From NCBI GenBank assembly GCA_009869945.1, contig WIXG01000246.1:54280-118279 (forward strand): 64,000 bases of DNA. The letters run 5' to 3'. A program made the translations under genes and the position numbers. Positions 1 through 64,000 of this stretch are shown here, in pieces. The notes under the pieces were generated by a model, which was not told the origin of the DNA, did not search any database, and saw only the letters and a list, made by a program, of their open reading frames with translations. Position 1 is the first letter of the stretch. The number at the start of each line of letters is the position of its first letter. Source of the stretch: Mesaphorura yosii (taxonomy: Eukaryota > Arthropoda > Collembola > Poduromorpha > Tullbergiidae).

Positions 1-2190
1 CAGCACGCAGCATGCCGAGAGCGGAGCAGATGATGATACACGAAGGGTGTAAATATGTACACAGAAATAATACAGAGTAAAGTGGAGCACAAGTACAGAG
101 GAGACTATGGAGAGGAGCGAATGCGAATGGAACGAACCCCAGAAGCCAGTAGCAGCAGTAGGAGAGAAGGAGCTTTTACTTTAATAGTACATCAAATTAT
201 CATATCATGAAGTTGTGTAATGAGAAGCCACTTCAGCATTCAGCATTCAGCTCCGGCCTGCCTGCTTCTGTGCACTACGCTGCTGCGTATTTCTATCGTT
301 CGTGGTATGCAGGTAGGACGAACGGAAACGGAATTCTGGAGGAGTGCGGTGCAGCAGCAGTGAATTTGAGGGGCTTATGTCTTAATAGAAAGCTAGAGGC
401 GAAGAGTGACTACACCAAAGTTTGCGCTTGGCTTTTTTGATACTCCTAATAATAATGCTCGTGCTAGTTCTTGTGCCACCGTGCTTTTACTTATGCATGT
501 AATACCACCAGCGACTGCTCATTGTTCACAGCGCACGAGAACGTGCCTGGATTGCTTGTGAAAGTCGACACAGCACGGTGATGCGATGCGGCAGCGTTCG
601 AGTTCGGGTCGGAAACGAATACGAAAATCCGTTTGGAGTTCTGGGAAAATTCCTAGCCGAACGAAGCACGATACTCGATACACGTACGATGTACGCGACT
701 ATCAGTTGCTCCTGAATCGTGAATAATGATGAAAGCCGAGCGAGAGAAAGCATATTTGATATTTGATTTGATTCCTTTCTCCAGTATTATCACTGCTTGA
801 ACTTTGCTCTGCTTTGTGCGGAGAAAGAGGCAAGATTCGAATGCGCACAATACAAGAATTCGAATTCGTGCACACTCAATCAATCGTGCATGTTATTGCT
901 ATCAATATCCGGGAACATGGAGCATGGAAATGCGAACTAAAGGAGTGGCGTGGCACAGCCATGGCGATGTTATGCTTGAATGGTCTTTTGTCTTGTCCTT
1001 TCTCTGGCTTTTCTCATCTTCTTCGTTCAATTCCAGGAAAGTGTTTCTAATAAAATTTCAAGAGCCTGAGCACCGAAAGCTTGAGCACGTACGCAGCAGA
1101 CACAGAAACAGAAGGAGCATTCATGGACCGCGCGGCGCTCACGACTAAAGTGTTTTTAACCCGCAAGGGAATTATGAACATGTGCCAAAAAAATAGAAAA
1201 AGATGTACTGCGAGATTGGGAATTGTGAATCTAATCAAAAATCTGCTTCAAACATACTGTATCGCTGTCTGCATCAAATTGGAAACATGAAGGCGTACAA
1301 ATCCATGTCTCGTCTCGCCTCGTGCGCTCAAACATTCTCTCACGCACAACTTTTACAATCAGCACTGAGCTTCCGCCTGTCAGTGGATTTGCACTAATTA
1401 AAGTCTTGGAGTTGTAAAGCCCTCTGTCAACGAGTTGCGGACAAGATTCAGGAAGTGAGACAAAGATCTTCGTCTCTGGTCTCCCATCTTCGAGGAATTT
1501 GTTATTCTTTCGCGATACGCTCGTGCGTCGCAGTCGTCCTGATTTCATCAGCACCAGTTTCTCATTTCTGCGGAATTACATCACAGTCACATTACTTGCG
1601 TAGGTGATCAGTGCCAAATAAATTTTGTACTCATGTCTCGTACATCGCATGATTCGTCACTTGCTCGTCGCTCCTTCGTTCGCAGTCATCGAAGTGGCGT
1701 GACGTGTGCAGTAATTTGGCGTAGTCCACTCGCAGCACATGGCTTGGCTCGTGGCGACTGACTAATGCTCTGCTCTATTTCGTTTTTCTTGGGCCGGTTG
1801 CATGACTCGAGTATGACATATTTTGTTGTGACATGTCATGTGTGTAGCGTGTAATATGTAAGGCATTCTCATACAATGTGAATGATGAAAGACGTACCGA
1901 CTCACAGAACAGCAAAATGTACAAAGGCAAGGCTTCCTCGCCAAGATTACATCATGGTTCTCATCAACCGTCATCCATCAGCTCAAGTTGAATGAATTAG
2001 GGAATGATTAATTGCGCACTTGTTTTCGTTTTAGCATTTTGTCAATCGGAAGAGGACAAAGACACGGACGCGGAGAACACGGAGCGAAGCGTAATGAAAA
2101 TTAATGGCACGCGGCGGCGGCTCTCGAGCGCGTGCACTGGAAGAGAAGTGCTGCTGGAAATTTACAATTGACGTAATGGTCGTTACATAC
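1..2190. other. Non-coding stretch, probably PDE4/dunce intron
   Basis: I see no exon here that I can support. It lies directly downstream (on the minus strand) of the common PDE4 exon ending at 2191, so it should be the start of the following intron. The next expected PDE4 exon, which would continue UCR1, is not recognisable in any frame, so it is probably beyond the left edge. Several short open frames exist but have no family resemblance. Confidence 0.5.
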
Positions 2191-2430
2191 CCGGCCAGCA
2201 TGGCGAAGGGTTGTCCTTCATCCGTCGAGATGATGCTCGAATTCCGCGACATGTTGCTTCCAGTGGCCACTCCACCGGAACCCGAAGGTACTTTGTTATC
2301 ATTAATGTAATCAATGTCAGCTTTGTATAAAAATGATTCTCGACGACCACCAGCTCGTCCTGCAGGAGGCTGGCCAGCGCTCGGGTCGAACAGTCTTGCG
2401 TTTGTAGATCCATTATTATCAACGTCAAAG
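2191..2430 (-). CDS. dnc: PDE4/dunce common exon, start of UCR1
   Basis: The acceptor is CACAG at 2431-2435 on the minus strand and the donor is GTATGT just below 2191. The exon starts in phase 2 and ends in phase 2. It encodes about 80 residues: FDVDN near the start, RRESFLYKADIDY in the middle, then MSRNSSIISTDEGQPFAMLA at the end. Long PDE4 isoforms have FDVDNG, QRRESFLYRSDSDYD and MSRNSS followed by PFAQVLAS in this order. RRESF is the conserved PKA site of long PDE4 forms, so PKA activation is probably retained. The stretch between SDYD and MSRNSS is longer and more glycine/serine-rich here than in mammals. Confidence 0.82.
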
Positions 2431-5400
2431 CTGTGCGGCGAACGACGGTCGTGATAGGCATGTCACGTAGAAAATTGATTTCGGGAATTGATTCGAGGCC
2501 AAGCCAAATGCGGTTCCAAGAAGCAGGTTGCAGGTAGGATGAAGAAGAGTACCGAGAATTGAGAAAATACGAATGCGAGATTAGATTTTGTCAACCGTGG
2601 CGTGATTTGAGTTCGGGCTTTGTCTCGGACTCTGTGTCCGTCTCCCAAAAAAATAAAATGAACTCCTGAGCCTTTTCTCATTTAATATACGACCTTGGAG
2701 TTGAGGCTTAAAGGAAAATCGCTGACCACGAAACACCAATTTGACAAACATTTTAAAATACAAATAAACAGCGCAGTGTGTGGTAAATAAATAGCAATGG
2801 CATGTTACCAGTAGAACGGCAAGACGGATAAATCCGGATTGCAGTTCAGCGCAGTTAAAACAGCTTTAAACTTTGATTACCAGATTACCCAACAAAACAA
2901 CATAAAAACTGGTTTCATTTCAGAGTACAAGCAGCACTTTACGCGCGCGTAGTCGTAAAATCCTTAATTTCCATAATTAAATGAGTTTTTGCACCTCAAA
3001 CCGCGCAATTATTGGCTAATGCGTACTTTCGAGTCTCATTAAATTGTTTATAGCTAAAAGCACACCTTTTATGAGCATTCTTCGATGTTGTTCTCCGTGG
3101 AACCGGCCTGCTGCCGCTGCCAGTGCCAGAATAGTGATTCTCTTTGTTTGCGCTATGATTATGGTTATGATTAGAGCGACTATGCCTAAATATGGACTTA
3201 AAACTGTCAAAATGACTTATGTTAATTTGCCGTGGACTTCTTCTTGTGCTCGTGCCACTGCCACCTCCGCCCGACTCCCTGACCCATGAAATTGTGCCTG
3301 GCGATTTTCGGTAGCTTTGAAGTCTAATGTTGTGATTGTCAAACTCGAATCGAGAACTCGCACTGTAATTTCTCGGCATGCTGTAGCTGCTGCAAGCCAA
3401 TGCAATGGAATGAGAAAATCGTGTGGATGTGAACTTTGGTTCTGGAATTTGCTCTAGCACTACGAATCAATGATTGGTGCTAATCCTGTAATCCGCTAGA
3501 ACAACACTTCAAACTGGGTGCGGTGCGGGCACAAATATAAATAGCAAATGCCGGATGTCACGAGTAAGTCAGCAGAACGCAAGACAGGACGCAGGCGAAT
3601 GAGTGCGAGATCACAATTCATTAGTCCCACTAACAAAACATTGCAAGTCCTTGTCCATAGTATTGATTTTTGGAACAGGACGCGGGGCGGACTCAACCCA
3701 ACCTCAGCCAGCTCGTGCCGCGCCATGTCGTGCCTCAGGGATGAGCGCAAAGGACAGCATTAAGATAAGCGACAGCGTTTAGCTCGCGTTATCTAATCGA
3801 ATTATGCTCAGCCGAATAAATAAATTAAAGTAAAGAAAGTATTCGCCTAGCCCTCGTCCTGGCCTGGCACTATCGTATCGCATATCCATTTACATTTCCA
3901 TTAATTTTATTATTTTGTGCATGACGTAGTTTTCTCATTTCGTATTTGTCCTTCTTTTGTGTTGCGTAACAGCAATCTAGCAATAGCAATCACAATAGCA
4001 GCGCATTATTTTCATCCTTCCACGTTCTATTGCGCAGGTAAAAGCAGTAAAGCTAAGAAGTCTGGCCTGGAATTGGGGACATAATTTTATTGTTTACAAT
4101 TATTACGGCTCTTGCTTTTGCGTTTTATGCTTTCTCGCATCGATTGCTGCCTGTGCAAAGACACACCGAGCACTCATGAAATGAAACATCAAATTGTAAA
4201 TCAGGTGTGGTGGCCCACGTCAGCGCTGCGACTCATTTCCCGAGTAATAAATGATATTCACACATCGCACTTGCACTTTCGCGTAACTGTAAAGTTTAAA
4301 TGCACATTTAAGTGCCGATGCCGAGATCATCACAGGATCCGTGCCGCTAATAGCTGTCATCTGTCATTGCGCCACTCAAACTCAAATGCGCAGCGCAGGT
4401 ATTTGTGATGTGAGTGCAATGCGTATGCGTCGTAGCTCAATTAATTCATTTAATGTACATATTTACGGCGCGCGAATGAGAAACAAGTGTTGACGACTCT
4501 GAAGCTGACGATCACATGGTTCATGATTCACTTTCATTCGCATGTCGTCTGATTGCGAAAACGACGCTAATTGCACTGCAATGCAGCATGGACTGGACGC
4601 GACTCGCGTTCTCGTGACTGAGATATCTCCCTTGTAAAAAAAATGAGTACAAAGTAATTAAACGGACAATTTCCAATAGGTAATGGCATGATGCTGGGAA
4701 AATGTGACGGCGCGGCAGCACGCTGCACGCAAAATCTATTAAAGCAGCATAAAACAGGGCAGAGATAGGATGCAATAGTCCATAAAGTAATTAAAGGCAC
4801 AGGACAGAGCGTAGCAGTGTCATACGATCAAAAACACAGTCGTAAGCACTTAATTAAAATCTCGGCGTAACTTTCCATCGCATCACCAAGCACTCATGGA
4901 ATTTTTGCGGAAAAACTTGAGACCACAACGAATAACGAATGGCAGGCAGGCACGCGCAGCGGCGCGGTGAGTGAAAAGTCATCGTAAAATGGGATTACGT
5001 TCCAGCAGAGGAGAGCACCACAAAGGTTAAAGGGTAGAAAGAAGATTCACTCTTCACTATTCAAAGAGCACTCGACTCGGTCGCATAATAATGTCACCGC
5101 ATTCACGACCATGTGGCATGTTATCATCAATCAACACACTATTTACATTGTGTATTAAGTCAATCGTCACAGTCACGGCCCGACGACGACACAAAAGCGA
5201 AAAGCCAAAAGTTCAAAAGATACGATGCGGCACGGCATGGTGCGGTGCGGCAGCACAAAAGGAGAAGCAGAAGCCACTCCAACAAGCAGCATCCACTTCC
5301 AAAGTGCAAACACTATTTCATTATTCACTATCCACTATCATCAAATGAAGTGCTTTAGCTCTAGCTCCGGCTCGTCCAACCTGTGCTTTACTGGAGACAG

Positions 5401-8400
5401 ATGCATATGAATTATGAATACAAAGGCGGTACCGGCATTGCCGTAGTGTAGTGGAAGGCAGAGATCATCACAACTTTTGATCTACTCCTCTATTCATCAT
5501 CCTAATCACAATTCATGGATAAATTAACAAGCTTGTTCAACATGTGGCGTGCAACAGGCAGGCAATGCCAGTGCCAGTTGAATAGCATGCAAAGCAGCAA
5601 CTTGAACCTGTCGACCCGTCAAGTCATTACAAAATCATGTTTGCTACGCTAATGCCAAGTGAATTAGTGTCCGCCGCATCCATCCGTCCGTCCATCACAG
5701 CCGTCAAGCAGTCAAATGGTTCCATTGATTGCTTTGCGTTCGCATTTCATTCACATGCAACCACCATTTAACAGTAACAGCAAGCGAGTCCACGAAGTCC
5801 AAGACCACACAGACAGAAACATCTCGCAGGAATTCAAAGCACGTTCGGTGGTGGGCAGAAACATGATCTAATTTTAACAAGAATAACGTCGAGTCGCCAA
5901 CATTCTTGATATATTTGGCGCACTTAATCCGTAGTCGTAGTCACTCATCTTGATCCACTTTTCGTCACGATCATTAATCTCGCTCATACTCCTACTTTAT
6001 GAGTGTTTTTATTCACAACATCCTGAATTGACTGCTGCTGCGTTTTGACAGGCATTTGCCAATAATAACAGCAATAGCAATAAAATGAAATTGCTGACCC
6101 ACTCTGCTCGAACTCTCGAACTGGTGATAATCTTAATCTCCGTTCTTTAAAGGTCACGTCTCCGTTCGTCTCATGCCTGCTGCGTATTAGCATGCAGTAC
6201 AAGTAGGACCGAGATTACGTCAAGGCAAGCATTGCCTGTCATGCCATAAAGCGTGTACGATATGTTACGATTATTTTATTACAGTAATTAATTTAATCTC
6301 ACTCACAAAAATACTGCCAAGGCCAAAGTAAACATTTACCACGCGTACAAGCGTGGGGCGGCCGGCCTGGAGTGCGGTTATGCAATCCGAACATGAGTTT
6401 TTTCAATACGAGTGGCAGTTCAAAAGTCGTCATTACAAGATTTACGACGGAATGAGGCAGTTAAGAGTCAAGAATATGTAAATGTAAAATGGGAAGAAAA
6501 ATCATAAACGTAATATATTCCATCAAATAAATCTCAAACTCAAGTATGAAAAGCCAGTCGACTGAAATCAAAGGTCATGATCACGACGATGACGAGCAAA
6601 TAAATCCTTAGAATTGGCAAAGGCGGATTTTATTGCATTGGAATTTCGAAATCCCAAATCGAGCAAAAAAGCAAACCACGCGCTCAATCATACGCCCAAG
6701 CCAAGATCATAAAATACCGTCGCGTTAATCTGACTGGCGCCAGGACTGTTCTTATTAATATTAATTTCGATGGGAAGGAAAAGGTTTACTCGCGACAGGG
6801 CTTGGCTGCGCAGTGAAGTTTGTAAAAATTCCGAGCTGAGCTCCGTTCTCACTTCGCTTATGAATATGAATATTTACTGAAAAATGTAAACTCGATCCGG
6901 ATCATGTACTCGTGCTCGTGCTGCTGGAGCGTTTTGCGTTTGCTCGAATTGGCATGCTCTCGTTTTCCGCTGTACGACGACTGCAATTCGCATTTCACTT
7001 CTCACATCCTATTTATAAATCCTCGTATTATTGTTGATATAATTATTATTTTGGCAGACGAGTATGCGTAGGCACATTCGTCGTCGACGACGGTGAGTCG
7101 GTGTCGTCTTCGCCTTCTGCGCTGTGCTATTATAATTGAACGTATTTCGCATTTGGGCCGACGGCCGAGTCACAGCCAAAATACTAAACCTGCTTGAACG
7201 TGCGAATGTGAATTGCGGTTCGTGTTTCCCATTCGTAATTTGCAACTCGAGAATTTCCCTCCTACACTACGCTCGTACGATTCGTATAAGATTTCATTAT
7301 AGCCCACAGTCTCCACGCGAAGCGTGTATTTAAAGGTTTCACGAAACCACCGCACCTGTTTTGGAGCCGTCTAGAGTAAATATTGCACACTTCATGGTCC
7401 ATAATGCGCACCTTCTCTCCCGATCGCGACTCGCACCACTTAATCGCCCATTACGTATAAATCATATCCGATGCCAAAAAAGACTGTGACTGTGACGCTT
7501 GGAATGTGGAATTACAATTTTTAAAATGTGCCACGCGTAACGCGAAATTTTATAAAGGGATCCATTATTCATATTTTTATGCTGTCAGCCACCGTACGTC
7601 CGTACCTCTTATGCAATAAATATGTCAGAGGAAAGTGCCTGCAGATGTGTCGTCTTCTGCCTGCCTGCCTCATAAATGGGCCACATGTGTAATTTAATTT
7701 CTTTATCATTACTGAATTTTGAGTTTAAGGCTCATGCATTATGTTTGATGTCTCATGCGCATCCAACCCGTGAGTCGTGCGTCGTGCAGCAGCAGCGGTG
7801 ACGGCATGCCATGAAAAATTTCGGGGCCAAAAATAATACGTAGGTTTAAATAATACATGGAGGATTTTGTTGTGACTGCGGCGGAATTTGCAAATTCACT
7901 TTAGGGCGTTTTGCACAATTTATGGGCATCAAATGGTGGAAATCTCCTAATGCACGGCAGCAGGGCAATGGCGCAATCCGTCTATTTTTGAATCTGGTCG
8001 TGTACGCGTTTGAGTCGTTACCCGAAATGGAGTCGGGCCACCAAATAGTGAGTCACATTGCGACAGAGTTGCATGAACCGAATTAACATGTCACTACGTA
8101 AAAGTGTAAAAGATATAGTCAAAGGAATCTACCTTGATTCCATGAGCGAGTGACGAATGAAGATTTTGCAAGACGTGTTAATTGCTAAGATTTGGACTTG
8201 GTGTCCGTAAACAATGAAGTGCACATGGTATTATGGCACGGAATTTTGCTTGTAGGCATGCCGCCACTTTCTTGCACTTGGCTTTGTGATTTTTTGAGCT
8301 AATTAGCCAGCGTGATGCGTGCATAGTAAATTTTTCCATAATTACCATTACATTATCTCCGAGGCAGGTGGTCGACGGCCGTCAGCTAATTGGTACCTGC

Positions 8401-11400
8401 GACGCGATGCGACGTGCACGTTTCTCCCTGCGTGGCTGAGATTAATTATGCAGCAGTTTCATATTTGCAGCGGAAAAGGCTTCGACCACAATGTTAACCA
8501 GATACTAATTATCACTAGCCACAAAAGATAGACTCAAGTCTAAAAACCAGTCTCATGAATATGAATGAGGTCATCCTGAGCACATTCTCGTTAGAAAAAG
8601 CGGGAGCGAGCCGTCATACGTCATCGGCTTAATTAAGACGCATAGCAGCGGACGCTTTATGTCTGCCTGTGGCGACTGTGAGTTAATTAAAATGTCATAC
8701 CCGTAAACCCACGAATGTCGTCGGTTGCCCGAGCCTCCGCCACCAGGCTTGACACTGAGGTACTTATTGCTCGCAGAAGGGGCGCCAGCGCCGCCCAGCA
8801 ATTGGGGGTTCAGGAGCAGACTGCCGCCTGCGTAGTTTATTGCACGTGGATTGCGACCTCCGCCGCCGCAGCTGTTGCCACTGCCGTCGTACTGCGTCAG
8901 GTCTTCGGTGGACTCCTCCAGCACATTCAGCACAATCGGGACCTTACCCGCACTGCTGCTCGGACTGAGACTGTTTCCAATCATCGTCCCACCCGCAGCC
9001 GGAGTCTCAAACATTGTCTCAGGCATTCACCCAGTTTGTGTAAGCGTTATGGACGAAATCGATAATTCAGGAACTTGACACTTGATTAATGCCTAATGCG
9101 CGAATGGACGTAACTTTGTGATCGATACTTCACGGGGAGCTGCTGATCTTGTCTCGAGATTCACGTCTCCAGGGTGCAGTCCAGCAGCAACCGAGGGAGA
9201 CGAAGAAGCACGCTGATCTGAGCGTAACTGCAATGTTTACATGACTGAACGCGGCTGCTGCGCTGATCGCGACTGCGAAGCACGGACGCTAAATGTTATT
9301 TAACAAAACTCGCTTGGAGTCTCACGCCTTTTATATTTAACATTTACTACTGAAGCTCTGCAGGAGCAGTGCTGTACTTGAAATCACGATTCGAACAATA
9401 ACACGCTCTCATGCTATGCCAGCACGAACGAGCATAGAGAGCGTAGTAGCCAGCCGCTTTACAGTTGGCCCTGCTCACCACTGCAATGCTGATTATGTAA
9501 GCGAGACGGAGACGACAAAGAGAGAATAATAAAACCTAAGTAGCAGAGCTCTTTACTACCGCTAGCTGCTGCTTTCCTGCTGGTTTCTACAAAGCTAACG
9601 CCAAAGCTCCAGCACAGTGCGCTAGTTAATGTAATTAGAGGTGCGTGTTCCCATCTAATAAACTGTACGCCTTCATTACCAAGAAAGCCTCGACCTTCGA
9701 GCGAGAGCCAACAAACGAACTGCTGCCCCTGAATTCCAGAGCAGCGTGATCGCGATCGTGAAATCGACTGATTGCACAAGAGATTGAGAATGGCGAAGGA
9801 GGGTGAGGTCCAGGATTTGTATTGCAATTTGGCATGGCACGCATGCAGTCAATAGTCGATACAATCCGTAAATATGTCACTGTGGAGCCATTATAATATT
9901 TGACGGACATGCGCAAACGGAGCGGGCTGCGCCCTTCCCAGCCAACATCGGCCTCCCAGCTGACAGTATCTTGAGTCGGTTTTGCACATCTCTGGTCTGG
10001 ACCGCGTAGCAAGCGCATTAGAAGCTAGATGCAAGGGATTTAATAGTTTCTCTCTTGTTTCTTTGCGCCTTCGATAGAGCAGCGGAGCTGAACAGAGTAA
10101 AAGGAAAAGCAAAGCGATCTAGTAATGGCAATAGTAGATGGCAATGGAAATCTCGTTTTTGTAGTCGTAGCAGAAAAGTCTTTTGTAACTCGTTCTACTG
10201 TGCTACGCTGCAGCAGTCAAAACATGAAGACGTTCCAGTCTCAGTTCTCATACGGTTTGGGCTCTTTTATGCACAAATCCAGGAACAGAAACAGCGAGAG
10301 ACTGGAGTGACTTGACTGGAACCTGAACTGGGTACATTCGTATCTCGTTCGCTGTGCGAGAATGGGAACAAAGGCAGACGACAACAATTTCCTATTTCTA
10401 TTTCCTATAATGATGTATTATTATGATTATTATTTAACCTTTTCGTATCTAGGCAGCATTGAGGCGGAAGACAGGAAAATAGGAGAAGAAGCGAGAGACG
10501 GAGCAAGTGACAGCATCTTCGCTTCATATCCTGCCACCGACCGTACCGTGTCGTGCATGGAATTGAATATGCAATTCACTGCTTGTTATGCTTGTTTACT
10601 GTTTACGCTGTTCACCGGCCGACTAAGAGATATTTATCGTTCGTTTGATGCAAGACAGGCATTCATTCTTCTTCTTTTCTCGTATCTCATCTCGTCATTT
10701 TATTTCTTATTTCGTAGAAATCCGTCTCTCAGATCTCCGCGCCTCGGCTCTCTTCATCATCACCGCTGTGGCCGCCACATTATCTTGGCTCGGAGTTTTG
10801 ATTTTATTTGATTTTCTCGCTTTTACCGAGAGTACAAAGGAAAACAAGATTTAATTTTTGTTTGTCGGCACAGCACACACACGACGAGCCTGCTTTTCCT
10901 CGTGTGCCAAGCCGTCTGCCATTTGATTTTCCGTGTGCTTGCAATTATTAAGGGGGATTGAGGACAAAATGCACGGCGTTTGTGTTCCACGGCGATTGTC
11001 TTGTGCTTCACCTGGTGAAGCTTGTGCGCCACCTACTGAATCAAGTACTTGGCATGAAATCAAGTACCTGCAAAAGCTGGTACTTGAATGTGCAAGAACT
11101 TGCACATGCAAGTACTTGAAAATGCAGTGCGGCTCAACAACTGTGCGATCTCCCACACCAAAACTCATCATTTTCAGATTGAAACGAGACTGTAAAACAA
11201 AAGCTGCAGCTGCAGTGCACGAGCGCACAAATTGCACAACATGTTTCGGCTTTCACGCACCGTCTTGCTTGATTGCCAATTCAAAGACACTAGGCTAGAG
11301 CATGTATCAGCTTGTAACAATTGCAATTTATTGCCCGTTCCAATTAGCGGCCAGATCTGGAAGGATCCGACAAGTTCATGGCAGCGCAGAGGCGCAAAAG

Positions 11401-14400
11401 GTTCGCCTCGTGTCGCGCCGCCACAAGTTGCAAACGCTCCATAAATTGAGGAAAACACGCTTAAATATTCTTCTGAGATGCGATGTGGAAGTTAATAGCC
11501 TCTTGGTATCGTGTTTTATTGTCCACGAGCAGCATGCGTGATGAGTCAATCATCAAATAAAATTTTCCATGTGTAGCGATTCCACAACAATGACAGGGTG
11601 AAGGTGTTTGTTGGTACATAAATTGTAATATTTATTCCTGCATCTTCCTGGGCGTCTTTATCTCAATTTGTGCTTTTGTTTTCTTGTACAAAGTCAAAGG
11701 GAATTACAAATCTCAATTGGCTCTCGGTGGCTTTTGTACTCGGAGTCAACGTGAACGTGGCTTGTGAACTTGCTAACATGGCGCAAGACACAGGCCGGTA
11801 ATTCTCTGCCGGACACGTGGAGTTCAGGTCCATGTCCTGAGTTCGTCGGTCGCCTCTCGACTCTCGCCTGTTTGCTTTTCTTATTTACGACTTAACGACT
11901 TACCTATTATTTAGTAGTACGTTTGCGAGTGTGTAGCGTCTTGACTTTCGTTTGATGCTACGACTAACCCGGCTCATCTGATATGATGACAGTTCGCTAA
12001 GTTCTTCTTGACCCTCATCACTACCCATAGCTGGGCTGTCTAATTAAGTGTACTGATTATGAAGTATCACTGATTAGCTAACGTATCACAATTGGCGTTG
12101 CGTTTGGGTTGGCGTTGACTGTGCACTGTTCAGGCCGATTGCGTTCCGTGTCGTCGTATCGCAGATGCTGATGAAGGAAAAAAATTCGTGCTCTTTCTGC
12201 TGTCGTTCGTGCTCGACTGCTCCACCGCCGCATTTGACTCGACAATTTTCCCCGTCCTAATTTATTGAATTCCTCGGCATCACAGCCGCCTGAGCACACG
12301 TCAGTCTTAGCCGAGCCGTTGGTTTACAAAGTCGCTGAATAAGAATGCGATTAGCATAAACACAGACGGAAAGGCGAACGACAATCCTCATAATAGTAAT
12401 AATAACGGAGAGCACAGCACGGTCGTAAGTGGAGGAAGGAGGCGGTGAGTATTGGAATTGGAATTCGCACAAGTTCCGAGAAAGTCAATTCACGTTCGGT
12501 TTCGGTATTGAGAAGCACTGGATTGTGTAAACCTGGCATAAGTGTACCACCTGAATGAACTCCTCATTTGCGATATTACGCTTTCACTTTGCATCCTGTT
12601 TCTCTATTCCCTTCGTAACACTTTTACTACGTGGCCTATTGCTCTATTGCTACTCTGCCCTGCTCTGTTATGATGTTGATGATGATTATTATTCGTATTG
12701 TAAACTAACAAGCTCCTATTCTCTTTCTTTCTTCTCTCGACTCGACTACACTCTGCTTTCTTCTCTGCCTTTCTGTCTCTGCTACCTGCTGCTCGCTTTT
12801 GACTCGAGTCTCCAGTTTTTAATAAAATATATTTTTTCCTCCATTCTAACAAAGTTTACATGCATAATGTAAGAGACTTTTATTGATTATTTCCCTGGTC
12901 TACACTTCGCTGGAGCTCACTGTGATGCGATGCGATGGATCATTGTGAGTATGGAATGCGGGCACGAAGACGAGAACGAGACGGGCTCCGCATACCTTCC
13001 ATGCCATTGCCTGCCCATAATAGAGTGTAAGCGAGGACAAATACACCACCACTACACGGATCATCGTCGTGGAGAAAGCACGCTCAGGAATGTCGTGCAG
13101 TGAGGAACGGAGCAGCAGGTAGTGGCCGTGGCTGTATTAAGTACCACGTATACATTACAAATATGCTCGCTCGAGAGAGACTCGATATGCCGGGCCGTGG
13201 TGGAGCTAATATTAGCCCGTGCCCAGCCTCTATTGTGGAATGCGCTTTCCTAGCGAGGGTTATCTCCTTCAGGTGCCTGCCTGCAGAGGCATTGCATGCC
13301 TTCTTGCGAGATACGAGCGCGACGATGACGCTCGAGAGCCAAGCACGGCTAAGCCAAGCCAACCAAGGCAAAGGCAACCAGAAACCAACCATGCGAATAT
13401 TTACTCCTCACTGACAAAACGAAAGTACTTTCTTTTAATATTGAGAAATATCATATCAGCTTGCCCCCACGAAGTACATATGGACTATACCGTGCAGCTT
13501 TCTCTCGCACGCATTCTTTGTATGCAGAGTACCTGGATCGACTTCGACTGCTCGACTTCACACGGTGACTTTGTGTACATTGGGAAAGTGGAGGTAGTGT
13601 TGAGGCAATTGACTGGAAAGAGGATGGCACATGGTTCGGCACTCCGAATCTGCAAAATGTGACCAGTGCTGCGCCATGCCGGATGACCGAGGAATTTTAC
13701 TTCCGGACTAAAGGCTACCATTTTTTTATATAGTGCCACAATACTAGCCGAATTTATGCGTTATGACTATTATTTGGTCATTATTGAGCTATTGAATACC
13801 GTTATTGTTGAGCGAGTTGAGCCATTCCACATTAGAAGAGCCACAATTCAATTGAATGTGCCATGCCTGAGAAAAAATTATGGCACATTCTCACAAAATT
13901 TTGCTGTACCACACGAAGATGATGCTTCTTGGGACAAATAGTCAAGTTTAGCGAATTCTATCCCAATGACAATACGAGCCTCTGTTCCGACCTCTGCACA
14001 CTTTCATTGGGTTCTTGACTCCGTAACCCGATACAGCACTGTTCTCATCCCGACTTTGGCTTTAGCAGACTCTGACTCCAGCTATGCACACACGTATGTA
14101 TCAATTTTCTCTGAAAGAAATCCAATTTCAATGCAAAGAGAAGTGGAAAGAAAAGGATTAGGATTATATCTATCATATGCAAGAAAAATAAGGAGGAAAT
14201 AGAGAAAGGAGACCACAAAATACCTAGCTGGCTGCGACCTGTTTGAGATAAGGGAAGACACACGGATTTAGCATGTAAGCCATTCATTGCTCCATGCTCC
14301 ATGCCCCCAGTAAAAGCATAACTCATCCGTAGAGATAAATCTTTTCGTAGAACAAAAACTTAATTGAAAACGTGCTTTTCCAACGACCCGGTCTATAAAT

Positions 14401-16745
14401 TATCTCGAATCAGTACTCAAGCACGGATGCGCGAAGCTTCTTTTCTCCGTACATTCTTTCTTTGTTTCAAATCTTTTCCCATTCTTTTTAATTTGGAAAA
14501 CATCGGTTTGTGTGTTGTCCACGGAGATTCTCATTATAAATACTACTCGTGCGTTCTTTACGATAAGCTACTTATAATTTTATTTGTCGTCTTATTAATC
14601 AGGCTTCGCATAGTCCGGCCATGAGCGGGTACGTGAATCAGAACGCGACATGGAGCTCATTAATTGAACTGGCTGGAAAAACAGACCGGGCAGAATATGT
14701 CGTAAAAAAATAATGATGGTAATCAGATTATCGAGCAATAGAATCGAATTATGTGCGTCTGACTTGCCTTCAATGGATTTAGCTTGGGCTTGGGCTTAGC
14801 AACGCGACGTGAATTGGAATTGGGTTGAGTGCTCCACCCAAAAACAAATTTATTGAATAGCGGCGGTTGCTCGTGTTCCAGTTCTCATTCTCATTCTATT
14901 CTAATTCTCATGTTGAATATTTGCACTACTGCGCTCTGCTCCGCCGGCCCAGCCCATTCGCCTCTATATTTGCCTAGAAGGCAAAAAGTTCAGAGTTCAA
15001 CTGAACGTGATCGTCAATTCAATTTTTGGCTGGATTTGATGTCTACTCCCCGTTTGCACCCGAGCAATTTCTAATTCATGGGAATTCGTTTATTTCGAGT
15101 GCTGCCACTCGTGTAATATGCAGTTAATATTCCATGATAAATTAATGAGGCCGCAAGCTCGAAATTTGAAACCCTGCTCAGCTCTTGAGTGGTGTGGCCT
15201 TTGGCCGTGCGTGGCCTGGCCGACTGGGAATCAGAGCTTCAAAGCAATTTGGCTGCCCGTATTGATTATCGTCGAGCGGAAGTGCAGGAAGCGGACAAGT
15301 TGCAGGGCAGGACAGAAGCGGGCGCGGGGACGCGGTGCAGAAACTATCGCAAAGTAAACATAATTAAGTTTTGAGAGTCTCAAGCACAATAACGACGACA
15401 AGCACGACGACGAGAAACAGCAGTGGCAGTGGCACTTTGACTACGACCAGCACAAGAGTCTCGTGTTCGTCGCGTATCGCGTTTTGTGCTTTTTGTTATT
15501 TAGTCGCTGGTTGCTGCGTTGCGGTCGCAAATCGAGTTTCAAATATGCTTCACTTGTTTACAGCAGCCTTTGAAGAGCAGCATAGTTCGATTTCTATTGA
15601 AGTTGCCCTTTGCTGTGGCTTCCTTCACTCTTTTCTTTGGCTGGTTGGCAAGGACACAAAAGTACAAATTTAATTACGATCGAATCCCACTCAATGCGGG
15701 TTGCGAATGGCATACGGGACTCGGAATTGTATGTAATTTGATGCTAAACAGATGGACCACAAAAATTCTGTATGCTTGACTACAAAACACGACATGGACA
15801 CGGGTACAGGCGCGGTCAGGAAAACGAGGACATGCGATGTGCCCGTCCTCGCCCGTAGCTTGCTGCTTTCACGACGGCTGTCGACCTGCACTGTTCTGTT
15901 CATTATTCATCGCGTATTTTGCAAAAAGTTATGCAAACGAGAAAATTTAATTATGTGTGAATTCTTAACAAGAAACCATCAACTTAAATAAGCGAGCTCA
16001 TGTTTCTTTTGAATTTGTGATTAATGTTTACTTTGCGGAGACTTTTGAACAATGGAGCCGATGGCTTCGCTCCGGTTTCCTGTGCCTGGTGACGCATTTT
16101 AATTTATAATGAGTTTTGGGGGCTATGCTGTGTACACGTTACGAAAAAAGACGAAACGTGATATCGTAACTTAATTAAGATGTCCAAATTAATGTACACA
16201 TGAAATTAATTGAAAGGATCAGGCAACGAACGCGTGCTAAAAGAAAGTCGAGACATGACATGAAGACGAAGACGGCATGGAGCATTTTCTCCTTACCTTC
16301 GCATTCGCTGCGGTGCCACTGGCCACGATCGTCTCGACCTCAATATGAGTATGTTCCTAGTAGAATTGGTCCGCCCGAACTGTGACGGTGCTGACGTCCT
16401 CTTTCTTGGATTCCCACGCTGACTCAACGTGAAGCGTTGTTGTTGCAGAGTATTTGATTGATCACAGGAGAGCGTTCGTGCATTGAATTTCTTTATCATC
16501 TCGTTCTTTCCCAGCAGCACGCGCTTGATGAAATCCACTTCGGAACCGGGCAGGAGTGATTTTGGGTTGATTGGCGGCTTGGGCAGTAATTTTGGTCGGT
16601 CATCACATTCGTCAAGTTCTGGTTCGTCGTCGGCGTCAACGCTCGGTGGTCCGCGAGTTACCACGGGTGGCGAGGTTGATCGGGACCGGCCGTCGAGAGG
16701 TTCGGTCTGCATGACTTCAAGCTCGTGCTGCTGGTCGTCTTCCAT
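2191..16745 (-). CDS. dnc: 5' part of cAMP phosphodiesterase PDE4 (dunce)
   Basis: This spans the coding exons I can see of a long-form PDE4 (dunce) gene on the minus strand; the gene runs off the left edge. PDE4 enzymes hydrolyse cAMP in the cytoplasm. UCR1 and UCR2 at the N terminus carry PKA control and dimerisation. The common exon (2191-2430) reads FDVDN..., then RRESFLY, then MSRNSS, in the order found in vertebrate and fly PDE4. Three upstream candidate first exons (3066-3379, 8701-9026, 16297-16745) all end in phase 2, and the common exon begins with the single base that phase 2 requires. This is the classic PDE4 layout of several promoters feeding a shared UCR1. The rest of UCR1, UCR2 and the catalytic HD domain are outside the window. 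The family call rests on the short motif run, but their order and spacing make it strong. Confidence 0.8.
2431..8700. other. PDE4/dunce intron region
   Basis: Apart from the candidate exon at 3066-3379 I see no convincing coding sequence. The stretch is AT-rich, with many ATTA-type homeodomain cores and short GCA/CAG-rich runs, as expected of a large regulatory intron in a neural gene. No tRNA, rRNA or transposon ends were recognised. Confidence 0.4.
3066..3379 (-). CDS. Candidate PDE4/dunce alternative first exon C
   Basis: An open frame begins with ATG at 3379 and encodes about 104 residues rich in Ser, Arg, His and Asn (MPRNYSASSRFEF at the start, PVPRRTTSKNAHK near the end). A possible donor GTGTGC follows position 3066 and leaves phase 2, the phase the common PDE4 exon requires. 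The frame stays open upstream to 3460 without an ATG. PDE4 N-terminal exons are isoform-specific and poorly conserved, so homology cannot be tested by eye. The donor is weaker than at the other two candidates and the exon could be chance. Confidence 0.38.
8701..9026 (-). CDS. dnc: PDE4/dunce alternative first coding exon B
   Basis: ATG at 9026 is preceded directly by an in-frame TGA, so this is a true start rather than an internal exon. It encodes 108 residues: an MPETMFETPAAGG start, a glycine-rich middle, and an end of NRRHSWVYG. The donor GTATGA follows 8701 in phase 2, so joining to the common exon gives Gly then FDVDN. That phase match, and the absence of any stop across about 450 bp on this strand, support the exon. 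The antisense strand also has an open frame, but without a splice partner. An isoform-specific N terminus is the likely role. Confidence 0.68.
9027..16296. other. PDE4/dunce intron or upstream promoter region
   Basis: No supported exon. It should contain the promoter for first exon B (upstream of 9026 on the minus strand) and intron for transcripts starting at exon A. A cluster of CAAGTACTTG-like palindromes at 11042-11118 is listed separately. Open frames at 9635-10018, 10362-10811 and 12555-12872 are low-complexity or antisense to each other and match no family I know. Confidence 0.4.
11042..11118. repeat. Cluster of CAAGTACTTG-type palindromes
   Basis: Within 77 bp there are five related sites: CAAGTACTTG at 11042, CAAGTACCTG at 11061, a half site GGTACTTGA near 11079, CAAGAACTTG at 11093, and CAAGTACTTG again at 11109. 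Each is a palindrome or near-palindrome, and CAAG half sites resemble NK2-type homeodomain targets. It lies in the PDE4 intron/promoter region. It may be a multi-site regulatory element or the stem of a small repeat; the sequence alone does not decide. Confidence 0.55.
16297..16745 (-). CDS. dnc: PDE4/dunce alternative first coding exon A
   Basis: ATG at 16745 opens 149 residues, then a clear donor GTAAGG just below 16297 in phase 2. The protein starts MEDDQQHELEVMQTEP, has an acidic proline-rich part (DADDEPELDECDD), then a basic Ser/Arg part. Joining to the common exon gives Ser followed by FDVDN, matching CFDVDN of vertebrate forms in spacing. The 14-kb distance to the common exon fits the very long dunce locus. 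The link is inferred from phase, strand and gene architecture, not from N-terminal homology. Confidence 0.62.
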
Positions 16746-19700
16746 GTTGCTACTTCTTAATAATTAATTACTGCAGATGAAACGTGTGTGTGGCTTAAAT
16801 CTCGGCAAGGAAAACAAAGCGGTGAAAGTCTCAGTCTGATCAACTAATCTACAATTCGGATTCGCACGTGGTCGTCGCAGTCTCGGAACTTGGAGAAAGG
16901 AAACTTCACTTGTGACGTGTTTCGTCTCGTGTCTCGATACACAATGTACGATGGTAATCTCTTGATTAAATATTTATCACTGGAATTAGCTACGGATTAC
17001 ACGAAATCCGATGAGATTACGTTTTACGCGAGCAGTCACGCTCCGTCGTGTTCGTCTTCCCTCCGATGCACTACTGGCTGACTGTCAGACATCACGATCA
17101 CAGAGAAAAGAGGATATGAACGGTTGCACAGCGGCAGGCAACGAAGAAGCGATGACTAACCGTTCCGTCTGCCTGCCTTGTCTTGTCTTGTTACGTAATG
17201 AGAATGAATGGGGTCTTTCAAGTTCCCATAAAAAATGAAAAAATTACAAAAACAAATAAACTTCGTTGGTTTCTTACATCTCGCTGCTTGGTTCTACGAC
17301 TCCGAGTCGGTTGTCCGTGTCCATCCACTAAATTGCACCCGTCGTGCCGTATTCACTCACTTTGCCCTGAACTCGTGAGCCGTGATGATGGAAATGCAGA
17401 CGAAAGCAAAAGCAACGTGGTAGTTGCGACCGAGCGAGAAGGCGGACAAGTAATCTTGTGTGAATCTTTGCGTGCACTTGTGAGAAATTCTCGTTTACTT
17501 CTTTTTGAACTTTTTCCCGTACCCACTGTCCTACTGCTCCTGGCAAATCATCTTCGAGTGGCGAGCACCACGAGTGTAAATGTAATCGACACAATAATGT
17601 AACAATTGTGTACAGTTAACACTCGCGGAGCGAGAAAGCGCGAGCACGAGCAAGGCAAGAACCGTTTTGTAGTTGAACTTGTACGAGCCACGGACTATGA
17701 GCCCAATGTGTAATTTATTATGATGAAGCGCATGATCCAGAGCTCACATAATTTTTTAGCCGTGTTTCCTCTGCCTGTAAGGCCTGTACCAGCACCAGTA
17801 CAGGCACGGGCTGACGACAGAGCCTAGCCGTTGCTGTAGTCAGTGGTCTACCCTGTGCCGTGCGTGGCTGGAAAGATTTGGAGCATGGATAAAACCAGCA
17901 GACCAGACCAGTCGAGTCCTAAGCACTGGTGCTGGACTGGAGACCACGCTGTAAGAGTATAAGTGAAAGTCTCTTAACTCACACAGCACTGCGACTGCAC
18001 TACTAACTTCAAAGCAAGCTCTCACTTTGTGCTCCGGCTGACTGGCTGACTTTCTCTTTGTGTACTTTTTCTCTGCTGGTTTGTGCCATAATACTAATAC
18101 TGGGACTGCCTGCCTGGCTCGCTGCTCTTTTATCCGTTTATCTGCGCCCTGCATTGCTAGCGCTATTTTAAATGACTTGACTGCGTGCCCATTCGCAACT
18201 GGCAACTGGCATCATGGGGCATGGCACAGTTAACGTATAATATGTACAGTCGCAGGTTCAACTGCTCATGTTTTTTTTCTTCTGTCGCTGCTGCAATGCT
18301 CGAATTATGAAACTGCGATGAGAGATTGGAATTCTCAGAATCGCTGTTTCGCAAAAAATGCAATTATGTTCTCAGAAACAGAATATGATGATGAAAGTGG
18401 AAAGAAAATGAGAATTATCTGGAATAAGATGAATCAGCAAGCAGAGATGAAGACGCTTGTGATTTCGGGCATGTTAAGTTCATGTTGCTCAAGCCAAGTA
18501 CCAGCGCAGCGATGCGAAGGGAGTTTTCCATTTTCCTCTCACTTTATTGAGTTTCGATAATTTCTCATATTCCTGACGAGAATCTGATTTCGCAGTTCAA
18601 GGCTCGTGGGCTCATGGGCATGGCAAAGGAGATCCAACTTTCTCGTGCGTTCTTTTTCCTTTGTCGGCCTGGCCTCATTTAAATGCTAAAAATAAGTGCT
18701 CAAGTGCTCTCGAGAGTTTTCAAGTATTTTTCTCGCAAACTTCCCAGGGCGACGTTGCTTGGAGTTGGACGACGAACGTCAAAGCTGGAGAATGGAGATT
18801 GAAGGAAGACTGCGATAAAAATGACAGCCATGCAACTTTTCCCGTGTTTGATTAGTGTCATGACATGCCGAATAGCTGAACTGAACGCTGGCGTTGGCAT
18901 TTGCATTTGGAAAGAATGTATCTCATTCGACGCAGAATGAACCCGTAATAAAGTCAAAGTGATTTGTTTGCATTTTATATGGAAATTTGATTCAAAGTAA
19001 AGCAAAGCAAGGCGAATGCGGCGAGGAAGTCTCTTGCGGGTATCATGTCGAGCTTCTTCGATTGTTTGCTTTTAGGTTATTAAAAAGTTTTTTACTCTCC
19101 TTCCCGTACGGTTGACAGAAAGGAATAATCGATTCTTAAATACCACTCTGGAGTTTCACATTGTAATGGGAATGGTAATGGGATGGAAATCGAGGCGTGA
19201 CAACGGCAACGCCAAGCACGAGGCACGAGTTTGCGTTCGCGTTTTGCGAGTTCTGCGGCTGACGAATTTCGTGAAAGAATGCAAACGAATATGCCAGATT
19301 GCATGATTTGGTGACACAAACTCATAACAAAGAATTCCCTTGAGGTTTCCATATGCGTACGAAGTCAATACGCCAGCACGCTACGGCCCTCCATTTTTAG
19401 ATTTACGGCTGGCATTGGTGCGTCAAGTTACCAGGAATTTGGGTTGACTGATGGAAATCTCCGACGGATTATTAAATTATGCTTCAGGGACGCATTTCAG
19501 GTGTGCTAATGCACTATGTACCTGCCCCATGCCTTTACTCAGCACGACATTCCCACTGCGTGCCCGGGATTTGTACTTGCTTGATTTTGCAAGCCTCGCC
19601 GTGGCCGTGACTAACCAGGCCAGAATGTATATACCTGCAGGGATTTAAAAATCGAAATTTTGCAAGCCGTTAACAAGATTTTACTTTGCAACGAAGTCCG

Positions 19701-21856
19701 AAGCAGAACTTTTTAATTAAAAAGTAAGAAATGGCGACTTAAACTCCGGGGATCCAGTCTTTCATGCCGCGACGCCAGCGGCAATCGCGTAGCGCTGAGT
19801 CGTCGACGTACTGAAGCTTTCCGTGTGTTTAATGCACTTTTTATATCCTCCACTTCCTTAATTGCACATCATAAAGGTCTCCCGCCATTCCTCCTACAGC
19901 CGTACCGTTGGGCTTCTGCTCGCTATGCTTTCTTCTCGGATCGAAATTACTCGTGTGAAATAAGCCTTTCTTCATGTCCTAATTCCAGGAGGAAACGAAG
20001 CAGCTGTACCCGTCCCCGCTTCGCAGCAGTGCCCTGCTTCAGTTCTTAATTGACTTGCTTGCTGGCTTTCGCTCTTGTGCAGTAAAATGTAGGTTATTAC
20101 ACAAATAATTCAATTAGTACTCGTGATGGTGGATTTTATGTTAGGTATCAAGCGGGCGCGGTCTACTCTCGTTTACTACTTGAGACTGCAATGATAGAGC
20201 GAGCGAGTGATGTATGAAGTTTCTGCTTTCTGGTCAAGTGACTTTGCGCTGGGAGCCGTGCCTCCGCATTATGAGTTCGATTTGTTATTCATTAGGATTC
20301 ATTATCCTGTGGGCCGAGCCGTGGGTATTACGCAGTTTCCTCTCAAAAGCGAATTCGTTTCCGCTAAACTGCGCATCCCACTTCGAGCCGAGTCGACAGT
20401 CGATCATATTACATAAGGAAAACTCCTTTTTAATGATCAAACAGGTGAACGGATGACCTTTTCTTCGTCGTGACTCGCACGCTGTTCACTGTTGTCAATG
20501 TTCCGATTTCGCGTGCAATGAAATGGCAAGACGTAACTGTGCTTGCGTATTTCTTTGAACTGTATTGTATTGCAATACAATGCAGCTGACGCCAAAATGT
20601 GATTAATGATGATCGGATCGGTCTGCGAACTATTCACATAAAAATGATTAAATGTCCAAGAAATCACCATTTGCGTAATGCTCGTGTGAGAAGAGGCGAG
20701 GAAGGTAAATAAAAGGAGCGAGGAACGGAGGAACCAAGCGCTTAGCACGCAATGAGTTTCGTTGTGAGGTGCGCGACTTCTTATTGAATGCCTTTCTAGT
20801 TTCTGAATTCTACATGAAAGCTTCCTATGCAAATATCAAGGTGTTTGCCGCTCGCCTGAAGTGTTGAACGACTTTCTCTTGAAAGTATTGACTTTACTTC
20901 CCAGCTTGGTGCTTGGCCCTCAATAGAGCCGGATTCCAGAATGTCGTCGCACGTGTTATTATCTCATTCTCCCACACAGTGAAAGACACAAGTTGAAAAA
21001 GCGTAGAAGCATGAAAAGGAACTAATTAATATTTCTGAAGTAGCCATAAATTGTGGACGAGAGAGACATAAATTTTAAGGGAAGCGTCGTGACTTTGAAT
21101 GGGAGCGAAAATTGTGAAATTCCCACAAGGGATCCGCTCGCCTCTTCTTAAAGCAATGAGTGGTAATTGAAAAATTTCCAGTTACGAATTCTAATTCGGG
21201 CAATCTATTTCTGGAGTACTTCTATCACTGGACCCATTCCGGGCTGCTGGTTTCTGATAATGAAGGCGCAAATCCGAAATCCCCGTCAGGGAGCCGAGTC
21301 AGCCGGATTCAGTAATTGAGCAACGAGAACTGTTGGAAAATGTTAATACTCCACGGATTATATCTGCGAAATTATGTGGACTAAAATACTACGGCTGGCA
21401 GAGCCCAAAATAGATAGCATGCCACTAAATGCGAATTCAGGCAGAATTGCTCCCACTTTTATTAGTTCTGTACAGCTCTGAACTGATAAGGTCGCGCGGC
21501 TTTACAGTTTATTGCAGCGTAATAAACCAAAAAGCTCAATTCCCAGTGCTATGCTAAGCTTGGCATTGCATTGCTTCGTTACTTTGATTATTATTGACAG
21601 TTACAATGTCTAACTCTCTTTGGCCGCAGTCCTCTACTTATACAGCTTTAGATTTTTATGACTCCACTCGCTCCATAAGTCATCATTATCTATCCTTAAT
21701 ACGAATTTATGGATGCTGTATGTCAATTACTGACGAATGTCTGAATTTCGTCTATGTAGTATGACATAAAATACGAGTTAATTCAGCAACGTTCGGGCAG
21801 TTGCAGTTGTCTGTGCGAATTAATTCTTACTCCTTGTCTTTCGATACAAGCATAAA
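16746..21856. other. Gene-poor interval
   Basis: I find no supported gene. The left end should hold the promoter of PDE4 exon A and the right end the promoter of the ML-like gene. A short inverted repeat lies at 17782-17805 (GCCTGTAC, eight-base loop, GTACAGGC). The remaining open frames are short and lack start context, splice partners or family motifs. Confidence 0.4.
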
Positions 21857-22497
21857 ATGTATTCGAATAGGGCCTTATTCTTGGTCGTCTTGACTTTGGC
21901 TGTGGCATGCTGCAATGGTGGATCAATCATACCAAAATTGCCTGCAGCTGCTGAAGTCGAATGTGGTAAGCGGCCAGACGAAACAGCTTGTAACCAAAAT
22001 AGTAGGCAAAGACATTAACAGAAATCGTGTCGATTTAGAATACAGCGGAAGACTAGTCGATGTTCGCACAGATGGTTGCGGAGTGGCACCATTCGAATGC
22101 ATTATCGAAATCGATTTCGTTCCAAGTACGTCCTTTTTCCTAGACGAATTGTGGTAATAGAATGAATAATGGTCTCCGTAAGACGAATAACAATTCTGTT
22201 AGGTATCAGCCATGAAATTCTCAGCATCAGAATTAGCACGATTCAAGGAGACACTGCGACACCGGTGATTGATCAACCGATCAGAGACTCTGCAGTCGTT
22301 GGTGGAGTTCAGTACACATTCGGACTCACGTTGTCTTCTCCTCTGGTAAACTTATTGCATCCTTAATCAAAAGTGAAACTTTGAAACTAAGTCTTGATTG
22401 CAATTCTTAGAATACGCTGGTGAGGCTGGAGCTGCATGGTGCGGTTGCAGGCATCGTGGAAGTCTGTACGATTGTGAATAACAGCCCGACTCAGTGA
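21857..22497 (+). CDS. Secreted ML-domain (MD-2/NPC2)-like protein
   Basis: Four exons are predicted: 21857-21965, 22003-22125, 22203-22345 and 22411-22497, giving 153 residues. Exon 1 gives a clear signal peptide (basic start, then ALFLVVLTLAVACC). The mature part is a beta-rich small domain: DGCGVAPFEC followed by IEIDFVPS, then GGVQYTFGL and a final strand with a Cys (GIVEVCTIV). This resembles the Cys-PC-Cys, hydrophobic strand and G-x-x-Y pattern of ML lipid-binding proteins such as NPC2 and mite group 2 allergens. One usual Cys pair is not visible. The first intron would be only 37 bp, so the exon 1/2 junction is the weakest part of the model. It probably binds a lipid extracellularly or in endosomes; the ligand is unknown. 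Confidence 0.5.
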
Positions 22498-23563
22498 CAA
22501 TTTCTTGTATTGTAGCTTGGCTATTCCTTACACAAAACGAAAGTAAAGCTCTGAGATATGAGATAACAACTTAAATAAGTGTCTGAACTCTTAAACCTGA
22601 AGTCAATCCGAAATTCTGAGTCATAATGGCGACTGCGGAATCCCAGCAGCTGCTTTCTGTTTATAATATGAGATCGGCGTCTCGCAACGCAAATGTCTAA
22701 ATGAAGGCAAAGGTTGGGCTCTTTAATCGCAAATGCTGCCTTCCATTTCGTAGTTTCTAACGCGCAATAACTAATTAAGCTTCTTCGCTACTCCATCTTT
22801 TCCATCCATGTACTGCAAGCACAGAGGACAATATTTATTTACATAAAACAGGCTGATCAATCGAGCGCTGAAGATAGAGCGGTGGAACACGACTACGACG
22901 ATGTAAAGTAATACCTTTTTCCATAATTACAAATCTTCAAAGTTCTTTTTGGTAGAACAACTACAGTTTGATAGACATGCATTGTGTCGCATTAGGCAGC
23001 TATTGATTCTGCATGGGTAAAAGTTCAAGTGACACTTTAAAACTTAACTGCAAATATTACTTATAAGTTTAATTTGATAAAAATAATTGTCTGTTTTATG
23101 AGGCGTGTTAAGTTTCTTTTTTTAATTTATAAGAAGTAGAAGTGTGATAAACGCTGAGACAATTTATTGGCAATGTCAAACGATGCTATGTGTCTTGACG
23201 TCAGCGACGGGTCGTAGCAATCATGTCAACAAGTTTGCTCTTGAATCTTGAGAAACTTCATGGTTCAAGTGTGCAAACTTAGCATAGACATGTCATCAAC
23301 AGTAATTGCGGCTGTCCTGCACTTGAGAACCAGTTTGCACTGACTTATACCAATAAATTGATTAACCCTCACAACCTGTGGAAAAACTAGTTGGCACGGC
23401 GACTTGAGATTTGAGAATTCATAAGGACATGTTAATTTGATGCGCCAGTCAATGCCTTCTCATGAAATGACCATCCTTAACTACCAGTTGGCAATGCGTT
23501 TCGTAACAATGTAGTTCCCCTTAAACAGGTGCTCCATAAGCTGTGCTGACTGAGTGGTGTATC
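22498..23563. other. Intergenic, no gene seen
   Basis: AT-rich spacer between the ML-like gene and the first CRAL-TRIO gene. No open frame with family resemblance was found on either strand. Confidence 0.5.
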
Positions 23564-23572
23564 TATAAAAAG
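23564..23572 (+). promoter_or_regulatory. TATA box of first CRAL-TRIO gene
   Basis: TATAAAAAG lies about 70 bp upstream of the ATG at 23635. An initiator-like TCAGT follows at 23607, slightly further than the usual 30 bp, so the exact start site is uncertain. Confidence 0.5.
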
Positions 23573-23634
23573 GGTAAAATTGCAAAATAAATTCGCAAAT
23601 TATCGATCAGTTCAGAATCTGGACAGTTTACAAA

Positions 23635-24729
23635 ATGACTTCGTCAAAGTTTGTGATTTGTTTCGTGGTGTTCGGAGTCGTAGCCTGTTCTGCAGAACTG
23701 AATCAGACGGAGAAAGATGCGGTAGCGAAGGTACGTTCTTCAGCAAGTAACGTAGTCTAACCTTTTCAGCGTCAATTATCCGATTTATTCTTTTCATGCA
23801 TGCAGTTCCGTAAAATGGTTAAGCCGATCTTACTGGAAGACTACATGAGTTCGGACTTGTACTTACTTCCCTATATTCGGGCACGGAATTTCAACTTGGG
23901 AGAAGCAAAAGAAATGATTGCCAAAACAATGCAATGGAGAAAGTCAAACAAGATGGATAAAATCCTGAGCGAGAATTTTCAGAAATTCAGACGCGAGTTT
24001 CCTGTGTTTTTCGAAGGAGTGGATAAAGATGGCAGGCCAAGTAAGCTGGCAGAACTCTTATTTGCGCTCCAGAAATGTAGTTAACGTAGATTCTAAATTG
24101 CAGTCACAACATACCTCTTTGGACAGTATGACTTTCGTAAAGCTTCCCTGGCCGGTGAGTCAGACCGACTGAAGCGGTACATCGACCGCATATTCGAAGA
24201 GCGATTCAAGCGCATTCGTGACATCAACAATCCGAATATTAATTCGACAATTGCCATCTTCGATTTGAATGGATTTAACAACAGGCAACACCTTTGCTTG
24301 CAATGTGAGTTGAAGCTTCTCTGATGCTCATTTGTGCGCTTTGTACACAAAAAGTTCAATTTGAAACTAATTGGGCGTTAATATTTCCAGGCTTGGACTA
24401 CTACCTTCATCTGACCAGCACTTATGAGAATTACTATCCTCAGATGACTTACAAGACGTACTTCGTGAACAGTAAGAGCACTAACTACTAAAACATTTTG
24501 ATTTATTCGTGCATTCACTAATCGCAGTTTGAATTCTGTAGTGCCCACATTGTTCGAACAAGTCTTGACCGCAGTCAGGCCATTGTTCTCTGACCACACG
24601 AGGAATTCCATCTACTTCTTCGATAACAACAAGGAGAAATGGAGGAAGGAGCTTGCTAAGCAAATTCCCAACAGCGAGCTGTTCCGACAGTTTGGTGGGA
24701 CCAAAATTGTTAAAGGACAAGGAGTTTGA
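23635..24729 (+). CDS. Secreted CRAL-TRIO (Sec14-like) protein, copy 1
   Basis: Five exons are predicted: 23635-23730, 23806-24040, 24104-24304, 24391-24471 and 24542-24729 (266 residues). Exon 1 encodes a signal peptide (MTSSKFVICFVVFGVVACSA). Exon 2 carries the CRAL-TRIO N-terminal helices (YLLPYIRARNFNLGEAK then MQWRK). The later exons carry the lipid-binding fold, with a strand IAIFDLNG, then YYPQMTYKTYFVN, a Lys/Trp region WRKEL and the terminal FRQFGGT (family: YGG). Sec14-like proteins transfer phosphoinositides, retinoids or tocopherol. Most are cytosolic, so the signal peptide is unusual. The gene lies head-to-tail with a paralogue of identical length. AATAAA follows at 24794. The ligand cannot be read from sequence. 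Confidence 0.82.
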
Positions 24730-24793
24730 AATTTGAAGCCCAAGCAGCCAGCCGGCCTTGCTATGTTGAAGACTGATGTATTTATTTCTGTTG

Positions 24794-24799
24794 AATAAA
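24794..24799 (+). terminator. Poly(A) signal of CRAL-TRIO copy 1
   Basis: AATAAA 65 bp after the stop codon. Confidence 0.7.
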
Positions 24800-25248
24800 A
24801 AAGTTCGCAAAGCTTGTAATGGGTTAAGGTCATTATCATTGACAACCACAGCTCAGTGTCAGCCTCAATATTTTTAATTTGAGCAGCATAAAGTGCAATG
24901 CATCGGCGGAACTTTATTTGCATTGACATTCACAAGCAGAAATGGTGAAAAACCTGTTTTGCTGTCCAACGTTCAACAAAGGCCTTCATTCTTCATCGAA
25001 GTCTAGGCCGCTCATATTTGCTAAAAACCCTGTTTGGGCACCGCCACTTTCGATCTTTTCTCTTGTGATTTATTCCCTACCCTACCCTGCGTTGGCAAGA
25101 AAGATGGTTTTCTTAATGCACTCTGAGAAACGACTGACAACATTTGAAATAGATGATCATGTGGTGTGGATGAAACCTGACGTTGGGAAGAAATTAATCT
25201 CGATTAATACGCCCTTGCAGCGTGTTTCTCCTGAATTCTCAGCTGAAT
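24800..25248. other. Spacer between the two CRAL-TRIO genes
   Basis: About 450 bp separate the copies. An open frame crosses this interval on the plus strand but has no family match and runs into the start of copy 2 in another frame. The promoter of copy 2 must lie here; no clear TATA box was found. Confidence 0.4.
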
Positions 25249-26256
25249 ATGCATACTTCGGCTTCAATTCAACTGTTGTTCGGGTCAGTTCTGGTGCTCC
25301 TGGTTCCAACTTTCAATTCTGAATATACAAAGCAGGAAAGGGATGCACTGGTTAAGGTAATACGATTTCACAAGCTTTTCTACTTGTATTTGACTCATAT
25401 TCCCGTCTCACAGTTTCGCCCAATGGTCGCTCCAATTCTTCAAGAGGAGTATATGAATACTGATCAGTACTTAATTCCGTGGTTGCGAGTCAAGAAACTC
25501 AACTTGGACTCGGCGAAGGAAATGCTCTCGGACTCGATGGAATGGAGGAAGAAGAACAACATGAGTACGATATTAAGCGAGGACTTTTCAATGATGGAGC
25601 GTGAATTCCCAATCTATCACGAGGGCCGTGATAAGGATGGACGACCAAGTAAGTTTCATCTTTTATAGCTAAATTACAAGTTGGTGATTCGATGCCAGGG
25701 GCATTGCTTATAATGCTACGACTTGTTCACGCGCAGTTACGACGTACTTGTCCGGGCGGCTTGACTTCCGCAAGATTGCCATTTCTGGTGGCATGGACAG
25801 ACTGCACCGTTACATTGACCGTAACTTCGAGAGAACAGCAAAGCGGATTCGGGACGTCAAGAACCCAAACGTCACAGAGACATTCACCATTTTCGACTTA
25901 ACGCTTTTTAATAGAAGGCAGCATCTCTGCCTCCAGTGCATCGGAGTGTACGTTTACTTCACGCAGACCTACGAAGTATATTACCCACAAATGAGCTACC
26001 GAACTTATTTCGTGAACAGTAAGTCCAGGAAAAGCATTTTATGGGAACGTGCTGTTAATTCAGTCTGCTTTTGCTTTCAGTGCCAGGTATTTTCGACCAA
26101 GTGATCACAACACTAAAGCCAATATTTTCAGAGCACACGAGGAATTCTGTCTACTTCTACGGTCATGACAAGACTCAGTGGAGGAGAGAATTGCTAAAAC
26201 AGATACCTGCTGATCAGTTGTATCGGCAGTTTGGTGGTACAAAAATTGCTGTATAG
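25249..26256 (+). CDS. Secreted CRAL-TRIO (Sec14-like) protein, copy 2
   Basis: Four exons are predicted: 25249-25356, 25414-25648, 25737-26018 and 26081-26256 (266 residues, the same length as copy 1). The signal peptide is MHTSASIQLLFGSVLVLLVP. The same landmarks follow: FRPMVAPIL, YLIPWLRVKKLNLDSAKE, MEWRK, FTIFDL, QHLCLQC, YYPQMSYRTYFVN and YRQFGGT. Exon boundaries match copy 1 in position and phase, except that the intron after HLCLQ is absent here. By eye roughly half the residues are identical, so this is a tandem duplication of some age with later loss (or gain in copy 1) of one intron. Role as for copy 1: probably an extracellular carrier of a hydrophobic ligand. Confidence 0.82.
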
Positions 26257-26381
26257 ACTATGAGCAAATTGATTTAAGGATGTATTCGGAACGGCTGACT
26301 AGAAACAATTTCCTCGTGAAACATCTCCGTCTTTTTAAATGTTCAAAGTACAAACTGTCGTTGTTACTAAAACGCAACCTG

Positions 26382-26387
26382 AATAAA
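26382..26387 (+). terminator. Poly(A) signal of CRAL-TRIO copy 2
   Basis: AATAAA about 125 bp after the stop codon at 26256. Confidence 0.6.
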
Positions 26388-27021
26388 TTATGCCAGCTTT
26401 TGTTTGATTGATGACTGAAGGGAGTTCGATAGAACCCATTGATTTTAAATTCAAATGTTCTTCATTCGTTTACGGCTTTAGCGTAATGCCATCAACTCAA
26501 CGGGAATTTATCTCGAAGCACGCATTTATCATAATTTAATCATCAAAATTCACAACTCAATTAAAGTAATTGAATGGTAATGCACGAAAACAAGTTTTAA
26601 CTAGAATTTCATCATTAGTCTCTGAATACTCCTTAGCAGTCACGTTGGACATAAGCCCAAGGTTCAGTAGGAGCAGTAGAATTTCAACGTCTGCGTTCAA
26701 TTCGGCGTAAATACATATTGTTGGGCTAAAGATAACAGACCCAACTACAAACCTAACAGAATTACTAGAAAGGTTCAGACAAATACCATAAGCAAAAGCT
26801 GTCATCAACCACTCAACGTGTGCTGCTTTAATTGCGGAAAAAGGCACTTACGAATCGTATACAATCGAAATTGGCGTTCCATGTTGACGTTGAAAAACAA
26901 TTAGATATTATTCTAAAGAAATAATTTACACAAATGGCTGAATTTAGGCACACCCTGAATTATACTACTTATGATTCCAGCTCGTAAGTGTACAATTAAA
27001 CCTAAATGCAATAGGTTAAGC
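26388..27021. other. Spacer with an unsupported hydrophobic frame
   Basis: A minus-strand open frame at 26557-26847 encodes about 96 mostly hydrophobic residues but has no ATG and no family match. It could be a decayed membrane-protein exon. Otherwise nothing is seen. Confidence 0.3.
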
Positions 27022-28064
27022 TTAATCAAATGTCCAGCATTCGAGGTTTCTGATGATGAAATCCTTCGATGGCACCAAGGGTAGACTTCCGTATGTCAAA
27101 CAACTCTCACTTCTTCCCCGATTCAAATCACTGTCAAGCCAAAGCCCAGCGTGCCCACTGATAATGAGGATGATGAATTAATTTGATGCGACATTAATTA
27201 AAAATGACAGTGTTCGACTTACTTATCGGACCCGAAGTACATTTCTTCTTCCGTGCTTCTCATAAAGTAAAAATTGTCACCACACCACTTGAAGACACGA
27301 AAGTCCGGGTGAAAGGTGAAAAGATAGCATTCACCTAATCAGGCCAGAAACAGAAACACAGACATCAACACATTGAATTCGAGTCTAGGGGTAAAGTCAA
27401 TACTTACTTGTCCCGTAAAATCGATCGGAAACGTGTGGATTGCAAGACGCCAGAGCGCCGAACACGTTCTTTTCCAAATCCTCCACAACAATGAGCACAG
27501 GCGAATTGACTTTCTGCAGTTTGCGATACAGCGTATGCAACGAGAATCCATCGAGCGACGTGCAGAATTTTAATGTCCATGGATGAGCAAGAACACGAGT
27601 TGGCATCTGCGGTCCCAAGGAGCGAACATGAAATTCGGTCATGATAAGCGATTCACCAATGAGGTCGACGGTGTGGTCGAGTGAGTTCGACGCGGACGCG
27701 TTCGTGGTGTTGAGCGTCGACTTTCTATGCCTGAAATGCTGCCAAAACCAAAAGCATAAACTGGAAGGTCGGAATTAATGAAAGGAAGCAACCAACCCTT
27801 ACCTTTCTTATGTGAAAAGGAAAGCAGGGAAAGAAATGGTGATGACCCTTAGACTTGCCATTGGACTGTGCACAGTTGTCCTCGTCACACCAGTGAATAT
27901 GCATGAACATTCGGGCCGACATCGCCAGCTGCACGATAGAAAACCACATTTCAGGAACTTCCCCTTAGGAATCTCGTCTTTTAAAGATAGTAGTATTTTA
28001 CCTGTTTGCTTTGAATGGTCAGGTATTGCTGATGCCCTGGATCTAAATCAATGAAGTTACTCAT
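27022..28064 (-). CDS. TLDc-domain protein (OXR1/NCOA7-like)
   Basis: Five exons are predicted on the minus strand: 28002-28064, 27803-27928, 27408-27738, 27223-27334 and 27022-27157 (255 residues). Phases agree at every junction. The C-terminal two thirds is a TLDc domain: PWTLKFCTSLDGFSLHTLYR, then VFGALAS, VSDRFYGT, PDFRVFKWCGDN, GLWLDSDLNRGRS and the terminal FIIRNLECWTF. These match OXR1, NCOA7 and TBC1D24 proteins, in which the domain is tied to oxidative-stress resistance and V-ATPase regulation. The N-terminal ~85 residues are His- and Ser-rich and match nothing I know. No LysM or GRAM domain precedes it, so it resembles a short OXR1-type form. The usual GGGG before the GLWLD strand is replaced by GSDNGH. 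The N-terminal exons are the least certain. Confidence 0.8.
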
Positions 28065-30099
28065 TCTCGTCAAAGACAAATTGTCACGTTGAAGTGAATG
28101 TAGATTGCGATGAGTTGAAGAGCTCAGCTGAGTCCGGAAGAGTGATGTGTCAGAACGAGACTTAAGATTCGATTTGTCTCACCCTGAAACAAAGAATGAA
28201 ACGAACGCAACTTGAGCTTTTGAACAAATGGTCCAAGTTATAACAATTTCGTACTTTACGTCGCAATTAAGTTACAGTTTGTTGTGGAAGACCATAACAG
28301 ACACTAATTTATACCTTTGAATTATGCATCCGGGAAACTTAGCAAAGCAATTCTGCGTAGTTATGAAAATATTTATGCAGGCACAGGGCGCAGACGACCT
28401 TTGACGGCTTCTTCAACGCAAATCCAAGGTACAATTACGACTGCGTGCTCGAGTACAATTCCACTAAAGATCCGAATAAATGAAGAGAATAAATATAACG
28501 TTCGTGGGGGAAAATTGTCGTTAGAATGCGGGAAGACGAGAATTACTTTTGAGTAACAACTTTGCCAGTGCCAGCGAATACTTGAACTTGAGCTCGACGC
28601 GTGGTTCTCGTAAACTTGCATAATCTCTGCATAAACTCCAGACAAATTGCAATGCAATGAATGGGAAATGGCGGAGTTGCAAATTAATCGGTTTTTCCGT
28701 TCGTCAATCCTTTGCCAACTGCGCACCAGACAATTCGCATAAGCAGGTCACGTTTAGGTCTTATTTGCATGCGAATGAGCAAACGATAAGTGTTAGCAGG
28801 TCCTATTACCTTATTTGCTGTACAATTCATGAAGATGGCACGCTCAGTCGTGGTGATCAAACCATTCGCACAATAGATGATAACAAAACTCAAGCCCGAC
28901 CAGAAAATACCTAGAACCAACTAGGAGACGTGTGCAATTAACTGGCAGATTTCGGAGCTGCATAATGTAGAATCATTTGGATCTTGCGTGCATTCACTCC
29001 ATCCATTTTCCAGGAGCCGAATATCCTTAACTTCAAAAACCAAACCAGGCACTAAAGCGAACCTTGCTGATTCATTTTCACAAGACTACTCTGGGAATGC
29101 ATTAAGGAGGATAACAACATCAGTCACAGTCAATGCTGTCCATGGGGCACTTAAAGATGTCATTCACACACAAAACAAACCACCCACAGAAACCATACGT
29201 TCAAGCCGCCAGTGAGCAAATATTCGCAAATTGCCTGAAGCTTCATTTCGCCATTTCATAAGCGATTCTGTTTCGCATTCGCTTTAATGTCACAAACCCG
29301 ATGGAATTCCTCGCCAACCCGAAGACTGTAAAGCCGAGCCTGGAAGAAGTCGGCCCACAGATGTGCTTCTGGCACGTCCATCTAATTGACATGCCAAACC
29401 TGCAGCCCAGCCGAAGCCGAAGGTTCTTATTTCTAAACTTCTCATAAATACTACTGACTTTTCCACATTAAATTGTTAACGCTGTATCAAATGACTAATT
29501 ACGCATATGCTCGCTCAAAGTTGACAACAGAATCCAAGAACTTCGTTCAACACAATGTGAGAATCTGCGTACATACAATGTAAGGAGAATAAGAAAACTA
29601 AGCGATGATTGTTAACAAACGCACTAAAAACCAGTTTTTAATATATGGCTAAGAATATCGACTTTCACGAGTGGTTTGCCAGGCAGTTACTGACCTTGCC
29701 TGACAATGTTGTCAAACAAGATTCGGGATGTGAGACATTGCTTACCTGTGGAAAGATCAGACTGGGAAATTCTTGCTTCGAAGTAATGTTTACCTTCAAA
29801 GCGCATCATGCGTGTGTTTGTAAACAATTCCAAGAAGTTAATCATCTCGCCCCTCAGTGACTTGGTCCTCAGACAAGTCGACGACGGTTGGACCAGAGTG
29901 ACCTACAAATCGCTTCCTCATTCATTCATTGGAGGGTTGATGCATATGAATTTGTATGTAATACGTTTACAAATTACACTACGACGAAGAAAATAAAAAT
30001 TCTTCGTTGAACACTCGCCAGGGCTCACAATTGCGTGTTAAGCGTTTGTTCTGTCTTATTCCAGAGGCCGAGGATTATGATCGCGGAGTACTGTACTCA
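28065..30099. other. Intergenic, possible small gene remnant
   Basis: No firm gene. A plus-strand frame from ATG at 29645 (about 70 residues, beginning MAKNIDFHEWFARQLLTLPD) could splice at 29782 or shift frame into a second open frame ending near 29996, where an AATAAA lies. No family is recognised and no single model is convincing. The rest is AT-rich spacer. Confidence 0.3.
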
Positions 30100-30107
30100 T
30101 ATAAAAG
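30100..30107 (+). promoter_or_regulatory. TATA box of GT8-PKS fusion gene
   Basis: TATAAAAG lies about 190 bp upstream of the predicted start codon at 30287. The leader downstream contains one short upstream open frame at 30159-30206 (15 codons), which may damp translation of the main frame. Confidence 0.55.
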
Positions 30108-30286
30108 GACCGACTCCATGATCTCTGACTTTAAATCCACTTTGCTTCCTCTTGAGTAATGCATCCTTACTGTTTTTACGAAATCTTACAACTCTCAACA
30201 TATTGACATAGAACTGGACTTACTGGATAGAAAACGTTGAACCTCAGAAACTCGACAGACGTTGAAGTCAAGTTTCCGTCAACGCA

Positions 30287-31387
30287 ATGCAATTGCAAGG
30301 TACTGTTCTCGCCGTTCTCGCTCCTTTCCTGCAGTGCACTACACACGGGAGAGGCATTCGAAGACCAAGAAACTCCAATTTCATTCATTGTGCTGTTTCT
30401 TGTACTTAACTAACAATTTCATAGCTTGCATTTTATAAATTACAGCGAAAACCCAATCTTATGTTACATCCGCGTCCAACGATGAAGAGGCGCTGCAAGC
30501 GCTCGTGTTGTCAAGATCCATCCGCCGAACCTTGAGTTCAAGAAACGTGTCAGTAATTGTGTCTGACGGTGTGTCCTCGTTCTTGAGGTAAGCTTCGGTC
30601 CTAGATTTATGTTTCTGGTTGACCAGCAGTTGAAATGTTAATTCGACACGAATTCGATGATTTTTTAACGAATTTGTCAGATTGATGTTGGAGAATGAGT
30701 TCGACTACGTTTTTGGTGTGTTACCAGAAAGTTTGAAGGAGTATGGCAAGGCATACTTGAAGTACTCTTGCTGGAAGTTGAAGCTGTGGACAAAATGCGT
30801 CCACATTTCTCCAAATTCATTGGTTTTGGAAAATTGCGATCATCTCTTTGATCTGGCCGACTTATCCGTGCTTGCGTATGAGAGTACTGCAAATGGATTG
30901 CGCGGAAAGACAGCGATCAGGTTGTTCGTGTATGAGCCCAACATGAAAACGTTTGGACAATGCTTGAAACATCACAAGCAAGTGATTGCCCGGGCTGGAG
31001 GTGAGCGTCGAACTAATAAGAACAAATTGACTGGAATTCTTACTTAAATTAATTGCCGGTATATTTTTAGGATCTTTGGATGAGCTGGAAGATTTTATGA
31101 ACATTGAAATCGAGGCACTCAAGTTACATCAGTGGAAACAGCTGTCCTTGGCGAGTGCAGATTTGAACAATTCGTAAGTTTCAGTCTTTTAGCTGAACTC
31201 TGGCTCATACTTCGGGTATGGTTTTGACGATACCATGCTCTTTTTTGTGACCAGGAGTGGCGATCCCAAATTGTTGTTCAATGTAACTACTACTGCTTCT
31301 GGGGCCAATGTTCGGCTCATGAAAGACCAAAAATGGAAGGAAATCTTATTCAAAGACGTGCTATCCTCAATAAATGGTTTAGGCGAG
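30287..31387 (+). CDS. Degenerate glycogenin-like GT8 domain (exons 1-5)
   Basis: These five exons encode the N-terminal 237 residues of the fusion. Glycogenins start with a strand and a VLG-S-L helix, then an LHCW-L-YSKCVFMDADTLVL-N-DELF block, an FNSGVFVYQPS block and a GGDQG-LN block. Here the counterparts are QALVLSRSIRRT, YSCWKLKLWTKCV...SLVLENCDHLFD, a block ending LFVYEPNMKTFGQCL, and GSLDELEDFMN. The metal-binding DxD (30808-30816) is Ser-Pro-Asn, the FNSG glycine motif is lost, and GGDQ is replaced. It is therefore probably a non-catalytic pseudo-glycosyltransferase. The last exon splices in phase 0 to the PKS exon (GEG then VDGFRAS region), with a good donor GTACGA and acceptor CTGACAG, so fusion is the simplest reading. 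Confidence 0.62.
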
Positions 31388-34300
31388 GTACGAGAAGAGA
31401 ATATTAATCTCTCTGTATGAATTGGTTTCTATTTTTCGCTTCTGTGTACGCTGACAGGTGGACGGCTTCAGGGCGTCATTGGACAAGTTGCTGGATTCTT
31501 TTGGTTTGCCTGCTCCAAAATTGGCAGGGCTATCCAACAGCAGCCTCATCAAAAACGATTTACTGGACGATGCTGTTGCAATTATTGGAATGAGCTGCAG
31601 GTTCCCTGGTGCAAATAATCCTCAAGAGTTTTGGGATATGCTGGCGGAAGGTCGAGATGGTATCACACCATTCCCTTTTGAGCGCTTGAGCCCGAGGGAG
31701 AAGAGCACTGCAATTCCACCGACGTATGACTGTGGATTCTTGAAATGCCCGGTTGATGAATTCGACGCACGATTCTTCGGAATGAGTCCGCGAGAAGTCC
31801 AATTTGTGGATCCTCAGCAGCGACTCTTATTGGAGGTGGCTTGGGAAGCTCTGGAAAACGCAGGCATCAATCCTCTTACTTTGAAGGGTACGAAGACCAG
31901 CGCATACGTTGGAATTCATATGCTGGACTACCAGAGAATTATCAAGCCGATGGGAGTACAAGAATACCACCATAGCTATCTTGGTAATTGCTTCAGCGCT
32001 ACTGCGTCTCGAATCTCATACTTCTTGGGATTGGTCGGGCCGAACGTCGCAATTGAAGCGGGCTGTGCATCTTCAATGGTTGCTGTTCACTTGGCGTGTG
32101 AGAGCCTGAAGCGTGGAGAAAGTTCGTTGTCACTTGCAAGTGGAGTGAACTTGATACTCAAGAGGAATGAGAAGTCTGGCTCAACTTTAATGGCGGTGCT
32201 CTCACCGGATTGCAGAAGCAAAACATTCGACGAATCCGCAAATGGCTTCGCTCGAGCTGAAGGTTGCGGTACGCTCGTTCTGAAGAGACTGGGCGATGCA
32301 CTTCGAAGTGGAGACAACGTGATTGCACTGATTCGAGGCTCTGCGGTCAACAACGATGGTCCTGGCCAAAGCTTTGGAACTCCGAGTTCGGCGTCCCAGG
32401 AGCGAGTCGTTCGTGAGGCGCTCCTGTCTGCAGGGATTAATCCTGCCGAAGTTGGTTATGTGGAAGCGCACGGAACCGGCACAGCAGTTGGTGATCCTCT
32501 AGAATTTCATGGACTAGCAAACATCTACTCAGCTTCTGAAAGAAAAGAACCGTTGATGATCGGTTCAGTTAAAACCAACATCGGACACACGGAGTCCGCG
32601 GCTGGCATCGCAGGAATTATCAAAGTGATCCTTTGTATGCAGAACAAAGCAATCCCTCCTCACCTGCACCTGAAGAAGCTCAACCCGAGAATCGATTTGA
32701 GTCTGATCCCTGCGAAAATCCCGACACGATTGACAGAATGGAACTTGGGTACTAAAATAGCTGGTGTCAGTTCATTCAGCATGAGTGGCACAAGTACCCA
32801 CGCAATAATTCAAGAAGCCCCGCCCATTGTGACAGCTACTGTTCAACAGGAAGAAGGCATATTGGGAACTGGGGATCTGCAACACGTCACGATTTCAGCA
32901 AAGACAGAAAGATCACTCGAGAGCTTGATTGCGAAGTACGTGGAATACTTGTCACAGAACCCAAACACGTCGTTGGAAGACTTGGCGTACACGCTGAATC
33001 AGTGCAGAGCGCATTTCCCTTATCGAACAAGTATTCTGGCGTCAACTATTTCCGAGCTCCAAACTTCCCTTCAGAATCGTTCGTACACCATTCAACATGT
33101 GCCCAACACAGGACGAAATAAGATCGGCTTTCTCTTCACTGGTCAAGGATCGCAGCACTTTGGAATGGGGAAGAATCTTTACGAAACATCTCTGCCATTC
33201 CGTGTGGCTCTGGATCGGGTGGCAGTCTTGTTCGAGTCGTACTTGCACAAGAATCTGCGAGACGTCCTTTGGCATGACGAGACGCTTCTTGGAGAAACCA
33301 TTTATTGCCAACCTGCTATCTTCTGCATCGAGTATGCCCTGGCTCAACACTGGATACGGCTTGGGCTTCGACCGGACTACGTACTCGGACACAGCATCGG
33401 CGAGTTCAGTGCCACGGTTTGCTTGGGGCTGCTGTCTGTGGAGGACGCAATGAAATTGGTGGTTGAAAGAAGTCGACTGGTGAATACCTTGCCGAAGGGA
33501 CGGATGCTGGTTCTAAAAACCAGCCCTGAAAATGCGAAATCATTGATCACACGATTCCAAGACGAACATAAAGACCTCGACGGGATGGATGTTGCGGCTG
33601 TAAATTCAACCAACGAAGTCGTCGTCTCCGGCACAATTAAGTCCATCAATTTGTTTGAAGAGTTTTGTCTGCAAGAAAAAATACGAATCCACAAACTGGC
33701 TGCATCACACGCTTTCCATTCACGACAGATGGATCCTGTTATGCACGAGTTTGGAGAGATCTGCAAAACCGTAACTTACAACGAGATGTCAGAACAAGTA
33801 AGTTACATTTCGGGAACGTACGCAAAACGGATGAAAACTTCTGACTTCGAAGTATCGCAGTATTGGAGTGACCACCTACGCCATACAGTGAACTTTGCCA
33901 AGGCCGTGAAGCTGATGAGCAAGTCCGGGTGCAATGTATTCTTAGAGACTGGACCCCAACCGGTGCTTTTGGGTCTTGCAATGGGGAACGTGGATTACTC
34001 AACCAACAACGTATTCTGCTTCAGTATGAAATTGAAGGAGCAAGACTGGACTTTGTTCATGAATATGCTGAGCAAGCTATACTTGGCTGGAGTCAGCTTC
34101 GATTTGAATGCACTCTACAGGCTTCATGGACGGCCAAATCGACTTCAGCTTCCGACGTATGCTTTCGACAGACAAAAATTTTGGTTTGTCGATGAGGAAG
34201 ACACAATTGATCAGGATGTGCACAAAATAAGCAAACGACCGGTGCATCCCATTCTTGGAACCCAAATGCGGACACCCTTCTCCGAACAGCTTTATACGTC

Positions 34301-37300
34301 CAAACTGTCGGTACGCCACCTCGAATATTTGAGTCACCACAAAGTTTGTGACCACGTAATTCTTCCTGGCGCCGCGTTTTTGGAGGCCTCATTGGCAGTG
34401 GGAAGAGATATCCTAAACGGAGACGATCGATCGCCATTGATGGTGCAAGATTTGCAAATTGCAGCTGCTTTGTCACTGCAATCAAATGTCCTGTTGGAAA
34501 CCGTGGTGAAAGTGCGCAGCTGTGAAGAGATTGCTCACGAAGGAATCCAATACGAAATATCATTCAAACGACCTACATTGAACGATACCTGGAAACATCA
34601 CGCAAACGCGCTCTTCACTCCTGGAGCATCATTACCCGAACAGCGTACGATAAATGTAGATGCAACAAAGGCTAGACTTCAATTTAAAAATGAAGATCGT
34701 CTCAACAAATTATACAAGAAGATGACATCAATGGGGCTGGAGTTCGGGTCCAACTTTCAGAGCATCTCACGCGCGTGGACGAACTCAACTGAAATTCTTG
34801 CTCAAATCGAATGGCCAAAGTCTCAATCGAACGATGCGTACATTTGCCACCCTATCGTTTTGGACGCCATGATTCAGACATTTGCTTTTGGATTTGCACT
34901 TAATGAGACGACGAATGAAGATAGGAACGCCAGCGAAGACAAATCTCTGCGACTTCCCTTTGCAATTCGAAAATTCATCTGGTTGGCGAAACCACTGACA
35001 CCAACCTTGTACGCACACGCTTCGATTGGCACGGATGGCCCTGAGAGCGGAGATGTGTCCTTGCTCGACGAGTTTGGCAATTGCATCGCAATCATGACTC
35101 AACTGGAACTTGTGAAAGTGAGGCCGGACACGTTCGAGCGGAATTTAATTGCGGACAAAACTCCTTTGCCTGGCTTTTACTCCAAGATTTGGAAACCACT
35201 GAAAGATGCCAATGATCTTAAGGATGCACCAACTCAAGTGGACGAAGTCGGGCAAAATTCAGCAAACACTTTGGAAAATGGCTTCGATAAAGCCGTGATT
35301 TTATTCGACACTTCCGCCGCACCCAGCAACGATTCTCGAGCCTTGTTGAAAAAACTGTCGGTCCGACTGAACGAGAAGGGAAATCTTGTGATCTTCGTCA
35401 ACCATTCAAATTCACCACAGCTTCAAAGTGTCTGTGCTGACAGGTTCCAAACACTGGAGTTTAAAATGGACTTCACAAGCAAGTCGCACTTCGAAGAGGT
35501 CTACGCTTTGATTAAGGGCGAAGTGGGAAAAACGACCCAAAAGAAATTGGAAGGAATTTTTTACTTCTGCACCGAAAACAGTACCGAAGAATCTCAGATG
35601 GAAGAAATTCGTAAGGTCTCCTGCAGTGGCCTGCTGAACTTATGCCAGACCGTCTTCCACAATACAAAAGGCGACGCTGAGACAGCTCAAACAAAACAAA
35701 AATTCGACGTCGTCACGAAGGGGGCTTGGAGTGATGATGAGCCAGGATATCCCAACAACGCTCCACCGTGGGGGATCATGAAGAATTTCTTCAGCGAGTA
35801 CCAACTCGTTGACGCGAAAATCGTTGACATTGGACTCCACGAAAAAGTCGATGAAACCGTGGATCAATTGATGTCGAGCTTTAGCCGTATGGATGACGAG
35901 AAATTTTTGGCTATCAGGGATGGCACGACATACACGGAGCGATTACGCAACCTACCAATCACCTCATCCCCGTTGACAATCCCGAATGTGGATAGATACA
36001 CTGTGGTCGTACCTTCGACTGGCACCATTTCTGACCTGCAAGTGAGCCCATGCAACAGAAGACCCGTGACCACAGGAAGCCACGTTGAAGTTGCGGTCAG
36101 AGCAGTAAGCCTCAACTTCCACGATCTCATGACGATTCTGAAACCTGACGGTTTTTACGAAGCCTCTCCATCGACTAAGGATGACATTGGCATGGACTTC
36201 TCGGGAATTGTTGTTGCGGTTGGCTCAGATGTTAAGAATTGGTCGGTGGGTGATGAAGTGATTGGACTCACAACACATGGATTCCAGAGCCACGTCGTAA
36301 TTCATGAAAATTGTTTGATGGCGAAGGGAAAGCAAGTAACATTCGCCGGGGCCTCAACGATTCCGTGTGTTTTCATGACAAGCTATTATGCACTTGAGGA
36401 GATTTCACACATTTCCGCGAATGATCGGGTGCTCGTTCATGTGGGCACAGGAGGAGTTGGTCTGTCAGCCATTCAAATAGCAAAGTCCGTCGGAGCCGAT
36501 ATCTACACAACAGCCGGGACGAAGCGGAAACGCGAATACTTACGTTCAGTCTTGGGTCTGAAGAACATTTACTACTCCAGAAATACAGACTACGGAGAAC
36601 AAATTATGAGGGACACGAAAGGCGCCGGAGTGACTATTGTTCTCAACTCTTTGACTGGCCCGAATTTCAAAGAAACCACTCTTGCTTGTTGTGCTCCTGG
36701 AGCTTCGTTTGTGGAAATTGGCAAAATCAACACTTGGACGGAAGACGAAGTCCGGTGCCTGAGACCGGATGTCAAATACACGATCGTGGACTTGTACCCA
36801 AGAATCATACAAGGCGAGAAAGACGAATTGCTCACAAAATACATGCGCAGAGTACTCCCCGAACGACTCGAAGCCAACATAATCACCGAGCTACCACGCA
36901 CGACATTTGCGCTGGAGAGAATTCGAGACGCGTTCGGGTATTTGCAGAAAGCAAAGCATGTTGGAAAAATTGTTGTCAAGATGCCCCAGCCGAGACTGCA
37001 TTTGGACACGGGAAAGTTTTCCTTGACGCATGAGTACTTCGACGCTGAGTCCACTTACTTGATCACGGGTGGGCTGGGTGGAATTGGAATTGAAGTCACC
37101 AAATGGATGGCTGAGACAGGCGCTAAAAATATTGTTCTTGTTGGCCGAAGTGGACCCACCCCACAAACCGCAAAGATTTTAGACGACGTGAGATCGACCG
37201 GCTGTAACGTTCTCACCTGGAAAGCTGATGTTAGCAGCTACGACGAATGTCGAAATCTTTTGGACCACATAAAATCAACGACCGAATTACCACCGCTTCG

Positions 37301-39474
37301 AGGTATTTTCTTATCCACAGGGACAATATCGGATGGCCTGATTTCAAATCAAACATGGGAGAAATTTCATTCATCATTTAAGTCTAAAGTGGATCCCGCT
37401 TGGAATTTACACAAGTTGACAGCTGGCTATGATTTGGATTTCTTTACAATGTTTTCGTCGATGTCTTCGAGTGTCGGGACAGCAGCCCAAAGCAACAACT
37501 CAGCAGCATGCACATACCAAGATTCAGTGACGAAGTACAGATTGGCAAAGGGGCTGGTCGGTGCCACTATCAATTGGGGTGCGTGGAGCGACGTTGGACA
37601 GGCTTCGAATGCTCGAATGGGAATGGAAGGACTGTTTGGCTTTAAGGCAATCACGGCAGGGCAAGGCATTCGTGCTCTGGAAGAGTTTCTCAGTCAAAAT
37701 CTTACTGACGCTACAGTCATGGAGGTGGATGACTGGAATCGTCTTCATTCAACATTAAACAACGGCAAGTTTTTGGCTGACGTGATTGTGTCACGTGAAG
37801 ACGCGTACAGCAGGCAGGACCAGGAAAGGCTCTGGAAACTTATCGAGGACTCGGCAAACGACAATGAGCGCCAACTGAACTTGGAAGCATACCTCGAACA
37901 CACAGTCAGAAGCATGCTGAAATTAAGTCATTCCGACACTGTTGACCGAGTAAGTCTTGGCATTTCGGGAAGGTACTTAGAATTAAGATCCTTAAATAAA
38001 TGCTCAAATTCTGCTTTGACAGGATCAAGAAATGAGTGAGCTCGGAGTGGACTCCTTGACAGCTATGGAACTACGAAACCACCTGCAGAAGATGCTTGGA
38101 AACAAAGTCGTGACAGTGAACGCGCTGCAAGAAAATAGAAACATCAAGAAGCTCGCCGCACATCTTGCAAGTCTTCTCAATACGGGAAACACTGACAGCC
38201 GAGCATCACTGACGGAGCTGATTCAATCAGACTGTCTCCTACCAAGTGACATCACCATTTTACCTGACACCCTGCCGCCAGTGCCCAGATCCGAATTCAA
38301 AACAATTTTTCTGACGGGAGCAACCGGATTTCTTGGGTCCCATATTGTTCACGAGATTTTGACCAAGACTACAATGAGAATAATTTGTCTGATACGCGCG
38401 GAGTCAGTGGAGGAGGCTCACGAGAGGCTGACCAAAACATTCGTCAAGTATGGATTGCCTGTTGACAACCTTCCATTTGAACGACTGACGTTTGCCCTCG
38501 GCGACGTTATTAAGGAGAACTTGGGATTGGTCCCTGAAGAGTATGACTCGGTCGCACTGAGCTCAGATGCGATTATTCATTGCGCCGCCAAAATGCATCT
38601 TCTCGAACTGTACACGATGTCTGACCGCCCGAATTGCTTACGCCGGGTGAATTACGTTGGACTTACAAATGTTCTGAGACTTGCTGTGGGTCGGAAGGTT
38701 AAGTCATTCTTCCACCCGTCGTATTTGACGGTCTCAACATCCGTCACAAAAGATGGATACCTCACAGAAAGATTTCCAACAGTTCAGGATTACACAGAAG
38801 AACTTCAGAACGGCTACGTCATTTCGAAGTTTGTCCAGGAGGTGTTGATATCCCAGTTGGCGGATTTGGGGGTACCTTGTACAGTACTGAGATTCGCTGG
38901 TCTGTGGGGAAATGAGTCGTCCAGCAAGGCACACAAGCAAGTGTTTACTCACGTTGGAAGTTTTCTCAAGGCTTGCATCGCTTTCCGAAAGTTTCCAATG
39001 TTTCACGTTGAAGATGCCAATGAGAACGACGGACTTCCTGTAACTTTGGTGGACGCCGCCGCCGAGACGATGGTGCAGATTCTTCAGTGCTCCACAGCTG
39101 AGCTGGGTGTGTACAACTACATCAACAATTTGGACAAATTCAACGTGGTCACACAATCGTGTCTGATGGAACTGATGACTGACCATGGGCTCGAGTTTGA
39201 ATTTCTGGAGGCGAAGGATTGGAGAGACGCGGTATTCAACGAACATAACGAGAAGTTAAATTTCCTGCTTCCGTTCAAGTACTTGTACGAAGACACTGAC
39301 ACTGGACTGCGAATCTTCGAAGCGCATCCTCTTATCAAAGAGAATCGGAAGCTTGCCAGATTTGACACGGCGTTTTTGGACAAGCTCCGCAGGAACTTGC
39401 CAGATTTACCGCCGGCACGATTGACGGCGAAGGAAATTATGATGTATTACTATGATGACGTCTTGAAAAAATAG
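30287..39474 (+). CDS. Glycogenin-like GT8 / reducing PKS / reductase fusion
   Basis: Seven exons are predicted: 30287-30299, 30446-30587, 30681-31000, 31071-31173, 31255-31387, 31458-37949 and 38023-39474 (2884 residues, all phases consistent). Residues 1-237 resemble glycogenin GT8 (ALVLSRSIRRT; YSCWKLKLWTKCV; SLVLENCDHLFD), but the DxD position reads SPN and no acceptor Tyr is seen. Then: KS (Cys in GCASSM ~440, HGTGT, NIGHTES), AT (GHSIGE, Ser ~883; HAFH suggests malonyl-CoA), DH (His ~1198 in HKVCDHVILP; HPIVLD), psiKR, ER (~1754-2081, GTGGVGLSAIQ), KR (TGGLGGIG; catalytic Tyr position Asn), ACP (GVDSLT, Ser ~2412) and thioester reductase (TGATGFLGS; YVISK ~2666). No methyltransferase or thioesterase is seen. 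It probably makes a reduced acyl chain released as aldehyde or alcohol. The 13-nt first exon is the weakest part. Confidence 0.85.
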
Positions 39475-39533
39475 GCAGATCAAGGTCATGACATGTTTAC
39501 ATGCTCATAGCTGTAATGCGCATATTTAAACAC

Positions 39534-39550
39534 AATAAAATTGCAATAAA
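39534..39550 (+). terminator. Poly(A) signals of GT8-PKS gene
   Basis: Two AATAAA hexamers, at 39534 and 39545, lie 60-75 bp after the stop codon. Confidence 0.75.
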
Positions 39551-39798
39551 AATTGATCCTGATTGTGACAAACTTCAAAGAGTAGGCGCAGCCATAATGA
39601 TGGGGTGCAGCCTGTGGGTCGTATGCTACCAGTTCGAATACCACAAATTTGAACTAAAATACGAATGCGAATCGGCCATACGTTCGACGAGACACAAGAT
39701 CGAATGCACTACGAGCAACAGTTTAATTAGTTCGACCCAGCAGGTTTGAAGACATGAAATCACTTTTTTGACACGTTAAGCCATTAAAGTCATTAGTG

Positions 39799-39920
39799 GT
39801 AATGCGAGACAATCTCGACAGAAATAGTACGGGTTTGAAGAGCTTGGACTGGAAACAATTTTCTGGGAACAATTCTCCTAGAACAATTGTGATAAACAAT
39901 TGTCGGAAACAAATTTCCTC
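39799..39920. repeat. Dispersed repeat with CTGGAACAATT subunits
   Basis: The segment starts GGTAATGC, continues with GACAATCTC and GACAG, then has short tandem units like GGAAACAATTTTC and GGGAACAATTCTCC. The same order occurs at 63377-63475, so this is a dispersed, probably transposon-derived, repeat. It lies just downstream of the PKS gene. Confidence 0.6.
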
Positions 39921-40239
39921 GAAAAATCTGCTCTGTTCAAACGTCGAACTTAAGATATTTGAACTAGTGAAGTGATGCGCCTGCATGTACATTGACCAAT
40001 AATATCTTGATGGTTATTTTACTGTAATTATAAAGCACCGTCAGCCTTCGAAAATTTTAAGACATTCACTATTTGACTCACATAATTGGGACTTGCAAAA
40101 TAGTAGGATTTGGAACCTGGCAGCACATTTGATCCTTGCCGTTTACTTTGTTCAAAGAATTGAAAGAAACCATTTGAAGTTTTTGAATAGCACAATTCGA
40201 AGGCAATATTTTCTTGTTCTATTGTTAGTTTGAACATTA

Positions 40240-40425
40240 CTATATTATTAGCCAGCTTTGGATAATTGAATCTGAATTCGTCTTAAGTGACCTAAGTCCA
40301 AAGCCAAGGGCGAACTGGTGGGCCAAGTTGTTGCTGGTAATTAATTTAGTTGCTTCCTCCTCGACACTTTCCGACGACGTGGCAATGGCCGCAAGGAGAG
40401 AGTCATAATTCACTGACATTATCAT
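40240..40425 (-). CDS. Possible small protein, function unknown
   Basis: ATG at 40425 opens 62 residues (MIMSVNYDSLLAAIATSSES..., acidic then helical), ending at TAG 40240. It diverges from the Yae1-like gene with 65 bp between start codons, which suggests a shared promoter. A further open frame (40028-40237) follows immediately in another frame and could be part of the same gene through an unrecognised splice. No family is recognised, and it may not be real. Confidence 0.25.
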   Translation of the reverse strand: MIMSVNYDSLLAAIATSSESVEEEATKLITSNNLAHQFALGFGLRSLKTNSDSIIQSWLII

Positions 40426-40490
40426 TATGGCTTGATCTAGGAGGGTGGCGACTACGAACAACGTGACATCAGATAGTGGCAGTGGCAGTG

Positions 40491-40907
40491 ATGGTGGACC
40501 TTGGAGTGTATGAAGGAAGCAAGGTGCAGGAAGACCTTCGGAAAGCAGGCTACCGTGACGGCATTGATACTGGTCGCAACGATAACCTGCAGCCATTCTT
40601 TGACATATCGTACGCCTCCTGCTCAAAGATTTACAAACAGCTGGGTTCGTTGAAGGGAAAGCTCGTGGCCAATGTCATCATGGGAAATGTACGTGAGGAT
40701 GATCCGAAGTTTATATCCTTAATGAATCAGCTTAAGAATGAAGAAAAAGAATTTTCACGGCATACATTGCGGCCGACTGAAGACCTCACAGAAACATTAA
40801 CCACGTTGCAGCAAGAATGGGACGAGAAAATTAGCAAATGGAATAATCAAATTGACGAGTTCAGCCAGGCTGATACGACCGATTCGAGATTCGTAGCATT
40901 AAGCTAG
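40491..40907 (+). CDS. Yae1-domain protein (ABCE1/Rli1 Fe-S adaptor)
   Basis: Single-exon frame of 138 residues from ATG 40491. The N-terminal third carries the Yae1 pattern: DLRKAGYRDGIDTGRNDNLQ, then a Tyr/Phe pair, then GSLKGKLVANVI, matching G-Y-x-D-G-x-x-x-G...LQ...G-x-L-x-G of YAE1. With LTO1, Yae1 links the cytosolic iron-sulphur machinery to the ribosome-recycling ATPase ABCE1. The usual GFDxG step reads PFFDIS here, so part of the repeated Gly pattern is missing. The C-terminal half is a charged helix of the kind seen in animal YAE1. AATAAA at 41029. In-frame GTG codons precede the ATG but the ATG is the sensible start. Confidence 0.68.
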   Translation: MVDLGVYEGSKVQEDLRKAGYRDGIDTGRNDNLQPFFDISYASCSKIYKQLGSLKGKLVANVIMGNVREDDPKFISLMNQLKNEEKEFSRHTLRPTEDLTETLTTLQQEWDEKISKWNNQIDEFSQADTTDSRFVALS

Positions 40908-41028
40908 CAAGAAGATTGATTAATAAGAATCCTTTTTGTTTTTATTGTGTTCGAACGCTAATGGCTTTAATCAACCAGTCCAATGTCTGTAAAGTTTAAA
41001 TATGTTGCAATCCAGTGCAGCACGAATC

Positions 41029-41034
41029 AATAAA
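41029..41034 (+). terminator. Poly(A) signal of Yae1-like gene
   Basis: AATAAA about 120 bp after the stop. Only 39 bp separate it from the opposing poly(A) signal of the CK2 beta gene. Confidence 0.65.
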
Positions 41035-41072
41035 CAAACGGCGCAACATAAACTCAAAATGAAATTGAAATG

Positions 41073-41078
41073 TTTATT
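41073..41078 (-). terminator. Poly(A) signal of CK2 beta gene
   Basis: TTTATT on the plus strand (AATAAA on the minus strand), about 105 bp after the CK2 beta stop at 41183. Confidence 0.65.
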
Positions 41079-41182
41079 TATTACATTGACATTCACAATT
41101 ACATCCCCTCAAAACTAAGATAAGTTGGAAATCAATAAGATGACAGATGATTTACATCGGAGGCGTCTGGGATTCCTCGTGC

Positions 41183-42250
41183 TCAACGCTTGCCATTATT
41201 GTAATTCATCCGCATTGTTGGTGCCTTAAAATTCGAAGCGGCCTGGTGCTGCAGCTGGTAAGCTAATGGGTGAACTTTAAATCCATACAACCTGCGAACA
41301 GAAAAACGATGATTTTATAATTGGGCCTTTGAAATGTTGACAAGATAAGAAATTGATTTGTAGTGTTATAGTTTGGGGTCTTGCTTGTTATTTCTTAATT
41401 GCTCACCTCGGCACGAATTGATTGGATGCTCTCTTTGGCCGATATTCAGGATGAACCATAAAGAGCATGTGTGGAAAGCCAGTCCCGAAATAAGCTCCAT
41501 CAGTATGATGGTGGCGCGATGATTTTGGAGTGTAGACATCCGTGCACTTAGGACAGTACAATTTTACCATGGCTTCGCCTGGTACATCTGAGAGGCCTGG
41601 GCAAATCAACCGGAAGAAATTAAAATCAATAAATTTTTAACGGAGTGCCATATTCGGTTACTAGAAAGGAACTTACCAATTGGCAACATTGGCTGATTCT
41701 CGCAGTAGACTCTCGGGCAGTGTCCAAAATCCCCACTTTGATACTTTTCAATCATCTGAGCAATTCCCCGATTAGTGAGAATGTACCGCGCATGGATTAA
41801 GCCATACAAAAGCTCGGCAGCCTGTTCGATGAGGTCAGATTGATTCGGGTTGTCTTCGATCTCGTCGTCAGCTTCAAGATCCAGTATCATATCCAGAGCT
41901 TGGCGATAGTGCGGAACCTGCTCATTGAGCCCGGTTAAGTTGAACTTATCCTGGATGTAGTCCTCGTCCACCTAGGGATAACGAAACCAAAATAAGTCCC
42001 AAACCCAACATAGATTAAATCATGGCATGCAATGTAAAACACAATGCTCGGGGCAAAAGGATGCGACGCGAGGTGACGTTTGGTTTTTAGTAACCAATAA
42101 TCAAACTACACATGCCTTCTTCAGAATTCTTGTGACCCTCAGATTAACAGCTCAACAGAAATGAATTAACGAACTCACCTCGCAATAGAATTCATTGCCT
42201 CGAAGACCGCAGAACCACGAGATCCATGAAACTTCTTCGGAGCTGCTCAT
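41183..42250 (-). CDS. CkIIbeta: Casein kinase II regulatory subunit beta
   Basis: Four exons are predicted on the minus strand: 42179-42250, 41677-41971, 41407-41596 and 41183-41291 (221 residues; the family is about 215). Start [20 protein letters not shown], then the acidic loop [11 protein letters not shown], then the zinc-binding site with cysteines in CPRVYCENQ and in YCPKCTDVY, and the conserved [15 protein letters not shown] and LYGFKVHP segments that bind the catalytic subunit. CK2 beta dimerises through the zinc ribbon and assembles the alpha2-beta2 kinase. The N-terminal autophosphorylation site SSSEE is present. All junction phases agree. It converges on the Yae1-like gene with nearly touching 3' ends. 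Confidence 0.96.
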
Positions 42251-43119
42251 TCTTGAATTGAATTAATGTACACTTAATTATAAGCAAGGTGCCTTACGAA
42301 TAAAAGTAAATTGACTGTTCAATAAGTTAACGCACTCAATAAAGGAGCTGTATTTAATTCGCATCCGCGTAGATTTGTAGCAGAAATTATAATTGCGAAT
42401 CGGCTTCTCTGCTTTCTGCTGGCCGTGGCTACGCTCTGCTGTGGTCTGGCTCTTTCTGATGGCTGGCTGCGGCTGGGTCGATTCACTTCACGGTCGCTTG
42501 ATATAAAGCGCACTGCATATGAAATGCTGCATTCGTTGTTGCGGTGTAGAGTCTGCATCTATGAAGACAGGCGTGAACATCGGCATTCCTTGACTGCAAG
42601 ACGTATCTCAATCGTAATTCGTTCGTATGAATTCAAATCTTTGATTCACCGAGCAACTGTGCACGGAACGATCAAGATCTTACGACGGTACGGTGACAGA
42701 GACGGATGAAATTCACAAACTCATAATTCACAGGTCACGCTGGACAGTGGACACGACTGCGACGGTGAATTGGATTTGAGGATTCAAAAGGTTAGAAAGA
42801 AGTTGACAATGATATTCTAATCTTCGAACCTGTGGTTGATATTTGATTATTATCGCGTAGGTTTATCACGCATTCCATAAATTCCACTTCAGAATGGAAC
42901 TTCAGGGGCGCAACGAAAGACCAGTGGACTCCTTGTGAAGATGCATAATTCGCTTTGATTATTTTCCACATATCAGCAGCAACTGTCACAGAGAATATGA
43001 GTTTGTAAATTGTAAAGAAGACTCTGAAGTGCAAACACTGTTTGGACTCTACACCGGTCTTCTATAGCTTCTTGGCTGTGATCGAAACGAACTTCATCAA
43101 ACTTGCCAAGAAGGAAGAC
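42251..43119. other. CK2 beta upstream region and spacer
   Basis: It contains the CK2 beta promoter on the minus strand. A plus-strand TATA-like GATATAAAG lies near 42498, followed by short open frames with no family match. No supported gene. Confidence 0.4.
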
Positions 43120-45515
43120 TAAAAGAATTGATCTAGGAAACGTTTGAGACTGAATGTCCGTGCCGAGGACTGACGTTCGGCGAGTACTATCCGTGGTTCC
43201 TCAAGCACCAGCGCCTGGTCCATAATGCAAATACGCCTCTGGAAGATTCGATTAAGCGCTATGCGACGCACGATGTGCGAACTGAAGACTGGTTGCTTAC
43301 TGCTCTCGAGCACACTAAAAGCTGAATTGGCCAATTCACAGGAAGAATTGCTTCCCCGTTAGGATTGTGCAAGATTCTCCTAATAAGATCCGAAATGGCT
43401 CCGTGCTTGTGGCCACGCGGCCAATTAAGAAAGGCGAGATTTTCATCAAAGAGAAGCCGCTGATTTCTGAACCGAATTTGATTAATAATGCACCGAAGTC
43501 TGAGCTACCTGGTCGCCTTGGATGCCACAAAATGATGGAGGAAAACAATTAATTATTTGTATTCCTCGTGTGGATAGCCAGTTTGCTCGGAGGAATGTGA
43601 AGTGGTAGTAATTAATACTTAACTTTATTAGTTCAATCTTAAGAATGAATCTTGTCTCAATAATTCAGCAAACGCGCCTTTTTTGACAGGCTCCTCAATA
43701 TGCAAACTTTGAGTGCCCACTGTTCATAGAGAAGGACGTTCCACAGATTGATTACGAAGGACGAAATCATTACTTAAGTGTGATGGCTATACGATTGTTG
43801 TACTTGAGGAGAATGGATCCGGACACGTGGGGAAAGCTTCAGAGAATGAATGCTGATCCGCTGGAATAGTTCCGTAGTGCCTTTGCGAAGTATTTCGTTC
43901 AAAATTTCTTCAATGATGATGATTACACTGCGTAAGTGGACGAAGCGGTAAATACCATGGATGCAAACCGAAAAATTTCTGAGACTTTACTGGGCAATCC
44001 GAAGTAAGTGCTTCATTTCTTCATTATTATAAGAATTATAGTTCTTCTCACAGAATCTAACGGCTAAATGCTCTTCTGATCCATATTTTAGGAGAGCTAC
44101 ACATATTTACAACTTGAGCTCATACACCGACCACAGCGGCATTCCAAACTCAATGTGGGTTATTCAGAAGAATGGGACTTGTTTGGTCCTTGCGTCGGTT
44201 GCAATTGACACTGGAGGAAGTATTACGATCAGTGACACCGAACTGGCTGTCGGAACACTAGAAAAACGCACATTTTTGAAATATTACCAAATTAACTGCA
44301 CTTGTAAACGCTGCAAGGACCCCACAGAATGCGGAACGTACATGTCTGCCATTCGATGCAAGAAGTGTGGAGACGGATATTTGCTTCCAACGCATCCGCT
44401 TAATCCTGAATCACAACGGATCCTGCACTGGGGCTGCGAATGGCTGTAACAACATGCAGCCTCACACGCCGCTGGCATTGTGGCTGCACTTGAAGCCAAA
44501 GTTGATCAACTTTGTGCAGAGAACCAAGTATCGCTGGATACTGTCCATGCGATTCATAAAGGCGATTAATGGCGCTGTGAAGAAGAATCAATTTCATACC
44601 GATCGCTAGATGGGTTTGCTGAAAAGACGCTACGCATACATTGTTCCTCTTATCACGCCCTACATGGACAGCATTGGTGAAAGCTCGGATTTGGAAGAGA
44701 AAATAGTCGCTTGGACGAAAGAGTACTTGAATTTGGTGAACGTATTTTGGCCTGGCTACAGCCGTCAAAGAGGTAACTCAACGTTAATCACAGATCCCAC
44801 CTCAAAACTTAAATGTCGTAGCGTAGTTCATTGTTATGAATTTCTCTTTAGGTCAAATCCTGTATGGAATGCAGAGATTGATGTTTTGGTTGATTTTTAC
44901 CGAAGTGGAGCGCCTTGTGCTGACAAGCCAAACCAGCGAGAATTGGATGAAAGAATCCCGGGGGCTTCTCAAAGCATTCAAGGAGGTGCTCGCTGTCAGA
45001 AAGGAGGTGAGAGAAATACTCAGCATCGGCTGAATAATTGCTTAGGTTTAATAAAAATTTAGCACCTTTCTACTTTTGTAACACGAACGTGAATGCTGGA
45101 ATTAAGTAATTAAATGAAATAAATTGAATTAAGTTGCCCCATGCAGGAGCTTTGGATCTTTGCTAGTATTCGCAACAAAGGCGAGCTATTCGTGGCCCAC
45201 TTTGAGACTGCTTCCTTGTACGATCAGCCAATCATGCTCGATGGCATAGGATTTGAAAGAAATGGCATTCAAGAGTGTATAATTTCCTCCAATGCAAGCC
45301 TTCGCTTTCTATTCTGTATATTGTTTCTCTGAAGGCTAGGCATTATGCGTATTGGACGAAAGCTCTTATGCTCACAGCCCGTATGTGTACGAGAAGGCAT
45401 TCCACTTTCTGTCTGTAGTATTGTACGGCACGGAATTACAGGGGGTAAACTTTTTCGTGGAGAATCTGTCAGGTCGTCAGGTGTCTGATCAGCAAAATCT
45501 GTAATTATTGGCTGG
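43120..45515 (+). pseudogene. SMYD (SET/MYND, SmydA-type) pseudogene
   Basis: Fragments in all three plus frames align in order to arthropod SmydA proteins. They include VLVATRPIKKGEIFIKEKPL (post-MYND/SET start, ~43404), a C-G-(W)-PVCSEEC cysteine block (~43567), YLSVMAIRLLYLRRMDPDTW (~43770), NLSSYTDHSGIPN (~44114; the canonical SHxCxPN is altered), YYQINCTCKRCKDPTECGTY (~44280, post-SET zinc cysteines), IRCKKCGDGYLLP, and NVFWPGYSRQRG (~44745). Breaks: TAG at 43575 where a Trp codon is expected, TAG at 43867, TAA at 43933, plus frame changes near 43550 and after 44450. The GTAAGT donor at 44003 and its acceptor at 44093 remain in phase, so decay seems recent. SmydA proteins are histone or protein methyltransferase relatives; this copy is unlikely to make a working one. 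Confidence 0.8.
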
Positions 45516-45908
45516 ACGGAGATTAACTGCCCGTTTTGAGTGAAGTGAAACTATCTGAGCAAATCTAACCTACTTCAGAGAGTAGTTGCTAACAATAGTA
45601 GTGAATAGCAGGTTGGACTTGTTAATAGGCTAGTAGTAAAGCGACGAATCGACTGGACTGTCAACCGAAGCTGATATTAATTACGTAAGTGGCTTAACTT
45701 CAGATATTGGTGCATACTGACTGGGATAAAATCATGTCACATTGACTTAGTTTACGTTGCTTTATATCTTACCTTCGTATCAGATCGCAGGCGTCTTCGC
45801 CTTGCCTACTCCTAATCTTCAATCGGTTCTGTTATTTTTCTACCGATTCAATAATGTTCACTATTGTGTATAGGCACTTGGTTAACTAAGCGGGTTTTGG
45901 CACTCGCG

Positions 45909-48788
45909 ATGTCTACCGGCCCACGAAATGTCAACATTCAGATCCCAATGCAATTGACGTATACGACAAGTTCACAAGCTGTTATTGGAGTTGGTGGTAC
46001 GATCAACAGCAGCAGCGGGCAAATCAGTGGCTTCACGTCAATTCTTCCTAATCCAAACCCAAATAATGTGAGAATTCTCCCTTCTCAGTACACACCAGGA
46101 CAATTACAAAGTGGGGCAATTAGTGGTCAGCTCATCCAAGGGTCCTACGTACAGCAAAACAATGTCACCATAAGTCCACTGGTTAATCAGAACTACGTTA
46201 TTTCGACACCAACCCAAGTATATCTCCAATCCAGACACATGATGGAGGATGGTAATGCAATTACAATCCATCCCAATGATCTCGGGCCGCCTGAGCCAAA
46301 TCCAGCCGGGGAGAACCGTTTGAAAGTTGAAGATGCGTTGAACTACTTGGATCAAGTCAAGTACAAATTCAGCACCCAACCACAAGTTTACAATGACTTT
46401 CTGGACATTATGAAGGAGTTCAAATCTCAAAGCATTGACACTCCTGGCGTCATAACGAGAGTCTCCAATCTTTTCCAAGGCCACCCCGAACTTATTGTGG
46501 GATTCAATACATTTTTGCCACCAGGCTTCAAAGTAGAAATTTCATATGGGGCTGGTCAGAATCAAGGCCGTTACACAGTGACAACGGTGCAAACGGATCC
46601 TCATGGTGGACCAGATGAAGTTCATCCAGAGCTCGGGTCTGCTCGAACAATTCGGTCAATTAATACAGAATCTGGCCGAATGTACAACGGAAACAACAGC
46701 CGCGCATCTCCTCCACCTTCAGGAGCTGTTGGAGGAGGAACAAATTTTGATTGCATCAGCTTACAAAATCCACCGACGGGAGCGGAGTTTAACCACGCTG
46801 TAAATTATGTAAATAAAATCAAGGTATGTAAAGGAAGCTGGTAGATATTTTCAAATATTTTACCATTGTAAAACCGCAGGGTAAGGTCTTCAAACTTTGA
46901 CCTTTGTCCTTTCCAGAATCGGTTTAATGAACAGCCTGAAAAGTACAAGCAATTCCTGGATATCCTGCAGCTGTATCAAAAAGAGAAGAGAAGTGTAAAC
47001 AAACATTTGACAGAAAAAGAGGTGTTCTCGCAAATGGCTAAGCTATTTGAGAATCAAGAGGATTTGCTGCAAGAATTCCGCCAGTTCTTATTGCCAGAAG
47101 CTACGCATAATCAAAATATGGTAAGAACATATTATATTTTTGCCATTTTCGTCTTTAAATTGTATTAAAATTAATGACTAAAGCCCTACTTCCTTCACGT
47201 AGACGATCAAGAACGTCATCGATCAAGCTAAAGAAACTGCCAAACTGAATGGAGACAAGCCAACGGGTCGAAAGAAACCGGTCATATCAGCGGCCAAGCG
47301 GCGTGCAGGAGCAAAACAAGGGCAAGCAGCTCCAACTATAAAACGTAGGAAGTCGTCGGTAACTGAGCCACAGATACCTACAGGCAGAGCAGAACTACCA
47401 GACTACGGAAATCCAGCTGAAATTGACCTATTTTCCAAGGTTAGTTTGATCATGTTTAAGACCCAATTTCAACAAGTCATAACGGCATGATTTTAACTTC
47501 TCCAGATACGCAAGGCAATGACTGGGGCTAAATACGATGACTTCCTTCGAAGTTTGAAATTGTATAATGATGGCGTTCTTCATCGATCTGAACTACTAAG
47601 CATGGTCAAGCCTGCGTTGTCAAAACTTGGCAACGGTAATTACTTCCAAGCATTCAAGGAATTGCTCAGTGGACAAGCTGTGGAAGAACCAGCAGCACCC
47701 AAGAGTCCACCTCCCAGAGTGTCCAAACCATCAGAATTAACCTTCGAGCTGATTGGTATGAAGTCAATTTATCGTGATAGCAGAGACGTCACGAGTTTCT
47801 TACTTATATCAACTTATTCCTGACAGACGCTGCAAATTGTAATCGGATTGGAACCAGCTACGTCGAACTTCCGAAGGGCCACTGCCCAACAAAAGCAAGT
47901 GGGAGGTCAGAGCTGGACAATCTCGTCCTGAACGAGACTTGGCGTCTACGACCATCAGACAGGGCGGAAGTCGGGAAACCAACCAAGACCAAGAAGCATG
48001 ACTTCGATGAATACGAGCTGATTTATGAGGAAGAGAGATATGAGGTAAGTCGCCTGGAATCTTTAATTTTTGTAAGCTTGAATACGCAATACTTAACAAA
48101 ACCCAATTTTTTTCAGTTGGACATGATAATGGAACCAAATGCGGCCACAATTCGTGGTCTAGAAGAACTTGCAAAGAAAATGTCACGCATGACTCCGGAG
48201 GAGTTGAAAGTGTTCCGGTTGGATGAGACCCTTGGTGGAAAATCTGAAGTCATTCACCAGAAGGCAATCCGTTTGGTTTACGGAGAGGAAATGGGCCCCA
48301 AAATCATTGAAGGAATGCGGAACGTACCCCAAGTTGCAATTCCACTCGTCCTTCGCCGCCTTAAGGATAAGGACAGAGAATGGCGGACGGCTCAGAAAGG
48401 CTTTAATCAAGTGTGGCGCGAGCAATTGGAGAAGTTTGGCGCAAGTTCAACAGACTACAGCACCGCCAGTACGAAGAGTAAACACAATGACCCCAAAGAG
48501 AAGGAACCAAAAGCAAGTAAGGCGGCTACTGCAAAGGAGGCGAAAGTGGATAGAGTGGTAGAAGTTGTGAATTTAGTACTTGATGAAGTGAGTCATATTT
48601 GTAATACTGGTAATTGGTAGTGATTTGGAGTTTACACCTGTGCCTGATGTAATACTTTTTGGCCACAGGTCCTAGCAGCGCCAGAAACTGCTCCGCCAGA
48701 GCCTGCATCCATGCAGAAGGGAAAGACACCAGCAGCTGTGGAATTGGAGTCGGACATCAACGACAAGCAACCCAAAGAAAGCACGTGA
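45909..48788 (+). CDS. Sin3-like corepressor, C-terminally truncated
   Basis: Seven exons are predicted: 45909-46823, 46917-47120, 47203-47439, 47506-47755, 47827-48044, 48117-48587 and 48669-48788 (804 residues; Sin3A is about 1270). After a Gln/Ser/Asn-rich start come PAH1 (~138-209: LKVEDALNYLDQVKYKF, then FLDIMKEFK and LFQGHPELIVGFNTFLP), PAH2 (~295-370: AVNYVNKIKNRF, FLDILQLYQKEK), a Lys-rich linker, PAH3 (~440-505), then the HDAC-interaction region (LPKGHCPTKASGRSELDNLV, LNETW, ERYELDMIMEPNAATIRGLE, RLDETLGGKSEVIHQKA, KGFNQVWREQ). Sin3 scaffolds HDAC1/2 complexes in the nucleus. Directly after the WREQ helix the similarity ends, and a Lys/Glu/Ala tail runs to a stop. The C-terminal third is absent and nothing like it follows. 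The first ATG sits downstream of a probable acceptor at 45873, so a 5' UTR intron is likely. Confidence 0.85.
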
Positions 48789-49570
48789 TGGCGTGATACA
48801 CTTCTTTATGGTTGTCCATTTTTATTAAATTAAAATTATCGACTATGTGTTAGAAAAGTTAGAATCTTCTTTCTTTGATTTTGTTTTTGTTATAAGCTTA
48901 TGAAGTGCGTATTTGACTTCCGTGGCACAATTTAGAACACTTTTACCTTACGACTTAAATAAATCAAACATGCGTGGTTGTTGTGGAATTGTCTCACATC
49001 ATCATCGTTCGACTTGTCTCACGTTTCCCCAGACGCCGAAGCCAAAGCGAAACAGTAAATGTCTCAAGTCAGGTCTCAAAAATCTCAACGTCCAATTGAA
49101 ATTACCTATGCAACGTGAAGTTAAAGCTTGAGAGATTTCCACGCTACACAGTTACTGGACGGGATACTTTTGATGCTGGGTCGAAAGATCTGTAACACGT
49201 CTATAATCACTATCAACTAGCAGTAAATCAGGTATGAATTCACTCACAAGACGGGGACGCATCCTGCAATGCGTGTCGGGTTTTATTGATTTTTCTATCT
49301 GCCCATTACCAGTGCCCGGACTCCAAGCATTTGAGCCTGGATAGCTATGGAATGATGGAAATGGAATGAAGCATGTCGCATTCCAAGAACTTTCATCTGC
49401 GCAATGGGCATGCGAATGTTAATACTGTGTAAATGCTAAAAGGATTAAAGCATTGTACTTCATAGTACAGTATTGGCGAATTGGCGTACTTGACTTGATT
49501 CATACTCAAATTATTAATAATCGCATTGTAAATATAATTATATCTCATACATCAAGTAAAGCAATCAATC
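48789..49570. other. Intergenic, no gene seen
   Basis: AT-rich spacer after the Sin3-like gene. No trace of the missing Sin3 C terminus was found in any frame. ATTAAA near 48825 may serve as poly(A) signal. Confidence 0.5.
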
Positions 49571-50217
49571 ATGGAGTCGTCACACGAGGAAAGTTTTCAC
49601 ATCAAAAGTGAGCTCAACACGAGTTTTATCGAAAGATTCCACCAATTGTACAACGAGAGCTTGGGGTTAAGTAGACAATTTGGCGTGATTGGGATTACAC
49701 CGGAGCTGGGGTCCGAGTCACCAAGCGATTTCATCACTTTTCTGCCAAATACATCATCCACGGACATGATTTATAATCCAAGTAAGTCCTCCAGTTAGCT
49801 AAGTGAATGTAGTGTGTATTACGGATTTGCGTGCTTGCAGCTGGTAACAATTTCTGGATGTACTCAATGATTGTGCTTGGTTGCGCATTCATCATCTTTG
49901 CGATTGGCAGCATTTACCTTTTGTGGTAAGAATTATTTTGTTATTGTTACGAATTGTGAATACAAACGAATCATGTTCATTCATATCAACTCATTTTTTC
50001 TAGTGTAAGCGGCCGCCAAGATAATACTGACTACAGAAATGAGAAATATCGAAAGGCAAGCGCTGGACTCGTTAAACCAAAGCCAAAGCGTCGTCAGCAT
50101 AAACAGGCATCATCGTCACCGCCGTATCAGGGAGCCACTGCAAATAACCAGTTGTCCAAACCAAACAGTTCCGGACGACGGGCGAAGTATGACGACCAGC
50201 ATTCTTCATTAGATTAG
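49571..50217 (+). CDS. Small single-pass membrane protein, unknown
   Basis: Three exons are predicted: 49571-49781, 49841-49925 and 50004-50217 (169 residues, phases 1 and 2 consistent). There is no signal peptide. The N-terminal ~75 residues are polar (MESSHEESFHIKSELNTS, with N-x-S/T sites). One hydrophobic segment of about 24 residues follows (MYSMIVLGCAFIIFAIGSIY), then a basic tail (KPKPKRRQHKQ) rich in Ser, Pro and Gln. The positive charges after the segment suggest an N-outside, C-inside topology. I recognise no family. AATAAA at 50382. Confidence 0.6.
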
Positions 50218-50958
50218 ACAAGTCGATTGCCGACCATCAAAGTGAGTGATCACTGGCGAATAATTAGTGTAAGAATGCACATTTGAGAGCTTTCACATTT
50301 CTTATAATTACCATAATGAGATTGAGATTATCAACTTTATTTTTTGGACCGTGCTATGTTTGAGAGGTGTAGATTTTATTCAATAAAATTCAAAAAAGAA
50401 TGTGCAAAGATCAGAGAATTAAAGTACGTACTTGTACCACTAATGAGTCTAATACTTTCTTATACTTCTACTCTCACTACGATTACAATTAATTTATGCC
50501 TCGTACGCTTTGCCTGTCCTAAACTAGAATACTTGGAATCCAAATTGAATTGTTGCTGAACACCGTCAATTGAACACATCCGTCAAATAAGCTTAAATTG
50601 AGTCGCAAATCGCAAGGTCGTTAATTGCTTTGAATCACTCTTAATTCATAATTATTAAGATGGTGAATGTTAAGTAGTGTATAGCGTTAAAGTCAAGTCA
50701 AAGTGCATTGTTCAAGTAGCTGAACACATGACATTGCTTCATGAACACAGGCATTGGTATTTCTTGAGTGATAAGAGAAAGGTACGAACTATTCCTAGAT
50801 TAGACTTAAATAGGGTGCATATAACAAGAGAGTGTGATATGAGTAAGGTTATTCATACGAAGAGATATTGAACACGTGCATTGCGTCAGAGCACGACACG
50901 AAATACCACGCCGAAAAGGTCATCCAGGTTCGTCGACACCGTAATCTTATTCTTGGGC
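50218..50958. other. Intergenic between convergent genes
   Basis: It holds the 3' UTR of the membrane-protein gene (AATAAA at 50382-50387) and, from the other side, the 3' UTR of the RGK GTPase. Short open frames have no family match. Confidence 0.5.
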
Positions 50959-53872
50959 TTAGAGGTTGTGAAAATCCAGGCAAGACTTCCATTTCCGATT
51001 CAGCACACGATTCAAAATCTTGTCAATCATTTTCCGGCTGGTTTTCAGCACGCTGCTGCTGCTGAGGCTGCTGCTCCCTGAACTGATTCCACTGCTGCTG
51101 CTTCCACCCAGATAGTAACTGCCGTTGATGTTCGTGTTCGTTGACGATGACGACGTGTTTGGACTCGGCGAACGAGAGCACGACGCTGATGACCGTAGCT
51201 GAATCTGTGTGCAGAGGCCCGAGATGAGTTCTGGGACGTTGAGACCAAGCGTACACGAGACTGTCAACAGAAGAAATCCAGGTTTAAATTATGTATTCCT
51301 TTGATTGTGTACGGCTTTGAAGCTACTTTACAATTTTCTTTTTTGTACGTTCATTTGTTTCCTTTTCACTCTTTGTTCTTCCGTCTTTGTTTTTATTTTC
51401 AGTGCAGCAAGTACACTTTCGTTTGATTTCTCATTTATTATAGTTTGGACATTTATTATTATTTTGACGCACACGCCACACTCATCAGTTTAGTGTTCTA
51501 CTGAGTTACGATCATTAGTTAATAAGTGAGTTAAGTACGTGTAAGAATTTAACTAGCAAAGAAAAATGGTTAAAGTGAAACTGCAAAGTGATAGAGGTTT
51601 CCAGTGCGAGAAGAAGGGCTCATGAGGGACAAATGAACAAACGTAAATTCGTTGCTTACTTTCGATGAATTTGCATGATTGCAGGGACGAGGCAAGATTT
51701 AGGCCATCTGAAATCACACGAGTCAGCGTCATTATTGTGTGAGGCGTGAATTAGCATCAAATTGCGTAGGTGCGTGCGTTGAATTCTTACCTTCGGTAGT
51801 AACAAGTCTTGATCTTTCTAAATCACTTTTATTCCCAACCAGTACAACAGTCCGTGTGCCCATGTTGGAGTTTTGAATAATGTCCTTACAGTATTCAAAA
51901 CTTTGCCAATCAGTGACCGAGTAGAGCAGAATTATAGCATCATACTTGTAGAGGTGGTCTTGGCCATTGGGGTCATTCGATACTTTCAGGATAAAATTGC
52001 TATTGTTGCTATGCTGTAGCAAGTTGGGCTTGGAGGTGAGCTGTGCCGATGATCCGTTCATTAAACCTGGAATATGAGGTACAAGAAAGGAAATTTGAGT
52101 ACATGAGCGTAATTAGATGGGACACGAGGTGGGTGTATGACAGCACGCATTCCTGAGATACTTTCATTTCCTTATTATCATTATTGGCATTAGAGAACAG
52201 GAACACGAGCTTGGTAACAACATTCCTCGTATCTCCTGGTTCCTATTTTATGAATGAAAGTCACATCATCTCCACCGTCGTCATCCGTACCCTACGGAGA
52301 TGAAAGTAGGTTAGCTCTGCCAAGCACGTGGAAGCCATATTGATTTTCCTTTGTTGGACGTGCCTCAGTCCACGTAACCAGCAAACGCAAAGGTGTACAG
52401 CCTTCCTGTGCTGCCTGCCTGGCCGCACGCACTCACGCACTGACTGGAGCCGGAGCCAGCATTCAGTACGCACTTTGGCACTTTCACCAAGTACTCGACG
52501 AGTTATTTATAGCCCACAGAGATTCAATATTTATGCGTGCACTTACCAAAATAATCTTGTCGCTTCAAAGCGTGGCCAGCAGACTCGGTCGCCGCAGTCG
52601 ACGCGCTTGTTCCTGGACTATTTGCATCACCAGCGCCCAACGCTGCTGTTGGGCTGTTCATTTTGCTGTTGTTTTCGAGAAAGTATGAAGTCAGCGTGGA
52701 CTTGCCGACATTCGCACTGCCAATTATGACCACATGATATGTTGATTTCTTTGTAAGCTTTCTTCTGAGCAAACCACCCTCAGATGATGAATCGTCCGAG
52801 GAGGAATTGTTGATAAGATGATTGATTGTAGGCTTGGTGGTGGTCAGCAGACTCAGGCGACGTCCGCTCGCACCGTTTGCACTGCCCAACGGACTCTGTA
52901 AAAGCAGTCAGATCTTGTAAGACATGAATTTAATAACAAGGCGATTTCGTATTCGCACGAAATTCACAAATCTTACCCGTCCACCATCGTAATGCTGATG
53001 TCCAGGCATCGAACCAGCTCGCTCTCTTTGCCTCACGACACGCGACGGGCTTACTTTAGTGCCACCATTTCCTTGTGTATGATCTCCGGATCCAATCGAA
53101 GTGTTGGATGAGCGACGACTACGGTTGCTTGGAGATCTTGATCCTGAGATTTCGAGATTTGGAAACATAATTCAAATGGACAAAGTCGTGTCCAAAGGGA
53201 CTCGTGCCCGAGAATCGAGATGCTGTACTCACCATTATATTTTGGTGATAGACTTCGTGGTGACGTACTCACATATCTCTTCGGGCTGGGCGTCTTTGAA
53301 CGTCTCGTGCTGTGCCCATGTCGCGAATTTCTGTCGAGGGTTCCGACTCCGAGCAGTAACGGTGGCACCACTGCCGTAGCCAAGGATCGCGAACGTTGTC
53401 GTTGAAAATGTTTGGTTGGGTTTGAATTGTGAGACGAAGAGCGATGATGATGAAAGAAGTCATCGTTGAGAAAGTCATTTGCTGTATTCAAGTAACTCCA
53501 GGAAAGCTGCTGTGGTGTTGTGACTTTTGGAACCTGAGACGATGAATTTTTTTTTATAAATGAAGCGGCATTGTCTTGTGCGTTAGAATTGAGAGAAAAA
53601 GGTGAAATTACCTGGAGATTATGGCAAGATCCGCCTCTGTAGTTATTAATGAGTCCGCCAGCTCCCGCTGCGCCGGCACTGCCCGCACGTCTCCCGTAGT
53701 ATCCATCGTGTGAAAAGTAGTAGTTTGTTGTGGTCGTCGTTTCGACTGTCACACTCTCCAGAAAGTACGATGGCGGAGTCTGTCGAGTGGAAATGTACAC
53801 GGCCCCGCCTGGTCCGGTGCCGATGCCCACGGTGCTGCCGCTCCGGAACGGTTCAACATCGTCGTACAACAT
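50959..53872 (-). CDS. RGK-family small GTPase (Rad/Gem/Rem-like)
   Basis: Six exons are predicted on the minus strand: 53233-53872, 52977-53143, 52547-52895, 51791-52066, 51660-51707 and 50959-51260 (593 residues). A long Ser/Gly-rich N terminus (~370 residues) precedes the GTPase: G1 IIGSANVGKST, a divergent G3 region without DxxGQ, YDAIILLYSVTDWQSFE, G4 NKSDL, G5 FIEIS, and TQIQLR at the end of the fold. The C terminus has no CAAX box but ends KWKSCLDFHNL, like the conserved KSKSCHDLSVL end of RGK proteins. RGK proteins sit at the plasma membrane and inhibit voltage-gated calcium channels through the beta subunit. Ser/Arg motifs such as RRRSSNTS and RQRSRSL suggest 14-3-3 or kinase sites. 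Fly Rgk proteins are similarly long. The largest introns are 52067-52546 and 51261-51659. Confidence 0.85.
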
Positions 53873-54792
53873 GATGCCACGGACTGAACTCCATGCCAGT
53901 CAGTGCGTGCATAGTTATAACACACGCACAACGAAGCACAAGGTAGAAACCGAATCTAGGTTGAGAAAAATGCGTGTACGTCATCAGTGACGACTCTCAT
54001 TCATAAAAAACGAGAGTGAAGATAGAGCTGGTGCTTTCTCTCGCTCCTCCGCTTCGGCTGACCTGGAAAACTTACCACATGCGTAGACACGGGCGACGTA
54101 GGTACGTGTGGAAGTGAAAGTGCGTAAATGAAATGCTGGATTTGAGGAACTGAAACTAGAACGAATGTAACGAACTGAACAGAAACCAGAACCGCGTGTT
54201 ATTGGAAAACTTTCTGGCCTGGCCTGTTTGGAATAAGGCAATTGTAGTGCAAGTAATGAAATTACACCTGCTCACTCTTCCTGACTCGGCTCGGCTTGCC
54301 GTGGTTTATTATGTATTTTTATCATCTTCTTGGTTTACTTTTCCAGCCGCGTCCGACTTGATTGTTTGTGTATCCTGGTTTCATTCTTGCTTATTAAATT
54401 ATCTTACTTCTGCTTTGCTAAATCCAATCCAGACCCAGATTCGCTCATGAGCGTGCCGTTCTTGTTCTTTTATATTCAAGGTAACTGTAACTTGATCGTA
54501 CTACTTAACACTCCATTAACCAAAGAAAAGATGTAGACTGAAGATGGCTTGTATAAGATTCAGCAATTTAGCACTTTACGTAAATATTGACGATACTGAC
54601 TGATGTTTCGCTTTCTTGCAATTCAATATTCATCGGATTTACAAAACACCGAGAGAAAGTCAAATTTAGAATGTGGGTCTCTACTCGGCCTTAACCCTTC
54701 GCATCTTCGGACAAATATACGTGTGCCAAATTAACGTCAGTCCAGGTTCAAAGAAGGAACAATTTTATTCCAATCAGCATTTCAATTTACAT
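53873..54792. other. RGK upstream region and spacer
   Basis: It contains the RGK promoter on the minus strand and the 3' flank of the secreted lysine-rich protein gene. No supported gene. Confidence 0.45.
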
Positions 54793-56233
54793 TTAAGCTT
54801 TCTTCGCATCAGACATTGCCTCCGGGGCAGAGGGCTCGACGTCTTCACTATCTTTCTCATTATCTTGCTGATTATCTTCCTGATCTTTATCCGGCTCCTG
54901 CTCCCTGCTCCGTTCCGCCTCATCTTCATTACTTCTCTTATCTTCGTCCTCCTCCTCGTGCTTGTTCTTGTGCCCGTGCTTCTTGTGCTTTCGGCTCCGG
55001 TGTCCGTGACCGTGTTTCTTTGATTTCTACAAGAAAGTCAACTATTTTAATATCTAATTAATTTGAGGAATTGGGGTGACAAGATTTGCTTGCCCTAACC
55101 TTCCGATGGCGACCTTCATCGTCTTCCTCATCGTTTCTCCACGATTTCCTCCAGTCGCTGTAGCTTTTGTACTTCCGCAGCTGCTGGTCATTGTCCTCAT
55201 CCTTTTCGTCCGGCTTCAGGTCTTCGGGCAGATTGTCGTTAGCAGCTGCCTTGATGTTCTCAGGACTGTTGAGGTAGAAGGTCGTGCCGCTGCAGACATG
55301 AATGTGCGATCCAGAACAACCAGCCTGCGCCACGGGAGAATTGCCACCGGGAGCCGTGCCGAACTTATTGGATGCGCCGGAGAGTGAAGACAATGGAAAC
55401 TGGTCGTCGCTGTCGCGATTTTCAGCACCGGACACCCCAGCGCGAGTGTCGTCTTCGTCCTCATCATCTTCATCTTCATCATCATCATCTTGGCTCTTCT
55501 TTCCGTGCTTGTAGTGCCTTTCTCGCTCTTTGTCTTCGTCTCCGTGTTTCTTGCGCAGATACCGAGCATATCTCTTCGTGATTTGATTGATCACCTTCTC
55601 CTTGCGTACATCTAGAGCGTCCCGTCTGTTAAGCTGAACTATGCTGTCCTGGACTGTGGTGGGCGCGGCAGTCGTGGCGCTGGCGGCGGCGGCGGCTTGA
55701 GCAGCGAGTTGGGCTTGGGCGGCCAAAGCGGCGCCGCCGTACAACTGCGAGAGGAACATTTGCTTCTTCCAGAGTCCGATCGCAGGGTACATCGGCATGG
55801 GCATGATTGGCACCGGAGCAGCACCAGCGACAGGAGCGGCAAGGGGTAGGGACGGGTAGAGAAGCGGATACGGTGGCGGAGGTACGCCAGCAGCCGAACT
55901 TGAGTTGAGCGAACTCAGATACGCTGCCAACAGCGCCTGATCCCGTGCGGCCTTGACTTTTTCCTTTTCTGCTTTTGTCTCGGCCTTTGCCTCTTTCTTC
56001 AGTTCCTTCTCCTTTAGCTTCTCCTCGTATGCCAACAGCTTGAGACGGGTCAGAAGATCGGCGGTTGAGGCTGGATCGGGGCCGTCGGATGTGGTTGTGG
56101 CCCTTTTCTTTGCCAATGGAAATGTACCACGGGAAACGTACTCGCCATTATGGCGGTTTTCATGCGAGGTTCCAAGAGAGGTTCCGATTTGAATTAGCAG
56201 CACGACGAGAACACAGATGCCAGGTTTCGACAT
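54793..56233 (-). CDS. Secreted Ala/Lys/His-rich protein, unknown
   Basis: Two exons are predicted on the minus strand, 55100-56233 and 54793-55026 (455 residues; donor GTTAGG, acceptor TTGTAG, phase 0). The start MSKPGICVLVVLLIQIGTSLG is a good signal peptide; an in-frame ATG 19 codons upstream is less suitable. Next comes a Lys/Glu/Ala helix (~60-110, probable coiled coil), a Pro-rich hydrophobic segment with many Ala and Met (~120-200), a basic QITKRYARYLRKKHG, an Asp/Glu run, a Cys pair (GCSGSHIHVCSG), and a C-terminal tail of alternating Lys/His/Gly blocks and acidic stretches. The composition suggests an extracellular or cuticle/matrix protein, possibly metal-binding through its histidines. 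I recognise no family. Confidence 0.7.
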
Positions 56234-56623
56234 TTTATTTGAATGGAAGAACAAGAAAATAATCAAGAACAATGGAATGAAGTTCGCCAAGCCAAGATGG
56301 CGACCGGAGTTGTACGTTCAAAGGACAATTCACGACTACGCCTTAATCTATACTAAAAGGTTATGAAATCTAAAGTCAGGAATTGGAATCCGATTTGAAG
56401 TTAAAAAGATGACGTGCGACCATCTGTTTCGTATTAAAATAATAACATGGAGGCAGAGATTAAAGAATATTTCTACTGGAACAATTGGAGATTAAAGAAT
56501 CAAGGATCGAGCAGGCCTTGTCGTTGTCGGGAAAGATACAGAAAATTACATTACTACATTTCTACACTTTCGTGTGTTTAAAGCACACGAGTTAGCTGTG
56601 TGATCGGTGATCAGTGTCCAGGA
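56234..56623. other. Spacer between Six4 and the secreted protein gene
   Basis: 390 bp, both neighbours on the minus strand. It carries the Six4 3' UTR and the promoter of the secreted protein. No canonical poly(A) hexamer was found for Six4. Confidence 0.45.
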
Positions 56624-59600
56624 TCAATAGACTTGTCTTGCCATCACATTCACGACAGATGTGAGATGATGATGATTGTAGTATTCGTGGTATTGCGATT
56701 GATGCTGCTGCAGTTGTTGGATGATTGTGTCAGTCGGCAGCAAATGAGATGATGAAACAGGACCTGGATTTATATTTTCAGAAATTGTGCTCGTGCCTGT
56801 GCCTGTGGCAGCCGCTGCGGCTGACGTGAACGTGGGATTAACATTGGGCGACGATGATGACTTCACATGGGTGGGCGCCGGAGTGCCTGGGCTATGAAGT
56901 TGATCCTGTGCTCTTGGCCCACCGCCGCCACGCTGGTGATAGCCCGTTGATCCAGGAGCTGGATTATAGCCATGTGCGTGTCCCTGTCCCTGCGAGTGAG
57001 TGTTGTGCGTGTGCATGCCAAATTCGTTCTTGATGGAGAGCGACAAAGGAAGCCGATCCAAATGGGGGCCGTTGTATCCGAACGCGGATGAACCCTCAGC
57101 GTGCAGTCCGTACCCACTAGTCCGGCTTCCACCGCCGACGGTGCCTGGCATCCCTCCATTGCTGCTCCCGTTCGAGTCCATGGAGATGAGATGCTGCAGC
57201 ATCCCATTCGCGTACTCCTCCGAGCCATCCCTGAAAAAAATTCCGGATCAATTTCAGGTCTACGCATGAAGAAATCATTAATTCAAGAAGTTGCCCCAAA
57301 TTCCAGTGTTATCTTAATTACAGGAACTTGTCCTGTCTTTGTTTTGTTTCTGCTCAACGTGATTCATATTCTACCAAATAATATTGAATGACAGCACGGC
57401 GGAAGCAGTCACGGCTTCCAGCATCACGAATCACAACTGTGTCACGCTCATCAGTCAGATGCAGTCGCATCAAGCGCACATCTTCATTGTACAGTAAACA
57501 TTAAGAATAAGGACGTGTTTTACTATTATTACGATGATGGAACCATTTATTTGCTCATTATCAACTAGTCACCATAAAATCGAATAAAAATACCAAGCAG
57601 ATCGTAACTTCGCAATAAAAATTCTCGTTGAAGCATGAGAAAGTGCGAATGAGCCAGTTCTCAAAGTCTGGCAACTTAAATATGACTCCAGCTCGCTGAG
57701 TCGCATGGGTTCAAGTTTGCAAACATCAGCGGCTTGCATCACGACGCATTTTACATTTTCACACGAATAGGGCGCTCAGGAAGGCAAGTCTCGTCTTATT
57801 TCGTGTCTTCTGCCACTGAAATTTGCAACAATTTAACATTTAACCTTCTTTTGGATTTCTGTTTAGGATGTGCTTATTCTCAGCCGCGTTTCATGTGCAC
57901 TTGTGTGCGTGGTGATTTACAAGCTGAAAATATGAAATCTGAGCTCGGATCTTGTAATCTTCGGCAATCTGGACCCGCTTATGAGTATTTTCATTGGAAA
58001 AGGGAACCCAAACTTAAATTCTTTGTGCTCTGGCGTTCGGGTGGAGATTTAAAGACTTTCTCAGTTTCGGTTCCTGCTCCTAAACACCACAACCTGTTGC
58101 TCTGCTGCACAATGCTGCTCCAGGACATCTGCAAGCAATGTTAATGAACTGACTGACTTTCGCTTTCCTCTTTCCAACTCTGCATAAAATTCGATGCCCT
58201 CGGTCGGCTTGTACCCGACGGCAAAGGCCAAAGGCAGAAGTCTGGTTTGTTAATCAAGAAAAATGGCCCGTCACGTTGTAGTGTGGTGAACATTTGCCCA
58301 ATGAGGCATTAATCATTTTCAGTTTAGCGTGGCGAAATGTCATTTTGGCCCTTTTTTATGGGCATTGATCCACAGACGGATGGAATGGAGTACAGATGTT
58401 TTGAGCCTTCAAGGGTTCAACTGTACAACAAACTGAGCCAAGCCAGTGCCCCTCGGCCGGCTTTGGTTGACTGACCACCGGAATGAGAATGACAGCGAAG
58501 AAAGTGAGAAACACGGTCTCAGATTCTGATTCTGAGAATTGCATGAAATCTCATACACACATGAAAGAGAGCGAACAGCAAAACCGTGCTTGCTTGGGAT
58601 TCAGTTACACGATCCAACGACCAAACTGGTAATGGATATTGTTCGAATTCGAAGGGTCTCCGCTTGTAATTATTGCCGTCCCACATGTGAACGACCATTA
58701 ACTCCTTTGTTTTTAGTTTATGCGCTTAGATTGGTCAAGCACTTCAGGTCCAGGCTAGGGCAATATTACCTTGACTGTGACGGTGTCCGATCACGTTGTC
58801 GCTTGTTCTTGAACCAATTGCTCACTTGCGTTAGCGTGAGTCCAGTCATACGAGCAAGGGTCCGCTTTTCGTCCGGCGTTGGGTATCGATTGCGCCGGTA
58901 AAACTCCTTCAGCGCGTTCCTCGACTTCTCCTTGAAGCAGTACACCGTCTCTTCGCCATCCCAAATGGTCCGGGGCAGCGGATGCTTGCGTCGAAGTCTG
59001 TACTTCTCCACTGCGCCTAAGGAGCGACCACGAATCTTCTCGGCTTCCTTGTAATGGGCAGCGTACCAAAGTTTCTGCAGTTCTTCGTGGTGCCTGCAGC
59101 AAATTACCATTACGTGTCATGGATTATTGCAGGTGCGCTTCATTGCAAGGCTGGAAATGGAAATCCTGGAATTAAAACCGGAAACGACCTTACCTGTTTG
59201 AGAATTCGTATGACTCGATCAGCTTGTACATGTCATTTAGTGCGTCTTTCGCAAACAGTGCAAACACTTTTGCCCTGATCACAGACTCGGATCCATTTTG
59301 CATTTCGCGTGGTAATGACAATAGAAGATGGTTTAAACGATTTATGTTGCGTTCCTGAAGCAGAGCTTCGCACAGACAAGAGACTTGGGTGGCTGTGAAT
59401 TGAAACGGGCCAGATGACCCGGCGTCCTGCATTCTGCTGATGTCTGGGCCGTGCATGAGAATTTTATCTGGCGAAGAGCTGGACAATTGAATCAGTGACG
59501 AGTTGGCTGAAGTGGGTGGCGAGTTTTCGCGATCTGCCACCGAACCACTTCCACTTTTCTCCCCAATCGTTGGGTGGGGAGAAGAAGACTCGTCAATTGT

Positions 59601-59807
59601 GAGCTCAGAACCTGAGTCAGCATCCATGTCGGGGTCGTGACGATCACGCAGGTTGTTGAAAGACCCATTTACTTGCAATGCACTCAAATAAGGGCTTGAG
59701 ACCGATCCTGCTGGTGGCGGCGGCGAGTACGAGTACGGAGCACTGTATCGGTCATCACGGACTCCAGATCCGACGGAAGCAATTGAATCGTAAGCGTAAC
59801 CACTCAT
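56624..59807 (-). CDS. Six4: SIX-class homeobox protein Six4
   Basis: Three exons are predicted on the minus strand: 59194-59807, 58770-59093 and 56624-57230 (514 residues). An N-terminal Ser/Pro/Asp-rich region (~135 residues) is followed by the SIX domain ([18 protein letters not shown], then [15 protein letters not shown], then [20 protein letters not shown]), and the homeodomain ([20 protein letters not shown], then [18 protein letters not shown]). The homeodomain lacks the usual Arg5 and has WFKN, both typical of SIX proteins. Six4/5-type residues at the SIX-homeodomain junction favour Six4 over Six1/2 or Six3/6. The C-terminal exon is Gly/His/Gln-rich and poorly conserved. Six4 acts with Eya in muscle and gonad development. 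The intron 57231-58769 is long and probably regulatory. The upstream codon TTG at 59819 is not a start; ATG 59807 is used. Confidence 0.93.
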
Positions 59808-62800
59808 GGTCTGATGCAATGGCGATTGAATGCAATGGAATTAAAGTCCTTAAACTGGAGTCGCCAATGGACGGGCAAATTGGGAGATATTGCGAGCATT
59901 CACTGGATTCGCGATGTGATGAACTCACTTGCACTTGAAATCCAAGATTTAGAGAACATTCACTTTGTTTTGCAATTTGCAAGTGAAGCGGAAGGGAAAC
60001 TGAGACAAACTGAACGACGCGACTGCGACTCGCGATTTGTTGATGCCTGCTTAAGTCTATCGTGAGACAATTTTCTCACTTGTGCGAGTTGCTTCGTAAT
60101 AAATTTTTCTAAAAGAACTTGAAAGCTACAAAGTACAAAGAGTAGTGTGTTATGCCTATATTGACAGAGGCTGGGATGCTGATCGTGAGTGCAAGTGAAT
60201 GGTGGAGGCTTGAGCTTTGAGTTTGGCCTGAAACTCAAACTCCGGAAAATAAAGATCGTTGAATCCGATCCAACAGGCAGGCAGGGGATGGAGGATTCGT
60301 GAAATGGGTGGAGATCCCGCTCCGGTGCAGGATCTGGTTGGGTGGCAGAGCAAATGGTGGATGGAACCCTTTTCGTTCTCGTTTTTCAATTTTCTCGAAC
60401 AATAGCACACAACACACAGGAAAGCTGCTTATTGTTGAAGGATTACAGATTACAAGCGTATAAACTGGTTATTTTACTGATAAAGAGTGAGTCGGGCTGA
60501 AAGACGACACTCTAGATAATTAAACCATTCGTGTCGCGCAGATTTGAATTTAATGGAGAAGCGGGTTCACAATTTAAGTATTACTTTGGAAATTGTCCTG
60601 GAACTTGGAAACATTTCGCTCAGCTTCGACTCAACTGAAACGAGCGAGAATTTTTAACTTTGCTCTTGCGTTGTCAGATATTTGATACCCCGATTTTTTG
60701 TCTTCGGTTAGTTTTTAAGAATGATTCACAATTCCTAATAATTTTCACACAGCCGTCGTAATTAGAAATGGCAAATGGACAAGACTCGTTGAATGTGAGA
60801 ATTATGTCTTCTCTTCCGTGCAAGTCGTCGCGTTGCTGGTTTTGATACGTTGCTTTGCTGTTTACATGATTTCCGTCAGCCATTTCGGATAAGAAGTAGA
60901 AATATGACGCTCTTTGGCTATGGAATTACGATTTCTTCGAATTTTCTTTGTCATACGCGTTTATTAAGCAACCTGGAATTATCTGCCACCGCCTCTGCTC
61001 CAAATTAGTTGCGGGGGCACACGGAACACCAGCGAAAGACGGATTCCCTCTTATGAGTGAGCATACGAGCAACTAACATTTCATTTTATCTCATCACATA
61101 TTTCGTTGTCCCTTTTTGTTTGTATTTTTCATTTCATTTCGTTTTCCGTCTCCGTGCTCTATGCTTTACGCTCCGAGAGTGCGAAATAAAGTGTCAGATT
61201 TCAATCATTTTCAAGGGGCGCATGCAACCAAGCCAGCATAGCATGAAGGAAAGGCAAGGCAAAGGCGATGCAGCGTACGCGAGAACTTGCACACGAACAT
61301 GAAAGTCTTGGTGAAAGACGAATAGGCGAAGGCTCAGAGGCGTGTTGAAGGGTGCTCCAACGCGTACTCGTGCTGTAGTGGGATCAAATTGACAAGATTC
61401 TCGTAAGTCGTAAGTACTTGTTAGGCGTAACTGAATAACGCTCAAGTGGTGTCAAGTATCCAATTTAATATGATTTGTGTTGTGTGCTCGGTGATTTTCT
61501 CGATGCGGCGGTGCCGGGTCCATCCAACTTTACTTTTCACCAACCTTATTCTAGTTCTGCTGAATCCTACGGCAGCCCGTTGCCTCCACGCCGCAGTTCT
61601 GCAATTAGTCGGAGATTATAAATTAGTCGCACACAGATGGGCAGATTAATTAGTTGTTGAACAACAACCCAACCAAGCAAACTCGAGCAGCGAAGCCAAG
61701 ATTTAATGAACTAAACTCTTTATCGCATAAATAATCAATTTGCAGGGGGTTGAATTACTAACGACGATGGTGATGACTGCCAGTGCCTTCATGAAGGAGA
61801 GCACAAGTCGGAATCGGAACTGCAGCACAGCGCAGTGAATCAGTGAAGACAAGAGAGGGTGTCGTATTTCACTCTGGACAATAATGATGACACTTGGGAA
61901 TTCCCCTATAACAAATTACATTTATGATTCACATTTTTCTGTGCTGCTCTGTGCCTGACCGTGGATAATTAGCCGTTATAAATAAGCGACCAGCGAGTTT
62001 TGCACGTGGGCTCGAGTACCGAATTCTTTCGTTCATTTTAAGAGCAGCATATCGCTCCAGCTCGGCGATGGAAACACGGGGTATGGAAACTGAACTCGAT
62101 TGTCCTGTTGAGTGGCAATGGCAAGGTATTTCGTGGTCAAGTACACGGATTATTTCCATTGTTAATCCAAGAGTAAGTAGTAACAATATTATTCAAGATG
62201 AGTACACATTCTTCCAACCATGTAATACGTTCACGGTACACGTAATAATCCAGCCCGACCTTTTCTGTTTAGCGTTCAGCAGTTAACACCATGTTACATG
62301 TTGTGCTGTTCATTTTAAGCCCGCACCCTTCATTGCTCATTTCAGATCAGATCTTGTTTTCGCACTTCACACAAAAGATTAAGTTCACACCATACAAATA
62401 AAATAGGCATGGGCAGGCAGCAGGAAAAGGTTCAATCGTTCAACGGAGCTGCGTCGCGACACGATAAAAATAGGGCACCGCATTTGCAGCACCGAAAAGA
62501 CCATCGCGTCACTGGAAATTATGAATATCCGTCCGACAGCCGAATTAACTGTCATATGAAATCCTTACATAATAGTTATGTTTGTGCTGAATGCTGATGT
62601 GTACGCGACCAACGTGGTTTTAACAGTTTGTCAAGAGTCGAGGGTGACAAATGATGCGACGGAAAATTATGGTTATCCAATACGGACGGACGCTGCGCTC
62701 GGTTCAGGTGTTGTTTACTTCATATATGTGAACAAAAGAGGCTAGAAGGGCAGGGAAGACAGGGATTATTATGTTGTCAAGTTCATTGAAGTTCTTTTGT

Positions 62801-63072
62801 TCGAATCTCGTAATTCTGATTCGTAATTTGACTAGGGTCTGAATGGAAAATGTAAGGACAAATTCCTCCTCTTCGAACTTGTATGTCAATAGTTCGAATT
62901 TCGAACTACCTTCATTGCGAAATTACGAGTGTGAGTCAGCGATTCAGCCATGAGTTCAGCAAGACAGGCCCCTCTCAAGTTAGAATGCACTAAGAGCGAT
63001 AGGTCAATAAATTAGTTCAAACGCCCTTAACTTTAACCCATCTGGTTTGCAGATACAACATTGAAATCGCTA
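59808..63072. other. Six4 upstream region, gene-poor
   Basis: Over 3 kb with no supported gene. The first part is the Six4 5' UTR and promoter. A minus-strand frame at 60674-60883 (about 70 residues from an ATG, MADGNHVNSK...) has no family match or splice partner. Homeodomain cores (ATTA) and CAAT-type sites are frequent but not specific. Confidence 0.4.
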
Positions 63073-63080
63073 GTCTGGGG
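63073..63080. repeat. Target site duplication, left copy
   Basis: GTCTGGGG directly before the element at 63081; the identical octamer follows the element at 63371-63378. Confidence 0.8.
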
Positions 63081-63370
63081 CAGAGATGGAAAATATCACG
63101 ATGTTTATGAAAATATCTTGATATTTTGATATTTATCGGATATTTTCCTTTGACCCCTTGATATTTTCTATATTTATCGCCATCCCTTCCTTATTCTGCC
63201 AACTTTTCGTGCTTTTGGGCGTGTTTTAAAATATCAAAAATATCACGATACTTTCCCGAAAACATGCGCAAAATGCTTTAAAGCTACTTGGTTATCATTT
63301 TAAGCCAAAATATGGAAATATCAAAAATATCACTCGATATCTATCGGATATATATGCAGTGCCATCCCTG
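63081..63370. mobile_element. Non-autonomous hAT-type element (MITE), 290 bp
   Basis: The element begins CAGAGATGG and ends CCATCCCTG, whose complement is CAGGGATGG (8 of 9 matches). It is flanked by a perfect 8-bp duplication GTCTGGGG. The 8-bp duplication and CAG-G-TG-type ends are diagnostic of the hAT superfamily. Inside are many AAAATATC/GATATTTT words in both orientations, so the two halves are partly self-complementary. There is no coding capacity, so movement would need a transposase elsewhere. The perfect duplication suggests a fairly recent insertion. Confidence 0.85.
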
Positions 63371-63378
63371 GTCTGGGG
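63371..63378. repeat. Target site duplication, right copy
   Basis: GTCTGGGG, identical to 63073-63080. Confidence 0.8.
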
Positions 63379-63475
63379 TAATGCCGACAATCTCAACAGG
63401 AGTATTACAGGTTTCAACTGGAAACAATTATCCTGGAACAAATGTCTGGAAACAATTCTCCTGGAACCTGCTGAA
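63377..63475. repeat. Dispersed repeat, second copy
   Basis: GGTAATGCCGACAATCTC, then AACAG, then CAACTGGAAACAATTATCC with further CTGGAACAA units. The order matches 39799-39920. The MITE sits at its left edge, so it either inserted into this repeat or the two lie side by side. Confidence 0.6.
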
Positions 63476-64000
63476 GTGAAGTTGTGACTGCTCAATTCAG
63501 GCCTGGCGCCGATCTCTTTTATGGAAAATCCAACTCAAACGTCATTGCTCATTCAGGTGAAGGAAATGGCGTTGTCCAAAGCGAATCTTAATGCGCGGGG
63601 TTTGAATTGTGGAAGTACCAATGACTCTTTCAGGGGACACCCGTTTCACGCTACAATCTTGGTTTCCTTCCTATTCCCTATTCATGTCTTGAACCAATTT
63701 TACCTCAACTTAATGATCCAGTGACCCGATGTAGCTGATCTTGTTTACAAAATTATAAGTTAAGTGAGATTCTTTAACACTTGCATGAGTTGCATGATGC
63801 CACCACGCTGCACTGGTCCAATGCAGGATGCATGTACAGGGTACCAAACAATTTTTGTCCCCTTCCACAGCCAAATCTGGAGACGTGGAGCATAAGTGCG
63901 ATACATCACTGGAAAGCCCAGCTCAAAATACATAGGTGGAGAAAATTTCAGATCGTTCTGATCACGCGTGCGATTTTTATCGCCATTTAAGTGAGAAAAG
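63476..64000. other. Right end, no gene seen
   Basis: Short open frames only, none with a family match or splice partner. Confidence 0.4.

Follow-up and report, generated by a model that had tools for sequence, protein, structure and literature searches.

A predicted glycogenin-derived pseudoenzyme domain at the N terminus of reductase-ending polyketide synthases in the collembolan Mesaphorura yosii

The 64,000-nucleotide stretch of DNA analysed here (the window) carries on its + strand a single predicted gene of seven exons, which runs from an ATG at 30287 to a TAG ending at 39474 and encodes 2,884 amino acids (Table 1). All exon bounds of this model are of the GT-AG type, and the joined exons translate without an inner stop up to the terminal TAG. 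The first five exons encode approximately 236 residues that resemble glycogenin, a family 8 glycosyltransferase (GT8), and are followed by a linker and the body of a polyketide synthase (PKS), such that the model reads in phase through a GT8-like domain and then KS-AT-DH-ER-KR-ACP-TR. Upstream of the gene lies a candidate TATA box; within 29801-40000 the + strand has no other match to TATAAAA[GA]. Downstream of the PKS, the window also contains matches to PAH and the SIN3 co-repressor (45855-48620, + strand) and to SIX1_SD (59190-59840, - strand). Together with 66 matches to the RR cuticle family, which marks arthropods, the SIN3 and SIX1_SD matches indicate an arthropod host; searches for COX1, 5.8S rRNA and a telomere pattern of tardigrades gave no match.

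Table 1. Features of the predicted GT8-like/PKS gene, in window coordinates
Feature	Position	Strand	Basis
TATA-like box, TATAAAAG	30100..30107	+	consensus match, 187 bases upstream of ATG
Exon 1	30287..30299	+	start codon, inferred
Exon 2, N-terminal part of GT8-like domain	30446..30587	+	spliced model, paralog alignment, profile E 7.2e-13
Exon 3, GT8-like domain core	30681..31000	+	spliced model, paralog alignment, profile E 1.5e-21
SPN at glycogenin DxD metal-site position (human 102-104)	30808..30816	+	phmmer, alignment
Exon 4, GT8-like domain	31071..31173	+	spliced model, paralog alignment; not significant by itself
Exon 5, GT8-like domain end, last helix KWKEILFKDVL	31255..31387	+	spliced model, paralog alignment
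Exon 6, linker and PKS body KS-AT-DH-ER-KR	31458..37949	+	spliced model, Pfam
KS (ketoacyl-synt N and C domains)	31569..32672	+	Pfam
AT	33129..33971	+	Pfam
DH	34245..35126	+	Pfam
ER	36081..36977	+	Pfam
KR	37050..37592	+	Pfam, alignment
Asn at KR catalytic Tyr position	37497..37499	+	aligned to Tyr of mycocerosic acid synthase and EryAI KR1
Exon 7, ACP and terminal thioester reductase (NAD_binding_4)	38023..39474	+	Pfam, joined model
Two AATAAA signals, just past the stop	39534..39550	+	motif match

Searches with the N-terminal region recovered chiefly glycogenins. In a phmmer search of the PDB set, residues 7-169 matched glycogenin-1 (E 2.9e-14), and 19 of the 21 sequences among the matches listed for the window N terminus were glycogenin-1 or -2. 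A profile constructed from the N-terminal domains of six PKS genes of this genome, with no glycogenin included, resembled glycogenin-1 and -2 over their catalytic domain, matching glycogenin-1 with an E value of 6.4e-37 (profile positions 1-229 of 248; chain residues 24-283); among the matches listed for this profile 19 of 20 are glycogenins, the other being a Skp1 galactosyltransferase (1.1e-10). The glycogenin block order that an earlier note had read in the exon translation is supported. When the window sequence was removed from the profile, exons 3 and 2 ranked first and second of the 2,119 window frames scored, all at least 20 amino acids long (E 1.5e-21 and 7.2e-13; next 1.3). The glycogenin encoded by the same genome, used as a lone query on these frames, likewise detected exon 3 (1.1e-11) and exon 2 (1.6e-6; next 3.9), and its spliced alignment to the region scored 205, against 33.5-56 for 20 shuffled queries. 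The exon 4 frame alone gave an E value of 32, and neither exon 4 nor exon 5 is significant singly; hence, the last third of the domain, which they encode, is assigned by phase, splice sites and paralogs. The Pfam model Glyco_transf_8 (PF01501), which the earlier note had put forward as a check, did not favor its reading: it matched none of the six PKS N-terminal domains, although these match glycogenin itself strongly in the phmmer and profile searches, and upon adding the genome's own glycogenin to the six, one of the seven members matched (3.1e-22). A genome search with this model returned eight places, with the glycogenin on contig C264 at the top and the six PKS genes absent from them. DUF5424, the sole Pfam match of the N terminus, fell below the cut-off (E 0.039 and 0.035) and was rejected.

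Spliced alignment with paralogous queries from contigs C135 and C731 supports most of the exon boundaries. The boundary 30587/30681 was recovered by both queries; that from C135 also recovered 31000/31071 and 31173/31255, and that from C731 the phase-0 junction 31387/31458. Mis-splicing was seen with the C731 query in parts of exons 3-4 and with the C135 query at the 31387/31458 junction. The five small exons that had been placed upstream of the PKS hold as a GT-AG model, as does the phase-0 entry claimed for them. In the window, the open frame of KS starts at 31455 and contains no ATG until 31590, a position already within the KS core; given that no fitting ATG precedes the core, the upstream exons are needed as the source of one. 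As a predicted gene structure, then, the observation of a glycogenin-like domain reading in phase into a PKS is confirmed.

When the N terminus was used as a query on the same genome (93 Mb), the search detected, in addition to the C264 glycogenin, stretches upstream of KS on contigs C632, C135, C851, C225 and C731, and in spliced alignments the domain is in phase with, and upstream of, KS in each of these five paralogs. The GT8-KS order, which the earlier note had suggested seeking in relatives, is thus present, within this one genome, in at least six PKS genes on six contigs; as only the best candidates were scored, six is a lower bound, and the recurrence of the order on six contigs indicates that it is not a misassembly. 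Weak further places were found on C262 (E 7.5) and C251 (E 0.25). The last helix of the glycogenin-like domain lies with KS in a single open frame in C731 and C632 (WLHVYAQDILP; WVQLYQSVMSDLP). The exact splices close to the domain end vary by query for C135, C225 and C731, and in C135 the first GT8 exon must be followed by an intron of 2.4 kb. All five paralogs have in common an intron behind the strand that bears the metal site, and this intron is absent in the window. For C851, a single exon running without a break from the domain to KS was also considered; this reading was dropped in view of a probable in-frame intron of 84 bases and of the shortening of its domain, which is missing the C-terminal third.

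In the window and the three paralogs scanned with Pfam (C851, C731 and C632), KS, AT, DH, ER, KR and ACP follow one another in order; the ACP is matched in two of the three paralogs, and the third, C851, displays the ACP Ser motif in the alignment. All three scanned paralogs contain a methyltransferase (MT) between DH and ER, and Pfam detects none in the window between 35126 and 36081. The gene terminates in an NAD_binding_4 reductase, with no terminal TE detected by Pfam. The active-site motifs of KS (Cys and His), AT, DH, ER, ACP and TR are all present in the window. At the position of the catalytic Tyr of KR, four paralogs could be aligned (C851, C731, C632 and C225), and these have His. 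The window has Asn, which suggests a possible partial decay of this copy.

The GT8-like domains have lost the NSG and DGGDQ motifs of glycogenin and, where it can be aligned, the metal His, and they keep in part the positions of the donor contacts Lys86 and Asn12. Both motifs are present in the genome's own glycogenin and absent in all six PKS domains, and the metal His position is altered in all five domains that align there; the Lys86 equivalent is retained in the window and C135, and the Asn12 equivalent in four of the six. The region around the autoglucosylated Tyr195 aligns poorly across the PKS domains. At the DxD metal site, where the genome's own glycogenin has DAD, the six domains read SPN (window, in agreement with the metal-site loss claimed for it earlier), PPN, DSN, HPC, HPH and HPR; none of these is an intact DxD, with C135 (DSN) retaining the first Asp only. 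His occupies the position equivalent to Asp102 in three paralogs, and the Asp102His substitution is reported to abolish autoglucosylation in human glycogenin-1, the same report stating that the DxD occurs in all family 8 enzymes (PMC5203857). The six domains, in which fold positions are retained, share 18 invariant positions (T12, A23, L26, S29, V43, V47, S48, L55, D60, W83, V92, S98, L101, N103, D105, F108, P138 and F143), and the paralogs are 24-33% identical to the window in the GT8-like domain as against 49-61% in KS. Given the absence of an intact DxD and of NSG and DGGDQ, the domain is, by sequence, a pseudoenzyme of glycogenin descent, attached to a PKS that ends in a reductase; in a further departure from glycogenin, the PKS takes the place of the linker and synthase-binding region.

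A tree of KS domains was computed from 17 rows of this genome (of 36 KS matches; each of the remaining 19 spans the model incompletely) together with 45 of 80 bacterial loci. The 80 bacterial KS show 44-54% identity in the best segment. Eight KS of the genome, those of the six fusion genes and of C627 and C799, constitute one clade (SH-aLRT 100), and the genome's FAS-type KS constitute another (SH-aLRT 100). C627 pairs with C731 and C799 with C851 (SH-aLRT 93 each, under the tool's star of 95), placing these two domain-free genes on separate branches of the eight-gene clade. With E set for 2,000 sequences and a profile that includes the known members, no GT8 exon was detected upstream of C627 and C799 as far as the contig ends, nor any such domain upstream of the upper C641 KS gene or C444 (4.0 and 6.7 kb), the best E value over all four being 0.46. 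Both C627 and C799 have a Met shortly before KS, unlike the window frame. The distribution of the GT8 label on the tree requires three changes, two of them forced by starred branches, which may correspond to one gain and two losses, other histories also being compatible with the tree. As the domains align over most of their length a single gain is favored, and we infer one fusion before the duplication of this PKS family, followed by loss in two of its eight descendants. The tree further contains six FAS-type KS genes (C927, C354, C682, C841, C908 and C155), three of them close copies, a high number of FAS genes for a genome of 93 Mb, and three more non-FAS KS genes (two on C641 and one on C444) on long branches outside the eight-gene clade.

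In its architecture the PKS body is comparable to reducing type I PKSs with a terminal reductase of the fungal or bacterial kind (KS-AT-DH-(MT)-ER-KR-ACP-TR), from which it differs in having a pseudo-glycogenin at its N terminus and, in the window copy, in lacking the MT. Like the animal FAS-like PKSs (AFPKs), it is a type I enzyme of an animal whose PKS body begins with KS (PMC10764717). It probably differs from them in its KS, which lies apart from the FAS-type clade of the same genome (support 100, in a tree of bacterial KS and those of this genome); three scanned paralogs possess an MT, and the enzyme ends in TR rather than TE. A terminal TE as in FAS is described as usual but not universal in AFPKs, and R domains have been noted in a few arthropod sequences (PMC10764717). 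The AFPK study analysed KS domains only, such that an N-terminal extension would have escaped it, and its main text mentions neither glycogenin nor glycosyltransferase (PMC10764717); nor are these mentioned in the text of a study on the mite Archegozetes (PMC7542773). Among the matches listed in a search of titles and abstract openings of the open-licence literature we found no published description of a glycogenin/GT8-PKS fusion, though such an absence is not proof.

The start of C627 and C799 at KS could be taken to indicate two adjacent genes, or a chance string of in-phase exons, rather than one protein. We regard this as scarcely credible, given that the same order is seen at six loci, that domain and KS share an open frame in C731 and C632, and that the window KS frame lacks an ATG ahead of its core. 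It is also unlikely that the domain is a functionless, decaying leftover kept open by chance: while its apparent absence from C627 and C799, its shortening in C851 and the low identity of the paralogs' domains would be in line with decay, six diverged copies remain open and in frame with 18 invariant positions, and the splice position after the metal-site strand is common to five of the six.

The interpretation in the earlier note, which is partly supported, had named a dimeriser and a sugar-nucleotide or glycogen anchor among possible roles. The domain could alternatively still bind a sugar, sugar nucleotide or glycogen, and thereby tether the PKS to glycogen or a sugar substrate. The six-domain profile covers the entire glycogenin catalytic domain, the Lys86 equivalent persists in the window and C135, and C135 preserves the first Asp of the DxD; nonetheless, we consider such a tether decidedly improbable. 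With DxD broken, and NSG and DGGDQ missing, in all six domains, a sugar-nucleotide role is unlikely, and the metal His is altered wherever it can be aligned. Glycogenin is reported to bind glycogen synthase through a C-terminal region some 34 residues long (PMC9188544), whereas only about 38 residues separate the last helix from the start of KS in the window, leaving little space for such a region. Judging from length only, the synthase-binding region would be absent, and anchoring to glycogen via glycogen synthase is disfavored.

We instead propose that the pseudoenzyme is probably a folded cap before KS, with a role in stabilizing the KS dimer, in setting its orientation or in docking a partner, in a PKS making a reductase-released acyl chain. 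The KS-AT-DH-ER-KR-ACP portion would assemble the acyl chain and the terminal reductase, as suggested by the domain order, would free it as an aldehyde or alcohol; the Asn in KR renders the degree of reduction of the chain unsure. The presumably inactive GT8-like domain would then act as a structural or docking cap, most likely by steadying or orienting the KS dimer, since KS forms dimers and glycogenin does so too. The dimeric state of glycogenin is documented (PMC9188544). Two of the eight members of the clade are without the domain, suggesting that the PKS can do without it, and its lower conservation relative to KS would also fit weak constraint.

More tentatively, these genes could represent a novel type of megasynthase in animals: an inactivated glycogenin would be built in as an N-terminal module that sets the geometry of the KS dimer, docks a partner, or serves to load or sense a substrate, and would have become fixed in one lineage of arthropods before its PKS family expanded. 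Such a protein would combine, in an animal, the fold of a carbohydrate primer with an assembly line for polyketides. A single arthropod here possesses eight related PKS-type genes, six of them with an extra domain that is invisible to Pfam. The fusion offers a testable case of pseudoenzyme recruitment and could serve to mark out a PKS family hidden in the genomes of arthropods.
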